A stretch of DNA of 64,000 nt from Verrucomicrobiaceae bacterium. GTDB lineage: Bacteria; Verrucomicrobiota; Verrucomicrobiia; Verrucomicrobiales; Verrucomicrobiaceae. This document shows, in pieces, positions 1 to 64,000 of the stretch. Numbering within the stretch: position 1 is the first letter of the stretch; every line of letters begins with the position of its first letter. The DNA is taken from contig JAIBCL010000012.1 of assembly GCA_019694165.1 (NCBI GenBank), positions 62,001 to 126,000 of the forward strand. Reading direction: 5' to 3'. The notes beneath the pieces were generated by a model, which saw nothing but the letters and a program-made list of their open reading frames with translations, had not been told where the DNA came from and searched no databases. Position numbers and translations under genes: made by a program.

Positions 1-356
1 TGCGACCTGTTTTCCGGGGTGTTCGCATGGATTTCACTCTGGAGCGGTTCTGTGCGGTGGAGACTGAAACAATGGTGAGGTGAAGAAGGGTCGCGCGCCA
101 TGCACGGCGTTGGCCGTGTTCGTCTCCCGGAGCGCAACGCCCTTGGCCCACGGAACTGCGCCGTGGGTGCCCGTGCGATCTTGACTGCGCTAGCACGCCC
201 GACGTCGAACGGAGGAAGTGAAACAGCCGCGGTGATGTGTGCAGAGGCTCGCTCTTGCGTTCTTGGCTGTTTGCTCGGTCCGCCGATGCGCTGCTTTTGG
301 CAGCTTTGCAGTTCGCGGCATGAAGTTACAAGTTTCTTATAATTATAACAAAATCA
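1..356. other. Upstream region with no supported gene
   Basis: I see no convincing gene here. Short open frames exist on the plus strand, but their translations are Arg/Cys/Leu-rich and show no motif, and none has a ribosome binding site. The last part, from about 310, turns markedly AT-rich and leads into the promoter-like sequence of the pilin cluster. The gene that lies upstream is outside the window. Confidence 0.5.
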
Positions 357-385
357 TTGACTCTATTTGTTGCATTTGCTATAAA
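357..385 (+). promoter_or_regulatory. Sigma70-like promoter for the pilin cluster
   Basis: A TTGACT hexamer at 357-362 is followed by a 17-bp spacer and TATAAA at 380-385, which is close to the sigma70 consensus. It sits in an AT-rich stretch within otherwise GC-rich DNA. Transcription would start near 392 and leave an untranslated leader of about 80 bases before the first pilin gene at 473. The assignment is by consensus match only. Confidence 0.6.
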
Positions 386-472
386 TACCACATTCCGATG
401 CTTCTGATGTGCCAGTTGGCTTTCGGCTTCTTCGGATCAAACACAAACAAACAACAGCCCAATACCAAAACC

Positions 473-883
473 ATGAAAAACACTAAACTGAATCTCAAGA
501 AGGCCGCCACTGCCGGCTTCAGCTTGATCGAAATGCTCGTCGTGATCGCCGTTATCGGTGTGATCGCCGCCATCGCCATCCCGAACATCGGCAACATCAA
601 CAGCAGCGCCATTGACTCGGCCGGTCAGCGCAATGCGCAGTCCGTCGCGTCGGTTTACAGCGCCGGCCTGTCCGCTGGATGCCCTGTGGCGTCCGACTTG
701 AACGATGCTCTTGCCAAGGTCGGCAGCGGCACTTGGGCGCCTGAGAGCGGAGCGTTCTCCGGCAGGGTCTTCCTCGTGCCGAACCTTCCGGCCGATCCGA
801 GCGACGGGTTCACCGCCATGATGAGCCACCTCGACTGGGACGCCGCCAACAAGTACGTCAAGTACTTGCAGGTAGCTCCGTAA
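473..883 (+). CDS. Type IV pilin-like protein (prepilin, first of four)
   Basis: A 136-residue prepilin. A short basic leader ends at Gly15, and the mature protein begins with Phe16 followed by the class III motif (FSLIEM) with the conserved Glu at mature position 5. A hydrophobic stretch of about 20 residues comes next. A prepilin peptidase would cut after Gly15, and the hydrophobic helix would anchor the subunit in the inner membrane or pack it into a filament. The ATG at 473 is preferred to an upstream start at 239 because it gives a normal leader. No Shine-Dalgarno is visible. The globular part has a single Cys and no domain I recognise. It is first in a run of four such genes upstream of an assembly-type ATPase. 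Whether it is a major pilin or a pseudopilin cannot be decided here. Confidence 0.85.
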   Translation: MKNTKLNLKKAATAGFSLIEMLVVIAVIGVIAAIAIPNIGNINSSAIDSAGQRNAQSVASVYSAGLSAGCPVASDLNDALAKVGSGTWAPESGAFSGRVFLVPNLPADPSDGFTAMMSHLDWDAANKYVKYLQVAP

Positions 884-1019
884 CTCGAGCGGGCAGACTC
901 TGCCAGTGCTGCGGCGGTGCCGGAGTGCGGGTGGATATGCCTGAGATTCGCGGAGGATTGCTTGTCATAGGGGCCGCATAGTGAAGGCCGGAGCGGCCTC
1001 CGCGAACCACCAAACAGCT

Positions 1020-1054
1020 TCCCCGCTGGTGCCAGTCATGTGTGCCAGCGGGGA
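1020..1054 (+). promoter_or_regulatory. Intergenic hairpin between pilin genes 1 and 2
   Basis: The perfect 10-bp arms tccccgctgg (1020-1029) and ccagcgggga (1045-1054) enclose a 15-base loop, about 60 bases before the second pilin gene. No T-run follows, so it is not a standard intrinsic terminator. A role in mRNA processing or differential expression of the first pilin, which would fit a major subunit made in excess, is inference. Confidence 0.4.
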
Positions 1055-1110
1055 TCGCGTTTCAGAACAGGTTCAGTTCTCCAAACACTCGACCGGTATT
1101 CGATTTCAAC

Positions 1111-1614
1111 ATGAAAACATCACGCAAGAAGCGCACGAGGCCTTTCCACGGTGGCTTCACCCTCGTGGAAGCCGTCATCACCATCGCCGTGGTGGGCATC
1201 ATGGCATCGCTAGTCGTCAGCGGCATGACGAACCTCTCGCGCGATTCCCAGCGAATCGTGGGCCGGCAGCAGCAGGCTGCGGTGCAGAATGCGATCAACG
1301 CCTGGGTCATGAGCAAGACACGGGTCGAGAGTTCGCCCGGTGTCTTCACCTCCCAGGTCATGAGCATCAATGACATCCGCTCATTGTACAACGGGCAGTC
1401 AACGGCCAAAGGCAAGTTCGAGACCTTCCTCGCCCCTAATGCAACCACCGGTCTGGGCGGCTTTCTCGACGTGACCACCTCGGACCACATCAAGTCATAC
1501 ACGACAAACAACCAGCAGTTGAAGACCTCGGCGCTCGACCTGGCCAAACAGCATTTGGAACTGCCCACATGGACGGCAGGTGCCTTCCCGAAGGTGGACC
1601 TCGTCAACGACTGA
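1111..1614 (+). CDS. Type IV pilin-like protein (second of four)
   Basis: A 167-residue prepilin-like protein. The very basic leader (Lys/Arg-rich, 15 residues) ends in Gly-Gly before the motif FTLVEAV, with Glu at mature position 5, then a hydrophobic segment that lacks the usual Pro22 region. The remainder is polar with no recognisable family domain and no Cys pair. The ATG at 1111 is chosen because it starts the basic leader directly; an in-frame start at 1042 would add 23 unlikely residues. It lies 228 bases after the first pilin gene, across a hairpin, and 54 bases before the third. It is probably a minor pilin or pseudopilin, by analogy with multi-pilin loci. Confidence 0.8.
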   Translation: MKTSRKKRTRPFHGGFTLVEAVITIAVVGIMASLVVSGMTNLSRDSQRIVGRQQQAAVQNAINAWVMSKTRVESSPGVFTSQVMSINDIRSLYNGQSTAKGKFETFLAPNATTGLGGFLDVTTSDHIKSYTTNNQQLKTSALDLAKQHLELPTWTAGAFPKVDLVND

Positions 1615-1668
1615 CAACAGCCATCATCCCGGACTTCCCCTCCCCAAAAAAAAGCATTTTCGCATAAC

Positions 1669-2085
1669 ATGAAACCGCCTCCGTCACCGTCCCATGCAGC
1701 CGCCTCCAGGTGGGGGGGATTCTCCTTCGTCGAGATGCTCGCTTCCGTGGCCATCATCGGCATCATTGCCTTCCTCGCCATACCCTCGATCTCGAAAATG
1801 AGGGAGGACAGCGAGAAGAATCTGGCCATTTCCAGGGCTGAGGCGCTGAACATGGCGCAGTCCACCATGGTTCAGGTGAAAGGCCGCACCCAGGCTGATC
1901 TGGACTGGAGAAATGCCGCCACCAACGACGCGAAGTATGTGCTTCTCCAGCCCTACTTGAGCTACGCGGAGAGCACCCTGGCTGCCTATCTGCCTTCCGG
2001 CTATACGGTGACTTTCAACGCGGCGATCAACGACATGAAGAAGGCCAATCTGTTTGGCCCTGACAGCGCAAGAATCTACTACTGA
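1669..2085 (+). CDS. Type IV pilin-like protein (third of four)
   Basis: A 138-residue prepilin-like protein. The leader is Pro/Ser-rich rather than basic and ends Gly16-Gly17, followed by FSFVEML with the conserved Glu at mature position 5 and a long hydrophobic helix ending in Ala-Ile-Pro. The rest looks alpha-helical and charged, then short. Its size and the clear cleavage site support a minor pilin or pseudopilin. It follows the second pilin gene after 54 bases and is followed within 30 bases by the fourth, so the run is probably one transcript. No Shine-Dalgarno is evident. Confidence 0.8.
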   Translation: MKPPPSPSHAAASRWGGFSFVEMLASVAIIGIIAFLAIPSISKMREDSEKNLAISRAEALNMAQSTMVQVKGRTQADLDWRNAATNDAKYVLLQPYLSYAESTLAAYLPSGYTVTFNAAINDMKKANLFGPDSARIYY

Positions 2086-2114
2086 CGATGCCGAGACCCG
2101 GGGACCATGCGGCC

Positions 2115-2666
2115 ATGAACAAGCGAACGGAGAGGCAATCCTGCAAAGGCAAGATCGAGCGCGGGCCTGTGACTAGGGGTGCCCGGCACGGATGGTGCCG
2201 CGGATACTCCATGACGGAGATGTTCATCGTGATCACCATCATGGGAGCCCTGTCCAGCATCGCCATCCCATACTACGTGGGGGTCGTCTCCGGTTCGAAG
2301 GAGGCTCTGGCCAACGACACGCTGGAGATGCTGAATCGAGGACTCAACGACTACGCGCACGCTTACAAGGAATACACCCGTACTGCCAATGACGGGTCGT
2401 TCGATGAGGAGCTGACCATCGTGCTGGATTTGGAATACCGTAACCCGAATGAAGACAAGGCGCTGACGGGATCACCTTTTGTGAGGCCCGAGTACCGTCC
2501 CCAAGGCTCCAGCTCGACGGGCGACTATCGCATCTCGTGGACGGGTTACCGTTTCAAGCTGCTCCGTCCGGGCCAGTCCGGCTCGGGCCTCAAGGTTCCC
2601 TTCGATGGCTCTGACATCGGCACGCCCTACGTCTATCCGGCCAACTACAATTCGGCAGGACGCTGA
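2115..2666 (+). CDS. Type IV pilin-like protein (fourth of four)
   Basis: A prepilin-like protein of 183 residues from the ATG at 2115; an in-frame ATG at 2088 would give 192. The leader is unusually long and basic (about 30 residues) and ends in Gly before YSMTEMFIV, where Thr precedes the conserved Glu at position 5. A hydrophobic helix follows, ending Ala-Ile-Pro-Tyr-Tyr. The globular part has no recognised domain. It is the last pilin-like gene, 42 bases before the ATPase. The divergent N-terminus suggests a specialised, perhaps tip or priming, subunit; that is inference. Confidence 0.75.
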   Translation: MNKRTERQSCKGKIERGPVTRGARHGWCRGYSMTEMFIVITIMGALSSIAIPYYVGVVSGSKEALANDTLEMLNRGLNDYAHAYKEYTRTANDGSFDEELTIVLDLEYRNPNEDKALTGSPFVRPEYRPQGSSSTGDYRISWTGYRFKLLRPGQSGSGLKVPFDGSDIGTPYVYPANYNSAGR

Positions 2667-2708
2667 TATCCCGACGGGCTGGACACTCACACCGCCTCAT
2701 CTCTCTCC

Positions 2709-4871
2709 ATGACCCTTTCACCTGAAATCCTGACCGCACCCGCGCAAGAATCGTTCGGGAATGCGGGCAATCCATCGTCCCCGACAGTTCAGCCCAAGGA
2801 AACAGGAATCATTTCCTTGGAAGGGCTGGCCCTTCAAAACGGGCTCATGCCCGTCACGCTTCTGCGTGACTCATGCACGCCGGAGGCGGAGCGTCTGGTG
2901 CGGAAACTCGGGCGCGTGCCGCAGGTGGCAGATCCGTGGCTGCCCGTCACGACGCTGGGCCCCCTGCTCGTCATGGCGCATTGCAATCCACGCGGCTCGG
3001 ACCTTTGGGGGGTGCCCCCGGGTCTCGTGCTGCGGGTGCTCATCAATGCCGACCAGTATCAGCGCACCCGGAAAGACCTCGTCCAGCGGCTCAGCGCCCA
3101 GCCCATCGCGCCGAGCAATCCGTTCGAGACCATGCAGTTGCCGCGCTTTGCCGATCTCGGGGCCGACGGCACCTTCAACTGGCTGCTGCAAAACTACCCC
3201 TACGAGCAGAACGACCTCATCCGGCTGAAGGGCTTTTATGATGCGGCGATCGAAAAGAAGGGGTCGCTGGGCATCCCGGACTTCAATGCCGTGCAGCGGC
3301 ATCTCGGAGTGGCGCTCCACTTCATGGCCACGGAGGGCCGCACTCTTTGCTTCAGCGCCCAGGAGGCCCCGCGGCAGAATTTCTTCCCCATTCCCCTCCT
3401 TGAGCGGCACAATGTTTACCCCCTCTTCATCGGCAAGCACATCGTCTATCTGCTCAGTGAAACCTCGGACTGCTATGCTTTCGAGGACGAATGGCTCTCC
3501 CTCGGCAGCCAGCCCGTGCGCATCATCACCGTCATGGCCGATCCGGCGTCCATCCGCGACGCCATCGGGCGCTCGGCGGCGAATCTGGACACCTCGGGCG
3601 TCCAGGCCGCGGAGAATCTGAGCGCCTCCGTCACAAACCTCGAGGGCGTCATCGACATCAGCCCCGAGGACATGGCGGCCGTGAATCCCGCCAACCCGGA
3701 GCACGATCCGGAGCAGTTGCTCCATTGGGCGCTGTTCACCTCCATCCGCTGCCGCGCGAGCGACTTGCACCTCGAAAAATTCTACAACCTGGTGCGCTTC
3801 CGCGCGCGTCTGGATGGCAATTTGAAAACCATCCTCACCGCGCCGGACCACCTCATCAACCGCTTCGTAGCCCTCATCAAGAACTACGCAGGCATGAGCC
3901 AGAACCGGCAGGATGCCCAGGACGGCCGCTTCGCCATCGGCATCGGCCGCCGCAGGGTCGATGTCCGCGTCGCCGCCGTGCCCACGCGCCGTGAGTTTCA
4001 GAAGATCATCATGCGCTTCCTCGACAAGCAGGATGGCGTGAAGCGGCTGGCAGACTTCAACCTCTCCCAGCGCCAGCTCGACATCCTGAACCGCACGATG
4101 TCACGCGACCAGGGGCTGATTCTGGTGACGGGTCCCACCGGCTCCGGCAAGACCACCACCCTCTACGCGCTGCTCAACAGCGTGAACGAGGAGGGTGTGA
4201 ACATCCAGACCATTGAAGACCCCATCGAATACGAAGTCGAGGGCATCAACCAGACGCAGACGAATCCCGTCCACGGACTCGACTTCGCCCACGGTCTGCG
4301 CGCCCTGCTGCGTGCCGACCCCGACATCATTCTGATCGGTGAATCTCGTGACGCTGAAACCGCCGGCTCCGCCGTCAATGCCGCGCTCACCGGCCACCTC
4401 GTGCTCACCACCCTGCACGCCAATGACTCGCTGCGCGCCGTCTCCCGCCTGCTGTCCATGGGTGTGGAAAAGTATCTGCTGGCCGACTCCCTGGCCCTCA
4501 GCCAGGCCCAGCGTCTGGCGCGCCGCCTCTGCGGCTATTGCAAGCGTCCCGAGCCTGCACCGCAGGAGGTGCAGGAGATGATGTACCGTCAGGGTGTGAT
4601 CACGCAGCCGCTGGCCAATCCCATCTTCGTCAGCGCGGGCTGCGGTGAGTGCCACGGCACGGGCTACTCCGGACGCGTGGCCCTCATGGAGGTCTGCGAG
4701 ATGAATTCCGATCTGCGCGATCTCATCGAGGAAGCCGCGCCGATGAGCGCCATGCGCGCCGCCGCATTCAAGAACGGCTTCAAATCCCTCTACCAGGAAG
4801 GTCTCATCCAGGTCATCGCCGGCCACACCACGCTCGATGAGATCAAATGCCTGGCCTACACCGCACAATGA
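2709..4871 (+). CDS. PilB/GspE-family assembly ATPase
   Basis: A 720-residue hexameric secretion/pilus ATPase that would power polymerisation of the pilins encoded upstream. The C-terminal half has all the family hallmarks: Walker A GPTGSGKTTT near residues 475-484, an Asp box (IEDPIEYEVEG), Walker B with DPDIILIGE near 537-545, and a His box (LTTLHANDS). A zinc-type tetracysteine follows (CxxC at 608/611 and CxxC at 645/648), as in PilB and GspE. The N-terminal 330 residues are longer and more divergent than in usual PilB and only loosely resemble the MshEN/GspE-N regions. Its stop codon overlaps the start of the next gene (ATGA), which implies translational coupling. No PilC, PilM-Q or PilT gene is in the window. 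Confidence 0.9.
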   Translation: MTLSPEILTAPAQESFGNAGNPSSPTVQPKETGIISLEGLALQNGLMPVTLLRDSCTPEAERLVRKLGRVPQVADPWLPVTTLGPLLVMAHCNPRGSDLWGVPPGLVLRVLINADQYQRTRKDLVQRLSAQPIAPSNPFETMQLPRFADLGADGTFNWLLQNYPYEQNDLIRLKGFYDAAIEKKGSLGIPDFNAVQRHLGVALHFMATEGRTLCFSAQEAPRQNFFPIPLLERHNVYPLFIGKHIVYLLSETSDCYAFEDEWLSLGSQPVRIITVMADPASIRDAIGRSAANLDTSGVQAAENLSASVTNLEGVIDISPEDMAAVNPANPEHDPEQLLHWALFTSIRCRASDLHLEKFYNLVRFRARLDGNLKTILTAPDHLINRFVALIKNYAGMSQNRQDAQDGRFAIGIGRRRVDVRVAAVPTRREFQKIIMRFLDKQDGVKRLADFNLSQRQLDILNRTMSRDQGLILVTGPTGSGKTTTLYALLNSVNEEGVNIQTIEDPIEYEVEGINQTQTNPVHGLDFAHGLRALLRADPDIILIGESRDAETAGSAVNAALTGHLVLTTLHANDSLRAVSRLLSMGVEKYLLADSLALSQAQRLARRLCGYCKRPEPAPQEVQEMMYRQGVITQPLANPIFVSAGCGECHGTGYSGRVALMEVCEMNSDLRDLIEEAAPMSAMRAAAFKNGFKSLYQEGLIQVIAGHTTLDEIKCLAYTAQ

Positions 4872-5431
4872 ACGACTCAAATCCCATGAATACATCCGAC
4901 ACCCCTGCATCAGGCCCGCTCGCGGCCTCCACGCCGCCAAAGGGCGGCCACTCCGTCATGATCGTGGACGACGATCCAGCTGTGCTTACGATTGGCAAGG
5001 CCATGCTCTCCACTCTTCCGTACGAAGTCATCGCCGCTTCCAGCGGCGAGGACGCTTTGGAAAAGCTGCGCCCGCTCGTCGCCACAGGGCGCCGCCCGGA
5101 CATCATCGTGCTGGACCTCACAATGCCCGGCGGCATGTCGGGACTCGACACCTTGCAGGAAATCCGCGCGCTTGACCCCCGCATCGGCATCATCGCCTGC
5201 AGCGGCTTCTTCGAACAGAGTGCGCACGACCTGTGCGTGGCGCTCGGCTTCATGGAAGCCATCGAGAAGCCCTATACCTCCGAGCTGCTCACCTCCACCG
5301 TCAGAAAGTGCATGGCAAAGCTTACCGAGTCCGAGGCAGACCCGGGATCAGATGCGGCCGCCGGCATGGGGCCGCTTGTGCGCAGCATGATGAGCGCCTC
5401 TGCGCCGGTTCCTGCTGAGGCCCTCTCATGA
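4868..5431 (+). CDS. Single-domain response regulator (CheY-like receiver)
   Basis: 187 residues. After about 30 Ser/Pro-rich residues comes a complete receiver domain: the acidic pocket VDDD, the phospho-acceptor Asp83 in [10 protein letters not shown], and the conserved Lys in EKPY. There is no DNA-binding or enzymatic output domain, and a tail of about 35 residues follows. It would take phosphate from the hybrid kinase encoded next and act by protein contact, plausibly on the pilus ATPase. The start at 4868 overlaps the ATPase stop, and its own stop overlaps the kinase start, so the three proteins are probably made in fixed proportion. The link to pilus control is inferred from the gene order. 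Confidence 0.88.
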
Positions 5432-8070
5432 GATTGCAGATCCAGACGGCCACCCGGTTCCTCGTTGTCGGCATCGCCGTCGTGTTCTTCACGGCGCTGG
5501 CCACTTCGGCCGGTTTCGTCTGGCGGGATACCCTTTCGTACCGGCAGGCGCAGCGCACCTATCTCTCTGCGCTGGCCCTTACCGGTCAGCGCGAGATAGA
5601 AAGACTGCGGCTCTCCGGCAAACTCCTCTCCGGCGAGTCGTCCCTCACCGGTGACGCCGCCGGCCAGATGCTCGTGCTGCTCCGCTCGATCAGTGCTCCG
5701 GTCGAGATCGCCCAGCTCGGCGCGAAGCTCGACGTCATCGGCCTCGCGGATGCCTCGAAAGGAGTGGATGCCAAGGTCTCGCGCACTCCCGTGATCGCGC
5801 TGGATCCCGAAGGCGGGGTGCGATCGGTCGAAGACCCCGAGGACAAAGACTTCAATGACGTGGTGGTGGGTGTCCTCAGCGGTGCCAGCCTCGCCGTGAA
5901 CAGCGCGGAAAGCGGCCGTGCTGCCAGCCCCGCCCGTCCGTCTTCATGGGCCATGGCCGGCGCGCCCCTGCGTCTTTCATCGGGCCAGACCGTCGCCGTG
6001 CTCATCGCCCGGCAGCCTCAATTGCAGTTGCAGCACGCCCTTGCAGCCGGCCGCATGAGCACACCCCTGTTCAGCATGCTGGCCGGAATGATCGTCGCGG
6101 CGCTCGCCTTCTTTTACCTCGGGCGCCGGCTCGCCAAGAAATCGCGTTCCCTCCAGGAAGGATTCCGCGCCTTGCGCCGCGGCATGCTCACCCACCGCCA
6201 GCCTGTCAGCGGTTGGGACGATCTCGCCGCCCTGCAGCATGAATTCAATCTTGCCATGGATGACATCCAGCAGAACGACGAACGCAAGCAGGCCATCATC
6301 CTGGACTTTGAAAAGGCCAAGCGCGAGGCCGAGGTGGCCACCGCCGCCAAGAGCGATTTCCTCGCCAACATGAGCCACGAGATACGCACGCCGATGAACG
6401 GCATCATCGGCACCACCAGCGTGCTCATGGAGCTGGGACTCGATCCCGAGCAGGAAGATCTGGTCCGCATGATCCGCTCCAGCGGAGAATCTCTTCTCCA
6501 TCTCATCAATGACATCCTCGACTTCTCCAAGCTCGAAGCCGCGAAGGTGGACATCGAGAACATCCCCGTCGATCTCGACGAACTCATGGCCGAGACCATC
6601 GATGTCTTCGGCTACCGTGCAGCCGACAAAGGACTCGAGCTGAACTACCACGTCGATCCCGCCATGCCGCGCAAGTTCATGGGCGACTTCCAGCGCGTGA
6701 AGCAGATCCTCGTAAACCTCGGCGGGAACGCCATCAAGTTCACCCACGAGGGCGAAATACTCCTCGTCGTCCGCCAGGTCGTGCGTCCCTCGCCCGGCGG
6801 CGGTGAGATGCCCTTCCTCCATTTTTCCGTTCGCGACACCGGCATCGGCATCGCTCAAGACAAGATCAACACCCTGTTCGAAGCGTTCACCCAGGCGGAT
6901 GCCTCCACCACGCGCAAGTACGGCGGCATCGGTCTCGGCCTGGCCATCTCGCGCAAACTCTGCCGGCTCATGGGCGGCGAGATCAGCGTCACCAGCGAGG
7001 AAGGAAAAGGATCCGACTTCTTCTTCGAGATACCGCTGCGCGCCGCACCGGACGACAGCGGCCGTGATGAAGAGCGCGCATGGCTCGGTGCCGTCGCCGG
7101 CCAGGCCGTGCTCTGCTTTGCCGGGCATTCCACCACGCAGCGCATCCTCCTGCAGCATCTCGACCAATTTCAAGCCCGCACCGCGGCCATCAGCCTCGAC
7201 CAGGATGTCAATGAACTCCGTCTTTACCTGCAGCAGGCCGCCGTCTTCATCATCGACATTACGCACCAGCCCTTCCAGGTGACGCGTGGTCTGTGTGACA
7301 TGGCGCTGCAGGCGGGAGCGGCCGTCGTCGTCCTCGCCCCGCTGTCCGGTGTGCGGAACACCGAGCGCTACAATCCCCCGCCCGGCAGCCGCTACATCCG
7401 GATTTCCAAGCCCGTGAAGCGCCGTGAGCTGCTCCACACCATCGCCGATGCCATCCTCCTGCCACGCTCGCCGGCCCCCGGTGCCGCCAGCGCGCCCGCG
7501 CAGCAGCCCGCCGCCGCGCCGCCCGGCCGCCCCGCGCAGCAGGGTTTCAGCGGCCAGTCCGGCGCAGTCGTCGCCGCTGCCGCGGTGCGCCCCCAGCCGG
7601 GTGCCGCCGGTGCGGCGCCCGCCTCTGTCCATGGCGCCGAGGTGGCCGGCAGATTCGCGGCCCAATACCCCGCGCGCATCCTTCTGGTCGAAGATCAGCC
7701 CTTGAATCAAAAGATCACCTCGATGCTCATGCAGCGGCTCGGCTACGGGCAGATCGACATCGCCAACAATGGCCGCGAAGGCGTGGACCTCGTCAACCAA
7801 GGCCAGTACGACATCGTGTTCATGGACCTCCAGATGCCCGTCATGGGCGGAGTCGATGCCGCGCGCGAGATCCGCGGCAATTTCCTCCTCAAGAACCAGC
7901 CTGCCATCATCGCCATGACCGGCCACGCCCTCACCGGCGTGAAGGAGAGCTGCATGGAGGCCGGCATGGACGAGTTTCTCACCAAGCCCGTGAGCCTCGA
8001 CGACTTCCGCCGCGTCATCCCCGAGTGCCTCGACAACCGCGCCCGCATCTCCGGCCTCACCAGAGGTTGA
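5428..8070 (+). CDS. Hybrid sensor histidine kinase (BarA-like layout)
   Basis: 880 residues. The N-terminus has a transmembrane helix (about 10-30), a periplasmic sensor region without a recognised fold (about 31-210), a second helix (about 212-232) and a HAMP-like linker. The HisKA motif [11 protein letters not shown] carries the phospho-acceptor His317. The HATPase domain has its N box near 435, DTGIGI near 470 and GGIGLGL. Residues of about 545-675 look like a degenerate receiver: a hydrophobic strand ends in Asp and a Lys-Pro follows, but the acidic pocket is lost. After a Pro/Ala-rich linker comes a canonical receiver beginning ILLVEDQP near 751, with Asp800. There is no Hpt domain, so an Hpt protein or direct transfer to the neighbouring receiver is needed. 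It overlaps that regulator gene by ATGA. Confidence 0.92.
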
Positions 8071-8162
8071 TCCCAGGCCGAAAGTCCCGCCGCAGCAGGT
8101 GCCGGACCGCTCAAGGGAAGGTACCGCGATCCTCCGAAGGCCATCCTTGTAGTGCTCGCCGA

Positions 8163-9323
8163 TCAGCGTCTGGCCGCTCCCGCCTCTCTGAGCCTGACAG
8201 CCGGCTCCTTCGATGGAGGCTGCGGATCGACCCGATCAGGAAAATCCCCGCTCACCAGCCGCGCATGAGCCGCGCCTTCCTCCGTGAGCACCGGTTTGTC
8301 ACCCGAGCCCGCCACGCAGCCGTGGGACTGGTAGTAATAGGGCATCGTCGATGGCTTCACCCAGAGCAGCACGGGCTGCACCGTCTTCCTCGTGCCGGGC
8401 TTTACGTTCACCGGCAGGCCCCAGCCGCTGAAGGTGATCTCCCAGGACGGCGGCGTGGCGGGGACAGCTTCGTGACACAGCCAGGGGTAGTTTTTCAAAA
8501 GCTCCATCGGAGCGCCGCCCGGCACGGCCACGCGGTAGAATGCCTCCGTCTGTGTCACAAACTCCGCCGCGCTCGTGGCGGGATTCTTTTGCAGCGCGAG
8601 GAACAGCCTTGAGAGATCCAGCCCCACGAGATTCATGCCATTGTACACCCCGTTGAAGTTCGGCGTCTTGAACTGGCCGTCATGCCACGCCTCGAAGCGC
8701 GAGGACAGGAACAAGTTCAACTCCACATGCGTGTGCGCGCGCCGGCGGTCTATGCCCGTGCCCGTGTAACCCATGATGCCTATGACGCCGCCGGCAGCCA
8801 CCTTCATGCCCACGCCGACACGGACCTCGCGCAAATGGGCGTAGAGCGAGCAAAACGGTCCGTAGCCCCAGTCATGCCGCACCACCACGTAGCGGCCGTA
8901 GTTGCTCCGGCCGGACTCCGTGGCGGCGTGCACCACCTCGCCCGGCGCGATGCTGCGTACTTCATCGAGCGGCTCGCCGGCTGCGTCCCGCCGCATCGGC
9001 TTGATGTCCAGTCCCTCATGAAAGCGCGCGTAGAGCGTCTCGCCCGTACGCAGTTTCTTCGGGTCGCGCACGTAGCCGAACTGGCCGCCCTCCCACGGCG
9101 TGGTCTGCACGCCATCCACCGTGCGGTCGATGAACTGGTAGAAATCCTCCGGCCTGCCCTCAAGCAGCGCGCGGTTGTCCGTGGGCAGTACGAGATCCAG
9201 CCGCTTGATCTGCGCCTGGGCATTGATCGCGAGGCAGGCCATCACCTGCAGCGCCAATGCCAGCCCTGTCAGTGCGGACGGCATGAACGAAAAGATGGAT
9301 CGAGGCCGGTGGATCGCAGGCAT
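8163..9323 (-). CDS. Secreted M23 (LytM-like) metalloendopeptidase
   Basis: 386 residues. A signal peptide covers about the first 38 residues; a start at the internal Met14 is also possible. The catalytic zinc residues of family M23 are present: His102 and Asp106 in HEGLD, His163 in YAHL, and His197/His199 in HTHVE. A region of about 180 residues follows with no recognised domain. Family members cut peptidoglycan cross-bridges, or act as amidase activators when residues are lost; here they are intact, so hydrolysis is expected, in the periplasm. It converges on the kinase gene and lies 15 bases downstream of the SDR gene on the same strand. Confidence 0.85.
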   Translation of the reverse strand: MPAIHRPRSIFSFMPSALTGLALALQVMACLAINAQAQIKRLDLVLPTDNRALLEGRPEDFYQFIDRTVDGVQTTPWEGGQFGYVRDPKKLRTGETLYARFHEGLDIKPMRRDAAGEPLDEVRSIAPGEVVHAATESGRSNYGRYVVVRHDWGYGPFCSLYAHLREVRVGVGMKVAAGGVIGIMGYTGTGIDRRRAHTHVELNLFLSSRFEAWHDGQFKTPNFNGVYNGMNLVGLDLSRLFLALQKNPATSAAEFVTQTEAFYRVAVPGGAPMELLKNYPWLCHEAVPATPPSWEITFSGWGLPVNVKPGTRKTVQPVLLWVKPSTMPYYYQSHGCVAGSGDKPVLTEEGAAHARLVSGDFPDRVDPQPPSKEPAVRLREAGAARR

Positions 9324-9338
9324 CGCTGAAGTCAGCCA

Positions 9339-10121
9339 TCACTTCGCACTGTAGCCTCCATCCACCGGCAGGTTCGTGCCGGTTATATACTTCGAGGCAT
9401 CGCTGAGCAGGAAGATCACCGCGCCGCCGAGATCGGTGGGATCGGCCATGCGGCCGAGGAAGGTGCGCTCGCAGTAGCGCTCGTGGAAGACGGGGTTGTG
9501 ATTGTTGTAGAAGCCGCCGGGCGAGAGGCAGTTCACGCGGACATTGTTCGGGCCGAGGTAGGCGGCATACCAGCGTGTGAGACCGAGCATTGCGGCTTTG
9601 TGAATGAAGTAATCCGGCGGCGGATGCTGGAGCATGTCGGTGCCTTTGTACAGCTCAAAGCTCGGGCCCACCATGCCTTGCATGGAGCCGATGTTCACGA
9701 TGCTGCCGGCTTTCTGCTTCGCCATCACCTCGCCAAATGCTCGCGTCATCAGGAAGGGGCCCGTGTTGTTGATGCGCATCGACTCTTCCCAGTCGGTGAC
9801 CGGCGCTTCGGGCGATTTCATCGGTCGCGCGACGGAATTGTTCACGAGTCCGTCAATGCGACCGAACTTCTCGAGAACACGATCACGCAGCGACAACACC
9901 GACGATTCATCGCCCTGATCAAACGGCTCCGCCGTCACGTCGAGACCGCGCGCATTCTCTTCTTCGGCCACGGCCTTCAGCTTGTCGAGACTCCGCGCCG
10001 CGATGACGAGCCGCGCACCGGCTTCCGCCAGATCGCGCGTGAGCCCGCGGCCATACAAACCCGCGCCGCCAGTGAGGAGGATGACTTTGTTTTTGAGAGT
10101 GAAGCGGTCGAGTGAGGTCAT
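9339..10121 (-). CDS. Short-chain dehydrogenase/reductase (SDR)
   Basis: 260 residues, the classical SDR length. The Rossmann motif TGGAGLYGRG lies at 17-26. The usual NNAG appears as NNSVA at 94-98. The catalytic triad is Ser146, Tyr171 and Lys175 (YFIHK), and the C-terminus has PVDGGYSAK as in many sugar/polyol-type SDRs. It would reduce or oxidise an alcohol/carbonyl with NAD(P)H; the substrate is unknown. The first 50 or so bases of the gene recur about 980 bp upstream (11052-11103) as part of a decayed copy. It sits downstream of the HNH cassette on the same strand. Confidence 0.9.
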   Translation of the reverse strand: MTSLDRFTLKNKVILLTGGAGLYGRGLTRDLAEAGARLVIAARSLDKLKAVAEEENARGLDVTAEPFDQGDESSVLSLRDRVLEKFGRIDGLVNNSVARPMKSPEAPVTDWEESMRINNTGPFLMTRAFGEVMAKQKAGSIVNIGSMQGMVGPSFELYKGTDMLQHPPPDYFIHKAAMLGLTRWYAAYLGPNNVRVNCLSPGGFYNNHNPVFHERYCERTFLGRMADPTDLGGAVIFLLSDASKYITGTNLPVDGGYSAK

Positions 10122-10123
10122 GG
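10072..10123. repeat. Direct repeat copy 1 (5' end of intact SDR gene)
   Basis: These 52 bases, covering the SDR start codon and its first 16 or so codons, match 11052-11103 at 50 of 52 positions in the same orientation. The two copies bracket the HNH cassette. Confidence 0.85.
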
Positions 10124-10147
10124 TGATGAGAGTTCAACAATTCGTCG

Positions 10148-10576
10148 TCAATGCGGTGGATGTTTCCCGACGGAACTGAGCAACAGGCGCAGATTGCGCA
10201 GGCCGGGCCGATTCATACGCAGGCGGGTCACGGTCGCGCGGCCAACTGGCGTGATGCCTTCGATGAACAGTGAATCGCCGCCAGCCCAGGCGAAGTGGTC
10301 GCTCCATGCATCCTGTCGGGGATTGAAGAAAGAAACCGTGAGTCCGCTGAGAGGGTCAACACCGGTCATATGCACACTCTTGAACGCATTGCAGCCGCCA
10401 CAGGCCCACGCGAGGTTTTCGAACAGGCTTTGCCCTCCGCGGCACACCGGTGTCACATGCTCGGCCTCGAACGCGTCAGGCGCAAAGGCATCCGGAATGC
10501 GGCAATACTCGCACAGATGCTTCGCACGGTTGGCGACCTCGCGACGCATGGACAGGCTGGGCCGTGAATCAGCCAT
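10148..10576 (-). CDS. HNH endonuclease
   Basis: 142 residues with an HNH nuclease core. A CEYC zinc pair is followed by EAEHVTPVCRGG, the His-centred catalytic strand, then NLAWACGGCNAFK, which supplies the Asn and the second zinc pair (CxxC). About 65 residues after the core have no recognised motif. It is of the free-standing type often encoded next to a small helical protein, as here: its start overlaps the stop of the upstream gene by 8 bases. Candidate roles are a selfish nuclease, a defence enzyme or a general nuclease. The direct repeats flanking the pair point to a mobile or recently inserted cassette. Confidence 0.85.
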   Translation of the reverse strand: MADSRPSLSMRREVANRAKHLCEYCRIPDAFAPDAFEAEHVTPVCRGGQSLFENLAWACGGCNAFKSVHMTGVDPLSGLTVSFFNPRQDAWSDHFAWAGGDSLFIEGITPVGRATVTRLRMNRPGLRNLRLLLSSVGKHPPH

Positions 10577-10961
10577 CCGACTTCCGGATTCCCAAGCTGG
10601 CCGTCACTTCGTCAACGGTTTGTCCGCGCAGCCCTGCGAGTTCGATCAAGCATTGAAGCCTGTGCGCCGCGTGGTTTTCGAGGACGCAGGTGACGCGCCC
10701 GAGTTCCGCCTCGTCTCGCGCGTCCAGCGCCCCCGTCTTGCTCATCTCGCGCAGCCGAGCGAACTCCGACATGGCGACTCCATCAGGTTCACGTGCGATC
10801 TCACGCAGCAATTCAGATTCTCTCTCCGTCGCCGGCCGAGGCCTGGAGCTTCCCCGTCTCGCTGCGATGTGGCAAAGCAGGCGTTCCGCCTCGGACTCTG
10901 GCATCCGCGCGACAGCGTCGGCGATTTGATCTGGAGTGAACTCAATCGAGACAGCGACCAT
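10569..10961 (-). CDS. Small helical protein upstream of the HNH gene
   Basis: 130 residues. I do not assign a domain with confidence. The protein is charged and helical, with an Arg/Ser/Pro-rich linker around residues 34-45, then heptad-like helices (EFARLREMSKTGALDARDE) and a C-terminal segment resembling a helix-turn-helix-sized motif (VDEVTASLGI). It overlaps the HNH endonuclease by 8 bases, so the two are co-translated. Proteins of this general build occur beside HNH endonucleases in related phyla, as I recall it. A role as partner or inhibitor of the nuclease is inference. Confidence 0.65.
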   Translation of the reverse strand: MVAVSIEFTPDQIADAVARMPESEAERLLCHIAARRGSSRPRPATERESELLREIAREPDGVAMSEFARLREMSKTGALDARDEAELGRVTCVLENHAAHRLQCLIELAGLRGQTVDEVTASLGIRKSDG

Positions 10962-10970
10962 GCGACGAGG

Positions 10971-11101
10971 CTAACGGATGTTCCGTTCCTCCGCAACCAC
11001 CGCGATCACCAGTCGCGCGCAAGCCCGCACCCATGCAAACCCTGGCCGCCTGTGAGGAGGATCACTTTGTTTTTGAGAGTGAAGCGGTCGAGGGAGGTCA
11101 T
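10971..11101 (-). pseudogene. Decayed 5' fragment of a second SDR gene
   Basis: Read on the minus strand from the ATG at 11101, the first 19 residues are identical to the intact SDR at 9339-10121 (MTSLDRFTLKNKVILLTGG). The match then weakens (QGLHGCGLARDW) and hits a stop. In another frame the similarity resumes as LVIA followed by VAEERN, matching LVIA and AVAEEEN of the intact protein with the sequence between them deleted. So at least two internal deletions or frameshifts have occurred, and nothing of the remaining 200 residues survives. It lies directly upstream of the HNH cassette. Confidence 0.8.
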
Positions 11102-11103
11102 GG
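11052..11103. repeat. Direct repeat copy 2 (SDR pseudogene)
   Basis: This is the second copy of the 52-base repeat, 50/52 identical to 10072-10123, located at the start of the decayed SDR fragment. Confidence 0.85.
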
Positions 11104-11142
11104 GGTGGATGAAAATAAACAATTTCAGAATCAGGAGTCGGT

Positions 11143-11502
11143 CTATTTCAACATTGCTCCGACGAGGTCGTTAAGCACGATCAAACCCAGCCCGATTCCA
11201 AGATACCCGATCACCAAAAGAACGGGCCAAGCGAGAAGGCGGAGATGCAGCGAAAAGCGATCCGTCCCAAACGAGAAATAGGAAGATGCCACCAGTGAAA
11301 ATCCAGCTGCGGCCGGTGCAAATGAGCGGTTCGAGACAGCTCCCATTGGACCAAAGTGATCAAGGTAGATCAAATGGGCGGTTCTAGCTGCAAGCAGGAA
11401 ACACGCGATCAAGCACACCCACTCCAGCGCTCCAATCCTTGATCGTTGCCGGGTAGCATCGGCCTCCCGCGATGATTGTGACGGCTGTCTCATTAGGGGC
11501 AT
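11143..11502 (-). CDS. Small membrane protein of unknown function
   Basis: 119 residues. A polar N-terminus of about 25 residues precedes three probable transmembrane helices (about 27-47, 63-80 and 88-112). No family is recognised. It lies 6 bases downstream of the aldolase gene on the same strand, so they may share a transcript. Most of the frame is hydrophobic and unlikely to stay open by chance, but no independent support is available. Confidence 0.5.
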   Translation of the reverse strand: MPLMRQPSQSSREADATRQRSRIGALEWVCLIACFLLAARTAHLIYLDHFGPMGAVSNRSFAPAAAGFSLVASSYFSFGTDRFSLHLRLLAWPVLLVIGYLGIGLGLIVLNDLVGAMLK

Positions 11503-11508
11503 CGACCG

Positions 11509-12315
11509 TCAACGATAAACCGAATCCGATTTGCTCTTCGCTCCCGCATCTTGATTGAAGGCAGAAACGACGCTGCGGAAAGCATCGCCGAGCGAGATCA
11601 CGTCGGCACCGAGCGTGAAGACCTGGGTGCCTTCTTCGATGAGTTTTTCCTTTTGACCGAAGAGCGAGGCGGCGGCGGACCACTTGCCATGTTTCCGCGC
11701 TGCGGCGGCGACTTTGGCGCGGCCGGCGACGACTTCGGGATCGGTGGCTTTGCCGAGCTTGCCGATGCGATGGCTGAAATCACCCGCGCCGAAGAGCAGC
11801 GCGTCGAAGCCGGGCACGGCGGCGATTTCATCGACCTTCTCCAGCGCTTCGGGCGACTCGATCTGGAGGATGATGAAGCGCTCGGTGTTGCAGTGCGCGG
11901 CGTAGTCGGCGAGCGGCACCTGGCAGTAGAGGCCGTCCATGTTCCCGGCATCGAGCGGCTTCCGGCCGAGCGGATGAGTGCGGACCATGTCGACAACGGC
12001 ACGCGCTTCATCGGCGCTGGCGATGTGCGGCACCATGATGCCGGTGGCATCGCACTCAAAGGGTTTGATGTACTCGCTGTAGCTGCCCTTGCTGACGCGG
12101 ACGATGGTGTCCATGTCGAAGAGCTTCGCGGCGCGGATCTGGTGTTCGAGGTTTAGCCAGTCGTTTGGCACGTGCTCGTTGCAAAGCCACACGGCATCAG
12201 CGCCCGCGAGTCCGGCCAGCTCGACGATGCGCGGGTCGATGAGGTTGAGCTTGAGGACGGTGGCGAAATTGCCCGCGCGGACTTGGCGCAGGATGCGGCT
12301 GGAGCGGAGTTTCAT
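11509..12315 (-). CDS. HpcH/HpaI-family aldolase
   Basis: 268 residues from the ATG at 12315; an in-frame start at 12357 would add 14 residues that look non-coding. The protein follows the class II HpcH/HpaI pattern: early LAGADAVWLCNEH, then MVPHIASADEARAVV, the metal-binding Glu in LQIESPEALE and the Asp in FGAGDFSHRIG. Members perform metal-dependent aldol cleavage of 2-keto-3-deoxy acids, giving pyruvate or glyoxylate and an aldehyde. The exact substrate cannot be read. It is divergent from the gene at 12484 and may be co-transcribed with the small membrane gene downstream. Confidence 0.85.
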   Translation of the reverse strand: MKLRSSRILRQVRAGNFATVLKLNLIDPRIVELAGLAGADAVWLCNEHVPNDWLNLEHQIRAAKLFDMDTIVRVSKGSYSEYIKPFECDATGIMVPHIASADEARAVVDMVRTHPLGRKPLDAGNMDGLYCQVPLADYAAHCNTERFIILQIESPEALEKVDEIAAVPGFDALLFGAGDFSHRIGKLGKATDPEVVAGRAKVAAAARKHGKWSAAASLFGQKEKLIEEGTQVFTLGADVISLGDAFRSVVSAFNQDAGAKSKSDSVYR

Positions 12316-12483
12316 GGTTGGGGCCAGGGTTGTAACGTACACCTGCGCCGGTGTCACTCTTTATGAGGCAACAGGATTGCAGAAAGTGCCGTGTAGAATG
12401 GTTGCCATTTTTTCAGCGTTGCGGCATGATCGCCCGTCAGAATCCCGGGTCGGACCGGCCCGCTTCCGCCTTCCTCCACCTTC

Positions 12484-13317
12484 ATGTCGTTCACCACCTG
12501 GTACGAACCAATCCTTTACATCGCGGCGCTGGTGGCGTTCGCGTTCGGGTGCCGCAGTTTTGAAAACCGCTTCGTCGCGAAGCTCGGCTTGATCGCCCTG
12601 CTTGCGGCCAGCTATGTGGGCGGGATGTTCGTCTCTGGCGGCAGTCATCGTGTGGGTGCCACGGCGGTGCTCATGTGGTTCCTGCTGCCGTGGCTGGAGA
12701 TCGTGGGCCGTGTACGCAAGCTGCGCTTCCCGATCAAGAGCGAGGTCAAGCACCGCTTCCCGCCGTCACGCGAACTGTTCCCGGATCTCGACGCCCTGAG
12801 CGGCGAGGCCGAGCAGGCGGGCTTCGAGGAGATCGAGGACACCGGCTGGCAGTGGGATGAGACGGATCACTTCATGCGCCTCTTCTACCACAAGGAAAAG
12901 AGGCTGCAGGCCGCCATCAGCCTCGCGCAGCAGGGTGACTATGCTTTCTCGTACGTCAGCCTCACTTCGCGCACGCACGACGGGCTGACCATCACCACGT
13001 CGAACTACCCCTTCTCCTTCACCATGAAGTTCGCCCCTGTGCAACTCGTGAACCGCTACGCCGGCGCTGAGTCGATGGACGATCTCATGCGCTCGCACGA
13101 AGCGTTTCTCGAGCGGCATCACATTCTGAACGACGAGCTGGCGGAGCAAGACACCGCGCGGCTGCCCGGCTACCTCGAGCGCGACATGATTTCACAGATC
13201 AATCACAACATCAGCGTCCGCATCATCGAACCAGTGGGCAACGGCCTCTTCCGTTACTCCTGGCGCGGCTGCATCTTCCTGTGGCTGCAGGTCGTGAAGG
13301 ACATGATCCGGGTGTGA
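12484..13317 (+). CDS. Unknown membrane-anchored protein
   Basis: 277 residues. Three hydrophobic segments lie in the first 75 residues (about 8-24, 33-49 and 56-74), followed by a soluble domain of about 200 residues. No family is recognised. The soluble part contains an EEIEDTGWQWDET stretch and alternating hydrophobic residues suggesting a beta-rich fold. The protein begins directly at the first hydrophobic helix with no cleavable signal. It stands alone between divergent and convergent neighbours. Confidence 0.65.
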   Translation: MSFTTWYEPILYIAALVAFAFGCRSFENRFVAKLGLIALLAASYVGGMFVSGGSHRVGATAVLMWFLLPWLEIVGRVRKLRFPIKSEVKHRFPPSRELFPDLDALSGEAEQAGFEEIEDTGWQWDETDHFMRLFYHKEKRLQAAISLAQQGDYAFSYVSLTSRTHDGLTITTSNYPFSFTMKFAPVQLVNRYAGAESMDDLMRSHEAFLERHHILNDELAEQDTARLPGYLERDMISQINHNISVRIIEPVGNGLFRYSWRGCIFLWLQVVKDMIRV

Positions 13318-13474
13318 GGGATGTGGGGCGGCTGCGGCTGCTTGTGCATCGTGAATGATGGGGGAATCCCGTCCTCGGAAACGCGAAACAGCCCGGTGAC
13401 GGCGGGGGCGGGTGGACGCGGCAGCACGACGATGATCCGCCCGCCACCGTTCACCATATGCCCTGTCCCCCGCC

Positions 13475-14611
13475 TCACCGTCCAGGCTTCCTAAACGGTG
13501 AGGATCGCTTGCTTGAGGATTCGGATTTCGGTGCAGCCGTTTGAACGGCGGACTGGCCGGCGGGGGACTGGCCCTGCTGTTGTGCCTGTTGCTTCTCCCG
13601 CTCCTTGTCGGCCACATTCTTATACCACAGAAAGCCGCTTTTCTTGACGTTCGCCGCCACGTCCCGGAGATCGGCGATGGTGGCCTTGAAATCGGTCCTC
13701 AACTCGCGGTCGCTCATCAGCGACCCGAGCAGTCCGTCACCGGAGTTCAGCTTCTTGGTGGCTGCGGAGAAATTCTCGGCGCCGGTTTTCACGGATTTCA
13801 GGGCATCTTCCGCGCTGCTCATCACCTTGTCGGCCTTGGCGACGGCGGGATCGAGCTTGTCGAACATGGGGCCGAGCTTCTTGGTCGAGTCTTCGACGTT
13901 CTTCGCGCTTGTCTTGAAGGTGGTGGCCGCATCCTTGATGTCGGCGATGGCGGCCTTGAGGTTGGCGGCGTTCTCGTCACCCAGCACCTTGTCATCCATG
14001 CGCTTCATGGTGGCGTTCAGGTGCTCCATGCTCTCGCGGAAATCGGCCAGGGCCCGGTCGGTCAGCGCACCCTCATTGATCTTCTTCAATGACACTCGCA
14101 GATCCGCCACGGCCTCACGGATGTCTTCGAGTGCCACATCCACCTTCTTGCCGATGTCCTGTGCCGTGCTCTGCAGGGCGCCGAGTCCGCTGGATTTCTG
14201 CACGTTGTCGTCGGTGAGGCTCGCGCCAGGCTCGATGTAGGCGGTGGTCTTCTCGCCGGTGGGCCTGATCTCGATGAACGCATCACCCAGCAGCCCCGCG
14301 GTACCTACGGTGAATTTCGCGTCCGCCGGCACGCGCTTGTCCTTGTAGATTTCGAGCGGGACGATCACCCCGTTGAAGTGCTCGTTGAGCCGCGGCATCC
14401 GCGGCACCTTGCCGATCTTCGAGCCGCCGAGCATGATGGGCGTGCCGACCTTCACGCCGGTCGCGTCAGGGAATGGCACCGTGATCTCGTAGGTGTCCTT
14501 GAAGTACTCGCGCACCGAGCCGAACTGAAGGATCAGCAGTCCGAGCAGGGCGAGGCCCACGGTGAGGAAGATGCCCACCAGCAGCTCGGTTTTCTTGTCG
14601 CGTTCGTCCAT
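13475..14611 (-). CDS. mlaD: MlaD-family (MCE domain) lipid-transport protein
   Basis: 378 residues. One N-terminal transmembrane helix (about 11-29) is followed by an MCE domain (about 40-120, with the typical GVKVGTPIMLGGSKIGKV and VGTAGLLGDAFIEI stretches). A long helical region follows, rich in Lys, Asp and Ala and probably coiled coil (about 150-325), then a Gln/Pro/Ser-rich tail. In the Mla system this protein binds phospholipids in the periplasm and works with the MlaF ATPase and MlaE permease. The long helical tail is longer than in E. coli MlaD and resembles the elongated MCE proteins. mlaF lies 55 bases upstream; no mlaE is seen. Confidence 0.85.
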   Translation of the reverse strand: MDERDKKTELLVGIFLTVGLALLGLLILQFGSVREYFKDTYEITVPFPDATGVKVGTPIMLGGSKIGKVPRMPRLNEHFNGVIVPLEIYKDKRVPADAKFTVGTAGLLGDAFIEIRPTGEKTTAYIEPGASLTDDNVQKSSGLGALQSTAQDIGKKVDVALEDIREAVADLRVSLKKINEGALTDRALADFRESMEHLNATMKRMDDKVLGDENAANLKAAIADIKDAATTFKTSAKNVEDSTKKLGPMFDKLDPAVAKADKVMSSAEDALKSVKTGAENFSAATKKLNSGDGLLGSLMSDRELRTDFKATIADLRDVAANVKKSGFLWYKNVADKEREKQQAQQQGQSPAGQSAVQTAAPKSESSSKRSSPFRKPGR

Positions 14612-14666
14612 GGGGTGGAAAAGTCAGTGGCATTGCCACATTGGTCAACAGCGCAGCGATCCAGAC

Positions 14667-15428
14667 TCACGCAGTCATGCCGCTGTGACCCTCGATGAAA
14701 TCGCGCACTTCGGAGTCCGCGCACGCGGCCAGCTCCGCCGGCGTGCCGAGGAAGCGGATCACCCCGTGCATGAGCAGCGCCACGCGGTCGGCGATCTTCG
14801 GGATGCTGCGCATGTCGTGGGTGACCACGATCGAGGTGATGCCGTAGCGCTTCTGCATGCGCAGGATCATCTGGTCGATCACGTCCGCCACGATGGGGTC
14901 GAGGCCGCTGTTCGGCTCGTCATACAAGATGCACTGCGTTCGGCCGACGACGGCGCGGGCGATGCCGGCGCGCTTGCGCATGCCGCCGGAGAGATTCACC
15001 GGCAGCTTGTCCTTGTGCTCGTCCAGATCGACGGCCGCCAGCGCCTCATGCACGCGCTGCCTGATTTCCTCCCGATTTTGCACGCCGGCCTCGCGCAGGG
15101 GAAAGGCCACGTTTTCCTCCACGGTGAGGCTGTCAAAAAGCGCCGCACCCTGGAAGAGCATGCTCACGCGCTTGCGCACGGGCGCCAGCTCACGCTCACG
15201 CAGCGCGTTCACCGTCACTCCATCGACCACGACGGTCCCGGAGTCGGGCCGCAGCAGGCCGATGATGTGCTTGATGAGCACTGTTTTCCCTTCGCCACTG
15301 GGGCCGATGATCAGCAGCGTCTCGCCACGTCGCACCGTCAGGTCGATGCCGCGCAGCACATGCTGCCTGCCCAGCGTCTTGTGCAGGTCTTTGATTTCGA
15401 TGAACGGTTGGTCCGCCGCTTCGCCCAT
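14667..15428 (-). CDS. mlaF: MlaF-type ABC transporter ATPase
   Basis: 253 residues, a stand-alone nucleotide-binding protein. Walker A is GPSGEGKT at 42-49, the signature is LSGGMRKRAGIARA, and Walker B is CILYDEPNSGLDP, with the H-loop in VVTHDM. The Gly-Glu-Gly-Lys P-loop variant and the GGMRKR signature are typical of the MCE-linked ATPases. It would drive lipid movement between the membranes together with the MCE protein encoded 55 bases downstream. The permease that usually sits beside it is absent; divergent rpmI occupies the upstream side. Confidence 0.88.
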   Translation of the reverse strand: MGEAADQPFIEIKDLHKTLGRQHVLRGIDLTVRRGETLLIIGPSGEGKTVLIKHIIGLLRPDSGTVVVDGVTVNALRERELAPVRKRVSMLFQGAALFDSLTVEENVAFPLREAGVQNREEIRQRVHEALAAVDLDEHKDKLPVNLSGGMRKRAGIARAVVGRTQCILYDEPNSGLDPIVADVIDQMILRMQKRYGITSIVVTHDMRSIPKIADRVALLMHGVIRFLGTPAELAACADSEVRDFIEGHSGMTA

Positions 15429-15577
15429 GGCCCGCGATGCTATCCCGGTTTGCGCGGTAGGGCAAAAGGAAGCACTGCCCCAGGCGGCGCTCGACCCCGA
15501 CCCGGCATCGGCCCGCTGTGATGCACGCCCAAAAACATCTTGCCGGAAGCCATTGTTCCCCTACAGTCGCCGCCCCT

Positions 15578-15787
15578 ATGTCCAAAAACGCAGGCATCGC
15601 AAAAACACGTAAAGCCGTCTCAAAGCGGTTCAAAATCACTGCCAAGGGCAAGGTGCTCCGCCGCAAACAAGGCAAGCGCCACATCCTGCAGAATAAGAAC
15701 CGCAAGCGTAAGCGGAACCTCGGCAAAGTCGCCGTGGTTCACGAGACGGATGCCGCAGCGGTCAAGGCAAACATGCCTTGGTCGTAA
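15578..15787 (+). CDS. rpmI: 50S ribosomal protein L35
   Basis: 69 residues, highly basic. It has the L35 pattern: TRKAVSKRFKIT near the start, a GK-rich middle with KHILQNK-like spacing (KRHILQNKNRKRKRNL), and a C-terminal half ending in Lys-Ala-Asn-Met-Pro-Trp. The ATG at 15578 gives the normal family length. There is no Shine-Dalgarno, and a TTGCCG/TACAGT pair just upstream would make the message nearly leaderless; this is weak. The usual partner infC is absent from the upstream side, which holds divergent mlaF. rplT follows after 122 bases. Confidence 0.95.
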   Translation: MSKNAGIAKTRKAVSKRFKITAKGKVLRRKQGKRHILQNKNRKRKRNLGKVAVVHETDAAAVKANMPWS

Positions 15788-15909
15788 AGCAATCCGGTCC
15801 CGCAGCCGCGGGGCCACGATGGCCGGTCTGGTCTGCATCACGCGGATCTTCGATCGAGTGAGGCCGTCCATCGTCACCCAAACAACAGCCCGATCAGGAG
15901 AAAAACAAA

Positions 15910-16299
15910 ATGCCAAGAGCCACAAACTCACCAGCCAGCCGCAAACGCCGGAAGCGTACCATCAAGGCCGCCAAAGGTTTCCGCGGCTTCCGTTCCACCC
16001 ACTTCCGCTATGCAAAGGACGCGGTCCGCAAAGCGAAGACTTATTCCTACCGCGACCGCAAAGTCCGCAAGCGCAACTTCCGCAACCTGTGGATCCAGCG
16101 CATCAACGCCGCCACCCGCCCGCTCGGCCTGTCCTACAGCCGATTTATGGAGGGCCTCAAGGCCGCCGGCATCGATCTCGATCGCAAGGTCCTCGCTGAC
16201 CTCGCCGTGAAAGACGCCGCCGCCATCGAGGCGCTCGTCGGCCAGGCCAAGTCCGCCCTCGAAAAGAAGCAGGCGGAACTGGCGAAGGCTGCGGCCTGA
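15910..16299 (+). CDS. rplT: 50S ribosomal protein L20
   Basis: 129 residues, basic. The L20 pattern is clear: [19 protein letters not shown] at the start, [19 protein letters not shown], then a C-terminal globular part with [24 protein letters not shown] cut short here to its recognisable core. It binds 23S rRNA early in 50S assembly and in many bacteria represses its own operon. An AGGAG Shine-Dalgarno lies at 15896-15900, 9 bases before the start, which is unusual for this window where most genes lack one. A Rho-independent terminator follows. Confidence 0.96.
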
Positions 16300-16333
16300 T
16301 CCCCGGAACATCCAACCACGTTTTCACAACGCG

Positions 16334-16372
16334 ACAGCCGGGGCTCACGAGTCCCGGCTGTTTTGTTTTTCT
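16334..16372 (+). terminator. Rho-independent terminator after rplT
   Basis: The arms acagccggg (16334-16342) and cccggctgt (16353-16361) form a perfect 9-bp GC-rich stem with a 10-base loop, followed at once by ttttgttttt. It ends the rpmI-rplT unit. Confidence 0.9.
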
Positions 16373-16457
16373 TCTGATCGATTCAGGCCAAAGTCACGCG
16401 CTGCCTGTCGTCGAGTCTTCTCTGGAAATCTCCAACCAAATGCCATAAACTCGCTCC

Positions 16458-16706
16458 ATGGAAACGCTCGTTCTCGAACTGACCGAAGCCCAAGACCGCC
16501 GCTTGAAATCGCTCGCCTCATCGGCAGGCGTGAGCGTGCGCGATCTGGTCATTTCCAAGCTACTCGGCGCGGAGCAAGACGAGACGGCTTACCTGCTTTC
16601 CAGCAAAGCGATGGAGAAACGTCTTCTGGAGGCGATGAATGAGCCAGCGGATCGGCACCTGACGTTCAACACCACGGAAGACGCGGCTCATGCGCTTGGA
16701 GTTTAA
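16458..16706 (+). CDS. Probable antitoxin of a YoeB-type module
   Basis: 82 residues. The N-terminal half begins with a short beta strand (LVLELT) and then helices of ribbon-helix-helix character (RLKSLASSAGVSVRDLVIS). The C-terminal half is acidic and probably disordered until it wraps the toxin. It overlaps the toxin gene by 17 bases, the usual antitoxin-first arrangement. The sequence does not resemble the YefM/Phd antitoxin normally paired with YoeB. Such antitoxins neutralise the toxin and repress their own promoter. Confidence 0.7.
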   Translation: METLVLELTEAQDRRLKSLASSAGVSVRDLVISKLLGAEQDETAYLLSSKAMEKRLLEAMNEPADRHLTFNTTEDAAHALGV

Positions 16707-16944
16707 GCCTCAGGCGTGGGACGATTTGCGCTACTGGCTCACAACTGACGCAAAGAAGCTCAAACGCATCTTCGAACTCATCGAGGCAACCAGGCGCGAT
16801 CCCTTCCAAGGCATCGGCAAGCCCGAGCCGCTGAAGCATCAATTCAAGGGCGCGTGGTCGCGGCGCATCGACGACGAACATCGGCTTGTTTACCAAGTCG
16901 AAAACGATTGTGTGATCGTCCTTGCAGCCCGGTATCACTACTGA
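16690..16944 (+). CDS. yoeB: YoeB/Txe-family mRNA interferase toxin
   Basis: 84 residues with the YoeB signature along its length: an early WDDLRYW, PFQGIGKPEPLKHQF in the middle, WSRRIDDEHRLVYQV, and the C-terminal RYHY. The catalytic candidates Glu (in DDEHRL), Arg and the C-terminal His/Tyr are all present, so it should be active. YoeB cuts mRNA in the ribosomal A site. It is translationally coupled to the antitoxin gene. Confidence 0.92.
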   Translation: MRLEFKPQAWDDLRYWLTTDAKKLKRIFELIEATRRDPFQGIGKPEPLKHQFKGAWSRRIDDEHRLVYQVENDCVIVLAARYHY

Positions 16945-16974
16945 CAGGCTCCCCAGATCAACCAACCTCAAACC

Positions 16975-17403
16975 ATGACTTCAGAAGAAAAATTCAACCT
17001 CCGATTTGCGATTCTTGTCGCCGTTGCCACCCTGGCGATTGGACTGGGAAACTTCATCAACGAAACCATCAAGAGCAATGCGCAGCGAAAGCTAGAATAC
17101 GTCCGCCTTGCCATTGGCTTGATCCGGCCCGTCAAGAAAACCGAAGAGCTTTCCCCAGCGGAAGAAGCTCGTGCGACTGCAATCCGAAGTTGGGCAGTCG
17201 ACATCTTGAACAAACATTCCCCGGAAGTTCCCATTCCAGACCAAACCAAGAAGGCGATCATTGAGGGCAAGTTCGACAAAGGGTGGGATTTCGATGCTTA
17301 CAGCTACGACGGAGGATACGATTATGATCGCGACGGACTGGTTCGCGTAATCGAAAAACACGCTCCCGAGGTGCCACCAACCCCGAACCAAAAGCAGCGG
17401 TAA
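16975..17403 (+). CDS. Hypothetical protein with one N-terminal membrane helix
   Basis: 142 residues. One hydrophobic helix (about residues 8-27) follows a short charged N-terminus, and the rest is soluble and charged with a Tyr/Asp-rich patch near the C-terminus (DAYSYDGGYDYDRDG). No family is recognised. It lies 30 bases after the toxin gene and 15 bases before pheS, all on the plus strand. It could belong to the same accessory insertion as the toxin-antitoxin pair between rplT and pheS, because rplT-pheS are commonly neighbours. Confidence 0.55.
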   Translation: MTSEEKFNLRFAILVAVATLAIGLGNFINETIKSNAQRKLEYVRLAIGLIRPVKKTEELSPAEEARATAIRSWAVDILNKHSPEVPIPDQTKKAIIEGKFDKGWDFDAYSYDGGYDYDRDGLVRVIEKHAPEVPPTPNQKQR

Positions 17404-17418
17404 TTTGCAGCCTCTCTC

Positions 17419-18441
17419 ATGCTCCCCCAACTCGACCAGCTCAAATCCGAGGCGCTTGCCGCGCTCGAAAATCTCAGTGACGAAACCTCGCTGGAGAATT
17501 TCCGCGTCGCTTATCTCGGGAAAAAAGGCAGCCTCACCGCGCTCAGCGCCGGCATGAGGGACGTGCCGCCGGATCAGAAAAAGGAAGTCGGCGCCAAGCT
17601 CAACGAGGTGCGTGAAGCGATCACCTCGGGCCTCACTGCGCGACAACTCGCTCTGCAATCCGCGAAGGACGCCGCTGCAGTGCAAGGCATCGACGTCACG
17701 CTGCCCGGTCGCCCGGGCTTCGGCACCGGCAGCATTCATCCGCTCACGACCATTCGCGATCTCGCCGTGCGCACGCTTCGCCGCATGGGTTTCGTTTTGG
17801 CCGACGGCCCGGAGATCGAGACCGAGTGGCATTGCTTCGATGCATTGAACACGCCCGCCGATCATCCGGCACGCAACGAAAGCGACACCTTCTATTTGGC
17901 CGACGGCCGCCTGCTCCGCACTCACACCTCCAGCGTGCAGATTCGCACGATGGAAACGGTGAAGCAGTTGCCCGTGCGCATCATCGCTCCCGGCGCGGCG
18001 TATCGACGCGATGAAATCGACGCGACGCATCTCAGCGTCTTCAATCAGCTCGAAGGCCTCTTCGTCTCCGAAAACGTCAGCCTCGGCGACCTCAAGGGCA
18101 CGCTCGAATTCTTCTTCCGCGAAATCTTCGGCCCGCAAACTGTCGTGCGCTTTCGTCCGCACTTCTTCCCTTTCACGGAGCCGAGTTTCGAAATCGACGT
18201 GAAGCTCGAAGCGAAGGGCAAAGAGAGCCGCTGGATCGAGATTGCCGGCTGCGGCATGGTCGATCCCGCTGTCTTCGCCGCCGTCAGCAAAACGCGCGGC
18301 GACAATCTCTTCGACCCCGAAAAAGTCACCGGCTTCGCCTTCGGCCTCGGCCTCGACCGCCTCGCCATGATCCTGCACGGCATCACGGATATTCGGCATC
18401 TCATCGAGAACGACGTGCGCTTCTTGGGTCAGTTCGCGTGA
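17419..18441 (+). CDS. pheS: Phenylalanine-tRNA ligase alpha subunit
   Basis: 340 residues, normal for PheS. An N-terminal coiled-coil domain (about 1-85) is followed by the class II core, with motif 2 in HTSSVQIRTM and the FRPHFFPFTEPSFEID stretch. The GCGMV segment, motif 3 (GFAFGLGLDRLAM) and the C-terminal DIRHLIENDVRFLGQF are also present. With PheT it forms the alpha2-beta2 enzyme that charges tRNA-Phe in the cytoplasm. pheT normally follows directly; here about 510 bases holding an inverted-repeat element separate the two. Confidence 0.96.
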   Translation: MLPQLDQLKSEALAALENLSDETSLENFRVAYLGKKGSLTALSAGMRDVPPDQKKEVGAKLNEVREAITSGLTARQLALQSAKDAAAVQGIDVTLPGRPGFGTGSIHPLTTIRDLAVRTLRRMGFVLADGPEIETEWHCFDALNTPADHPARNESDTFYLADGRLLRTHTSSVQIRTMETVKQLPVRIIAPGAAYRRDEIDATHLSVFNQLEGLFVSENVSLGDLKGTLEFFFREIFGPQTVVRFRPHFFPFTEPSFEIDVKLEAKGKESRWIEIAGCGMVDPAVFAAVSKTRGDNLFDPEKVTGFAFGLGLDRLAMILHGITDIRHLIENDVRFLGQFA

Positions 18442-18446
18442 GTTTT

Positions 18447-18480
18447 GACAGGATTACAGGATTTGCAGGATTCACAGGAG
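18447..18480 (+). repeat. Left inverted repeat of the GxxExxY element
   Basis: Its internal structure is an imperfect tandem of the unit acaggatt (three to four variants), in the orientation opposite to the right end. The left and right ends differ at one base in 34. Confidence 0.9.
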
Positions 18481-18488
18481 GATTGGTT

Positions 18489-18902
18489 ATGCTCGCCATG
18501 AAGGAACTGACTCAGCAGGTGATTGGCATGGCGATGAAGATTCACCGGAAGATGGGCAGCGGCTTCGTGGAGTCGGTCTATCACAACTGCATGATCGTGG
18601 AATTGAAGAAGGCGGGCATTCCTTTTGAATCGAAGAAGAAACTCGATGTCTTCTACGAGGGCGTGAACGTCGGCCAGTTCGAAGCTGATCTCGTCATCAT
18701 CGTGGACTCCATGCTGATCCTTGAACTCAAAGCCGTGGAGCACATCGCAAAGGCCCACGAAGTCCAAGTCGTGAACTACCTCGCCGCCTCCAACATCGAA
18801 GACGGACTCATCATCAACTTCGGCGCACCGAGCCTCGAAACCAAACGCAAGTTCCGAACCTACCGCCCGAAATCCACCTCACCGCTCCGCCTCCAGGACT
18901 GA
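18489..18902 (+). CDS. GxxExxY-family protein (PDDEXK-like)
   Basis: 137 residues from the ATG at 18489; ATG 18498 is also possible. A GTG start at 18438 would translate the repeat and is not favoured. The family motif is seen as GFVESVY (Gly-x-x-Glu-x-x-Tyr). The nuclease-like core follows as ADLVIIVDSMLILELKA, which fits the D-(E/Q)-x-K pattern of PDDEXK folds, with a late Gln/Tyr helix (QVVNYLAAS) and LIINFG. The biochemical activity of this family is not established to my knowledge. Such genes are frequently found beside acaggatt-type repeats in related phyla. It is the sole gene in the element between pheS and pheT. Confidence 0.85.
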   Translation: MLAMKELTQQVIGMAMKIHRKMGSGFVESVYHNCMIVELKKAGIPFESKKKLDVFYEGVNVGQFEADLVIIVDSMLILELKAVEHIAKAHEVQVVNYLAASNIEDGLIINFGAPSLETKRKFRTYRPKSTSPLRLQD

Positions 18903-18912
18903 ATCCAAAACA

Positions 18913-18946
18913 CTCCTGTCAATCCTGCAAATCCTGTAATCCTGTC
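18913..18946 (-). repeat. Right inverted repeat of the GxxExxY element
   Basis: The reverse complement of 18447-18480 with one mismatch. It ends 4 bases before the pheT start codon and therefore forms its immediate leader. Confidence 0.9.
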
Positions 18947-18950
18947 CAAA

Positions 18951-21389
18951 ATGAAGCTTTCCCTCTCCTGGCTCACCACCCACCTCGACCTCAGCGGCCG
19001 CACGACGGCGCAGCTCTCGGATTTGCTCACGTTCGCGGGCATCGAGGTCGAAGGTATCGAAGAAAAGGGCGTCGATAGCGACAAGATCGTCGTCGGCCAG
19101 ATTCTCGAATCGGTGCAGCATCCGAATGCCGACCGTCTCTCCGTCTGCCAGGTCGATGATGGCTCGGGCAAGCCGCGCCAGATCGTCTGCGGCGCGAAGA
19201 ATTACAAAGTCGGCGACAAGGTGCCCGTCGCGCTGCCTGGCGCGATTTTGCCCGGCAACTTCGAGATCAAGGAAGGCCAGCTCCGCAAGGTCGCCTCGAA
19301 CGGCATGATGTGCAGCGGCAAGGAACTCGGCCTCGGCGATGACCACAGTGGATTGCTCATCCTCGATCCCACACTGCCCACTGGAAAGCTCTTCAAAGAA
19401 CTCGTGCAACCCGACGTGCAGTTCGATCTCGAGATCACGCCAAATCGCTCCGATCTGCTCAGTCATCTCGGTCTCGCGCGCGAACTCGCCGCACTCACCG
19501 GCCTGCCGCTCAAAGGCGAGCGCGATCACGCCAAGACCTCCACCAAGCTGAAAGCCGCGAAGCCCGACGAAGTCGAGATCAAGGCCGCCGACGGCTGCCC
19601 CTTCTACACCGCACGCATCATTCGTGGCATCAAAGTCGGCCCCAGCCCCGATTGGTTGCGCCAGCGACTCGAGAGCGTGGGCCTGCGACCGATCAACAAC
19701 ATCGTCGATATCACGAACTATGTGATGTTCGAGATGGGCCAATCGCTGCATGCCTTCGATCTCGCGAAGCTCAGCGGCGGCATCGTCGTGCGCTACGCAG
19801 CCGAGGGCGAAAAAATCCTCGCTCTCGATGGCAACGAATACGCCCTCGTCACTTCGGATCTCGTCATCGCCGATCAGCAGCGACCCGTCGCCGTCGCGGG
19901 CGTCATGGGTGGCGAAGAAACCGGCGTCACCGACACCACCACCGACATCCTGCTCGAGTCCGCCTACTTCACGCCATCCGTCGTGCGTCGCACCGGTCGT
20001 CGTCTCGGACTCAGTTCCGACTCCAGCTATCGCTTCGAGCGCGGCATCGACCCGCAGCAAGTGCAAGGCGGCTCCGAATTCGCGACCAAGCTCATCCTCA
20101 CCATCGCTGGCGGCACCGCCGAAGACATCACGCTCAGCGCTGGCGAGATTCCCCAACTCGTCGGCGAAATCGAACTCGACGAAGACCGCGCGCATCGCCT
20201 GCTCGGCATCCCCGATTTGAACACCGACGAAGCGCACGCCATTCTCGAAAAACTCGGCCTCAGTAAAGCGGACACTCCTGTCCGCTTCGCACGCGCTGCG
20301 GACAAGAGTGTCCGCGGTACTTCCGTCTGGCAGATTCCGAGCTATCGCCTCGATCTCCAGCGCTCCGTCGATCTCGTCGAAGAACTCGCCCGCGTCATCG
20401 GCCTCGAACGAGTGCCCTCGCGCAATGTCGCCGTCTTCGCCGCCGGAGACGCCGCCGACAAAACGTACGACCAGGCCATGCAACTCCGCCACGCCCTCGT
20501 GCATCGCGGATTCAACGAAGCCCAGACGCTCCGCCTCATCTCCAACGCCCAGCTCACCGACAGCCTCGGCATTGCCGATGCGGCGAACGGCAGCGTGCCC
20601 GTGAAAAATCCGCTCAGCGAAGATCACACGCATCTCCGCCCCAGTATCACGCCCGGCCTCATCGCCACCGCCGCGCTGAACATCCGCCAGGGAGCCGCCC
20701 GACTCCGCTTCTTCGAAGTCGGTCGCGTCTTCCTCAAGCTGCCGAACGGCACCACACGCGAAGAAGATCGTGTCGCCATTCTGATCAGCGGTCCCGTTTC
20801 ACCCACGAGCTGGAGCGATGCCGATCCGCGCATCGCCGACCTCTTCGATCTCCGCGGCGCCATCGAGTCCCTCCCCGGCCTCGGCAGCATCGAGATCAAG
20901 CGCGGCAACGACAACAGCACCTTCCTGCTCAACAGCGAAATCCGCAGCGGCAATCGCGTGCTCGGCTGGCTCGCGCAGCTTCATCCCGCCCGCGCGCGGC
21001 AGATCGATGCGCGCCATCCCGTGTATGTCGCCGAACTGCTCCTCAGCGCGCTCCGACAAGGCAGCAGCGGACCCGCGAAATTTGAGGAACTGCCGAAGTT
21101 CCCCGCGATGACCCGTGATGTCGCCATGGAAGCCCCTGGCGATCTCGCGAACCAAAAAGTCGCCGCCTATTTCTCCGGCCTCAAAGAACCGCTCCTTATC
21201 AAAGCCGAAGTCTTCGACGTCTTCGCCGATCCCACCGGCACGAAGATGGCCAACGACCGCAAATCCCTCGCCTACACCCTCACCTACCGCTCCCCCGAGC
21301 GCACCCTCGAGACCCAGGAAGTCGATCTCGCCCACGGCCGCGTCCTCGCCGGTCTCGAGAAAGTGCTGCCGGTTACGATTCGGAAGTAG
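18951..21389 (+). CDS. pheT: Phenylalanine-tRNA ligase beta subunit
   Basis: 812 residues, normal for PheT. The order is an N-terminal tRNA-binding (EMAP-like) domain (about 39-150), the B3/B4 editing region, B5, the catalytic-like core and a C-terminal anticodon-binding FDX-ACB domain (about 720-812). Landmarks include VCGAKNY, ITPNRSDLLSHLGLARELAAL and DITNYVMFEMGQSLHAFD. The B5 region between LGLS and the IPSYRLDL motif carries an extra stretch of about 20 residues (about 439-458) encoded by a pair of REP palindromes, read in frame. The start codon lies 4 bases after the right end of the GxxExxY element. Confidence 0.95.
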   Translation: MKLSLSWLTTHLDLSGRTTAQLSDLLTFAGIEVEGIEEKGVDSDKIVVGQILESVQHPNADRLSVCQVDDGSGKPRQIVCGAKNYKVGDKVPVALPGAILPGNFEIKEGQLRKVASNGMMCSGKELGLGDDHSGLLILDPTLPTGKLFKELVQPDVQFDLEITPNRSDLLSHLGLARELAALTGLPLKGERDHAKTSTKLKAAKPDEVEIKAADGCPFYTARIIRGIKVGPSPDWLRQRLESVGLRPINNIVDITNYVMFEMGQSLHAFDLAKLSGGIVVRYAAEGEKILALDGNEYALVTSDLVIADQQRPVAVAGVMGGEETGVTDTTTDILLESAYFTPSVVRRTGRRLGLSSDSSYRFERGIDPQQVQGGSEFATKLILTIAGGTAEDITLSAGEIPQLVGEIELDEDRAHRLLGIPDLNTDEAHAILEKLGLSKADTPVRFARAADKSVRGTSVWQIPSYRLDLQRSVDLVEELARVIGLERVPSRNVAVFAAGDAADKTYDQAMQLRHALVHRGFNEAQTLRLISNAQLTDSLGIADAANGSVPVKNPLSEDHTHLRPSITPGLIATAALNIRQGAARLRFFEVGRVFLKLPNGTTREEDRVAILISGPVSPTSWSDADPRIADLFDLRGAIESLPGLGSIEIKRGNDNSTFLLNSEIRSGNRVLGWLAQLHPARARQIDARHPVYVAELLLSALRQGSSGPAKFEELPKFPAMTRDVAMEAPGDLANQKVAAYFSGLKEPLLIKAEVFDVFADPTGTKMANDRKSLAYTLTYRSPERTLETQEVDLAHGRVLAGLEKVLPVTIRK
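20268..20315. repeat. REP pair inside pheT
   Basis: Two 18-base palindromes, gcggacactcctgtccgc (20268-20285) and gcggacaagagtgtccgc (20298-20315), each have 7-bp arms and a 4-base loop, and the two are inverted relative to each other. The same palindromes occur beside the RAYT gene at 45215-45998. They are translated in frame as about 16 residues. Confidence 0.9.
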
Positions 21390-21489
21390 CATCACTCGCG
21401 ACAGACGGAGATTCGCTGGCCGGCGGCGGCATTGAAGAAGAAGCGGCTGCCGTTGAGCAGATGAACCGGGTGCGAGCTGAAGCTCAGCA

Positions 21490-22551
21490 CTACTTTGCTC
21501 CGCCGAACGTGTTGTCGTGAATGCTCACCTTCCACTCGTCTTTCGCAGGTTGCGGATCGTCTTCGAGAGCGGAATCTCCTTTCAATCCGACGAGCCGGAT
21601 CGCACGACCGTAGGGTTTCATTTTGTCGGAGGAGCCGGTCTTCTCGTGCATGAGGAAGCGGTTGTGATGGATGTCCGCGGTGGTGGTGACGCCGGGGCAG
21701 GGGCCGACGTAGATGTCGTGTTTCGGGTAGAGACCGTTGGTGGTGAGCAGGTCGCTGCCGTCGCCGACTTTTACATCGGGATGCGCGAGGAAGACGTTGT
21801 TGCGCACGACAAGCAAGCGCGTGGCAGGACGCGCTGGCTTCGTTTCGGCACCGTTGTTTTCATGCATGTCGAGGCACCAGTTCGGTGGTGACGGGCCGCT
21901 GACCTCGAATGCCTTGGGTCTCGGCATCCGCACGAACTCATTGAAGCGCGCGGTGTAGCCGCTTCCGCGTGAGCCGTTGCTGGCGATGGCATGCCAGGCC
22001 CACTCGATGCGGTTGTGCTCGATGATGTGACCGTCGCCGCTGCCGTTCGCGATCAAGACAGGATACGCCGCGATGTCGTGCAGATGATTGTGATGGATGT
22101 GCGCCTTCACGCTGTCGCGAAACATCGCGATGCCTCCGCGCTGGAACTTCATGATCTCGCAGTGATCCACCTCCGCGTCTGCGCAGGCCACGGCATAGCC
22201 ACCGGGCTTGAAGGGCTGCGAGTCGATGTCTTTGAAAAGCGGATTCGGTCCCACCATGCGGACCCCGGTGAGCCGCGCTCCTGGCTTCAGCGCAATGGAC
22301 GCGCGATCACCCACGGGCGCGGCGGTGATCGTCGCGCCTTCGCCGTTGAGCGTGACTTTCTCCGGCACGACGATCTGCGTGTCCTTCAAAGCGATCTCCA
22401 CGCCCTTCTTGATGCGCACGGTGTCGCCAGCTTTGGCAGACGTGAGGACTTGATTGAGATCGGCGAGAGACGAAACCCTTGCATCTTGTGCGACCACTGG
22501 CGCAGCAAAACAAAGGCAGACGACAAGGCAGAGAAAACGGAGCGGACTCAT
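21490..22551 (-). CDS. Secreted right-handed beta-helix protein
   Basis: 353 residues. A signal peptide of about 22 residues ends in Ala-Gln. The N-terminal part (SLADLNQVLTSAKAGDTVRI) is the usual entry of pectate-lyase-like/parallel beta-helix proteins. Short repeating coils follow with His/Asn pairs (HIHHNHLHDI, IIEHNRIEW, VVRNNVFL, DIHHNRF). Proteins of this fold bind or cleave polysaccharides outside the cytoplasm, but no catalytic set is identifiable. It is the last gene of a minus-strand series with a sulfatase and two beta-propeller proteins. Confidence 0.8.
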   Translation of the reverse strand: MSPLRFLCLVVCLCFAAPVVAQDARVSSLADLNQVLTSAKAGDTVRIKKGVEIALKDTQIVVPEKVTLNGEGATITAAPVGDRASIALKPGARLTGVRMVGPNPLFKDIDSQPFKPGGYAVACADAEVDHCEIMKFQRGGIAMFRDSVKAHIHHNHLHDIAAYPVLIANGSGDGHIIEHNRIEWAWHAIASNGSRGSGYTARFNEFVRMPRPKAFEVSGPSPPNWCLDMHENNGAETKPARPATRLLVVRNNVFLAHPDVKVGDGSDLLTTNGLYPKHDIYVGPCPGVTTTADIHHNRFLMHEKTGSSDKMKPYGRAIRLVGLKGDSALEDDPQPAKDEWKVSIHDNTFGGAK

Positions 22552-22618
22552 GGGGAGTGCATACGCTGATTCGCGCGATGACTTTGGCGGGAATCACTGA
22601 CGCGGAACACCAAGGCCA

Positions 22619-24016
22619 TCACTGTTCCGCTTTCGCTTTCTCACCCGGCGGCAAGGGCATGAAGGAGCGTCCGCTGCCGATGATCGCATCCCAGCGGTCG
22701 CGACACCGCTTCGCCATCTGCGCGGTGACATCGGGGAACTTCGTTTGCACATCGTCCGTCTCGCCAGGATCAGCGGCGACATCGAAGAGCGCGCCCGCGC
22801 CGCCGGGCAAGGCGTGATACTTGAAGCGCGGGCCGCGCAGAGTGAGATGGTGGTCCTCGAACTTGCGCATCGCGATGTCGGACAGCTCGCGCGGCGAGCC
22901 TTTGCCTGCGATGGCCATGCGGAATAGTTCGGTGCGTTCAGTCGTGGAGGCGGCGTCATCGAGTGATGGCTTCAAGCTGATGCCGGTGAAGGGCTGATGT
23001 TTCACCACATCGTCCTTCACGCCACTGAGATCGAGCAAGGTCGGGAGCACATCCTCCGCGCCGCCGAGTTGCTGGCGATCACCCGGCGCGATGTGTCCAG
23101 GCCAGCGAACGAGCAGCGGCACGCGGTCGCCGTTCTCCCACACGAGAGCTTTGTGTCCGCGCAGATGCGCGACGTTTCGCTTCTGCCAATCTTCACCTGG
23201 CACGTTGCCGAGTTCGTCGTCGTGCTTCGCTTCGGGACTCGTCGGACCATTGTCACTGAGGAAGGCGATGATGGTGCGCTCAGCTTGTCCGGTTTCCTTC
23301 AGGCCATCGAGCAGACGACCGATGCACTCGTCGAGATGCGCGATGCTGCCGTAGCAGGCGGCGAGGTCTTTGGAGCAGCCTTGGGCGAGAAAGGGCGCGC
23401 TGTATTTCTCGTCACACACCCAGGGCATGTGCGGGATGATGAAGGCGACGCTGGCGAACCACGGCTCGTCGCGATGCTGCTTCATGTAGTCGAGCGCGTA
23501 GTTGGTCCAGATGTCGGCGGTCCAGCCTTGTTCGCGGCGGTTGTTGCCACGTTGGAACACCATCGGGTCCTTGTGCTCGTAGCCACCGCCGCCCATCCAG
23601 TCATCCCAGCCAAAGGCATCGGGCGATTGCTTGGCGACCTTCGCGCAGTCGAGCTTCCCGACGTGCATCGTGTGATAACCGGCGGCTTTGAAAAAGGCAG
23701 GCATTCGCGTTTCATCGTCACGCAGGTTCGCTCGCGGCGGCACACCCCAGACGCCGGTGAGCAAATGATCGCGCCCGGTGAAGACGGAGGATCGCGTGGG
23801 CGAACAGGCTGCGGCGACGATGAAGTTCCGATAAACCGCCGATTTGCTCGCGAGACGGTCGAGGTTCGGCGTGCGCACGAGTTTGTTGCCATTGAAGCCG
23901 AAGTCTCCGAAACCCTGGTCGTCGCTGATGATGAGCAGGACGTTTGGCCGCTCTGCGGCGAATGACGACTGCAAAATGACGAATGGCGAAATGGCGAGGA
24001 AAACGAGGAGCTTCAT
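22619..24016 (-). CDS. Secreted sulfatase (type I, cysteine-type)
   Basis: 465 residues from the ATG at 24016, giving a signal peptide of about 20 residues; an upstream start at 24058 is less likely. The metal-binding start of the alkaline-phosphatase/sulfatase fold is seen in LLIISDDQGFGDFG. The active-site signature C-S-P-T-R has Cys71, the residue converted to formylglycine. Later landmarks are HVGKLD, HMPWV and FLSDNGPTS. It would remove sulfate esters from a polysaccharide in the periplasm or outside. No formylglycine-generating enzyme gene lies in the window. Confidence 0.9.
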   Translation of the reverse strand: MKLLVFLAISPFVILQSSFAAERPNVLLIISDDQGFGDFGFNGNKLVRTPNLDRLASKSAVYRNFIVAAACSPTRSSVFTGRDHLLTGVWGVPPRANLRDDETRMPAFFKAAGYHTMHVGKLDCAKVAKQSPDAFGWDDWMGGGGYEHKDPMVFQRGNNRREQGWTADIWTNYALDYMKQHRDEPWFASVAFIIPHMPWVCDEKYSAPFLAQGCSKDLAACYGSIAHLDECIGRLLDGLKETGQAERTIIAFLSDNGPTSPEAKHDDELGNVPGEDWQKRNVAHLRGHKALVWENGDRVPLLVRWPGHIAPGDRQQLGGAEDVLPTLLDLSGVKDDVVKHQPFTGISLKPSLDDAASTTERTELFRMAIAGKGSPRELSDIAMRKFEDHHLTLRGPRFKYHALPGGAGALFDVAADPGETDDVQTKFPDVTAQMAKRCRDRWDAIIGSGRSFMPLPPGEKAKAEQ

Positions 24017-24064
24017 GGACGCGACCATGCCAACGTGGACGCGGAGCGCATCATGCACGGCAAC

Positions 24065-25684
24065 TCACTTGCCTGTGGTATCCTTCGGCCCCGTGAATCC
24101 CGGACCACCAGCCGCGACGAAGCCGTTACTTGCGCCATTCGCATCAGCGCTCACCCAGAAGGAATAGAGCGAGCCGTTCTTCAGGTGGAAACGCAGCTTC
24201 ACGTTCTTGCCTGCGAGTGAGGCGAGATCTTCTGCACCTTTCCACTTCACCGCGAGCTTTGCCTTGTCGCCACTCACAGGCTCACAGGCATCAAGCGTGT
24301 AAGGCGCGATGGGTTTGTCGTTTTCGTCGAGCACTTCAGCGCGCAGCTCGCCTTTCGGTGCGGCGAGGTTCACGAAGAGATGCTTGCCGCTGAAACGCAG
24401 CGGTCGCGTGGTCAGCACTGCGTCGTCATTGGCATCCATCGAGACAAATCCATCGCGACGCAGCACAGCGAGTCCGGTGCTCGATGCCGCATCATGCGAG
24501 GTGCAACCAGGGAAGCTCTTGCCGGCACGACCGCTGACGTAGAACCACAGTTCATCGCCGACGACGAGACAACCGCCGCCGACGCTCTGCACGTTGCCCC
24601 AGTTCCAATCACCCGCCTTTTCCGACGTGGCGACGAATGGCTGGCGATTCGTGCGATCCCAATGGAAGCCATCGCGACTGAAGCCGATGCAGAGTGAGTT
24701 TTGCTTCGGGCGTCCGAGCTTTTCGAGTTCCGTCGCCCTCGGTGTCGCGTGCGAGCCACGATAATCGCCGCGCCAGATGGCGAAGAGGCCGATCATCACG
24801 CTCTCGTAGGCCACGCAATCGACGTTATAGAGCTGTGGCTGCGCTTTGAGATCATCGCGCTTCCAGTCAGCGGTGTCGGACACCATCCAGGGCACGGCCT
24901 GTTGCTGAGTCGAGACCTCGGGCGCGAAGTTGAAGAAGTCTTTTGTCTCCCAGTAGTCGCGACTGCGCCCGCGCTTCGAGCTGCTGCGAATGCTGAACAC
25001 CCAGCGCTCGCGGAACGGATTGTAGAAGAAGGTGCTGCGGTCGCCGGTTTTCGATCCTGGACCTGCTTTGTTCCAGTGAATGCCATCCCCCGAACGAAGC
25101 AGCGAGAACATGCCTCCAGCATACACGCCCATCTTGTAACGCTGCTCAGGACCAGTGGCATTGAGGTCGAGCCAGATGGTGTTCGAGTCGCGACCGTTCT
25201 TCAGCACGACATTCGTGCCCGGCATCACATCGAGCTTCGGCTTCTCCCAATGAATGCCATCGGACGAGGTCGCGTAGCACGTCTGCCCCGCACCGTGCCC
25301 GGCGTAATACCACATCTTGAAAAGATGGTCCTTTGGGTCCCACCACACGCCATCGCTGAAGGGCATCGTGCCCGGCTTGTTTGCCACCTGCTCCCATGGC
25401 TGATCCGCCTTCATCACCGGCGTCGCAGGATGAAACTCGGGCGTGTGAAAGCTGCGCTTCATCGTCGTGTTCTCGATCAAGAAGTCGTCCACGAACAACT
25501 GCCGCCCGACATCAATCGCGATCACCTTCGGCGGCGATTTCAAATACGGCGGCGTCTCGGGATCGGCCGGCACCTCCGCGCGACGCGGCGGCCACTGATC
25601 AGGAAGCACGATGCCATTGTAGAGCGTCTCGCCAGCGTGCAACGAAGCCACCAGCGCGAAGGAGAAGGCGAGGAGTCGGTTCAT
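24065..25684 (-). CDS. Secreted glycosidase-like beta-propeller protein
   Basis: 539 residues from the ATG at 25684, with a signal peptide of about 19 residues. Repeated blade-like motifs such as YATSSDGIHWEKP, LRSGDGIHWNK and GFSRDGFHWDRT indicate a five-bladed beta-propeller of the GH32/GH43/GH130-like type. FVDDFLIENT near the start is a motif of a planctomycete/verrucomicrobial secreted family. A C-terminal beta-sandwich-like domain (about 430-539) follows. Catalytic acids cannot be assigned. It lies 48 bases upstream of the sulfatase gene on the same strand and may act on the same glycan. Confidence 0.75.
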   Translation of the reverse strand: MNRLLAFSFALVASLHAGETLYNGIVLPDQWPPRRAEVPADPETPPYLKSPPKVIAIDVGRQLFVDDFLIENTTMKRSFHTPEFHPATPVMKADQPWEQVANKPGTMPFSDGVWWDPKDHLFKMWYYAGHGAGQTCYATSSDGIHWEKPKLDVMPGTNVVLKNGRDSNTIWLDLNATGPEQRYKMGVYAGGMFSLLRSGDGIHWNKAGPGSKTGDRSTFFYNPFRERWVFSIRSSSKRGRSRDYWETKDFFNFAPEVSTQQQAVPWMVSDTADWKRDDLKAQPQLYNVDCVAYESVMIGLFAIWRGDYRGSHATPRATELEKLGRPKQNSLCIGFSRDGFHWDRTNRQPFVATSEKAGDWNWGNVQSVGGGCLVVGDELWFYVSGRAGKSFPGCTSHDAASSTGLAVLRRDGFVSMDANDDAVLTTRPLRFSGKHLFVNLAAPKGELRAEVLDENDKPIAPYTLDACEPVSGDKAKLAVKWKGAEDLASLAGKNVKLRFHLKNGSLYSFWVSADANGASNGFVAAGGPGFTGPKDTTGK

Positions 25685-25747
25685 GGTGAGCGGGAATACG
25701 CCGCGAGAGGAGGCGTCCACACACGGCGCCGGGTTGATTCCGTCACT

Positions 25748-26050
25748 TCACTCCGGGTCCGGTTCATATAAGATGAGTCCGCTCATTGGTCGGACACAGT
25801 CTTCTGGCCAATCAGTCAATTCGGCTATCTCTTCGACCAGCAATCTTGGCGGATTATCGGATTGGTTTTTCGTGACATCTCTCAGGCGTTTGCAACTGCG
25901 CACGACAGCAACGGCATCACTTTTCGCGGCCTCTGGGGATTCACGCTCCGAATACACGTTCACGTAGAAGCCCATGAGAACAGGATACCTTCGCTCTTCC
26001 TCCTGAATCATGAAGTCCACACCATGAATCATGGTTTCATACTTTGGCAT
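25748..26050 (-). CDS. Hypothetical small acidic protein
   Basis: 100 residues from the ATG at 26050. A longer in-frame start at 26173 would overlap the PQQ-type gene by 100 bases and is rejected. The protein is acidic with no signal peptide or membrane helix, and no family is recognised. It lies 23 bases downstream of the PQQ-type propeller gene. Its composition is coding-like but plainer and less GC-rich than its neighbours, so it may be a late arrival. Confidence 0.5.
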   Translation of the reverse strand: MPKYETMIHGVDFMIQEEERRYPVLMGFYVNVYSERESPEAAKSDAVAVVRSCKRLRDVTKNQSDNPPRLLVEEIAELTDWPEDCVRPMSGLILYEPDPE

Positions 26051-26073
26051 AGTGGATACAGTCTTCGTGGCGA

Positions 26074-27297
26074 TCACTCGCCCACGCACCACAGGAACTC
26101 CTGCCGCGTCGGGCTTGTCTTCGCGGCACGGATGAAGAGGCGGTTGTCGCAGATCGCGGGCGTGCTGAAGCATTCTTCACCGAGCTGATTCTGGCCGAGC
26201 ATTTCAAACTTCTGCGGCGTGGCTTCGAAGACGGAGGTGACACCGCCTTTGCTCGTCACGTAGATGCGTGAGTCGGCCATGACGGGCGAGCCGTAGAACT
26301 CGCGATCCACCTTCTCATTCCATAGCTCTTTGCCGGTCGCGGCTTCCCAGCACACGGCGCGGCCGGCATCGCCGACACCGAAGAGGTGACCGCTCTTCAC
26401 GATCATCGTGGGCACATAGGTGCGGGTCGGGTTCTCCCAGGTGATCTTGCCCGAGCCATCGGCTTCCATCGCCATCGTGTGATTCTTCGGATAGCCGCCG
26501 CCGAGGAAGATACGCGCACCATCGGTGACAGCAGTGACCACGGTTTCCTCCGTGCTGCCGTCAAAGCTCCACAACTTCTTGCCCGTGAGCGGATCGAAAC
26601 TCTCCACCTTCTTGCAGCCCGCGAGCACGGCCTGCGTTTTGCCCGCGGCGTTCACGACCGCAGGCGTCGCGTAGTTTGCCACGGGCGGACGATCCTGCTG
26701 CCACACAATCTCACCAGTCGCCTTGTTCAGGCCGGACATCTTGCCGCCACCGCGATGATCCGCTGACACGAGCACAATGTTTTGATACACAACGGGCGAC
26801 GACCCAAAGCCCTGATGCACCTGAAAGTCGCACACGCGACGCTGCCACAGTTGCTTGCCCTCGAAGTCGAGCGCGGTGGTGAAGATCGCGTTGTCGTTGA
26901 GGAAGTTCACGAACAAGCGCTCGCCATCGCTCACCACATCCGACGAGGCCTGCGACGAATTGCGATGGCCCTTCGTGTTGAGATTGCCGTGATGCACCGC
27001 CGTCTCCCACAGCTTCTTGCCTGTCGCGCGATCAAAGCACAGCACCAGCTGATCCTCCGTCTCCATGTCCGCCGTGGCGAGATACACATGCGTGCCCACG
27101 ACTGTCGGCGAGCCATGCCCGCGACCACGCACCTCCGCCTTCCAGATCACATGCTCGCTCTCGCTCCACTTCACCGGCAGCTTTTGTCCTGAAGCTGCGA
27201 TTCCATCCGCCGTTGGTCCACGCCACGCAGGCCAGTCGGCGGCGATGAGCGATGTTGTGACGAGGGATGCAGTGCAAAGTAGAGCGCGGATGTTCAT
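26074..27297 (-). CDS. Secreted PQQ-type (PQQ_2) beta-propeller protein
   Basis: 407 residues from the ATG at 27297; the signal peptide is about 19 residues. The protein opens with DWPAWRGPTADG, the typical start of planctomycete/verrucomicrobial PQQ-like propellers. Repeated blade ends such as ATGKKLWET, ATGEIVWQQD, LTGKKLWSF and ATGKELWNE follow. No Cys-Cys pair or calcium site of true quinoprotein dehydrogenases is evident, so it is likely a non-enzymatic or BamB-like propeller. It is the first gene of the minus-strand carbohydrate series. Confidence 0.85.
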   Translation of the reverse strand: MNIRALLCTASLVTTSLIAADWPAWRGPTADGIAASGQKLPVKWSESEHVIWKAEVRGRGHGSPTVVGTHVYLATADMETEDQLVLCFDRATGKKLWETAVHHGNLNTKGHRNSSQASSDVVSDGERLFVNFLNDNAIFTTALDFEGKQLWQRRVCDFQVHQGFGSSPVVYQNIVLVSADHRGGGKMSGLNKATGEIVWQQDRPPVANYATPAVVNAAGKTQAVLAGCKKVESFDPLTGKKLWSFDGSTEETVVTAVTDGARIFLGGGYPKNHTMAMEADGSGKITWENPTRTYVPTMIVKSGHLFGVGDAGRAVCWEAATGKELWNEKVDREFYGSPVMADSRIYVTSKGGVTSVFEATPQKFEMLGQNQLGEECFSTPAICDNRLFIRAAKTSPTRQEFLWCVGE

Positions 27298-27453
27298 GAG
27301 AGCCGGATTACGCCGCACGGGCTGTCGGACTGTCAGCAGAGAGTCACGGTGCACGTTCTTTCCGGCTCCGGGCATAGCCAAGGCATTCCAGATCCGGCGG
27401 GGCAGGGGAGGCGGGATGACGGCCGGGAGATTGCGCTCGCGGCCCGGGATCGT

Positions 27454-28503
27454 TCAGCTCGCCCCCAGTGTCGCGGCAGCCTCGCGCAGCAGTTGGTTGG
27501 TCGTATCCCAGTCGATGCACGCATCGGTGATGGACTGGCCGCGCACCAGTTTGTCGGGCGGCTGTGGGAATTTCTGGCTGCCGCCCACGAGGTTGCTCTC
27601 GAGCATGGCGCCGATGATGGACACGTCACCGGCCGCTCGCTGGCGCACGATTTCACGGAAGACGGCGGGCATGCGGTTGTGGTCCTTCGCGCAGTTGCCG
27701 TGGCTGGCATCGATCATGATCGCAGGCTTGACCTTGGCCGCGATGAGCGCGTCCCGCGTCTCCATCACATTGTCGGCGCCGTAGTTCGGGCCGTCATCGC
27801 CGCCGCGCAGGATGATGTGGCAGTCCGGATTGCCGCGGGTGGTGACGGCGGAGGCCACGCCGTCATCGCTCACACCCAGGAAGGTCTGCGGCTGCATGGC
27901 GGCCTTGATCGCATTGATGGCGGGCACGACATGGCCGAACGTGCCATTCTTGAACCCCAGCGGCATCGAAAGGCCGCTGGCCATCTGCCGGTGCGTCTGG
28001 GACTCCGTCGTGCGTGCGCCGATGGCGGACCACGAGATGAGATCGGCGATGTATTGTGGCGTGATGGGATCGAGAAGTTCGGTTGCCGTGGGCAGGCCGG
28101 CATCGATCACATCACGCAGGATGCGCCGCGCGAGGCGCAGGCCCTCGGGGATGTCACAGGTACCGTCGAGGTGCGGGTCCATGATCAGGCCCTTCCAGCC
28201 GACGGTGGTGCGCGGCTTTTCAAAATACACGCGCATGACGATGCAGAGCCGGTCCTTCAGCTCCGCAGCCACCTTCGCCAGCCTCGCTGCGTACTCGATT
28301 CCGGCTTCGGGATCGTGGATCGAGCACGGCCCCACCACGACGAGGAACCGGCTGTCATCACCAAAAATGATCTCGCGAATTTCACGGCGCGTCTCGGCGA
28401 TGAATGCTGCCTGCTTCTCCGTCGGCGCGATCTCGGCGCGCAGGAGCTTCGGCGCTGGAAGCGCGATGTTGGAGGCGATGTGGAGGTCCGAGACTTTTTC
28501 CAT
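27454..28503 (-). CDS. aroG: 3-deoxy-7-phosphoheptulonate (DAHP) synthase, class I
   Basis: 349 residues, the size of the E. coli AroF/G/H enzymes. Hallmarks are VVVGPCSIHDPEAG, RVYFEKPRTTVGWKG, PTATELLDPITPQY, WSAIGARTTESQTHR, GFKNGTFG, RGGDDGPNY and MIDASHGNCAKDH. It condenses PEP and erythrose-4-phosphate, the first step of aromatic amino acid synthesis. The N-terminal residues include an allosteric-type segment; which amino acid inhibits it cannot be told, and the symbol aroG stands for the family. It is not in an evident operon with other aro genes. Confidence 0.93.
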   Translation of the reverse strand: MEKVSDLHIASNIALPAPKLLRAEIAPTEKQAAFIAETRREIREIIFGDDSRFLVVVGPCSIHDPEAGIEYAARLAKVAAELKDRLCIVMRVYFEKPRTTVGWKGLIMDPHLDGTCDIPEGLRLARRILRDVIDAGLPTATELLDPITPQYIADLISWSAIGARTTESQTHRQMASGLSMPLGFKNGTFGHVVPAINAIKAAMQPQTFLGVSDDGVASAVTTRGNPDCHIILRGGDDGPNYGADNVMETRDALIAAKVKPAIMIDASHGNCAKDHNRMPAVFREIVRQRAAGDVSIIGAMLESNLVGGSQKFPQPPDKLVRGQSITDACIDWDTTNQLLREAAATLGAS

Positions 28504-28524
28504 GGCGGGGGTGATGTCGTCGAG

Positions 28525-29145
28525 TTACGGCAGGAGCGGCCCGCGTGCAAGCCGCACGGCCTCCTCCGGTGTGTTCACATTTGCGAACAAGGCTTCGTCC
28601 GCGTCATGAAACGGCTCGACCTCGCAGAGTCCGGCGTCCGTGATTTGCCCGAGAACCGGTTGGAGCGCGAGGTGCCGCCCGGCCAGCGCGGCCTCAAAAA
28701 ACGGCAGCGCGCTCCGGCCATACACCGCTGCCAGCGCCTCGAAGCCATGCGGCCCGCGGAACACCCGGCTGCGTCCTTCACTCACCCGCGAGAGCAACCG
28801 CTCGCGCATGAATCCGGCGGTCATCGCGGGCATGTCCACCGCCAGCACCAGCAGCGGCCCGGAGACCAGGCGAAGGCAGCGCGTGATCGCTCCCAGCGGC
28901 CCGTCTTCGTCACCCGGCGGGTCGGCGACGAATACTGTCTCGCCGGGGGACACCTCGCGCACGCTTTCCAGATCGAGCCGCTGTTCGGTGCGCGAGGCGA
29001 TCAAAAGCCTCCGCGGTCCGAGCGCAGCCAGCTTCGCCGCCTGCACGATCCACAGCGGGCGGCCGCCGCATTCCAGCAACGCCTTGTCCCGACCCATGCG
29101 TGTGGAACGCCCGCCGGCGAGGAGTGCAGCGTCAAAGCCGGTCAT
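28525..29145 (-). CDS. mobA: Molybdenum cofactor guanylyltransferase (MobA-like)
   Basis: 206 residues from the ATG at 29145; a much longer upstream frame is Arg-rich and non-coding. The nucleotidyltransferase motif AALLAGGRSTRMGRDKALL is at the start, with PLGAI and the metal-binding VLAVDMPAM further on. It transfers GMP from GTP to molybdopterin-Mo. Some members instead make the cytidine form (MocA), and the sequence alone does not separate them. Its start overlaps the stop of the MOSC gene (TAATG), which supports a joint molybdenum-cofactor role. Confidence 0.85.
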   Translation of the reverse strand: MTGFDAALLAGGRSTRMGRDKALLECGGRPLWIVQAAKLAALGPRRLLIASRTEQRLDLESVREVSPGETVFVADPPGDEDGPLGAITRCLRLVSGPLLVLAVDMPAMTAGFMRERLLSRVSEGRSRVFRGPHGFEALAAVYGRSALPFFEAALAGRHLALQPVLGQITDAGLCEVEPFHDADEALFANVNTPEEAVRLARGPLLP

Positions 29146-29627
29146 TACGCAGCCTTCTGGAGGACCGTCCGGCTTCGCAGGGTGCCGTCGCCGAGAATGC
29201 GCGCGCGCAGGCCGCCGCGACCCCGCAGCGCGGCCTCGGCTCCATCTGCGACGGCGCGATTCATCCACAGGCACGGTCTGGCTTCTTCCGTTCCGATGAA
29301 GCGCACACCCTGCACCTCAAACTCGCGGCCGATGAGCGAGTTCAAGTCCACGCCGCGAGTGATGATGTTCCGCCGATAAACGTGCGGCTCAAGGTCGTGG
29401 AGCGAGAACTGCTCGATCATCGCCTCGTGCGTCTCGAAGGCGAAAAACGTGACCTGGCCTTTGTAGTCCGGCTTGTGATCGAAGTAGCGGTCGCCGCGCA
29501 AGCCACGGCCCGCGACGCATTCGACCGCCGGCACCTCGATCATCGGATGATCTGCCGGCTCCTGTCCATGGCGTCCGGCAAAGCTGTGGGCGGGCGAAAT
29601 GAAGATGTGGAGGATTCCGAGTTCCAT
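29145..29627 (-). CDS. MOSC domain protein
   Basis: 160 residues from the ATG at 29627; a start at 29645 adds six residues. MOSC features seen are GILHIFISPAHSF, VECVAGRGLRGDRYFD with the usual Gly-Asp-Arg, RRNIITRGVDLNSLIG, and the conserved Cys in EARPCLWM. MOSC domains bind molybdenum cofactor or a sulfur carried on the Cys. The gene is translationally coupled to mobA. Transfer of the cofactor to a dependent enzyme is the inferred role. Confidence 0.85.
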   Translation of the reverse strand: MELGILHIFISPAHSFAGRHGQEPADHPMIEVPAVECVAGRGLRGDRYFDHKPDYKGQVTFFAFETHEAMIEQFSLHDLEPHVYRRNIITRGVDLNSLIGREFEVQGVRFIGTEEARPCLWMNRAVADGAEAALRGRGGLRARILGDGTLRSRTVLQKAA

Positions 29628-29697
29628 CGCTGACAGCATAATCACGAAGCGCGAACGTGCTGGGAAGATTTCGCCACATAACGCAACGGGTGCGGAA

Positions 29698-32343
29698 TCA
29701 GTTGCCGGCCTCGGTCGTCAGCGGTGTGATGTCGAATGTGGCTTCGCGTGGTACGAGCTGAACACCGGCTAACGCCGTCACATACTTCAGTGCTTCGGTG
29801 AGCGGCACTTGCTTCAGATCGAGCGTGAGCTTCGCCGGACTCTTCGCCGCGTCGCCGACGAGGACGATGTTGATGCCTTTCTTCTCCGGATCGACCTCCT
29901 TCGACTTCACGCGGAAGAACTCGACGGCTTCCGTCAGCGTCGCGTCGCGAAAGCTCACGGTTGGAAACACAATCTTCTCGGCGCTCTGAACAATGGCGGG
30001 CTTCGGTGGTTCGGTGGCGATGCCGTGCCGCTGCAAGATGGCATCCACCTTCCGCAGTTCTTTCGGGACGTTTTTCACGGTGAGTTTCGCCGTCTTCTCG
30101 TCAAACGACGCGGTCGCGCCTTCGCCAAAGACGACCGACTGCGCGGCGAGCCATTTCTTCGCATCGGTCTCGCCGCCCATGAGTTTCGCGGTCGTTTGAT
30201 AGACACGGGTGAACATCTCCATGCCCTCTGGTTCGCCGATCGGTCGCACGATGGCCGCGTAACTTTCCCAGACGAGTTCCATCCCGGCGAGTTCGCTCGT
30301 GTAGCGCAGCGCCTCGTTCAAGGGCACATCACGCAGACTCAGCGTGATCGACGCGGTGCTCGGCGGATCATTCTTGAGGATGATGTTCAAGCCTTGCTTC
30401 GCGGGATCGGCGTCACGCGACTTCGTGCGCAGAAACTCAATCGCCTCGGTCAGTTTTGCGTCTTTAAAATCGACGGCGGGCAGCACGATGCGGCGTGCCC
30501 GCTGCAAGAGCGTTTGATCGGGTGGATTTGCGGCAGCGGGAGCGGCGCCAACTTTTGGCCCGTCGGCCCTCGCTTCGCCCGCACTGATGAGGACCCAAAC
30601 TTGACCGTGTCCGGGCTTCTTCTGGCCGCTCGTGTATTTCAAAGCTGCGACGATCCACTCGTCGGGCTTCAGGCTGGCCTTCCCCTCCCACTTCTGAGTC
30701 GTGAATTGGGGCACCAGCACTTCGTCCGGCTTCCGCTCGATGCCCGCCATCGCAGCTTCATACCGGTCCTTGGCACCGGCATTGAGCGCCCGCCGTTCGG
30801 CTGATGCACCGGAATCTGTGATCGCGAGTGATGCGGGATCGATCACGCGCCACACGCCATGTTTGTCTTGCTGCATGTTGGTCGGGCCGGCCTTGGAGTA
30901 GCCCTGAAATTCATTCACCCGTGCGGTCGGACGGAGGCTCATTTGTTTGCCTGACCAGTCCGCCGTCACGTCGAGGAGCACGCCGAGCGGCATCATCTCA
31001 AAGGTCTTCGGCGTCAGCACGGGGGTGGGCGATTTCGATGCGGCATCCGGCTCCTTCGTGAACTCCGCGGGATACACGAACTCGCGAACAACCTGCACGG
31101 ACGCGGCTTGCCCGGGCTTCGTGGTGACGCTCGGGGCCGAGAGCATGTCCACGTCCTTCTTTTGTGCCAGCCGTCGCATCAGCGCATCCATCGCGGATGC
31201 GTCGAGGGTCATCGTCCTGCCGCTTTGCCACTGCCGTACGACTTCATCACGGAGCGCCGCACTGTCGTCCGCGATCTCGATGAATTTCGCCCGCACTGTG
31301 ATCGGGCGGCCGCCGTGATCTTCGGCCGCGCGTGCGCCGAGCGAGAGACACGCGGCGACCACAAGCGTGGTGCAAATGGCGGCTGTCAATCTGTCGCTGG
31401 TCCGCGCCTCAGCGCGGCTCACCGCCGCATTCACGACACCGCGCAAACGTGTCTCCAAGCCAGACGGCATCGCCATCACCAGCGCCGCCGCGCTTTGCAA
31501 ACGGCCCAACCGCGCCGCCTTTGCCACATTGAGAAGCTGAGTGGCATAGCGATTGGCATCCGTGCCGCCGCGAATGACGGCGTCGTCGCATGAGCGCTCC
31601 TGCTCGAGCCGCCACGCTTTCGCCGCCAGCCACACGAGCGGATGCGGCCACCACAGCGCGCAGACGAGCGTGCCGAGCCAGCGGCGTGCTGCGTCGTGAT
31701 GGGCAATGTGCGCCACTTCATGCTGCAACGCCGCGCGCAACTCATCATCACACCAAGTCTTCACGCAGGCAGGAAGCACGAGCACGGGGCGAAGCGTGCC
31801 CCACGTCATCGGGACGGCGACGCGACTGCTGATCACCGTCTCGATGCAACGACGGATGCCACGACCGGCCGCGAACTGCCCGACCAGTTCCTGCATGCGG
31901 GCATCGGCGGCGAAACCGTCGCTTCGCACGCGACGCAAGTGCCACGTGCCCGCCAGACGAAATGCCAGCACCAGCAAGGTGCCGCCGAGGTAGAACACGA
32001 TCGCCAAGTCTCCAGCACTCCAGGACCTGGACCACGCATCAGATGACCGCTGCTTTTGTGATGACCGTGCATTGCCCGGCGCTGCACGCGCGAATGGATC
32101 CGGTTTCAGTTCCGAAACCGGCGCAGGTGTCGTTTGCTTCACAACGACCACGGGCAATTTCAACGGTGGCTCGAGGAGCAAGCCGATTGGCAGCATGCTC
32201 ATCGTCAAAAAAACTGCGAGCCACGACAACGAGCGATGCGCCGCCGAGATGCGTCGCAGGATTGCGGCCACGGCGAATCCCAGCAGCAGCACACATGTGC
32301 CTTTGAGGGCCAGATCGAGCAAGGTGAGCCAGTCGGGTTTCAT
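29698..32343 (-). CDS. M56 (BlaR1-like) membrane peptidase with secretin-like and STN-like domains
   Basis: 881 residues from the ATG at 32343, in the same strand and order as a BlaI gene 17 bases upstream. Transmembrane helices lie at about 13-30, 40-58 and 112-130. The zinc peptidase motif HEVAH lies at 208-212, and another helix follows near residue 330-350. In BlaR1 the signal activates this peptidase, which relieves BlaI repression. Instead of a penicillin-binding domain the C-terminal part holds a secretin-like stretch (SAPSVTTKPGQAASVQV). It also has two related STN-like repeats, about 618-700 and 792-881, each with LTEAxEFxRxKSxxxDPxKxGxNI. These domains normally occur in secretins and TonB receptors, so the signal sensed is unknown. 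Confidence 0.8.
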   Translation of the reverse strand: MKPDWLTLLDLALKGTCVLLLGFAVAAILRRISAAHRSLSWLAVFLTMSMLPIGLLLEPPLKLPVVVVKQTTPAPVSELKPDPFARAAPGNARSSQKQRSSDAWSRSWSAGDLAIVFYLGGTLLVLAFRLAGTWHLRRVRSDGFAADARMQELVGQFAAGRGIRRCIETVISSRVAVPMTWGTLRPVLVLPACVKTWCDDELRAALQHEVAHIAHHDAARRWLGTLVCALWWPHPLVWLAAKAWRLEQERSCDDAVIRGGTDANRYATQLLNVAKAARLGRLQSAAALVMAMPSGLETRLRGVVNAAVSRAEARTSDRLTAAICTTLVVAACLSLGARAAEDHGGRPITVRAKFIEIADDSAALRDEVVRQWQSGRTMTLDASAMDALMRRLAQKKDVDMLSAPSVTTKPGQAASVQVVREFVYPAEFTKEPDAASKSPTPVLTPKTFEMMPLGVLLDVTADWSGKQMSLRPTARVNEFQGYSKAGPTNMQQDKHGVWRVIDPASLAITDSGASAERRALNAGAKDRYEAAMAGIERKPDEVLVPQFTTQKWEGKASLKPDEWIVAALKYTSGQKKPGHGQVWVLISAGEARADGPKVGAAPAAANPPDQTLLQRARRIVLPAVDFKDAKLTEAIEFLRTKSRDADPAKQGLNIILKNDPPSTASITLSLRDVPLNEALRYTSELAGMELVWESYAAIVRPIGEPEGMEMFTRVYQTTAKLMGGETDAKKWLAAQSVVFGEGATASFDEKTAKLTVKNVPKELRKVDAILQRHGIATEPPKPAIVQSAEKIVFPTVSFRDATLTEAVEFFRVKSKEVDPEKKGINIVLVGDAAKSPAKLTLDLKQVPLTEALKYVTALAGVQLVPREATFDITPLTTEAGN

Positions 32344-32360
32344 GATGGAATGAGTGAGGT

Positions 32361-32741
32361 TCAGGATTTGCGCGCCTGCTTGATGATGGACTCGAGGCGC
32401 TTGAGTTCGTCCGGAGCGAGCGCTCCGTCCTTCGCATCGACGAGCGCGGACACGGCGTTCGCCAGCGAGCCTTCGAAGAAGGTGTGAAGCACTTTTTTCA
32501 GCGCGGAACGGCTGGCCTTCTCGCGGGCGAGCGTTGGCACGAAGATGTAGCGCGGGCCGTCTTCGCGATGCCTGAGCAGGCCCTTCTTCTCCATCACGGC
32601 GAGCAGGGCGCGCACGGCTGAGTAGCTCGGGGCGTTTTCCATTCCCTCCATCACCTCGGCTGCGGTCGCCTCGCCTTTCGCGTGGATGACATCCATGATC
32701 TGCCGCTCGCGCCGGCTCAATTGCTCGTGTTTTCCTGCCAT
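32361..32741 (-). CDS. blaI: BlaI/MecI/CopY-family repressor
   Basis: 126 residues. The winged-helix DNA-binding part has LSRRERQIMDVIHAKGEATAAEV and the typical recognition region PSYSAVRALLAVMEKKGLL, then the wing HREDGPRYIFVP. A C-terminal dimerisation helix follows, with EGSLANAVSALV. It represses its own operon until cut or displaced after the M56 peptidase encoded just downstream is activated. Two palindromes at and upstream of its start codon are probable operators. Confidence 0.92.
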   Translation of the reverse strand: MAGKHEQLSRRERQIMDVIHAKGEATAAEVMEGMENAPSYSAVRALLAVMEKKGLLRHREDGPRYIFVPTLAREKASRSALKKVLHTFFEGSLANAVSALVDAKDGALAPDELKRLESIIKQARKS

Positions 32742-32758
32742 GCTGGTTTTCTAGCATG
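32739..32758. promoter_or_regulatory. Palindromic BlaI-type operator, site 1
   Basis: The 20-base sequence catgctggttttctagcatg has 8-bp arms with one mismatch about a 4-base centre, and it overlaps the blaI start codon (minus strand, 32741-32739). It shares the tgct-N8-agca form with site 2. Consistent with autorepression; not proven. Confidence 0.6.
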
Positions 32759-32785
32759 GAAGGCGGCCGGCGGGCAATCTCTTTC

Positions 32786-32801
32786 TGCTAAAAAATTAGC
32801 A
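32786..32801. promoter_or_regulatory. Palindromic BlaI-type operator, site 2
   Basis: The 16-base sequence tgctaaaaaattagca has perfect 6-bp arms about a 4-base centre, 45 bases from the centre of site 1. It lies in the divergent region between blaI and the Gfo/Idh gene, so it could affect either promoter. Confidence 0.6.
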
Positions 32802-32864
32802 CTCAGGTCGTAAGCCGCCGGAAACCCGCTGGAAATCGCGGCCAATCCGCGCCATGCATCGGCC

Positions 32865-33890
32865 ATGAGCACAGATAAAATCCGGATCGGCATCATCGGC
32901 GCGGGCGGCATCGTAAAGCAGCGGCATCTGCCGGGCCTGCGGGCGATTCCCGGCGTGGAGATCGTGGCGGTGTCGAATTCGTCCCTCGCCAGCGCGCAGG
33001 CTTTCTGCAAGGAGCACGCGCCGCAGGCAAGGGCGATCGAGCGCTGGGAAGACGTGGTCGATAACGAGGACGTCGATGTGGTCTGGGTCGGCGCGACGCC
33101 TTACATGCACTGCGACGCGACGATCTTTTCCCTGCAATGCGGCAAACATGTTTTTTGCCAGGCACGCATGGCGGCGAGCCTGCAGGAGGCGGAGCGGATG
33201 TGGGAGGCGTCGTTGAGTTTTCCCGACCGTGTGTCCGCCATCTGTCCCGCGCCACACGGCATGAAGGGCGGGGAGATGGTGAAGAAGCTGCTGGCTGACG
33301 GAGCGATCGGCGCGCCGCATCAGATGATGCTGCACAGCTTGAGCGATGCGTGGCTCGATCCCTCCGCGCCTGCGCACTGGCGCCAGCGGGTGGAGATCAG
33401 CGGCATCCAGATTCTCACGCTCGGGATTTTCGTCGAAGTGGTGCATCGCTGGCTCGGCGACATCACGGAAGTGACCGCGCGCGGCAAGGTGGTCTTTCCG
33501 CAGCGCGGCGACTACACGGTGGAGACGCCGGATTTCGTGAACGTGCTCTGCAAGTTCCGCGGCGGAGTGGAAGGTGTGATGCAGTTCAGCGGCGTGGCGG
33601 ACAATGCGCCGACGGACAAGCTCGTGATCTACGGCTCCGATGGATCGCTGAGCTATGATTTTGCCAGCGACGAGATTTTCCTCGGTCGTCGCGGCGAGAC
33701 ACCGACGTTGGTGCCGGTGCCGCCGGAGATGCAGCGAGGGTGGACGGTGGAAAAAGATTTCATCGCCGCCGTGCGAGACCCTTCAGCGCCGCGCCCAAAG
33801 CCTGATTTCACCGAAGGCATCCGCTACATGCGCGTGGTGGATGCCGTGTGGGATTCCTTGGCTGGCGCGGTGACGGCAAAGATCCGCTGA
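32865..33890 (+). CDS. Gfo/Idh/MocA-family oxidoreductase
   Basis: 341 residues. An N-terminal Rossmann domain has IGIIGAGGIVKQRHLPGL and KHVFCQARMA, the last being a variant of the usual EKP segment in which Glu-Lys-Pro is replaced by Cys-Gln-Ala. A C-terminal alpha/beta domain follows. Members oxidise or reduce sugars and cyclitols with NAD(P). The loss of the EKP lysine, which usually serves in catalysis or cofactor binding, is odd and could mean altered activity. It is divergent from blaI and precedes two sulfatase genes. Confidence 0.85.
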   Translation: MSTDKIRIGIIGAGGIVKQRHLPGLRAIPGVEIVAVSNSSLASAQAFCKEHAPQARAIERWEDVVDNEDVDVVWVGATPYMHCDATIFSLQCGKHVFCQARMAASLQEAERMWEASLSFPDRVSAICPAPHGMKGGEMVKKLLADGAIGAPHQMMLHSLSDAWLDPSAPAHWRQRVEISGIQILTLGIFVEVVHRWLGDITEVTARGKVVFPQRGDYTVETPDFVNVLCKFRGGVEGVMQFSGVADNAPTDKLVIYGSDGSLSYDFASDEIFLGRRGETPTLVPVPPEMQRGWTVEKDFIAAVRDPSAPRPKPDFTEGIRYMRVVDAVWDSLAGAVTAKIR

Positions 33891-33975
33891 ACCCGCCTGC
33901 CATCTTCTCCTGTCAGGTGCAATTCCCACTTGAGGCCGGGCCGATTGTGAGCACTCAAGTCCGCGCCCGACACCG

Positions 33976-35493
33976 ATGGTCATGTTCCGCTTCTTCCAGC
34001 TTTTGCTGTTCCTCGCCCCGTGCTGCGTTCTCGCCGCCGCCGAGAGACCGAACTTTGTCTTCTTCCTGGCCGATGATCTCGGCCAGCGCGATCTCGGCTG
34101 CTATGGCAGCACGTTCTATGAGACGCCGAACATCGACCAGCTCGCCCGTGACGGATTGCGCTTCACCAATGCTTACGCGGCCTGCCCCGTCTGCTCCCCC
34201 ACGCGCGCGAGCATCCTGACGGGGAAATATCCGCAGCGCACCGGCATCACCGACTACATCGGCGCCCCGCTCAAGCCGGACCTCTGGAAACGCAATACGA
34301 TGCTGCTGCCTGCGCCGTATCGGGACCGTCTCGCGCTGGAGGAAGTCACGGTGGCAAAGGCGCTCAAGCGCACCGGCTACGCCACCTTTTTCGCCGGCAA
34401 GTGGCACCTCGGTCCCGAGGGTTGGTATCCGGAGGACCACGGCTTCGACTTCAACAAAGGCGGCAACGAGAAAGGCGGCCCCTACGGCGGGAAAAAGTAT
34501 TTTTCTCCTTACGGCAATCCGCGCCTGACGGATGGCCCGCCCGGGGAGCATCTGCCCGATCGCCTGGCAACCGAGACGGCCAAGTTCATCGAGGCAAACA
34601 AGACGCGCCCTTTCTTCGCCTACCTGGCCTTTTATGACGTACACACACCGCTCATGGCGCGGAAGGATCTGGAGCAGAAGTACGAGGAGAAGCGCAAGAA
34701 GCTCGGCCTCGAACCGAAGTGGGGCCGCGAAGGCACGCGCGATGTGCGCCTGGTGCAGGAGCATGCCGTGTATGCCGGGATGGTGGAAGCCATGGACCAG
34801 GCCGTGGGCAAAGTGCTGCGCAAGATCGACGAACTCGGCCTGCGCCAGAACACCATCGTCATCTTCACCAGCGACAACGGCGGCCTCTCCACCAGCGAGG
34901 GATCGCCGACCTCGAATCAGCCGCTGCGCGCAGGAAAAGGCTGGCTCTACGAGGGCGGCATCCGTGAGCCGCTGCTCGTCCGCTGGCCCGGCACGCCTGG
35001 GCGCGGCGCGGACATCCATGAGCCGGTCATCAGCCCGGATTTTTTCCCGACGATCCTGGATGCCGCGCATGTGCCGATGCCGCCCGGCCATCCGCACGAG
35101 GGCATCAGCCTCGCGCCGCTCATCGCGGGCGTGGCACATCCGAATCCGCGCACGCTCTACTGGCACTATCCGCACTATGGCAATCAGGGCGGCGCGCCCG
35201 GCACCGCCGTGCGGCGCGGCGACTGGAAGCTCATCCACTGGTTCGAGGACGACCGCTACGAACTCTTCAACATCGCCAAAGATCAGGGCGAGGAGCACGA
35301 CCTCGCCTGGCAGAATCCAGCCAAGGTCGTGGAATTGCGCAATGAGATGGCCCGCCTGCACGCGAGCACTCGATCGGTCGATCCCGCGAAGAATCCGGCT
35401 TACGACCCCGCAAAAACCAGCGGCCGCTCCGCACCACCACCGGCTGCGGTGCCGCCTGCCACGAATCCGAAGGCGAAGTCCAGGGCGAAGTGA
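33976..35493 (+). CDS. Secreted sulfatase (type I), CSPTR type
   Basis: 505 residues with a signal peptide of about 21. FLADDLGQRDLGCYG carries the metal-binding Asp pair. The active-site signature C-S-P-T-R has Cys73, target of formylglycine conversion. TGYATFFAGKWHLG and IFTSDNGG are the usual later motifs. The C-terminal 40 residues are Pro/Ala/Lys-rich with no fold. It resembles the arylsulfatase A-like group common in Verrucomicrobia and Planctomycetes. Another sulfatase gene follows 188 bases later. Confidence 0.92.
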   Translation: MVMFRFFQLLLFLAPCCVLAAAERPNFVFFLADDLGQRDLGCYGSTFYETPNIDQLARDGLRFTNAYAACPVCSPTRASILTGKYPQRTGITDYIGAPLKPDLWKRNTMLLPAPYRDRLALEEVTVAKALKRTGYATFFAGKWHLGPEGWYPEDHGFDFNKGGNEKGGPYGGKKYFSPYGNPRLTDGPPGEHLPDRLATETAKFIEANKTRPFFAYLAFYDVHTPLMARKDLEQKYEEKRKKLGLEPKWGREGTRDVRLVQEHAVYAGMVEAMDQAVGKVLRKIDELGLRQNTIVIFTSDNGGLSTSEGSPTSNQPLRAGKGWLYEGGIREPLLVRWPGTPGRGADIHEPVISPDFFPTILDAAHVPMPPGHPHEGISLAPLIAGVAHPNPRTLYWHYPHYGNQGGAPGTAVRRGDWKLIHWFEDDRYELFNIAKDQGEEHDLAWQNPAKVVELRNEMARLHASTRSVDPAKNPAYDPAKTSGRSAPPPAAVPPATNPKAKSRAK

Positions 35494-35680
35494 GCTGTGG
35501 GTACTTTGAAACCCGTTTCCGCTCCAGCAGACGGGGGTGCCCTTGTTCCCCGGGCTTCGGCGGTGACGGCTTGTCGTCTCGGCATGGGCGCGCCAGTTCT
35601 CTCCCATCCACCGCCTGCGTGATGCCGCTGCATGTCGGTGGCACTTGCCGCCGTTGATGTGTTCTGTCCGTCCCATCGAA

Positions 35681-37324
35681 ATGAAACTCAGCTCGCTCCT
35701 GCTCCCCCTCCTCTTCGCTCCCTGTGCCGTGCTCGACGCCGCTCCGTCGAAGCCGAACGTGCTGGTGATTCTCGCCGACGATCTCGGCCACTCCGACCTC
35801 GGCTGCTACGGCGGCGAGATCGCCACGCCGAATCTCGATGCGCTGGCGAAGGGCGGCCTGCGCTTCACGGATTTCTACAACACGGCGCGCTGCTGGCCCA
35901 CGCGTGGCGCACTGCTCACCGGCTACTATGCGCAGCAGATCCACCGCGATGCCTTGCCGACGCTGAACGGTGGCGGCCAGGGCGTGCGGCAGTCGTGGGC
36001 GCGCCTGCTGCCGGACTACCTGAAGCCGCTCGGCTACCGCTCGTACCACTCCGGCAAGTGGCACATCGATGGCGAGCCGCTCGCCGGAGGATTCGACCAC
36101 TCGTATCACCTCCAGGACCAGGGGCGGCACTTCAATCCGCGCGCGCACTCCGAGGACGACGTGAAGCTGCCGCCGGTCGAGAAAGACAGCGGCTTCTACG
36201 GCACCACCGCCATCGCCGATCACGCGATCAAATACCTCGGGGAGCACGCGGAGAAGCACGCGGACCAGCCGTTCTTTTTCTACCTCGCGTACACAGCGCC
36301 GCACTTTCCGCTGATGGCGCCGCCGGTGGACATCGCACGGTATCGCGACAAATACAAAGCCGGCTGGGACGCGATCCGCGAGCAGCGCTGGCAGCACGCG
36401 AAGCAGATGGGCATCGCCGGCGACGTGCTCTCCGACGTGGAGCGGGGCGTCGGGCCGCCGTATGATTTTCCTGATGCGATCAAGAAATACGGCCCCGGCG
36501 AAGTGAACCGTCCGCTGCCGTGGAGCGATCTGAACGAGGAGCAGCGCGAGTTTCAGGCCACGAAGATGGCCGTCCACGCCGCGATGATCGACCGCATCGA
36601 CCGCGAGACGGGGCGCGTGCTTGATCAGCTCCGCGCGATGGGCGCATTCGACAATACTCTGATCCTCTTCCTGTCCGACAACGGCGCAAGCGCCGAAATG
36701 ATGGTGCGCGATGACGGGCACGATCCCGCCGCCGCGCCAGGCTCCGCAGGGACGTATCTCTGTCTCGGCCCCGGCTGGTCCACCGTGGCGAACACGCCCT
36801 TCCGCCGTCACAAGACGTGGGTGCACGAAGGCGGCATCTGCACGCCGCTCATCGCCCACTGGCCGCGTGGCATCAGCGCGCGCGGCGAGCTGCGGCACGA
36901 TCCGGGCCATGTGATCGACCTTGTGCCCACGATCCTCGAAGTCGCCGGCGGCACAAAGCCCGCCGACTGGAAGGGCGAGCCCATCCCTCCCGCGCCAGGC
37001 CGCAGCCTCGTGCCCGCCTTCGCAAAGGACGGCAGCGTGGCGCACGACTGTCTCTGGTGGCTGCACGAGGGTAATCGCGCGATCCGCATCGGCGACTGGA
37101 AGCTCGTGGCCGCGAAAGGCGAGCCATGGGAGCTTTTCAACCTCAAGACAGACCGCGCCGAAACACGAAACCTCGCCACGCAGATGCCGGAGAAGGCAAA
37201 GGAACTCGCCGCCGAATGGGAGAGGCGAACCGGCGAATTCACCGAACTCGCATCGAAGACCCCGCCGCCCCAGCCGCGCGCGAAAGGCGAGGGGAAAGGC
37301 AGACGCGGCGGGGGCGTGGAGTGA
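35681..37324 (+). CDS. Secreted sulfatase (type I), CWPTR type
   Basis: 547 residues from the ATG at 35681, with a signal peptide of about 21. Motifs: ILADDLGHSDLGCYGG, the active-site signature C-W-P-T-R with Cys71, YHSGKWHIDGEPL and FLSDNGASAEMM. The Trp after the Cys (instead of Ser) fits the arylsulfatase subgroup with CxPTR and marks it off from the neighbouring enzyme. A Lys/Arg/Gly-rich tail ends the protein. It probably acts on a different sulfate position of the same or a similar glycan. Confidence 0.92.
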   Translation: MKLSSLLLPLLFAPCAVLDAAPSKPNVLVILADDLGHSDLGCYGGEIATPNLDALAKGGLRFTDFYNTARCWPTRGALLTGYYAQQIHRDALPTLNGGGQGVRQSWARLLPDYLKPLGYRSYHSGKWHIDGEPLAGGFDHSYHLQDQGRHFNPRAHSEDDVKLPPVEKDSGFYGTTAIADHAIKYLGEHAEKHADQPFFFYLAYTAPHFPLMAPPVDIARYRDKYKAGWDAIREQRWQHAKQMGIAGDVLSDVERGVGPPYDFPDAIKKYGPGEVNRPLPWSDLNEEQREFQATKMAVHAAMIDRIDRETGRVLDQLRAMGAFDNTLILFLSDNGASAEMMVRDDGHDPAAAPGSAGTYLCLGPGWSTVANTPFRRHKTWVHEGGICTPLIAHWPRGISARGELRHDPGHVIDLVPTILEVAGGTKPADWKGEPIPPAPGRSLVPAFAKDGSVAHDCLWWLHEGNRAIRIGDWKLVAAKGEPWELFNLKTDRAETRNLATQMPEKAKELAAEWERRTGEFTELASKTPPPQPRAKGEGKGRRGGGVE

Positions 37325-37438
37325 AGCCAGACCAGCGGCCGTGCGCGACGGCGCCCATCCGGATCCCTCCCGGCGGTGGTGATGTCTCGGCGGTGCTTGC
37401 GTGGCGGCGCAGATGCCTGCAAGGTCGGCCCACTCGTC

Positions 37439-37900
37439 ATGGCCCACCGTTTTGTCTGCACCGAGCGCGTCCAGTTTTCCGACACGGATCTGGCCGGCAT
37501 CATGCACTTCTCAAACTTCTTCAAATTCATGGAGCGCGCCGAGCACGCCTTCTTCCGCTCGCTCGATCTCTCCGTGTGGGAAGATCCGGCGAAGATCGCG
37601 CCGGAGGAGCGCGTCGGCTGGCCGCGCGTCCATGCCTCGTGCGATTTCCACGCGCCGCTCCGCTTCGAGGAGGAAGCGCGCATTGAGCTGTTCGTCGAGG
37701 AGGTGCGGAAGCGTGCCATCCGCTACCTAATCCGCGTGTGGAAGGCCGACGGCGAACTCGCAGGCGAGGGGCGCATGGCTGCCGCATGTGTGCGCAAGGA
37801 CCCGGCCACGGGACAGATGAAGGCCGTGGAGATCCCGGAGCGCATACGCTTGAAGATCGAAATCGCGCCGCCGGAGCGTCTGCGCCGGCCCGGGCCGTGA
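37439..37900 (+). CDS. Hotdog-fold acyl-CoA thioesterase (4HBT/YbgC-like)
   Basis: 153 residues from the ATG at 37439; an upstream in-frame start adds 21 unlikely residues. The thioesterase motif is VQFSDTDLAGIMHFSNFFKFMERA, seen here in its core DTDLAGIMHFSN, with the catalytic Asp and His. It would hydrolyse a CoA or ACP thioester in the cytoplasm. It lies 100 bases before a membrane-protein gene and 950 bases before a PaaK-like ligase; a shared pathway is possible but unproven. Confidence 0.85.
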   Translation: MAHRFVCTERVQFSDTDLAGIMHFSNFFKFMERAEHAFFRSLDLSVWEDPAKIAPEERVGWPRVHASCDFHAPLRFEEEARIELFVEEVRKRAIRYLIRVWKADGELAGEGRMAAACVRKDPATGQMKAVEIPERIRLKIEIAPPERLRRPGP

Positions 37901-37999
37901 CGAAAAATGCGGTGCAATCCGCCGCTTTCCGCCGTTCATTATCCCCTCACAAACCAATCCACTCACGTGAACCCCGAACCCCTAGCGAAAAAAAGCAAA

Positions 38000-38734
38000 A
38001 TGACCTGGACCTCCTATGCACTGATGACGGTTTTCTTCTGGGGCGTGTATGGCGTCATCCTTCACATGGCGCGCGGTTACATGCCTGGAGCCAGCCCCTC
38101 GGCACCCACTCCCGAAGGCGCGCAGGCCGGCCTCAAAGCCTTTCTCCTCGTCTGCGGTGCATATTGCGCCACGGGCATCATCACTCTCATCGTTTTGAAG
38201 ATTCGCGGCTCGGATTTCTCGTTCTCGCCACTCGGCACGCGTTGGGGCCTGATCGCCGGTCTTGCCGGTGCGCTGGGTGCCTTCACGCTCGTGCTCGCAC
38301 TCGGTCAGGCTGCTACGCCAGTGATCAAAGGCGGCGGCGGACTCGGTGCTGCAGCTGCGGCGGCTGTAATGCCGATTGTGTTCGGTTGCGCGCCACTTGT
38401 GAACACGGTGACCGCGATGATCAAAGCCCCGCCGCCCGGTGGACTGAAGTCGCTGCCGCTTGAGTTCATTATCGGCTGCGTGCTCGCGGCGAGTGGGGCT
38501 TTCCTTGTCGCCAAATACGCGCCTTCCAATACCGGCACTGCTGGTCACGGCCCCGCTCCGGCTGCAGCGCCCGCCGCTGCTCCTGCTGCAGCGAAAGCGC
38601 CAGCCGCTCCTGCTTCCGCGCCTGCGCCTGCTCCGTCAGCCGCTGCCGCTCCGGCTCCTTCCGTTCCCGAAGTGCCAGCTGTGCCCGCGCCTTCCGCTCC
38701 GGCTCCAACGCCTGCGCCGGAAGCGAAGCAGTGA
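38000..38734 (+). CDS. EamA-like membrane protein with Pro/Ala-rich tail
   Basis: 244 residues from the ATG at 38000. About five membrane helices (near 5-23, 44-62, 76-96, 106-128 and 150-170) resemble half of an EamA/DMT-type transporter, without a clear family motif. The last 70 or so residues are almost entirely Ala, Pro and Ser with no fold, unlike usual transporters. The tail could be a linker reaching the cell wall or another protein, or low-complexity drift. It precedes the PaaK-like ligase gene by 115 bases. Confidence 0.6.
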   Translation: MTWTSYALMTVFFWGVYGVILHMARGYMPGASPSAPTPEGAQAGLKAFLLVCGAYCATGIITLIVLKIRGSDFSFSPLGTRWGLIAGLAGALGAFTLVLALGQAATPVIKGGGGLGAAAAAAVMPIVFGCAPLVNTVTAMIKAPPPGGLKSLPLEFIIGCVLAASGAFLVAKYAPSNTGTAGHGPAPAAAPAAAPAAAKAPAAPASAPAPAPSAAAAPAPSVPEVPAVPAPSAPAPTPAPEAKQ

Positions 38735-38848
38735 TCGAAGCTGAGCGACAGTTGAGCCATTGATGGGCCGTGGGTGAGCGATCGATTCCTCCAACCACCG
38801 CTCAACAACGGCTCAGCCACAACTCAACAACCGCTCAACCTCCCAACC

Positions 38849-40114
38849 ATGATCGACCGCGTCCGCTTGCGCTCCAATCAATGGCGCAAACTGCGCGGCA
38901 TCGTCATGCATCTGGCGACGAGCGACTCGTTCTATGGCCGTCGTTTTCGCGAGTGGGGCGTGCGCACGATGGCGATGAACCGGCTGGAGGATTTCGTCGC
39001 AAAGATTCCGCCGACGGTGAAGGCCGACATTTTGCAGGATCGCATCGAGCATCCGCCCTTCGGCACGAACTTGATGAAGCCGCTCTCGCATTACACGCGC
39101 TTCTGCGCCACGAGCGGCACCAGCACCGGCCAGCCGATGGCGTGGATCGACACGCCGGAGAGTTGGGAGACGATGCTTGCGTGCTGGCGACGCGTGTATG
39201 AAGCCGCCGCGCTGGAGAAGGGAAAGGATCGCCTGCTCTTCGCCTTCTCGTTTGGCCCCTTCCTCGGTTTCTGGACGGCCTTTGAAGCAGCGGCCAAAGA
39301 TTATCTCGTCATCCCCGCGGGCGGACTCTCCAGTCAGGCACGACTCGAGGCAATGGTGCGCTATGGTGTCACTGTTTTATGCTGCACGCCCACGTATGCG
39401 CAGCGCCTCGGAGAAATGATCGGCGACGCCTCGGGCATCGAGCGACTTGGCCTGCGCGTGCGGAAAATCATCGTCGCCGGTGAAGTCGGCGGCAGCATTC
39501 CGGAGGTGCGGAAGCGCATCGAGTCACTGTGGGATTGCGAAGTCTTCGATCATCACGGCATGACCGAGGTCGGCCCCGTGAGCCACGAGCTTCCTGGTCA
39601 TCCCGGCACGCTTTGCGTGATGGAGGACGCCTACTTTGCCGAGGTAGTGAATCCCGATACGCTCACCGAGGTCGCGGAAGGCGAGTGCGGCGAACTCCTT
39701 CTCACCAATCTCGACCGCACCGCCTGTCCCCTGCTCCGCTATCGCACGGGCGATTGGGTGCGAAAGCGCATCATCGACGGACGCCTTTGCCTCGAAGGCG
39801 GCATGCTCGGCCGCATCGATGAAATGGCCGTCATCCGCGGCGTGAACGTCTATCCCAGCGCCATCGAAAACATCGTCCGCGAATTCCGCGAAGTCGGCGA
39901 GTTCCTCATCGAGCAACGCAATGTGCACGGCATGGAGGAGATCGAGCTTCTCGTCGAGATCGACGGAAACATCGCCAAGGGCCTGCTCAAGAAAATCGAG
40001 AACAAGCTCCGCGACACCCTTCATCTTCGCGTTCCCGTGAAGGTCGTCGAGAAAGGCTCGCTGCCGCGGAGCGAGTTCAAGGCGAAGCGGTGGCGGCGCG
40101 TAAACGCAGAATGA
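38849..40114 (+). CDS. PaaK-like AMP-forming acyl-CoA ligase
   Basis: 421 residues from the ATG at 38849. The adenylate-forming motif appears as ATSGTSTGQP, followed by FGPFLGFW, DHHGMTEVGPVS and RYRTGDWV, with a C-terminal phenylacetate-CoA-ligase-like domain beginning near VNVYPSAIENI. It activates an aryl or alkyl carboxylate with ATP and CoA. The usual PaaK start region is shortened. The stop codon falls inside the first unit of the atgacgaat-type repeat at 40111. The substrate is unknown. Confidence 0.85.
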   Translation: MIDRVRLRSNQWRKLRGIVMHLATSDSFYGRRFREWGVRTMAMNRLEDFVAKIPPTVKADILQDRIEHPPFGTNLMKPLSHYTRFCATSGTSTGQPMAWIDTPESWETMLACWRRVYEAAALEKGKDRLLFAFSFGPFLGFWTAFEAAAKDYLVIPAGGLSSQARLEAMVRYGVTVLCCTPTYAQRLGEMIGDASGIERLGLRVRKIIVAGEVGGSIPEVRKRIESLWDCEVFDHHGMTEVGPVSHELPGHPGTLCVMEDAYFAEVVNPDTLTEVAEGECGELLLTNLDRTACPLLRYRTGDWVRKRIIDGRLCLEGGMLGRIDEMAVIRGVNVYPSAIENIVREFREVGEFLIEQRNVHGMEEIELLVEIDGNIAKGLLKKIENKLRDTLHLRVPVKVVEKGSLPRSEFKAKRWRRVNAE

Positions 40115-40198
40115 CGAATGTGGAATGACGAACGAACCGCACGTCAGCCACTCGCCGCATAACATTCGTCATTCCTCATTCGTAAATTCGTCATTCCC
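40111..40198. repeat. atgacgaat-type inverted repeat element
   Basis: atgacgaatgtggaatgacg begins at 40111, and its complement, built of attcgtcatt units, lies at about 40164-40197. The two halves can fold on each other. The repeat fills the whole gap between the ligase stop (inside the repeat) and the LolD-type gene. The same family occurs inside the FtsX-type gene at 44362-44463. Confidence 0.75.
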
Positions 40199-40201
40199 AC
40201 C

Positions 40202-40882
40202 ATGCCCCTCATCGAACTCAAAACCGTCTCCAAATCCTACACCGACCCTGGCAGCGGAGCGTCCGTTCCCGTGCTGCGCGACGTGAGTCTCGCCATCGAG
40301 GCCGGTGAATCAGTGGCCATCGTCGGACCCTCGGGCTGCGGGAAGAGCACGCTGCTGAACATCCTCGGCACGCTCGATGAACCGGATGAAGGCGAGGTGA
40401 TCTTTGATGGCTCCTCATTGCGCGGCAGCAAGGCCGAGCAACTCAGCGCGCTTCGCAGCCAGAAGATCGGTTTCATTTTCCAGCTTCATCACCTCATGCC
40501 GCAGTGCACGGTGCTGGAGAACGTCCTGCTGCCCACGCTCGCGCTCAAAGACAAACCGCCTGCCGCGAAGTCATCCGCGCGCGCCGAGCAGTTGCTCGCT
40601 GCCGTCGGACTGCTCGACCGCATGTCGTGGAAGCCCGCGCAACTCTCCGGCGGCGAACGCCAGCGCGTCGCCGTCGTGCGCGCACTCATCAATGAACCCC
40701 GCCTCATCCTTGCCGACGAACCCACCGGCGCGCTTGACGAAAAAAACGCCGACAGCCTCACCGCCCTCCTCCTCGATCTCCAACGCCAGACCGGCACCAG
40801 CCTCGTCATGGTCACCCACCACCCCGCGCAGGCCGCGAAGATGGGGCGTGTTTTGAAAATACATGAGGGGAGGATCGAATGA
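40202..40882 (+). CDS. LolD/MacB-type ABC transporter ATPase
   Basis: 226 residues, the usual stand-alone size. Walker A is GPSGCGKST, the Q-loop lies in IFQLHHLMPQ, the signature is LSGGERQRVAVVRAL, and Walker B is LILADEPTGALDE. These are the marks of the LolD/MacB/FtsE subgroup that works with FtsX-type permeases. The large FtsX-type permease at 41680 is the expected partner, but a RAYT element of about 730 bp lies between the two. The stop is at 40880-40882. Confidence 0.9.
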   Translation: MPLIELKTVSKSYTDPGSGASVPVLRDVSLAIEAGESVAIVGPSGCGKSTLLNILGTLDEPDEGEVIFDGSSLRGSKAEQLSALRSQKIGFIFQLHHLMPQCTVLENVLLPTLALKDKPPAAKSSARAEQLLAAVGLLDRMSWKPAQLSGGERQRVAVVRALINEPRLILADEPTGALDEKNADSLTALLLDLQRQTGTSLVMVTHHPAQAAKMGRVLKIHEGRIE

Positions 40883-40948
40883 GGCGCAGGTCCGTCATGC
40901 GTTTGCACCTTCAACAGCTCGCTGTTTTCTCAAAGCCGCCTCGGAGCT

Positions 40949-41054
40949 TGAAGGCCAACGGCTTTCTGTCTTTAAGCCCAGGGTTGGAACAACCCTGGGT
41001 CCAGCGAGGCATCAACGAACCTCCTCGCGGGTCAACCCCAACGGGGTTGCGTCC
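40949..41054 (+). repeat. Left palindromic end of the first RAYT element
   Basis: Palindromes seen: cccagggttg/caaccctggg arms about a 3-base centre, and caacccc/ggggttg about aac. The block tgtctttaagcccagg (start 40967) and the block caaccccaacggggttg (start 41033) recur inverted at 41569-41655. Confidence 0.85.
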
Positions 41055-41085
41055 ATCGCACGAAAATCGCACACACCGTTCCCGC

Positions 41086-41541
41086 TCAATCCCACACATA
41101 CGCCTCGTCCCATTTCTCACCGTGCTTCGTCAGCAGCTTGCGGTACTCATCTTGAAACGTGACCACGCGGTGATGCGCTTCCTGTGTTTCGATGTATTGC
41201 ACCACATCAGGCACCTTCGACTCAGAAACCGAAAAACAACCGTAGCCAGCCTGCCAATGGTATTGCGCGAACAAGCCGCCACGCTGCTGGATCCAGTCGG
41301 TGGAGACTCGCTTCACCTCCTTCACAAACTCCGCGATGGCAATGGTGCGCGACAAGGTTGTCAGCAAATGAACGTGATCGGCCACGCCACCGACGATGAT
41401 CGGAAGGCAGCCGAGCGATTTGGCACACCCTCCCAGATAAGCGTGCGTCTCCGCACGAAAAGCCGCGTCGTGAAAAACAGGTTCGCGTCCCTTGGTGGAA
41501 AACACGGTGTGGATGACAACTCGGGCGATGGATTGTGGCAT
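41086..41541 (-). CDS. IS200-like (Y1/HUH) transposase
   Basis: 151 residues. The HUH motif is DHVHLL, and the catalytic Tyr candidate lies in VVQYIETQE, as in TnpA of the IS200/IS605 group. The start PQSIARVVIHTVFSTKGR is typical of a subgroup that travels alone beside palindromes. The enzyme nicks single-stranded DNA at hairpins via a phosphotyrosine. It sits between matching inverted ends and separates a LolD-type ATPase gene from its permease gene. Confidence 0.88.
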   Translation of the reverse strand: MPQSIARVVIHTVFSTKGREPVFHDAAFRAETHAYLGGCAKSLGCLPIIVGGVADHVHLLTTLSRTIAIAEFVKEVKRVSTDWIQQRGGLFAQYHWQAGYGCFSVSESKVPDVVQYIETQEAHHRVVTFQDEYRKLLTKHGEKWDEAYVWD

Positions 41542-41568
41542 GGTTGGACTCTGTGGTCACCGCACGGC

Positions 41569-41675
41569 GGACGCAACCCCGTTGGGGTTGCTCTGAATCA
41601 TACCATCCGTGGCGAAACGGCCCCCAGGGTTGTTCCAACCCTGGGCTTAAAGACACAAGCCCGTTGGGCTTGAAA
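41569..41675 (-). repeat. Right palindromic end of the first RAYT element
   Basis: The inverted counterpart of 40949-41054, sharing the 22-base and 33-base blocks exactly, with a divergent middle. It ends 5 bases before the FtsX-type permease start and so forms its leader. Confidence 0.85.
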
Positions 41676-41679
41676 TCAC

Positions 41680-44600
41680 ATGACCCTCATCCTCCAATCC
41701 CTCCGCCACTACTGGAAAGGCCACCTCGGTCTTCTCTTCGGCGCGTTTCTTTCCTCCGCCATCCTCAGCGGCTCGCTCGTCATCGGCGATTCCGTCCGCG
41801 CGAGCTTGAAGCGCGTGTCGGAACTCCGACTCGGCAAAATTCAGTCGGGACTCGTCGGCGGTGATCGCTGGTTCACCGAAGCCCTCGCCACCAAAGCCGG
41901 CGCAGCACCGCTCATCCAGATGAGCGGCTCCGCCAGCGTCGCAAACGGCACCGCTCGCGCCAATGGCATTCAAGTGCTCGGCGTGAACGACGAATTCTGG
42001 AAGCTCAGCCCCAGCGGCAAACTCATCGCGATTGCCGACGACGAACTCGCGCTCAACGAGCCGCTCGCCCGCAAACTCGGCGTCAAAGTCGGCGACACCG
42101 TCATCGTCCGCGTCGAAAAACCCAGCGCCATCTCCCGCGACGCCCCGCTCTCCGGCAGCACGAACGAGCAAGTCACCCTCCGCCGCAAAGTCGTCGCCGT
42201 CATCTCCGCGAGCAACTTTGGAGCCTACCAGCTCACCGCCTCACAGCGCACACCGGACACGGTTTTCCTGTCGCTGAAGAACCTGGCGTTTCAGGTGGAG
42301 AAGGAGGGGCGGGTGAATGCGATGCTGAACGGTCCTGCAACCTCTACCACAACGGTTATCGCAAACACAGAGGTTTCCATCTTCGGTCTCAAACTGCCTT
42401 TCACGTTCCAGCAGTCGGATGATCTGCCGCCTGACACAGAAGCCCCAGCCGCTGCCATACGCGATCATTCCTCGCTCGAAGACTTCTCCCTCAAACTTAC
42501 CCGCATCTCCGCCCCCAAACCCGAATGGGAGATCAGCACCGACCGCGTCTTCCTCGACGAAGCCATCACCGCCAAGCTCCTCAAGCAACCTGGAGCCTAC
42601 GGCGTGCTCACCTACCTCGTGAACGGCATCACGTCCTCGAAAGGCCGCACGCCTTATTCGATGGTGACGGCGACGAACGGCTTGAAGAGTAGCCCTCTCG
42701 CTCCGCGAGAGGCACCTTCGACGAACGCTCAAGCTCAAAACTCCGCTTCACCGACCAACGAATCCACAAAGCTCCTCTCGCGGAGCGAGAGGGCTACTAT
42801 CACTCAGTGGCTCGCCGAAGATCACAACCTCGCCATCGGCGACACCTTCGACGTTCGCTACTTCGTCGTCGGCCTCGGGCGCGAACTGAAGGAGGAGAAA
42901 GCCAGCTTCACCGTCGGCGAGATCATTCCGATGAACGATCCGCGCGTCACGAAAGCGTGGACACCCGATTTCCCCGGCGTCTCCGACGTGGACAATTGCC
43001 GCGACTGGGATCCTGGCATCCCGATGGACACGAAGGCCATCCGCGACAAGGACGAGAAGTATTGGGACGATTACAAAGGTGCGCCGAAGGTCTTCATTCC
43101 GCTCGAAGCCGGACAGAAGATTTGGAGCAATCGCTTCGGTCGCTACACCGCCATCCGCTTCGCCGACGCCGGCCAGAGCGAGAAGCAATTGCGCCAACAA
43201 CTCGTCAGCCAGCTCTCGCTCGCCGACATCGGACTCGTGCCGCGCGATTTCAAATCAGAAGCCGTGGCCGCAGCCAAAGGCAGCGTCGATTTCGGCGGTC
43301 TCTTCATCGGCCTGAGCATGTTCCTCATCGCCGCCGCGCTCATTTTTGCCGCGCTGCTCTTCCTCTTCACCCTCGAACGACGCGCCCCGCAGATCGGCCT
43401 TCTGCTCGCGACGGGCTGGACCACGAAACAAGTGCGCCGCTCCATCATCGGCGAGGCCGGACTCGTCGCCATCATCGGCAGCGCGCTCGGCCTCTTCGGC
43501 GGTGCCGCCTACACGAAAGCCGCGCTCGCCGGACTCGGCGGCGTCTGGTCCGGTGCCGCGCAAGGCCTCGAACTCATCTATCGCGCGAATCCCGTCACAC
43601 TCGCCATCGCCTTCGTTTCCTCACTCGCCGTCGCGTTGCTCACCATCTGGCTCGCGAGCCGGAAGCTCTTCAAAGTGCCAGCCAAAGATCTGCTCGCGGG
43701 CGAGATTCAAGGAGTGACCCCTTCAAGCAGTCACAAGAAAAAGCCGACGACTGGAAGTCGCCGTTCCCTGATCACCGCCGTTGTTTGTTTTCTCGGCGCG
43801 ATCGTCCTCGCACTCGCCGCCGGCAAAGCCAAGAACGCCGAGGAACTCGCCGGCATGTTCTTCGGTGCAGGCATGCTCCTCATGATCGCCGGACTCGCGC
43901 TCGCTTCGCGCTGGATGAAACGCAGCGGCTCCGGCCAGCGACACGCGGATTCCGTCTGGCAGATCGGCATCCGCAACATCGCGCGCCGTCCTTCGCGCAG
44001 TCTCGCCGTGCTCGGCATGATGGCCGGCGGCATTTTCCTCGTGATGGCCGTGAACGCGTTCCGCATGGGTGTCGGCCCCGATGCCGCACGCCGCGACTCC
44101 GGCACCGGCGGCTTCGCCCTCATCGGCGAGTCATCGCTGCCGATCTACGAAGACCTCACCGCCAAAGCCGGTCTCGATGCCTTCAGCCTCGACGAAGACC
44201 TCATGAAGCAAGCCAGCATCGTCCCCTTCCGCATCCGCGAAGGCGACGACGCGAGCTGCCTCAATCTCAACCGCGCGCAGAATCCGGTGCTCGTTGGTGT
44301 TGATTCAAAAAAGCTCGCGGGACGGTTTTCGTTTGTGGCAGGCGGATGGGACGAACTTCAAATGACGAATGACGAATTCCGAATGACGAATGGAAAGGCG
44401 AACAAGACGCCCGCAAACGAGACCGGTTCATCATCCGACCTTCGTCATTCGTCATTCGTCATCCCCGCGATCGCCGACCAAGCGACTGCGATGTGGGGCC
44501 TTGGCAAAGGTGTGGGCGATACCGTCGAGTATCAGGACAGCAAAGGCGGCAAGTTTCAGGTGAAGCTCGTCGGCCTTCTCGCCGGCTCCGTGCTGCAAGG

Positions 44601-45213
44601 CAAGATGATCATCGACGAGCGTGCCTTCCTCGAAAAATTCCCCGACACCGCCGGCTATAAGTTCTTCCTCATCGACGCGAACCGCGAAAAATCCGAAATC
44701 CGAAATCCGAAATCCGAAATCGCCGATCTCGCGTCTGCCATCAGCGCCGAACTCACCAAGCAACTCGAAGCACGCGGACTCGCCCTCCAGCCAGCGGCAG
44801 ATCGGCTCGCTGAATTCAACAGCGTGCAAAACACCTACATCGGCATTTTCACCGTGCTCGGCGGACTCGGCGTTCTCCTCGGCACCGCCGGACTCGGCGT
44901 GCTCGTCGCGCGTCACGTCCTCGAACGCCGCGGCGAACTCGGCCTCATGCAAGCCCTCGGCTTCAAACAAGGCGCGCTCCGCTCCATGATCCTCGGCGAG
45001 CACGTCGCCCTCCTCCTCGGCGGCGTGCTCCTCGGCCTCGTCAGCGCCGCCCTCGCAGTGTGGCCAAACTTGAAACAAGGCGGCGGCGATCTGCCGGTCG
45101 GCTTCCTCGTCGCCCTGCTCGCTGGCATCATCGCCTTCGGCTTCGCTGCGTGTGCGTTTGCTGCCATCGCAGCCGTGCGCGGTCGTTTGATCGAGGCGAT
45201 TCGGCGGGAGTAA
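41680..45213 (+). CDS. Large FtsX/MacB-type ABC permease
   Basis: 1177 residues. A membrane anchor lies at about 18-38. The first large periplasmic domain is followed by three membrane helices with the FtsX core (about 540-680), a short cytoplasmic linker and helices near 700-800. A second periplasmic domain and a final three-helix FtsX core (about 1050-1170) complete the protein. This matches the duplicated FtsX layout of lipoprotein/lipid-release permeases. The partner ATPase is at 40202. Three different repeats are read in frame inside it: at 42688-42798 (in the first periplasmic part), 44362-44463 and 44690-44722 (second periplasmic part), adding about 85 low-homology residues in all. Confidence 0.85.
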   Translation: MTLILQSLRHYWKGHLGLLFGAFLSSAILSGSLVIGDSVRASLKRVSELRLGKIQSGLVGGDRWFTEALATKAGAAPLIQMSGSASVANGTARANGIQVLGVNDEFWKLSPSGKLIAIADDELALNEPLARKLGVKVGDTVIVRVEKPSAISRDAPLSGSTNEQVTLRRKVVAVISASNFGAYQLTASQRTPDTVFLSLKNLAFQVEKEGRVNAMLNGPATSTTTVIANTEVSIFGLKLPFTFQQSDDLPPDTEAPAAAIRDHSSLEDFSLKLTRISAPKPEWEISTDRVFLDEAITAKLLKQPGAYGVLTYLVNGITSSKGRTPYSMVTATNGLKSSPLAPREAPSTNAQAQNSASPTNESTKLLSRSERATITQWLAEDHNLAIGDTFDVRYFVVGLGRELKEEKASFTVGEIIPMNDPRVTKAWTPDFPGVSDVDNCRDWDPGIPMDTKAIRDKDEKYWDDYKGAPKVFIPLEAGQKIWSNRFGRYTAIRFADAGQSEKQLRQQLVSQLSLADIGLVPRDFKSEAVAAAKGSVDFGGLFIGLSMFLIAAALIFAALLFLFTLERRAPQIGLLLATGWTTKQVRRSIIGEAGLVAIIGSALGLFGGAAYTKAALAGLGGVWSGAAQGLELIYRANPVTLAIAFVSSLAVALLTIWLASRKLFKVPAKDLLAGEIQGVTPSSSHKKKPTTGSRRSLITAVVCFLGAIVLALAAGKAKNAEELAGMFFGAGMLLMIAGLALASRWMKRSGSGQRHADSVWQIGIRNIARRPSRSLAVLGMMAGGIFLVMAVNAFRMGVGPDAARRDSGTGGFALIGESSLPIYEDLTAKAGLDAFSLDEDLMKQASIVPFRIREGDDASCLNLNRAQNPVLVGVDSKKLAGRFSFVAGGWDELQMTNDEFRMTNGKANKTPANETGSSSDLRHSSFVIPAIADQATAMWGLGKGVGDTVEYQDSKGGKFQVKLVGLLAGSVLQGKMIIDERAFLEKFPDTAGYKFFLIDANREKSEIRNPKSEIADLASAISAELTKQLEARGLALQPAADRLAEFNSVQNTYIGIFTVLGGLGVLLGTAGLGVLVARHVLERRGELGLMQALGFKQGALRSMILGEHVALLLGGVLLGLVSAALAVWPNLKQGGGDLPVGFLVALLAGIIAFGFAACAFAAIAAVRGRLIEAIRRE
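42688..42798. repeat. Inverted repeat inside the FtsX-type gene (ctcgctccgcgag type)
   Basis: A perfect 24-base inverted repeat: the left arm at 42688-42711 begins agtagccctctcgctccgcg, and the right arm at 42775-42798 ends in gagggctact, with 63 bases between. The centre of each arm is itself palindromic. It is translated in frame as SSPLAPREAP ... LLSRSERATI. Confidence 0.92.
44362..44463. repeat. atgacgaat-type inverted repeat inside the FtsX-type gene
   Basis: The left half (44362-44393) has repeated atgacgaat units and the right half (44436-44463) has attcgtcatt units. It is translated as QMTNDEFRMTNGK ... RHSSFVI. It is the same family as the intergenic element at 40111-40198. Confidence 0.85.
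44690..44722 (+). repeat. Tandem heptamer (aatccga) inside the FtsX-type gene
   Basis: About 4.5 copies of the 7-base unit aatccga, translated as KSEIRNPKSEI. Three units make seven codons, so the phase repeats and the frame stays open. Confidence 0.85.
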
Positions 45214-45214
45214 T

Positions 45215-45265
45215 GCGGACACTCTTGTCCGCATTCAGCATCGACCCCTGACAAGTGTGTCCGCT
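45215..45265. repeat. REP cluster downstream of the RAYT gene
   Basis: It starts one base after the FtsX-type stop codon: a perfect palindrome at 45215-45232 and an imperfect partner containing acaagtgtgtccgc that abuts the RAYT stop codon. Confidence 0.85.
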
Positions 45266-45904
45266 TTACCAGTACAACACGTCATTCATCACAAGCGTGA
45301 AGTCTTCATCCCGCAGGTTTGCTTGCGCGGGATTCCTTTCGATGTATCGCCGGAATGCGATCAACTCGTCCACATCACGCACGATGCGGTTGTAGCTGTC
45401 CTCCATCCAAAGCGTCGTGCCGGTCTTGCCCAGCAGCTTGTTGCAGGTCCGAGCACTCGTCCCTTTGATGCCTTTGAGGATGTCGAACAAACGCTCTCCT
45501 GGACGAGGGACGACAATGAGATGGACGTGGTTCGGCATGAGCACGAAGCAATCGATGTCGTAGCGTTCACCGTCGAAATGCAGGACATGCGTTTCAAGCT
45601 GCGCCCGGACTTCGGCAGCGCGCAGCACACACTCGCCCATGCCGGCGTCGAGCCACTGTTCCATTCGATCGCCGAAGCGCTCGGCGTATTCCTCTCGCTG
45701 CTCCTTCGACCACGGCTCTCGATTCCATTGCAGCCAGATGTCGCGTTCACGAATCCAATCGTTCAGCAGCGCAGCAGGGATCGAATCGGCGAGGCGGAAC
45801 GTGACGAAATACGCCACGCCTTCTTGAGTCCAATGCGGCATGTTCCGCTGCTTGATCTCGATCTCACGCCCTGGATTGAACGGCTGGAATTTGATCCGGC
45901 GCAT
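45266..45904 (-). CDS. REP-associated tyrosine transposase (RAYT)
   Basis: 212 residues. The Y1_Tnp/HUH core is intact: MPNHVHLIV supplies the two His residues, and DSYNRIVRD supplies the catalytic Tyr. The RAYT-specific RYIERNPAQANL follows. An N-terminal extension of about 30 residues and a spacer of about 60 precede the HUH motif, as in group 1-3 RAYTs. It would cut and join single-stranded DNA at REP hairpins. It sits within REP sequences of a family that also occurs in pheT. Confidence 0.92.
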   Translation of the reverse strand: MRRIKFQPFNPGREIEIKQRNMPHWTQEGVAYFVTFRLADSIPAALLNDWIRERDIWLQWNREPWSKEQREEYAERFGDRMEQWLDAGMGECVLRAAEVRAQLETHVLHFDGERYDIDCFVLMPNHVHLIVVPRPGERLFDILKGIKGTSARTCNKLLGKTGTTLWMEDSYNRIVRDVDELIAFRRYIERNPAQANLRDEDFTLVMNDVLYW

Positions 45905-45918
45905 GGCGCGGAAAGTAC

Positions 45919-45998
45919 GGCGGACACTCCTGTCCGCCAGTGGTATTTGAAACCGGACAAGAGTGTCCGGTTTACGGCTTGCGGACAGGAGTGTCCGC
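45919..45998. repeat. REP cluster upstream of the RAYT gene
   Basis: Three palindromes in 80 bases: ggcggacactcctgtccgcc (45919-45938), a 24-base one centred on ccggacaagagtgtccgg (45950-45973), and gcggacaggagtgtccgc (45981-45998). They alternate in orientation. The last ends 17 bases before the rhaD-type start codon. Confidence 0.9.
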
Positions 45999-46014
45999 TT
46001 TACCTAACGGTCCG

Positions 46015-47994
46015 ATGAAATCTCTCTGGAACGACACCGAAGCCGCAACATTTGGAACCGATCCGCTGGGGCAGCGCGTCTATACTTCGCGACTGCTCGG
46101 ACGGAATCCTGACCTCGTGCTGCATGGCGGCGGAAACACGTCGGTGAAGGTGGAGGAGAAGGATTTCTTCGGCGAGCCGGTGAACCTTTGCTACGTGAAG
46201 GGCTCGGGCTGGGATCTCGCGACCATCGAGCGCGCAGGCTTCGCGCCGGTGCGCATGAGCGCGCTGCTAAAGATGGCGGAACTCGATTCGATGACCGACA
46301 GCGACATGGTGCTGCAGCAGCGAGTGGCGATGACGAACCCAAACGCGCCCGCCGCGAGCATCGAGGCCATTTTGCACGCCATCCTGCCGTTCAAATTCGT
46401 CGATCATAGCCACGCGAATGCGATCTCGGCGCTGACTTGCGCGAAGGACGGCGAAGCGCGCGTGAAGGAGGTCTTCGGCAAGCGCGTGCTCGTGCTGCCT
46501 TACGTCATGCCCGGCTTCGTGCTCGCAAAGCAGGTCTATGAAGCGATGAAAAAGACCGACCTGCGCAAGGAAGGTATAGAAGGCATCGTGCTGCTGAAAC
46601 ACGGCCTCTTCACCTTCGCAGACGATGCGAAAGCGAGCTACGAAAAGCACATCGAGCTGGTGACGGTAGCGGAAGAGTGGCTCGCAAAGAAGAGCGGCAG
46701 CTACAAACCGGCCACAGCAGAAGCAAACGTGGATCTCAAAGAACTCGCCGCACTGCGTCGCGCCGTCTCGAAGGCTCGTGGCGTGCCGCAGATCGCGAAG
46801 CTGAACTCGACAGCCGAAGCCGTGGGCTACTCGAATACGAGCGGCGTCGCCGACTACGGCACACGCGGCCCACTCACGCCTGACCACAGCATCCGCACGA
46901 AGCGTGCGCCGGGTTACATCGCTGGCGACGACATCGACGGCAGCGTCGCGAAGTTCGCTGACGACTACAAAGCCTACTTCGAGCGCCACAAGAGCGAAGG
47001 CCACACGATGCTCGATCCCGCGCCTCGATTTGTCATCTGGCCGGGTCGCGGTCTTGTCAGCTTTGGCGACACATTGAAGGACGCCAAGATCGTCGCCGAC
47101 ATCAGCGAGGCCACGCACAAGACGGTCGCGCTCGCCGAAGCCGCAGGCCAATGGGAGCCGCTGTCGGAGAAGGACATCTTTGAAATTGAATACTGGGAAC
47201 TCGAGCAGGCAAAGCTGCGCAAAGGACCCGCTCGCAAGGTCCATCAAGGCAAGGTCGCGCTCGTCACCGGTTGCGCCGCTGGCATCGGCTTTGCCATTGC
47301 AGAGTCGCTCGCCGAGCAAGGCGCGCAGGTCGTCGGTCTCGACATCGACAAGGACATCCCGCAGATCATGGCGAAGATCGGTGCCGTCGGCATCGTCGTG
47401 AACCTCACCGAGGATCAGCCCGTGCAGGATGCGATCGACTTCACCGTCCGCGAATACGGCGGGATCGACATCGTCGTCAGCAACGCGGGCATTTTTCCAA
47501 AGAACGACAACCTCGACGCCATGGCGCAGTCAGATTGGGATCGCACGATCTCGATCAACCTCACCAGCCATCAGAAGTTGATGAACAAGGTGATCCCGTT
47601 CGTGAAGCTCGGCATCGACGCCAGCATCATCTTCGTCGGCAGCCGCAATTTCAAAGCCCCCGGCCCTGGCGCGAGCGCCTACTCCTGCTCGAAGGCCGCG
47701 CTCACCCAGCTCTGCCGCGTCGCCGCGCTCGAACTCGCGCCGCACAAGGTGCGCGTGAACATCGTGCATCCCGACGCCGTCTTCGACACGAAGCTCTGGA
47801 CCCCCGAAGCCCTCGCGAAGAGCGCCGCTCGCTACAACATGACGGTCGAGGAATACAAGACCAAGAACCTCATGAAGGTGGAGATCAAATCCAAGGACAT
47901 TGGCAACATGGTCGCCGCCATGGCCTCACCGCTCTTCGCCAAAGTCACCGGCGCGCAGATTCCGGTGGATGGAGGAAACGACCGGGTGATTTGA
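46015..47994 (+). CDS. Bifunctional class II aldolase/short-chain dehydrogenase (RhaD-type)
   Basis: 659 residues from the ATG at 46015; an in-frame upstream start would translate the REP sequences. The N-terminal 400 or so residues are a class II aldolase-like domain (HGGGNTSVK, VKGSGWDL, the metal His in KFVDHSHANAISAL). The C-terminal 250 are an SDR domain with TGCAAGIGFAIAESLAEQGA, NAGIFP, a Ser and YSCSKAA carrying the YxxxK pair. This fusion is the rhamnulose-1-phosphate aldolase/lactaldehyde dehydrogenase type, which yields DHAP and lactate or 1,2-propanediol from rhamnose or fucose. No other rhamnose genes are nearby. Confidence 0.9.
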   Translation: MKSLWNDTEAATFGTDPLGQRVYTSRLLGRNPDLVLHGGGNTSVKVEEKDFFGEPVNLCYVKGSGWDLATIERAGFAPVRMSALLKMAELDSMTDSDMVLQQRVAMTNPNAPAASIEAILHAILPFKFVDHSHANAISALTCAKDGEARVKEVFGKRVLVLPYVMPGFVLAKQVYEAMKKTDLRKEGIEGIVLLKHGLFTFADDAKASYEKHIELVTVAEEWLAKKSGSYKPATAEANVDLKELAALRRAVSKARGVPQIAKLNSTAEAVGYSNTSGVADYGTRGPLTPDHSIRTKRAPGYIAGDDIDGSVAKFADDYKAYFERHKSEGHTMLDPAPRFVIWPGRGLVSFGDTLKDAKIVADISEATHKTVALAEAAGQWEPLSEKDIFEIEYWELEQAKLRKGPARKVHQGKVALVTGCAAGIGFAIAESLAEQGAQVVGLDIDKDIPQIMAKIGAVGIVVNLTEDQPVQDAIDFTVREYGGIDIVVSNAGIFPKNDNLDAMAQSDWDRTISINLTSHQKLMNKVIPFVKLGIDASIIFVGSRNFKAPGPGASAYSCSKAALTQLCRVAALELAPHKVRVNIVHPDAVFDTKLWTPEALAKSAARYNMTVEEYKTKNLMKVEIKSKDIGNMVAAMASPLFAKVTGAQIPVDGGNDRVI

Positions 47995-48070
47995 TCAAGG
48001 CGTCCGCGAATTTCCCCCGTGAGAGCGGAGTGGAAGTTGCCAAGCAGTCGGCAACCACGACTGTTCCGCC

Positions 48071-48277
48071 ATGGGACCAGCGGAAGCGTTTCTTTTCTCC
48101 ATCATCTTCAGCGGCGTCGGCATGGCGGCGATGGCGTATGGGAAGACGACATCTCAGCCGAAGCTGATGATCATCGGCGTGATCCTGCTCGGCTACACGT
48201 TCTTCGTCAGCGATCCGTGGCTCGTCCTCGGCATTGGCCTCGCCTTGAGCGCCAGCCTCTGGTGGGCGGCGGAGTGA
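48071..48277 (+). CDS. Small membrane protein (68 residues)
   Basis: Two hydrophobic helices (about 6-24 and 31-65, the latter possibly two) with a short polar loop KTTSQPK. It begins with Met-Gly-Pro-Ala-Glu. No family is recognised. The start at 48071 is preferred; a longer frame from 48019 reads Arg-rich sequence. It lies 77 bases after the rhaD-type gene. Confidence 0.6.
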   Translation: MGPAEAFLFSIIFSGVGMAAMAYGKTTSQPKLMIIGVILLGYTFFVSDPWLVLGIGLALSASLWWAAE

Positions 48278-48339
48278 CGAGTGAGGCTGGTGCATGAACG
48301 CGCTGACATCTGACCATCTGCGATCCACCAACTGCCTCC

Positions 48340-48849
48340 TCAGCGCACGATCACCGAATCCGGTTCCGCCCGCAGGAGAGTGGAGCCATTGAATCTCTCG
48401 TTCGGTTTGAAGAGCCAGCCGGGATTGGAATTGATGAGCTGCCAGTCCTGCAGGACGAACTCGACGATCTTCAGATCGCTGTTCGGGTCGTAGATGCGAC
48501 GGCCGGAGTAGTAGCCCTTGAGGCGGTACTCGTGATTGTGGTCATGGCCGAACGCGGGGCCGCCATCCATCGGTGCCTCGGGCATACGGTCAGGCGTGGG
48601 TTTAAGCTTTTCATTCATGACCACCAGCTTTGCGTTCTCCCAGCCTTCGCGCGGACGGCGCACGTAGCCCCAGAAATGCGTTCGGTCGATATGGAAGCGG
48701 CGGCCGATGTAGTAATCCCCCGGCGGCTCCGCTGCGATGGACGCCCTCCGCGCCTCGAGCTTGGCGGCGATGTCGGGCGACTCACAACTGCTCAACACCA
48801 AAAGGGAAAGCGGCAGCAAACAGATGAGGCGGAGGGTGTGACGGCGCAT
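48340..48849 (-). CDS. Putative lipoprotein
   Basis: 169 residues from the ATG at 48849. The N-terminus is basic then hydrophobic, ending in the lipobox LVLSSC (Cys about residue 22), so it should be lipid-modified and exported. The mature part has a hydrophilic His/Asp-rich stretch (FGHDHNHEYRLKGYYSGRRIYDP) seen in its core FGHDHNHEYRL. No family is recognised. It converges on the 68-residue membrane gene. Confidence 0.7.
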   Translation of the reverse strand: MRRHTLRLICLLPLSLLVLSSCESPDIAAKLEARRASIAAEPPGDYYIGRRFHIDRTHFWGYVRRPREGWENAKLVVMNEKLKPTPDRMPEAPMDGGPAFGHDHNHEYRLKGYYSGRRIYDPNSDLKIVEFVLQDWQLINSNPGWLFKPNERFNGSTLLRAEPDSVIVR

Positions 48850-49397
48850 GGCGCAGCTACACTGGAAAGGCCTGCGAAGGTGGCAATCGAAAAGCTGTGC
48901 CGTCCATCCGGCTCCGCCGTGCGTCGATGCCCGGCATGGGATCCCGCAGGCTGGATGTCGGCGCGCATGGATGACAAAAAGCGAAGAAGACGAAAGGCAT
49001 GTGAGGCGGCCGGGGTTCTCCGCGTTCAACTGCGCAAATCCGCCGGCACGCAATTCAGGCCGTTCTCGGGATTCGCTACCAGAATCCATGTGACTGGAGG
49101 CGCAATTCGGTGACTGCCTTCCGCAGCCAACAGTTGCAAATGAAGTTCGAGACGGGACAGACTCGTGCGTTGACGCTTCCCTGCCTGTGAGACATGATGG
49201 GCAACGATGATCACAATCACCATTCGCGACCTGCAAAGCCTGCCCGCCCGACACCAATGCTCGGCTTTGGATCGCCACCCGTCTCGAGGCCCTGCCGACG
49301 GCAACTTGTGAACGCATCAAGGCTGGCGGCCGCCTTCTCAAAGATTACAGGCACTTGCGTCCGCTATTGCAATCCTCTTGCCGTCTGATTGCCGGTC
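48850..49397. other. 548-bp intergenic region with no supported gene
   Basis: The region lies between the divergent lipoprotein gene and the TsaC/Sua5 gene. A frame continuous with the lipoprotein gene runs through much of it on the minus strand, but its translation lacks a start context and looks non-coding. A 34-codon frame at 49207-49311 (MITITIRDLQSLPAR...) has an antitoxin-like first strand but ends at once; I do not call it. No hairpin or repeat of the families seen elsewhere was found. Confidence 0.5.
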
Positions 49398-50444
49398 ATG
49401 ATGCAAACAACGCTTCTTCAAACTGACGAACCCGAATCCATGCATCGCGCCGTGAGCGAGGCGGTGCGGCTGCTGACTGCTGGCGACATCGTGGCTCTGC
49501 CTACGGAGACCGTTTACGGACTCGCGGCCGATGCGCTGAATGCAGACGCGGTGGCGAAGGTGTTCGAGGCGAAGGAGCGGCCGTCGTTTGATCCGCTCAT
49601 CGTGCATGTGCCATCGAAGCAGGCGCTGCATGATGTGGCGGAGGTGCCGGAGTCCATCAAGAAGCCGGTGATCCAGCTCATCGAGCGTTTCTGGCCGGGC
49701 CCGCTCACGATAGTACTGCCGAAGAAGCCGTGCGTGCCGGACATCGTCACGTCGGGGATGCCGACGGTGGCCGTGCGCATGAGTTCGCATCCGATTTTCA
49801 AGCGCATCAGCCAGTCGCTCGGCAGGCCCATCGCAGCGCCGAGTGCGAATCGCTTTGGTTCGATCAGTCCGACATCGGCGTCGGCGGTGAAGGCGGAGCT
49901 GGACGGTCGCATCCCGCTCATCATCGACGGTGGCGCGTGCTTGCACGGACTGGAGAGCACAATCATCAAGATCGAGCCGGCGGAGCCGAAACCGCTGATC
50001 ATCATCTTGCGTCCCGGACCCATCGTGCCGGACGACCTCAAGCAATACGGTCGCATCCAGCGGACCGACAAACGCATCATCGATCAGCCGGCGGAAGCGC
50101 CGGGTCAGATCGCATCTCACTATGCGCCGCGCACGCCATTGCGATTGTTGCAATCGCCACGCGACTTCATCCCCGAGCACGGAAAGCGATACGCGCTTCT
50201 GAGCTATCGCGGCGAGCCGCGCGACGGTTACGTCGATCTGCACGACTGGGAGCAGGTCATGGTCCTCAGCCCCGGCAACGGCAAGCTCCCCGAGGCGGCG
50301 GTGCGCTTCTTTTACGTGCTTCGCGAGCTGGACAAGCTGGGTGTCGATGAAATCATCGCCGAGCCGCTGCACGAGCATGGCATGGGCATCGCGATGATGG
50401 ACCGCCTCCGGCGCGCCGCTGCCAGGACGACTTTCTCCCGATGA
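49398..50444 (+). CDS. L-threonylcarbamoyladenylate synthase (Sua5/TsaC)
   Basis: 348 residues from the ATG at 49398. The YrdC/Sua5 catalytic domain (about 1-200) has IVALPTETVYGLAADALN, FDPLIVHV, RFWPGPLTIVL, VAVRMSSHPI and AAPSANRFGSISPT. The Sua5 C-terminal domain (about 220-345) follows, with the family linker containing APGQIASHYAPRTPL. It makes threonylcarbamoyl-AMP for the t6A37 modification of tRNAs that read ANN codons. The stop overlaps the murJ start by ATGA. Confidence 0.92.
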   Translation: MMQTTLLQTDEPESMHRAVSEAVRLLTAGDIVALPTETVYGLAADALNADAVAKVFEAKERPSFDPLIVHVPSKQALHDVAEVPESIKKPVIQLIERFWPGPLTIVLPKKPCVPDIVTSGMPTVAVRMSSHPIFKRISQSLGRPIAAPSANRFGSISPTSASAVKAELDGRIPLIIDGGACLHGLESTIIKIEPAEPKPLIIILRPGPIVPDDLKQYGRIQRTDKRIIDQPAEAPGQIASHYAPRTPLRLLQSPRDFIPEHGKRYALLSYRGEPRDGYVDLHDWEQVMVLSPGNGKLPEAAVRFFYVLRELDKLGVDEIIAEPLHEHGMGIAMMDRLRRAAARTTFSR

Positions 50445-52075
50445 GCGCGCCTGACACGACTACGAAGTCCCAAGGCGAACGCGTCGGTGCGCGCACATTC
50501 GGCATCGTCACACTCGCGATCCTGAGCAGCCGCATCCTCGGCCTCGTGCGCGAGATGGCGCTGGCCTACCTCTTCGGCGGTGAAAACAAGAAGTGGTTCG
50601 ACTGCTTCCTCACCGCCTTTCGCATGCCGAACATGCTGCGCGATCTCTTCGCGGAAGGCGCGCTGTCCACGGCATTCGTCACCACATTCACCAAGCGCGC
50701 GCAGACTGAAGGCGACGAGTCGGCATGGGCGCTGGCGAGCAAGGTGATGACGCTGGCAGCCGTGGCGATGAGCATCGTCTCCGTCCTCGGCATCATCCTG
50801 GCAAAGCCGATCACGATGATCCTCGCGCCGGGCTGGATTCACGAGACGCCCGAGAAGATCGAGTTCACGCTTCAGCTCGCGCGCATCATGTATCCGTTCA
50901 TCCTCATGGTATCGCTCGCCGCGCTGGTGATGGGGATGCTGAATGCGAAGAAGGTCTTCGGGATGCCGGCGATGGCATCGACGTTCTTCAACATCTTCTC
51001 CATGCTCGGCGGCGGCATCCTCGGCTGGTGGATGGATCCGCATTTCGGAAAGTCGTCGCTGATCGGTTTTGCATTTGGGACGCTCATCGGCGGGCTGGCG
51101 CAGCTTTGCATGCAGTTTCCGTCGCTGCGGCGCGTCGGTTATCGTTTCAAGCTCGACTTCGACTGGAACGACAGCGGGGTCAAAAAGGTGCTGGAGCTGA
51201 TGTGGCCCGCCGTGATCTCCGGCAGTGTGGTGCAGTTCAATGTGATGTTGAACAGCGTCTTTGCCTCGTATCTCGCCGTGAAAGACGGGCCGGTGACGTG
51301 GTTGAACTATTCCTTCCGCCTCATCCAGCTTCCTCTCGGTCTCTTTGGCGTGGCCGTCGCCACGATCACGCTGCCTGCGATGTCGCGACTGGCGGCCGAA
51401 GGCATCACCGAAGGCTTCAAGGACACGCTGGCCCGTGGCTTGAAGCTTGTGTTTCTCATGACGCTGCCATCCGCGGTAGGCATGGCGTTCCTCGCCGAAC
51501 CGATCATCTCGTTGATTTACGAGCGCGGGAAGTTCACGCCGGAGGACACCGCAATGACCGCGCTCGCCCTGCGCACGTACGCCTGGGGCCTCGTGTTCTA
51601 CTCGGGCATCAAGGTGATCCAACCGGCATTCTATGCGATCGAGCGACGCTTCGTGCCGCTGACGGTGAGTGCGATCGCCGTCGCCGTGAGTGCCATCCTG
51701 AATTCCGTCAGCGTGTTTGGCTTGCGGCTCGGGCACGACTACCTGGCGCTCGGCACCAGCGCCTCCGCCTTCGTGAACTTCACGCTTCTTTGCGTCGTGA
51801 TGAGCCGCATCGCCGGCGGGATGCATGGCCGCGATCTGGCGGTCAATTTTTCGAAGCTGCTCGTGTCCGTGATCGCGATGGCTGTCGTCTGCATCGTTGC
51901 CCGCCAGACGGTGCTCGCTTCGTGGCATGAGCATCGCTTTGTGTTCAAGTGTGCCGCCTTGTTCGGCACCATCGGCGCTGCAGCCGGTGTTTACTTCGGT
52001 GTGAACGCGCTCCTGAAGAATGAGGAGGTGGCCGAGTTCAAAACCATCCTGCGCCGCAAGCTGCGTCGTTCCTGA
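50441..52075 (+). CDS. murJ: Lipid II flippase MurJ
   Basis: 544 residues, with about 14 membrane helices. Family marks are SRILGLVREMALAYLFG at the start, then DCFLTAFRMPNMLRDLFAEGALSTAFVT shown here by its core FRMPNMLRDLFAEGALS. GPVTWLNYSFRLIQLPLGLF with VAVATITLPAMSR and IYERGKFTPEDT follow. MurJ moves lipid II from the cytoplasmic to the periplasmic face for peptidoglycan synthesis. It is coupled to the Sua5-type gene (ATGA overlap) and is followed after 12 bases by a small exported protein. Confidence 0.95.
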   Translation: MSAPDTTTKSQGERVGARTFGIVTLAILSSRILGLVREMALAYLFGGENKKWFDCFLTAFRMPNMLRDLFAEGALSTAFVTTFTKRAQTEGDESAWALASKVMTLAAVAMSIVSVLGIILAKPITMILAPGWIHETPEKIEFTLQLARIMYPFILMVSLAALVMGMLNAKKVFGMPAMASTFFNIFSMLGGGILGWWMDPHFGKSSLIGFAFGTLIGGLAQLCMQFPSLRRVGYRFKLDFDWNDSGVKKVLELMWPAVISGSVVQFNVMLNSVFASYLAVKDGPVTWLNYSFRLIQLPLGLFGVAVATITLPAMSRLAAEGITEGFKDTLARGLKLVFLMTLPSAVGMAFLAEPIISLIYERGKFTPEDTAMTALALRTYAWGLVFYSGIKVIQPAFYAIERRFVPLTVSAIAVAVSAILNSVSVFGLRLGHDYLALGTSASAFVNFTLLCVVMSRIAGGMHGRDLAVNFSKLLVSVIAMAVVCIVARQTVLASWHEHRFVFKCAALFGTIGAAAGVYFGVNALLKNEEVAEFKTILRRKLRRS

Positions 52076-52087
52076 CCGTCCGCGACC

Positions 52088-52684
52088 ATGAAGCCGCATC
52101 ACAAACCCTGGATTCTGGTGCTGAGCAGCCTTGCCATCATCTGGAGCGGCGTGGCGGTCGTGCTTCATGTTACCGACGACAAGATTTCAAATCCGCAGAA
52201 GACGCTCGAAATGATGAGGGCGTCGCCATGGTTCAATGGCAGCACTGCTTCATCTTCCGCCCGCGACGAGCACCTGAGCAAGGTGATCGCCAACGTGAAC
52301 ATGCTCGACTTCCCCCAGCGCACCGAGATGCGCGACGAGGGGCCGGAGACGATCAAGAAGTTCTTCGACTCGCTGACGAAGGAGGAGCAGAAACGCTACG
52401 TCGATCTCACCGTGCAGAAGGCATTCGATGCCGTGATCAAGGGCTTCAAGGCCATGGGCGAGGATGAAAGGAAACGGACCATCACGCTCGTGCGGCGCAA
52501 CATCCGTGCGAACCGCAATGGCGATGAGGCTCAGAAGCGTGCCGATGAAGACCAGAAGCTGTTCGACGAATTCATCGACATCGGCATCGAGGACTTTTTC
52601 AAGAATGCCTCGACCGAGGAGAAAATGAAGCTCGCTCCCGCCATCGAAGACATGCAGACGCGGATTCGTGGAGTTGGGAGGTGA
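52088..52684 (+). CDS. Membrane-anchored protein of unknown function
   Basis: 198 residues. One membrane helix (about residues 8-27) is followed by a highly charged, helical extracytoplasmic or periplasmic part rich in Lys, Glu and Asp (KKFFDSLTKEEQKRYVDLT, with the DERKR stretch). No family is recognised. Its position 12 bases after murJ suggests the same transcript and perhaps an envelope role. Confidence 0.65.
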   Translation: MKPHHKPWILVLSSLAIIWSGVAVVLHVTDDKISNPQKTLEMMRASPWFNGSTASSSARDEHLSKVIANVNMLDFPQRTEMRDEGPETIKKFFDSLTKEEQKRYVDLTVQKAFDAVIKGFKAMGEDERKRTITLVRRNIRANRNGDEAQKRADEDQKLFDEFIDIGIEDFFKNASTEEKMKLAPAIEDMQTRIRGVGR

Positions 52685-52751
52685 GCGCGGCGGGGCGGAC
52701 GCCAGGCAAAATCCATTTGCCGATGCGGAATGAGCATGATTGCTTCGACCC

Positions 52752-53075
52752 ATGGTTTCCATGAAGGACATCCAGCGATACTGCGATGAGATCGCCGCGG
52801 CGTTCAAGCCGCGGAAGATCATTCTCTTCGGTTCTCATGCTTACGGACGGCCGCACCGCGATTCCGACGTGGACGTGCTCGTGGTCATGCCTGAACGTAG
52901 ACAGGCCGGGTATCGGGCCGTCTTGAGGATAAGGGAAAAAGTGCGCGCGCGCTTCCCGGTGGACCTCCTCGTGCATGGCAGCCGCGACATCGCGCGGCGC
53001 ATTAAGGATCGCGAGTCATTCTTCCTCGACGTCACGGAAAAAGGGAGGGTCATGTATGAAGCGGGCCACGCGTGA
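52752..53075 (+). CDS. MNT-type minimal nucleotidyltransferase
   Basis: 107 residues from the ATG at 52752; 52761 is also possible. The nucleotidyltransferase motif GSHAYGRPHRDSDVDVLVV has the G-S-x10-D-x-D pattern needed for activity. It overlaps the HEPN gene downstream by 20 bases. In characterised MNT-HEPN modules this protein is the antitoxin and adds AMP residues to the toxin. Confidence 0.9.
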   Translation: MVSMKDIQRYCDEIAAAFKPRKIILFGSHAYGRPHRDSDVDVLVVMPERRQAGYRAVLRIREKVRARFPVDLLVHGSRDIARRIKDRESFFLDVTEKGRVMYEAGHA

Positions 53076-53436
53076 GTGGGTGAGGAAAGCGGAGGACGAT
53101 TTCCTTGCTGCCCAGGCGCTCTCACGCCAGCGGAAGACGCCCTTGCGCGATGCGGTCTGCTTCCACTGTCAGCAGAGCGCGGAGAAATACCTCAAGGCGC
53201 GCATGGAAGAGGCTGGCCTCCGGATTCCAAAGACGCACGATCTCGAGGACTTGCTAGCTCTCCTAGTGCCTTTCGAGCCGCTCTGGGTCGCGCTGGAGCC
53301 TGCGTTAAGGCGACTCACGCCCTACGGAGTGAAAATCCGTTACCCCGGCAGCGAAGCGACTGTTCCGCAGGTGAAGGTGGCGAAACAGGATATCAAGGCG
53401 ATCCGCAAAGAAGCTCGCTTCGCCCTCGGGCTTTGA
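53056..53436 (+). CDS. HEPN domain protein (probable toxin)
   Basis: 126 residues from the ATG at 53056. The HEPN helices show AVCFHCQQSAEKYLKARM and then PKTHDLEDL. A candidate RX4-6H motif, Arg-x5-His, is found in LRDAVCFH, the motif used by HEPN RNases. It overlaps the MNT gene by 20 bases, a standard minimal toxin-antitoxin arrangement. The ABC ATPase gene starts 8 bases after its stop. Confidence 0.88.
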   Translation: MKRATREWVRKAEDDFLAAQALSRQRKTPLRDAVCFHCQQSAEKYLKARMEEAGLRIPKTHDLEDLLALLVPFEPLWVALEPALRRLTPYGVKIRYPGSEATVPQVKVAKQDIKAIRKEARFALGL

Positions 53437-53444
53437 CTTGTTCC

Positions 53445-54338
53445 ATGCCTCTCATCGAAGTCCAGCACCTGACCAAGCATTGGCGCAAAGACAAGCCGGC
53501 ACTCGATGACGTGAGCTTCGACGTCGGCTACGGCCAGATCGTGGGCCTGCTCGGTCACAATGGCGCGGGCAAGAGCACGGTGCTCGGCATCACGCTCGGC
53601 ATGGTGCGGCCCGACGAGGGCGAGGTGCGCATCGGCGGGCACTCGGTGCAGCGGAGCCGGGCAAAAGCGCTCCAGCAGATCGGCGCGATCTTTGAGACGG
53701 CCGTGTTCTACGACTACCTCACCGGCTGGCAGAATCTCCGCGTGCTCTGCTCGCTCTCCGGATATTGGGACGAAAAGGAAGCACGTCGTGTGCTCAAGAT
53801 GGTGAACCTCCACGAACGCGCGGAGCACAAAACCTCGACCTACAGCCACGGCATGAAGCAGCGGCTGGCGCTGGCGCAGGCCCTGCTCCCGCGTCCGAAA
53901 TGCCTGCTGCTCGACGAGCCTACCGACGGCCTCGATCCCGAGGGCATCCGGGAGTTCCGCGAATTCATCCTGAAGTTGAAGAACGAATTCGGCATGACCA
54001 TCCTGCTGAATTCGCACCTGCTCGCCGAAGTCGAGCTGATGTGCGACCGCTGCGTGATCTTGAAGCAGGGCCGCAAGGTGTACGAAGGCCCCGTGCCCTC
54101 GAAGGAGGATGCGCGGCCGAGGTTTCAGCTCGAGACGCCGGACCTCGACGAGGCGCGCGCCGTGGCGGGCCGATGTGGTGCGAGCATTCGTCACGACGGC
54201 TCGGTCGATCTGCCGCCCGACATCCTCGGGTTCGAGTTCGTGAAGCGACTCGTCGAGGCCGGGGTGCGCGTAAATGCCTGGCAGCAGCACAGGCGTACGC
54301 TCGAAGATTGCTACCTGGAACTAACCGGCGCGCAGTGA
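53445..54338 (+). CDS. ABC transporter ATPase (BcrA/CcmA-like)
   Basis: 297 residues from the ATG at 53445. Walker A is GHNGAGKST (about 36-44), the signature is YSHGMKQRLALAQAL and Walker B is CLLLDEPTDGLDPEG, with the H-loop in LLNSHLLAE. A C-terminal extension of about 85 residues is of the DUF4162 kind, as in drug/bacteriocin exporter ATPases. No permease follows on this strand; the nearest is the convergent ABC-2 permease at 54395. The gene follows the HEPN gene by 8 bases. Confidence 0.88.
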   Translation: MPLIEVQHLTKHWRKDKPALDDVSFDVGYGQIVGLLGHNGAGKSTVLGITLGMVRPDEGEVRIGGHSVQRSRAKALQQIGAIFETAVFYDYLTGWQNLRVLCSLSGYWDEKEARRVLKMVNLHERAEHKTSTYSHGMKQRLALAQALLPRPKCLLLDEPTDGLDPEGIREFREFILKLKNEFGMTILLNSHLLAEVELMCDRCVILKQGRKVYEGPVPSKEDARPRFQLETPDLDEARAVAGRCGASIRHDGSVDLPPDILGFEFVKRLVEAGVRVNAWQQHRRTLEDCYLELTGAQ

Positions 54339-54394
54339 ACCGCGAAGACGGCGCGCGCCCGCAGTGGATGACGAAAACCACCCTGCGGCACGAA

Positions 54395-55192
54395 CTACTG
54401 TGTGGCGAACTTCGTCAGCAGGCCGCGCTTGCGCGTGAGATTCAGAATCCACACGAAAAGCCAGCCCGCCAGGGCGAGATAGACGATGTTCAGCACGAAG
54501 GCCCAGACGAGCGCCGTCCAGTCCATTGCACCGGTCTTCATCACCTCCCGCATTCCTTCAAAAACATGTGTCGCTGGAAAACACCACGCCAGCGGCTGCG
54601 ACCATGCCGGCATGTCTTTCACGGGATAAAAGGCCGCGACGACCGGCTGGAGGAAGAACGGCACGGCCCACGCCAGCGATTCAGCGGCTTGACCCCACCG
54701 CAAAATCAAAGCGGTCGAAATCATGCCGAGCGACCAGCCGAAGACCATCAGACTCAGGAAAAACGGAATGAGCCACCAGCCCAGGCTGAAAATGTTGTAA
54801 GAGTAGCCGAACCACGAAATGAGGCAGAGCACGAGGCCCGTGACGGCGATGCGCAGCAGGCCGACGACAAACGTGGCGCTCAAGTACTCCGCCGTGCGCA
54901 CGGGCGCGACGAAGACATTCAGCAAATTGCGCGTCCACACGTCCTCGAGAAAAGAGATGGCCACGCCCTGCTGCGCACGGAACATGACATCCCAGAGGAT
55001 CATCGCGCCGAGCATGAAGAGAATGAAGCTGCCAAACTGCGCATTCGTGTTCCGCTGTATGAAAACGGTCACATTGCCCCACACGACGAGATCGACCACG
55101 GGCCAGAAGATCAGTTCCACGAGCCGCATCGGCGACCGCGTGTAGAGAAAAAAGTAGCGCATCACGAGCGCGCTGATGGTGCGGAAGTTCAT
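54395..55192 (-). CDS. ABC-2-type permease
   Basis: 265 residues with about six membrane helices and the ABC-2 family layout (N-terminal FRTISALVMRYFFLYTRSP, loop with RAQQGVAISFLEDVWTRNLLN, read here in its core ISFLEDVWTRNLLN). It lies downstream of its ATPase gene with a 4-base ATGA overlap on the minus strand, so they form one exporter. The substrate could be a polysaccharide, lipid or drug; the sequence does not tell. Confidence 0.85.
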   Translation of the reverse strand: MNFRTISALVMRYFFLYTRSPMRLVELIFWPVVDLVVWGNVTVFIQRNTNAQFGSFILFMLGAMILWDVMFRAQQGVAISFLEDVWTRNLLNVFVAPVRTAEYLSATFVVGLLRIAVTGLVLCLISWFGYSYNIFSLGWWLIPFFLSLMVFGWSLGMISTALILRWGQAAESLAWAVPFFLQPVVAAFYPVKDMPAWSQPLAWCFPATHVFEGMREVMKTGAMDWTALVWAFVLNIVYLALAGWLFVWILNLTRKRGLLTKFATQ

Positions 55193-55950
55193 GGCGGATC
55201 AACAATCTCCCCGTCGCGTGCGATCTTGATGAAGACGTCCTCGAGCGAGCTGCCGCTCGAGCGCGCAATGATGTCCGCCGGCCGGCCTTCGCAGACGATT
55301 TTCCCTTTGTGCAGGAAAATCACGCGGTCACACACCTCCTCAATGTCGCGCATGTTGTGCGAGGTGTAAAGAATGCTGCAATGGTGCTCGCGCTGCCGGC
55401 GCCGCACAACCTTCCGCACCTTGTCGGCGATGTCGGGATCGAGGCTCGCGGTCGGTTCGTCGAGCATGAGCAGCTCGGGGTCGTTCAGGAAGGCTTTGCA
55501 AAGATTCACGCGGGTCGATTCGCCTGCGGAGAGCTGGCCGGTCACGCGCTCGCGAAGGTCGGTCACCTCGAGCATCTCGAGCAGATCGGCGATTTTCTTT
55601 TTCGGGTCGCGCACACCGTAGATGTGCGCGAAGACGAGGAGGTTCTGCCACACCTTGAGATTGCCGGGAAGGCTGACGTAGGCGGAGGAAAAATTCGACT
55701 TCTGTAATATCTCGATCTTGTGGTCTTGCAGCGATTTGCCGAAGGCGAAAATCCGGCCCGACGTCGGCAAGGTGAGACCGAGCAGGCAGTTCATCGCCGT
55801 GGTCTTTCCCGCGCCGTTCGCACCGAGCAGGCCGAGGATTTCCCCCCGATGCAGCTTGAACGAGAAAGCGTCCAGCGCCTTCACGCCGTCAAACTCACGG
55901 GTGAGTTCGCGGGATTCGAGTACGACTTCGCGCTGGTCGGTCTCAGACAT
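55189..55950 (-). CDS. ABC-2-type transporter ATPase
   Basis: 253 residues from the ATG at 55950. Walker A is GANGAGKTT, the signature is QLSAGESTRVNLCKA (LSAGE, with Ala replacing the first Gly of LSGGQ) and Walker B is LLMLDEPTASLDPD. SHNMRDIEEVCDRVIFL holds the H-loop. It is coupled to the permease gene by an ATGA overlap. It and the convergent ATPase at 53445 flank the one permease. Confidence 0.88.
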   Translation of the reverse strand: MSETDQREVVLESRELTREFDGVKALDAFSFKLHRGEILGLLGANGAGKTTAMNCLLGLTLPTSGRIFAFGKSLQDHKIEILQKSNFSSAYVSLPGNLKVWQNLLVFAHIYGVRDPKKKIADLLEMLEVTDLRERVTGQLSAGESTRVNLCKAFLNDPELLMLDEPTASLDPDIADKVRKVVRRRQREHHCSILYTSHNMRDIEEVCDRVIFLHKGKIVCEGRPADIIARSSGSSLEDVFIKIARDGEIVDPP

Positions 55951-56025
55951 GGGCGCGCAGAATGCGCGAGCAGCGGAATAAAGCAAGACGAACGGGGCGA
56001 CGGCTTCGTCTCGACGGAAAAACAC

Positions 56026-57477
56026 TCACGCCACGATGTCTTTCACCACATGCCCGTGGATGTCCGTGAGTCGGTAATCGCGGCCTTGGAAGCGATAGGT
56101 GAGGCGCTCGTGATCGAAACCGAGCAGGTGCATCACCGTGGCTTGGAAGTCGTGCACGTGGACTTTGTTCTCGGCGATGCTGAAACCGAGTTCGTCGGTG
56201 CTGCCGTAGTCGAAGCCGGCCTTCGCGCCGCCGCCGGCCATGAAGAGCGTGAAGCAGTCCGGGTAGTGATCGCGGCCCAGCACCTTGCTGGCGGCCGTGC
56301 GGCCCTCGCGGAAGGGCGTGCGGCCAAATTCGCCACCCCAGATGACGAGCGTGTCCTCGAGCAGGCCGCGCTGTTTCAGATCTTTGATCAAAGCGGCCAC
56401 CGGTTTGTCCGTCGCGGCCACTTTCTTCGTCAAACCGTCCTCGATGCCGTTGTCAGGCCCGGTGCCGTGGAAGTCCCAGCCCCAGTCAAAGAGCTGCACA
56501 AAGCGCACGCCTTGCTCCACGAGCCGACGCGCAAGCAGGCAGTTGTTTGCAAAGCTCGCCTCGCCCGGTTTCACGCCGTAGGCCTCCAGCGTGGCTGCGT
56601 TTTCCTTCGAGATGTCCATCACCTCCGGCACGCTCGCCTGCATGCGATACGCCAGCTCGTATTGCGCGATGCGCGTCACCGTCTCCGGATGCCCCAGCTC
56701 CGCCACCTGCTGCTGATTGAGCTGGTTGAGCACATCGAGCGTCTTGCGCCGCATCTCGCGATTCATCCCCGCCGGATCGCTCACAAAGAGCACCGGATCG
56801 CCCTTGCTGCGGCATTGCACGCCTTGATACACGCTCGGGATGAAGCCGCTGCCCCACAAACCCTGTCCACCGCTCGGCTGCGTGCCGCTGGAGATCAGCG
56901 TCACAAAGCCCGGCAGGTCCTGATTGTCCGTGCCGAGCCCATACGTCGCCCACGAGCCGAGCGACGGCCGTCCCTGACGCGCATGCCCGGTGAAAAGCAG
57001 CAGCTCCGCCGGCGCATGATTGAACTGGTCCGTGTTCATCGAACGGATCATGCACATCTCATCCGCGATGGTGTGAAAGTTCGGGCACGCATCGCTCATC
57101 CACATCCCCGCCTTTCCGTAACGCGCAAACGTGCGCGGCGTGCCCATCAGCTTCGGCACGCCCGTCGTGAAGGCAAAGCGCCGACCTTTGAGAATCGAGT
57201 CCGGACAATCCTGCCCGCTGCGCTTCACCAGCTCCGGCTTGTAATCAAACAGATCGAGATGCGGCGGCGCACCTGACATGTGCAGGTAGATCACGCGCTT
57301 CGCCTTCGCCTGATGATGCGACTTCCGCGGCAGCATCGGATTCGCCGCCTGCGGCATCGCCGCGGAGTCCTGCTGCATCGCGTGCAACGCAATCGCGCCC
57401 AAGCTGAACTGCCCCGCATTGCCCAAAAAAGTGCGCCGCGTCGTGAGCTGGAGTTTGTCGTGGAGAATGGGGTTCAT
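56026..57477 (-). CDS. DUF1501 (sulfatase-like, Tat-exported) protein
   Basis: 483 residues from the ATG at 57477. A twin-arginine signal (TRRTFLGNAG) precedes a large domain of the DUF1501 kind. Landmarks are HMSGAPPHLDLFDYKP, SWATYGLGT and VIWGGEFGRTPF. The fold is related to alkaline phosphatase/sulfatase, but function is not known. In Planctomycetes and Verrucomicrobia it is regularly encoded next to a PSD1-type protein, as here: the PSD1 gene lies upstream on the same strand with a small membrane gene between. Confidence 0.9.
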   Translation of the reverse strand: MNPILHDKLQLTTRRTFLGNAGQFSLGAIALHAMQQDSAAMPQAANPMLPRKSHHQAKAKRVIYLHMSGAPPHLDLFDYKPELVKRSGQDCPDSILKGRRFAFTTGVPKLMGTPRTFARYGKAGMWMSDACPNFHTIADEMCMIRSMNTDQFNHAPAELLLFTGHARQGRPSLGSWATYGLGTDNQDLPGFVTLISSGTQPSGGQGLWGSGFIPSVYQGVQCRSKGDPVLFVSDPAGMNREMRRKTLDVLNQLNQQQVAELGHPETVTRIAQYELAYRMQASVPEVMDISKENAATLEAYGVKPGEASFANNCLLARRLVEQGVRFVQLFDWGWDFHGTGPDNGIEDGLTKKVAATDKPVAALIKDLKQRGLLEDTLVIWGGEFGRTPFREGRTAASKVLGRDHYPDCFTLFMAGGGAKAGFDYGSTDELGFSIAENKVHVHDFQATVMHLLGFDHERLTYRFQGRDYRLTDIHGHVVKDIVA

Positions 57478-57494
57478 GGCTTCGGATTTAAAGT

Positions 57495-57716
57495 TCAGCG
57501 ATTCGTCCAATAAGCATGCGCCGCGGCGCCCAGTGTGAGCAAGCCGACGAGCCAATACTGCCATCCGCCGTTGCTAAACGCACCCATCATCGCGAAGAAG
57601 CCAACGATGAGGAGGTAAGCGAGGCCGAACGCACGAGCGAGAGGCTTTTCGGATTGATTGGCAAAGTTGTAGGCCACAACGGCCAAACCCAATCGAATGA
57701 TAATGGCAATAGACAT
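57495..57716 (-). CDS. Small membrane protein between PSD1 and DUF1501
   Basis: 73 residues with three short hydrophobic segments (about 1-17, 27-46 and 50-70). No family is recognised. The gene lies 17 bases from the DUF1501 gene and 18 bases from the PSD1 gene on the same strand, so it is probably in one transcript with both. Confidence 0.6.
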   Translation of the reverse strand: MSIAIIIRLGLAVVAYNFANQSEKPLARAFGLAYLLIVGFFAMMGAFSNGGWQYWLVGLLTLGAAAHAYWTNR

Positions 57717-57734
57717 GCGAACAAGTGTTGAGAG

Positions 57735-60700
57735 TTAACGGCGCATCAAAAACTCATCCAAATTCATGACCACGTTCGCCACCGCGGTCCAGGCGGCGAG
57801 TTCGACCACATCAGCACCGGCTTCGACCGGTCCCAGCGGCTCCGTGGCCATCTTCGTGGCCGCCGCAGCATCCGCGCGATACATCGCGAGGCTCTCGGCA
57901 TGCAATTGGGTCAATGTGGTCAATTCGGTCACCGTGGGTTCACGCGCCAGACACAGCTTAAACAGCCGTGAGAGCCGCTCGGGCTGCGTTTTGGCCTCAC
58001 ACACAAGCCGCCGCGCCATCGCCTGATGCGTTTCGAGGAAGACGGGATCGTTCAGCGTCACGAAGGCCTGCAGCGGCGTGTTCGTGCGGCTGCGGCGGAT
58101 CATGCACACCTCGCGATTGCCGGCGTCGAACGTCGTGAAGCTCGCATACGGCGAGTTGCGGCGCACCTCGGTGTAAAGGCTGCGACGATGGCCGTCTTCG
58201 CCTTTGCTGACCTCCCAGTCGTTGCTGCGACCAAACGCGGTGCTGAGGCCGAGGTTCGGCGTCATCGGCCGCACCGGCACGCCATACATCTTCTCCGAAA
58301 GCAACCCGCTCACCGCGAGCGCTTGATCGCGCAGCAGCTCGCCTGTCGGACGAAAACGCGGTCCACGAGCCAGAAGACGATTGTCCGGATCGCGCTCATT
58401 CAATTCGGGCGTCGATTTGGAGTTCTGCTGATAGGCCCGGCTCGTCAACATCAACTTCAGCAGGTGCTTGATGTCCCACCCGCTGTCCATGAGCTCCGCG
58501 GCGAGCCAGTCGAGCAACTCGGGATGAAACGGCAGATCGCCCTGGCTGCCAAACTCCTCGCTGCTGCGCACGATGCCGGTGCCGAAGATGCTTTCCCACA
58601 GACGATTCACCGTCACGCGAGCCGTGAGCGGATTGTCGCGGCTCACGAGCCATTTCGCCATCGTGAGGCGATTCTTCGGCTCCGCGCCCGGCAACGGATG
58701 AAACACCGCCGGCGTGCCCTCGCTCACTTCATCGCCCAGCGACTGCCAGTTGCCGCGAAGCTGCACTTTCGTCACGCGACGCTGCTTCGGATCGAGATCG
58801 CGCATGATCGGCACCGTCACCGGCTTGATCGCCGCGAGCTCCTTGTTCGCTGCGGCGAGCCGCGTGCGCTCGGCAGCGGATTCCTTCGCAATGTTTCGCA
58901 CATAATAATCCGCGATGACCTGCTGCTGCTCCGGCGAGCGTTTCGGCTGCGCCAGCGCGGCGATCACATTCGCGGGAATCTTCGCCGCCTGCTGCACACG
59001 GGCATCGCCAGTGAAACTCAGGCGGAAATTACCAAGCGTGTGCTGCTTGAACTCGCTCTTCTGCTCCAAGATCACGCGCAGCTTCGCGCCCGCGGGCACC
59101 GCGATGGGCGAGTTCGTCAAAAGCGTGAGCGTGTGCGGCTTTTCGGCCGCACCACCGACCGCCCAGCCTTTGCTTTTCGCTTCGAGGAACTTCGTCGCCT
59201 CAAAACCGCTCTGCGAGAAATCCGCGAGCGCCGTCGTGAAGCTCAGCGGCACCGGACCGCTCACCGCGAAGGCTTTTTCCTTCTCCGGCGCGGGCGTCGG
59301 ATCGCTCTTCCACAGGATCTGACGCTTCTCATCGAGCAGCACCACGCGGAAGCCATCGAGACGCTTGCTCACGCCATCGAGCCGGTTCCACACCACCACG
59401 CGATCCACCGGCTTCGCGGCCTTCAGATCGACCTCCCACCACGGATTGTCGTCGTTCCCGCTCGTGTGCGACACGCTGCCCTTTTGGTAGTCGCCGTCCG
59501 TGTTGCCATCGTTGGCACGTTTCGCCGCGGCGTCCTGATACTGGCTGCTGTGACTCGCCACGCCCTTCGGCGCGATGTTTTCGGCGCCGCTGAAAACCTG
59601 CACCTCGGCCAGTTGCAGCATCTTTTTGGCTCCTGGCAGTTCCACGCGCACAAAGCGAGCCTGCGGAGCCGCTTTGGCATCCGGCGGCACCACCTCGGCC
59701 CTGAGGCTCGTGAGCACAAAATTGCCGAAACCAGCCTGCGGAGCCGTTTCGAGCCTCAACGCGCTCAGTTTGTCACCCGCGAGCGGCAACTCGACCGTGT
59801 AACTCGCCGTGTCCTTGTTTTTCGCGAGGATCACACGGCCATCGTTTTCGATCTTCGCGTCGCTTTCGCTCACTTTGAGCGGCTTCGGGCTCTGCCAGCC
59901 CAAATCGCGAGCAAAACCGCGATCCCACGCCTCCAGCCCCGCGAGCCATTTCGCATCCGGCTTCGTGAATTTCGACTCCAACGCCGCGATCTCGACTTTG
60001 AGGGCCTCGCGCTGCTTTTTCAGCTCCGGCGTGTCAAAGCTGTGCAGCGGCACTTCGTCCTTTTTGTCGCTGTCGGCACTTTGATTGAGGAAGGCGTAGA
60101 ACTGGAAGTACTCGTTGATCGTCAGCGGATCGTATTTGTGCGTGTGACACTGCGCACAGGCCATCGTCGTGCCCATCCACACGGCGAAGGTCGTGTTTAC
60201 GCGGTCGATGATCGCCGCGTTGCGAAATTCCTCATCGTCCGTGCCACCTTCGTTCTGCGTCATCGTGTTCCGGTGAAACGCCGTCGCGATGAGCTGGTCG
60301 TCCGTCGGGTTCGGCAGCAGATCGCCCGCAAGCTGCTCGATGGTGAACTGATCGAACGGCATGTTCGCATTCAACGCCCGGATCACCCAATCCCGATACG
60401 CCCAAATCTCCCGCGGCTGGTCACTCGGATAGCCGGACGAGTCCGCGTAGCGTGCCAGGTCCAGCCATTGGCGCGCCCAGTGCTCGCCGTAGCTTGGTTT
60501 GGCGAGGTAATGCGCCACGACGTCGGACAGGTCGGACGTGTCTGACTTGTCGGACGAAAACCGCGCCAGTTCCTCCAACGTCGGCGGCAGCCCGGTCAAA
60601 TCGAGCGCCACACGGCGGATCAGCGTCGCACGATCCGCCGCAGGAGAAAATGACAGACCTTCTTTCTTCAGGCGTGCCGCCAGAAACGCATCCACCGGAT

Positions 60701-61136
60701 TCTTCGCGCCTGCGGGCACCGCAGGCCTCACCACCTTCTCATAGCTCCAATGCTTCCCCCACTTCGCGCCCTGCTTGATCCACTCTTTGAGCAGAGCCAC
60801 CTGCTCGGGGGAGATCGTCTTGTGCTGCTTCGGTGGTGGCATGACCTCATCGGGATCGGTGCTCACGATGCGCTGGATGAGGGCGCTTTTCTCCGGATCA
60901 CCCGGCACCACGGCGATGACGCCGTCATGATTTTTCTTCGCACTCGCTTCGTCATCCAGTCGCAGACCGGCCTCGCGCTTCTTTTCATCCGGGCCATGGC
61001 AGGTGAAGCAGTTCTCGGAGAGAATTGGGCGGATTTCTCGCGAAAAGCTGACGGTATGCTGTCGCACGTCGGACGCATGGGCGACGACCACAGACAACGT
61101 GACGATGGGAAGGAAGTGACGAAACAGAGGGCGCAT
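57735..61136 (-). CDS. PSD1-type protein: cytochrome-c-like, DUF1549 and DUF1553
   Basis: 1133 residues from the ATG at 61136, with a signal peptide of about 21. The heme-binding motif CFTCH lies at 43-47 (planctomycete cytochrome C, PSC1-type). DUF1549 follows (about 150-370, with YGEHWARQWLDLARYADSSGYPSD), then a discoidin-like carbohydrate-binding stretch (about 480-620). DUF1553 forms the C-terminal third (LTARVTVNRLWESIFGTGIV, RRSRTNTPLQAFVTLND). The function is not established; it is usually paired with DUF1501. A small repeat is translated as SDKSDTSDLSD near residues 194-204. Confidence 0.9.
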   Translation of the reverse strand: MRPLFRHFLPIVTLSVVVAHASDVRQHTVSFSREIRPILSENCFTCHGPDEKKREAGLRLDDEASAKKNHDGVIAVVPGDPEKSALIQRIVSTDPDEVMPPPKQHKTISPEQVALLKEWIKQGAKWGKHWSYEKVVRPAVPAGAKNPVDAFLAARLKKEGLSFSPAADRATLIRRVALDLTGLPPTLEELARFSSDKSDTSDLSDVVAHYLAKPSYGEHWARQWLDLARYADSSGYPSDQPREIWAYRDWVIRALNANMPFDQFTIEQLAGDLLPNPTDDQLIATAFHRNTMTQNEGGTDDEEFRNAAIIDRVNTTFAVWMGTTMACAQCHTHKYDPLTINEYFQFYAFLNQSADSDKKDEVPLHSFDTPELKKQREALKVEIAALESKFTKPDAKWLAGLEAWDRGFARDLGWQSPKPLKVSESDAKIENDGRVILAKNKDTASYTVELPLAGDKLSALRLETAPQAGFGNFVLTSLRAEVVPPDAKAAPQARFVRVELPGAKKMLQLAEVQVFSGAENIAPKGVASHSSQYQDAAAKRANDGNTDGDYQKGSVSHTSGNDDNPWWEVDLKAAKPVDRVVVWNRLDGVSKRLDGFRVVLLDEKRQILWKSDPTPAPEKEKAFAVSGPVPLSFTTALADFSQSGFEATKFLEAKSKGWAVGGAAEKPHTLTLLTNSPIAVPAGAKLRVILEQKSEFKQHTLGNFRLSFTGDARVQQAAKIPANVIAALAQPKRSPEQQQVIADYYVRNIAKESAAERTRLAAANKELAAIKPVTVPIMRDLDPKQRRVTKVQLRGNWQSLGDEVSEGTPAVFHPLPGAEPKNRLTMAKWLVSRDNPLTARVTVNRLWESIFGTGIVRSSEEFGSQGDLPFHPELLDWLAAELMDSGWDIKHLLKLMLTSRAYQQNSKSTPELNERDPDNRLLARGPRFRPTGELLRDQALAVSGLLSEKMYGVPVRPMTPNLGLSTAFGRSNDWEVSKGEDGHRRSLYTEVRRNSPYASFTTFDAGNREVCMIRRSRTNTPLQAFVTLNDPVFLETHQAMARRLVCEAKTQPERLSRLFKLCLAREPTVTELTTLTQLHAESLAMYRADAAAATKMATEPLGPVEAGADVVELAAWTAVANVVMNLDEFLMRR
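60522..60556. repeat. Short gtcggac-type tandem repeat inside the PSD1 gene
   Basis: About four variants of a 9-10-base unit built on gtcggac (such as gtcggacagg and gtcggacgtg) lie in 35 bases. It is read in frame as SDKSDTSDLSD, between two conserved parts of DUF1549. Confidence 0.75.
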
Positions 61137-61251
61137 GAGCAGCGCAGAATATGGCAACGGCGGGCGCAATCTTGCACCGGCGACGGAGGCAAACGGCCAG
61201 ATCCATGGAGGATACCTGCGCGACATGCGACGAATCTCCGGCCTTGTGAAC

Positions 61252-61290
61252 GAACGAAAAGCCCCGCATCCGGCGCGCGGAGGCGGGGCA
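61252..61290 (-). terminator. Rho-independent terminator of the HU gene
   Basis: On the minus strand a 7-bp gccccgc/gcggggc stem (61283-61289 with 61261-61267) with a 15-base loop is followed by four Ts. It lies 30 bases after the HU stop codon. Confidence 0.8.
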
Positions 61291-61321
61291 TTCATGTGCG
61301 GCGTGCCTCGTGCGGGACTGG

Positions 61322-61594
61322 TTACAGCGAATCCTTGAGCGCCGCCGAAGGTGTGAAGCGCACGGTCTTCGACGCGGGAATCTTGATCGGTTCCTTCGTC
61401 TTTGGATTACGGCCCATGCGGGCCTTGCGACTCGCGAGCTTGAAGGCGCCAAAACCGACGATCTGGACGTGGCCGGTCTTCACGCCTTTGGCAATGGCCG
61501 AGAGCACGGCTTCCAAGGCATCGCCTGCCTCGCGTTTCGAAGTGGCACCGCCGAGGTTCGATCGCACTGCTTCGGTAAGTTCTGCTTTGTTCAT
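61322..61594 (-). CDS. hup: HU-family DNA-binding protein
   Basis: 90 residues from the ATG at 61594, the standard HU length. It starts MNKAELTEAV, has the beta-arm flank VQIVGFGAFKL and the DNA-binding arm sequence RMGRNPKTKEPIKIPASK, and ends with the helix FTPSAALKDSL. It bends DNA non-specifically as a dimer. A terminator follows directly. The gene is divergent from the gamma-carbonic-anhydrase-like gene. Confidence 0.96.
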   Translation of the reverse strand: MNKAELTEAVRSNLGGATSKREAGDALEAVLSAIAKGVKTGHVQIVGFGAFKLASRKARMGRNPKTKEPIKIPASKTVRFTPSAALKDSL

Positions 61595-61736
61595 GGATGG
61601 GGAGTGGATTGATTGTTTGGAATGACGAGAAGGTGGGCGTCTCGTGCGTTGAAAAGATTGGATGCGATCTAATGGCGGCGCGGCGAACATCGTCAAACCA
61701 AAATCCCCCGCATTTTTTCACCCCCTTTGAAAGGAC

Positions 61737-62291
61737 ATGAGCGCATCGATTCTGAAACAGTTTCATCTGCCGGATGGCAGGCCGGTGCTGGGCGCAGACG
61801 CATTCGTCGCGCCCGGTGCCACGGTGATCGGCGCCGTGACGCTCGGCGATGAGTCGAGCGTGTGGTACGGCGCGGTGCTTCGCGGCGACATCAACCGCGT
61901 GATCGTCGGGGCGCAGTCGAATGTGCAGGACCTCTCCGTGCTGCATGTGAGCGATGATTTCGCCGCCATCGTCGGCGAGCGCGTGACCATCGGCCACCGG
62001 GCCATCGTCCATGCCTGCACGGTGGGCGATGAAGTGCTCGTCGGCATGGGCGCCATCATTCTGGATGGCGCGGAGATCGGTCCGCGCAGCATCATCGCCG
62101 CAGGTGCGCTGGTGACAAAGGGCGCGCGTGTTCCCGAGGGGTCGCTGTTCGTAGGCTCGCCCGGGAAAGTGGTGCGGTCGCTTTCGCTCGAAGAGCAGCG
62201 CTCGAACGCCGCGCTCGCGATGAAGTATGTCGAGGTCTCGCGCCGCTACCGCGAACTGGGGTTGAATGCGGCCGGCAAGATTCTGAAATAA
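61737..62291 (+). CDS. Gamma-carbonic-anhydrase-like left-handed beta-helix protein
   Basis: 184 residues. Hexapeptide repeats build a left-handed beta-helix (about 20-150). The zinc-binding His set of gamma-class carbonic anhydrases is present in VLHVSDD, IGHRAIVHA, with Arg and Asp in LRGDINRV and the Gln of NVQDLSV. A C-terminal helix ends the protein. Members of the CamH/YrdA/PaaY group may be carbonic anhydrases or thioesterases. An aaagg Shine-Dalgarno-like stretch lies just before the start. Confidence 0.88.
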   Translation: MSASILKQFHLPDGRPVLGADAFVAPGATVIGAVTLGDESSVWYGAVLRGDINRVIVGAQSNVQDLSVLHVSDDFAAIVGERVTIGHRAIVHACTVGDEVLVGMGAIILDGAEIGPRSIIAAGALVTKGARVPEGSLFVGSPGKVVRSLSLEEQRSNAALAMKYVEVSRRYRELGLNAAGKILK

Positions 62292-62344
62292 TCGCGGCAC
62301 CGGTTGCCATCTCGATGCGATGGCCGATTAGTGGCCCACCCTCA

Positions 62345-62935
62345 ATGAACAAGGAAGTGATCGAAGTGCAGGTGCGTGCCGTGGTGCCGCTGGATGCCAG
62401 TTTTGCCGTGTTCCTCGGCAACGCGGACAAGACGTTCGTCATCTACGTGGATGAATCCGTGGGCACGGCGATCTCGATGTTCATGCGCGGCGTGGCAAAG
62501 GAGCGGCCGCTCACGCATGACCTGATGGCCAGCTTGCTCATGGCCTTTGGCGCGAAGGTGGATCGCATTGTGATCAATGATCTCTCCGGCAGCGTCTTCC
62601 GCGCGCGGCTCATCATCGTGGCCGAGAACGAACTGCACGCCAGGAAGGTCATTGAGATCGACGCCCGGCCCAGCGACAGCATCGCGATGGCCACGCAGTC
62701 GGGCGCGCCGGTATTCGTCGCGCGCCAGGTGTGGGAGTCCGTTGAAGACATGACCGAGGCTTTGGAGGAAATCGAGAAGCGAGGCAATGCGCTGGCTTCG
62801 GAAGCAAAGGGCGCGGCACCGTCCGGCGCGGGCGACGAGATCGAGGATGAGGAAGGCGACGATGATGAGGACTTCGACCTTGAGGATGAGAATGATGATG
62901 ATGACGAGGAAGATGACTCGTCGCCATCGAGGTGA
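62345..62935 (+). CDS. DUF151/bifunctional-nuclease-type protein with acidic tail
   Basis: 196 residues from the ATG at 62345. The DUF151 (BFN) domain covers about 5-135 with FVIYVDESVGTAI, KVDRIVINDLSGSVFRARL and IDARPSDSIAMATQSGAPVFV, seen in its core DARPSDSIAMA. The last 40 or so residues are almost all Asp and Glu, with no fold. BFN proteins have been reported to have nuclease activity. The tail is not part of that family and could mimic DNA or contact basic proteins such as HU, encoded 750 bases away. It is 54 bases downstream of the gamma-carbonic-anhydrase-like gene. Confidence 0.85.
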   Translation: MNKEVIEVQVRAVVPLDASFAVFLGNADKTFVIYVDESVGTAISMFMRGVAKERPLTHDLMASLLMAFGAKVDRIVINDLSGSVFRARLIIVAENELHARKVIEIDARPSDSIAMATQSGAPVFVARQVWESVEDMTEALEEIEKRGNALASEAKGAAPSGAGDEIEDEEGDDDEDFDLEDENDDDDEEDDSSPSR

Positions 62936-63145
62936 AGCCGCCATCGCCCTCCCCGATCGGCTTGGCGACGGGATCGTCGAGTACCGAAAGTCCGGGATTG
63001 CCGGGTGAGATCAGACCGGGCAGATCCCAGAGTGTGCCGCCCCTTCTGACAGGCCCGATTTTGGCCGAAAAACTGGCCTCCTGAATGCTGCCAGCAAGAG
63101 CTTGATTTTGGCGGACGGCGGGGCAATCTCCCCGCCCCCTTTCAA

Positions 63146-63234
63146 ATGACAAACACCGGATCACCGCCCGAACAGCGCCTGTAACGACCAATGAGAAACA
63201 CCGGATTACCGCCCAAACAGGGCCTCTATGACCC
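63146..63234 (+). repeat. Tandem duplication of the gltB start
   Basis: The first copy at 63146-63190 (atgacaaacaccggatcacc...) and the second at 63192-63234, which is the true gltB start, are about 38/44 identical with one single-base indel. The first copy has its own ATG and reads MTNTGSPPEQRL before a TAA stop. Confidence 0.85.
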
Positions 63235-64000
63235 TGCCTTCGAGCATGACGCATGCGGCGTCGGATTCGTCTGCCAGATGAAGGGCAAGCGCTCCCACGA
63301 CATCATCGAGCAGGCGCTCACGATCCTCGTGAATCTGGACCATCGCGGCGCTTGTGGCTGCGAAACGAACACGGGGGACGGGGCGGGCATCTTGATTCAG
63401 GTGCCGCACAAGTTTTTGAAAAAGGTGGCCGCCAAGGAGGGCGTCACTTTGCCCGAGGCCGGGCAGTATGGCGTGGCGATGTGCTACACGTCGCCTGATC
63501 CGAAGGTGCGGGCGAAGAGCGCGTCGCTGTTTGAGAAGCTGGTCGCGGAGGAGGGGCAGAAGGTGCTCGGGTGGCGGGACATCCCGACGGACAATTCGAT
63601 GATCGGCAAGACGGCGAAGGCCAGCGAGCCGTTCATGCGCATGGCTTTCATCGCGCGCGGCTCGGGGTGCAAGGACGAGCAGGCCTTTGAGCGGAAGCTG
63701 TATGTGATCCGCAAGAGGACGTATTTCGCGATCCGCACGGCGGGCATCGACGACTTCTGGTATTGCCCGAGCCTGAGCTGCCGCACGATCATTTATAAGG
63801 GCATGCTGATGCCGGAGCAGGTGGGGCAGTATTTCAAGGACCTACACGACCCGGACATGGATACGGCGCTGGCGCTGGTGCACTCACGTTTCTCGACGAA
63901 CACCTTCCCGAGCTGGGAGCGCTCGCATCCGTATCGCTACATCGCGCACAATGGCGAGATCAACACGCTGCGCGGCAACATCAACTGGATGTTTGCCCGC
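63192..64000 (+). CDS. gltB: Glutamate synthase large subunit, 5' part (runs off the window)
   Basis: 269 residues of the N-terminus are visible. A propeptide of about 21 residues precedes Cys22 (DACGVGFVC), the nucleophile of the class II glutamine amidotransferase domain. [37 protein letters not shown] and [29 protein letters not shown], seen in its core [15 protein letters not shown], follow. The synthase, FMN and Fe-S parts lie beyond the edge. It uses glutamine and 2-oxoglutarate to make glutamate. The start at 63192 is chosen for the propeptide length; a broken copy of the start lies just upstream. Confidence 0.93.

Follow-up and report, generated by a model that had tools for sequence, protein, structure and literature searches.

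A predicted Cas4-like nuclease gene and its cognate short-unit palindromes as a candidate two-part repeat system resident between pheS and pheT

The pheS-pheT gap in the window analysed here (the whole stretch of DNA, 64,000 nucleotides, from a Verrucomicrobiaceae bacterium) raises the question of what a single nuclease-like gene between two inverted repeats represents, and how it came to lie there. The initial annotation described a compact element that fills the gap, with inverted ends built as arrays of short units, a single gene with a GxxExxY motif and a PDDEXK-like core, and no transposase; each part of this description proved sound. The host genes, both on the plus strand and outside the element, are pheS upstream (17419-18441; Pfam tRNA-synt_2d, 4.7e-87, and Phe_tRNA-synt_N, 3.3e-22) and pheT downstream (18951-21389; B3_4, 9.2e-73, with tRNA_synthFbeta and FDX-ACB). 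They are 509 nt apart, and the element (18443-18950) occupies all but one base of this gap. Its left arm (18443-18480, plus strand) reads TTTT + GACAGGATT-A-CAGGATT-TG-CAGGATT-CA-CAGGAG, an array of 8-9-bp CAGGATT units; the right arm (18913-18950, minus strand; reverse complement TTTGGACAGGATTACAGGATTTGCAGGATTGACAGGAG) abuts the ATG of pheT. The arms are inverted repeats identical at 36 of 38 positions (two mismatches), or at 33 of 34 over 18447-18480 and 18913-18946, and both follow the pattern GACAGGATT-n-CAGGATT-nn-CAGGATT-nn-CAGGA. Two occurrences of their 23-nt core pattern were found in the 64-kb window, each at this element, and none in 100 dinucleotide shuffles. The arms start TTTT(A)GACAGG and carry neither a GTAG nor a CGTC tag.

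Between the arms lies the GxxExxY gene (18489-18902, plus strand; ATG at 18489, stop codon at 18900-18902), with 411 nt encoding 137 amino acids. It is the only gene in 18443-18950; profile searches gave it no match to any transposase, and Y1_Tnp in particular went unmatched in the Pfam search. No cas genes stand beside it, its neighbours being pheS and pheT. At the innermost unit of the left arm, a Shine-Dalgarno-like AGGAGG (18476-18481, plus strand) stands 7 nt before the ATG of the gene. The two arms could pair with each other in mRNA, and such pairing, together with this putative ribosome-binding motif, may have a regulatory consequence.

The protein is a clear member of TIGR04256 (GxxExxY; 1.9e-39, 134.6 bits against a cut-off of 35) and of PF13366 (PDDEXK_3; 2.4e-38, 131.5 bits against a cut-off of 22), family labels that cover the protein only and not the repeats. 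The GxxExxY motif is G25-F-V-E28-S-V-Y31, and E28, D67, E79-x-K81 and Q93-xxx-Y97 are invariant in an alignment of 51 relatives, so catalysis by the protein is probably required. No solved relative was detectable by sequence search of the PDB. The AlphaFold model of the 137-residue chain (pLDDT 92.1, pTM 0.83) matches best the structure 4ic1 (SSO0001; Z 10.2), which we take to be a Cas4-family protein, and the other top matches are likewise PD-(D/E)XK nucleases. QxxxY is a hallmark of Cas4 and RecB-type nucleases, and both the predicted fold and the D...ExK...QxxxY arrangement of the active site resemble theirs. The model thus points to a Cas4-like PD-(D/E)XK nuclease, which differs from Cas4 in being shorter, in having no CRISPR context and in its marginal Cas4 profile matches by sequence (E 0.01-0.03). 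A PADLOC search for defence-system membership also returned marginal matches alone, with Cas4 at E 0.012.

Was the element inserted recently? Among 62 family members with a parsable pheS-pheT junction, 24 (our genome included) hold a GxxExxY gene in the same gap, in one case in reverse orientation, and nearly all of these genes have imperfect CAGGATT-type arrays at their ends. The dN/dS of the resident gene is 0.03-0.11 in the pairs measured, which indicates purifying selection. In view of the residence at family level and of this ratio, a fresh insertion between pheS and pheT was rejected. For the comparison of occupied and empty sites that had been proposed, the nearest relative (G001; pheT 92% identical) supplies the empty site, having no GxxExxY gene in the gap and a pheS and pheT that overlap by ATGA; against it, the TGA...ATG separation at the occupied junction fits a duplication of 3-4 bp but is ambiguous, and no target-site duplication is established. 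Plasmid and phage collections yielded few and distant GxxExxY members and no close pairs of occupied and empty sites.

The remaining family members have a short pheS-pheT gap, or one that holds gene-less palindromes built of quite other units. Such palindromes of other units (ACCACTAATG, ACCACGAATG, GACAGAAGAATGGGGACAG, CCGCAGAGG) were noted in the gaps of L102, L103, L118, L120, L126, L127, L134 and L140. Since the gap takes in palindromes of several units, it is a hot spot in which several repeat families have landed. In the gene tree, the label for pheS-pheT changes five times, with at least two of the changes forced by well supported branches, and includes a separate Opitutaceae group; the nuoF-nuoG label changes four times, with at least three forced. 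From the residence in the family, the purifying selection and the repeated label changes we conclude that the pheS-pheT copy is, as judged by sequence comparison, an old family-level resident of a recurrent landing place. The gene is largely vertically inherited under purifying selection and may therefore have a domesticated role.

Taken further, this would make the gene a host function throughout: a resident regulator or repair nuclease whose arrays, as dispersed binding sites or as RNA hairpins, serve a structural or regulatory purpose and are not mobile DNA. The low dN/dS and the family-level residence between pheS and pheT agree with that account, and so do the strong hairpins described below and the placement of the elements, whose neighbours on the two sides are co-directional in 50 of 68 cases, at median distances of 11 and 17 nt. 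The same placement in short co-directional gaps fits an insertion that is tolerated only in gaps. We regard domestication as the whole explanation as improbable, because sites differ between sister species, because the palindromes stand at gene ends (in some cases giving the upstream gene its stop codon, the TAG within TTTAGACAGG) and not in promoters, and because the gene and its arms are found at unrelated loci over phyla whose labels are scattered on the tree.

The initial annotation had anticipated that the same ends would recur in this genome and beside the gene in relatives, and both expectations hold. Sequence searches of the genome revealed about 13 further array sites. Most consist of two arms, oriented outward-inward like those of the gene-bearing element, some 25-40 nt apart, about 100 bp in total and intergenic; some are single arms. 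No gene was present inside the dispersed copies inspected, and the gene-bearing clade-A unit (clade A being that of the window's gene) is single-copy in the genome, most copies of its ends being gene-less hairpins. Six other TIGR04256 matches, one of them under the family cut-off, occur in the genome, and those examined have different ends or no such ends. At two gene-less copies, the orthologous site in the sister species is empty or different. At one site (G000:C1:34-361, L026, in our genome), arms of alternating orientation recur in tandem about every 144 bp, resembling a BIME-like cluster of the CAGGATT-type repeat.

The gene-less copies fold as strong DNA hairpins (z -5.6 to -7.6). When arm was compared with arm in the four alignable hairpins, the unit cores differed at 5 of 112 positions and the spacers at 16 of 20 (p 5e-13), the sites having been found by core similarity, a criterion that may enrich for matching cores but not for mismatched spacers. 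Arms that agree in their cores and differ in their spacers are not mere copies of each other, and the unit is their constrained part, as expected if the unit is the part that is recognised. An origin of the gene-less copies by internal deletion was considered and rejected: the loops inspected share no visible sequence with the ends of the gene.

These copies bear on a reading in which the protein is a homing-type nuclease that cuts gene-less palindromes or empty gaps, repair from the gene-bearing copy by arm homology then installing the gene in the loop; the repeats would thus be its targets and the scars left behind, and not elements that the enzyme disperses. One ORF of nuclease fold, without a transposase and exactly in the loop of a palindrome, is well suited to this, as is the recurrence of free-standing genes in the same short intergenic gaps (pheS-pheT, nuoF-nuoG). 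Homing alone, however, leaves unexplained why gene-less palindromes multiply and are numerous mainly where the cognate gene occurs; the loops of those inspected, which have no visible sequence in common, would need another origin. We consider it unlikely, though of the alternatives it is the one we take most seriously.

Is the pairing of gene and arms peculiar to this locus? We analyzed inverted similarity in the 300 nt either side of 171 GxxExxY genes, with clade membership assigned by an E-value threshold. Flanking inverted arrays were detected at 84 of 103 clade-A genes and, among the other single-domain GxxExxY genes, at 39 of 57, compared with 9 of 132 control genes. At a score >16 the counts were 65/103 and 32/57, compared with 3/132 control genes of the same loci and 0/123 random positions. 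With the threshold applied, inverted arms went undetected at about a fifth of clade-A genes. Two-domain GxxExxY proteins, several of which have palindromes only upstream, were left out of these arm-count conclusions; among long GxxExxY proteins of about 250-300 aa (L188, L189, L190, L186), the palindrome was seen on the upstream side only, with units such as GGCAGAATGATGAAGGGCAGAATC.

Clade A spans more than ten phyla, which are intermingled on the tree, and gene and arms recur together at unrelated loci across these phyla. Its arms share the theme TTTTAGACAGGATTAACAGGATT, which appears as GACATAATAACATAAG in Prevotella, as GACAGGATAACAGGAT in a multi-phylum subclade and as GACAGAATGAACAAAATG in one Spartobacteria group; related genes of several phyla share an arm sub-variant, GACAGGATAACAGGAT being an example. 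Other clades have units of their own: CACGGAATACACGGAA in clade B, GCCGAAAGAAACGAAAG in C, ATCCACAGATTACGCAGATT in D, CACGGAGGCACGGAG in E, GGAAGGCAGGAAAGCAGGAA in F and ATTCGCGGATATTCGCG in G. At G187:C9:75863-75959, a clade-B-type unit has expanded to an extreme degree, into a long, near-perfect tandem array of CACGGAAGC units with a 9-bp period. The more identical two proteins are, the more similar are their arms (Mantel rho 0.65; best of 500 permutations, 0.15). Hence the picture of one self-contained element drawn by the initial annotation has to give way to a wider phenomenon, in which GxxExxY clades each have their own repeat family.

The same coupling was found at the level of whole genomes. 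Clades A and B were compared in 190 genomes from the order, each species being represented once and many of the genomes being incomplete. At least three A repeats were present in 25 of 31 genomes with a clade-A gene and in 10 of 159 without it (p 8e-18), and at least three B repeats in 25 of 29 genomes with a clade-B gene and in 35 of 161 without it (p 4e-11), the genomes not being phylogenetically independent. Over the same 190 genomes the crossed tests were null (A gene against B repeats, p 0.67; B gene against A repeats, p 1). Kinship was handled by restriction to family and genus: the pattern persisted within the family and inside one genus (A gene and A repeats there, 12/13 compared with 3/26). 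Median numbers were 9 and 10 repeats, whereas the gene itself supplies only two arms. Some genomes have repeats without the gene, or the gene with few repeats. In this sample, the presence of a clade-A or clade-B gene thus predicts the repeats of that clade but not the other's.

Two accounts that detach the gene from the repeats can be weighed against these data. According to the first, short in-operon gaps gather all kinds of repeats, those seen here belonging to unknown insertion sequences, and the gene lands among them by chance. The gene-free pheS-pheT gaps of relatives, which often hold palindromes of other units (L102, L103, L118, L120, L134), are what such a coincidence would look like. 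Yet it gives neither the same unit on both sides of the gene, nor clade-specific units across phyla, nor the double dissociation of A and B, and such flanks occur at only 3 of 132 control genes; it is very improbable. According to the second, the repeats are MITEs, GxxExxY is cargo, and the conventional transposase behind the CAGGATT-type ends, of the DDE or HUH kind, is lost or unfound. Inverted ends with short gene-less copies do form the classical MITE layout, and some genomes carry repeats without the gene, but GxxExxY genes with such arms on both sides number over a hundred, with no transposase noticed there, no target-site duplication was found, and the type of unit follows the GxxExxY clade. 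We give this account hardly any weight.

The position of the gene in a palindrome loop, the clade-specific pairing, the dispersed gene-less copies and their presence or absence between sister species, all documented at the level of sequence, would be accommodated by a two-part system in which a Cas4-like nuclease and its cognate short-unit palindromes are dispersed in a REP/RAYT-like manner, the pheS-pheT copy being the gene-bearing member. We favour this reading, with a probability of roughly 0.6; the mobility of the gene-plus-repeat system is something that we infer. The GxxExxY protein would bind the CAGGATT units, act on the palindrome as a hairpin, cruciform or duplex, and cut at or next to it; host replication or repair might then copy palindromes, and occasionally the gene, into new gaps. 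The pheS-pheT copy would be a long-term resident that keeps the nuclease available, and the gene-less copies its non-autonomous dependants. A broader reading extends this to the entire GxxExxY/PDDEXK_3 family, as a superfamily of PD-(D/E)XK nucleases, spread over many phyla and convergent with RAYT, in which every clade disperses palindromes of its own class (CAGGATT, CACGGAA, CACAGATT, CGAAAGAAA, CACGGAGG and others). Its chances seem to us evenly balanced.

REP/RAYT is the closest known parallel. In REP/RAYT, the gene is flanked by inverted repeats, gene and repeat coevolve, and the presence of the gene correlates with the abundance of its cognate repeat (Nunvar 2010, PMC2817692); intergenic repeat doublets (REPINs) form hairpins that contain no gene (Bertels and Rainey 2011, PMC3116915), and REP repeats carry a GTAG or CGTC tag at one end (PMC3733652). 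The GxxExxY system shares two inverted cognate repeats around the gene, the correlation of the gene with its own repeats, the gene-less intergenic hairpins and the coevolution of gene and repeat, a likeness of function only. RAYT is an HUH/Y1 tyrosine transposase (IS200-like), whereas GxxExxY is an unrelated, Cas4-like PD-(D/E)XK protein; the GxxExxY repeats are arrays of 7-9-bp units without a GTAG or CGTC tag, and they number about ten copies per genome, compared with more than a hundred for REP. Because the predicted enzyme is no tyrosine transposase and the tag is missing from the repeats, the system is not a member of REP/RAYT.

TIRtrons also place a small gene between inverted repeats, in their case a tyrosine transposase gene (TIRYT) between long ones, with TIR families dispersed as dimers (Di Nocera 2013, PMC3733652); they differ from the GxxExxY element in this transposase and in a GGGGWSAS-type TIR motif, and are not described as short-unit arrays. 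The window itself holds a probable TIRtron/RAYT-like comparator at 40948-41674, where a Y1_Tnp gene (41086-41541, minus strand, 151 aa; Y1_Tnp, 1.9e-19) is flanked by two nested inverted repeats, CAACCCCAACGGGGTTG and, outside it, one of 52 nt. MITEs and insertion sequences resemble the GxxExxY element in their inverted ends and short gene-less relatives; the element differs in having no transposase, in ends that are short-unit arrays and in that no target-site duplication is demonstrated.

Open-access papers mention GxxExxY or PF13366 in passing, and the passages concerned describe no cognate repeats; neither the repeat units nor the PDDEXK_3 name gave a match in that literature, most subscription journals lying outside the search. 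The system could be regarded as new in kind, because its enzyme superfamily and its repeat type both differ from those of every system named above, and on a stricter view it could also be taken as one of the REP/RAYT kind. As to the undescribed selfish element that the initial annotation proposed, the compact unit of gene plus ends stands and we found no description of it in the open literature; it is better understood as a REP/RAYT-type partnership, its selfishness and its spread by the nuclease being presumptive.

To our knowledge, the enzymes linked to date with intergenic palindromes in bacteria are tyrosine (HUH) or DDE transposases. If the favoured two-part reading is true, a nuclease of the restriction/Cas4 fold that coevolves with its own repeats would open a second, independent path by which palindromes disperse, and a large protein family annotated only by its motif would gain a function. 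Should the family-wide reading also be true, a large part of the intergenic palindromes in environmental bacteria that now lack an explanation would be accounted for. The favoured reading would also offer many natural enzyme-site pairs, in which a small nuclease and a short recognition unit vary together, making specificity testable.

Further palindromes were observed in the window. One, GCGGACACTCCTGTCCGC / GCGGACAAGAGTGTCCGC, lies within the pheT reading frame (20262-20321) and has a second member at 45915-46003. Gene-less palindromes of another short unit, ATGACGAATGACGAAT, occur at 44361-44462 and 40114-40183, and a perfect 25-nt inverted repeat, AGTAGCCCTCTCGCTCCGCGAGAGG, with arms 61 nt apart, is located at 42688-42798.
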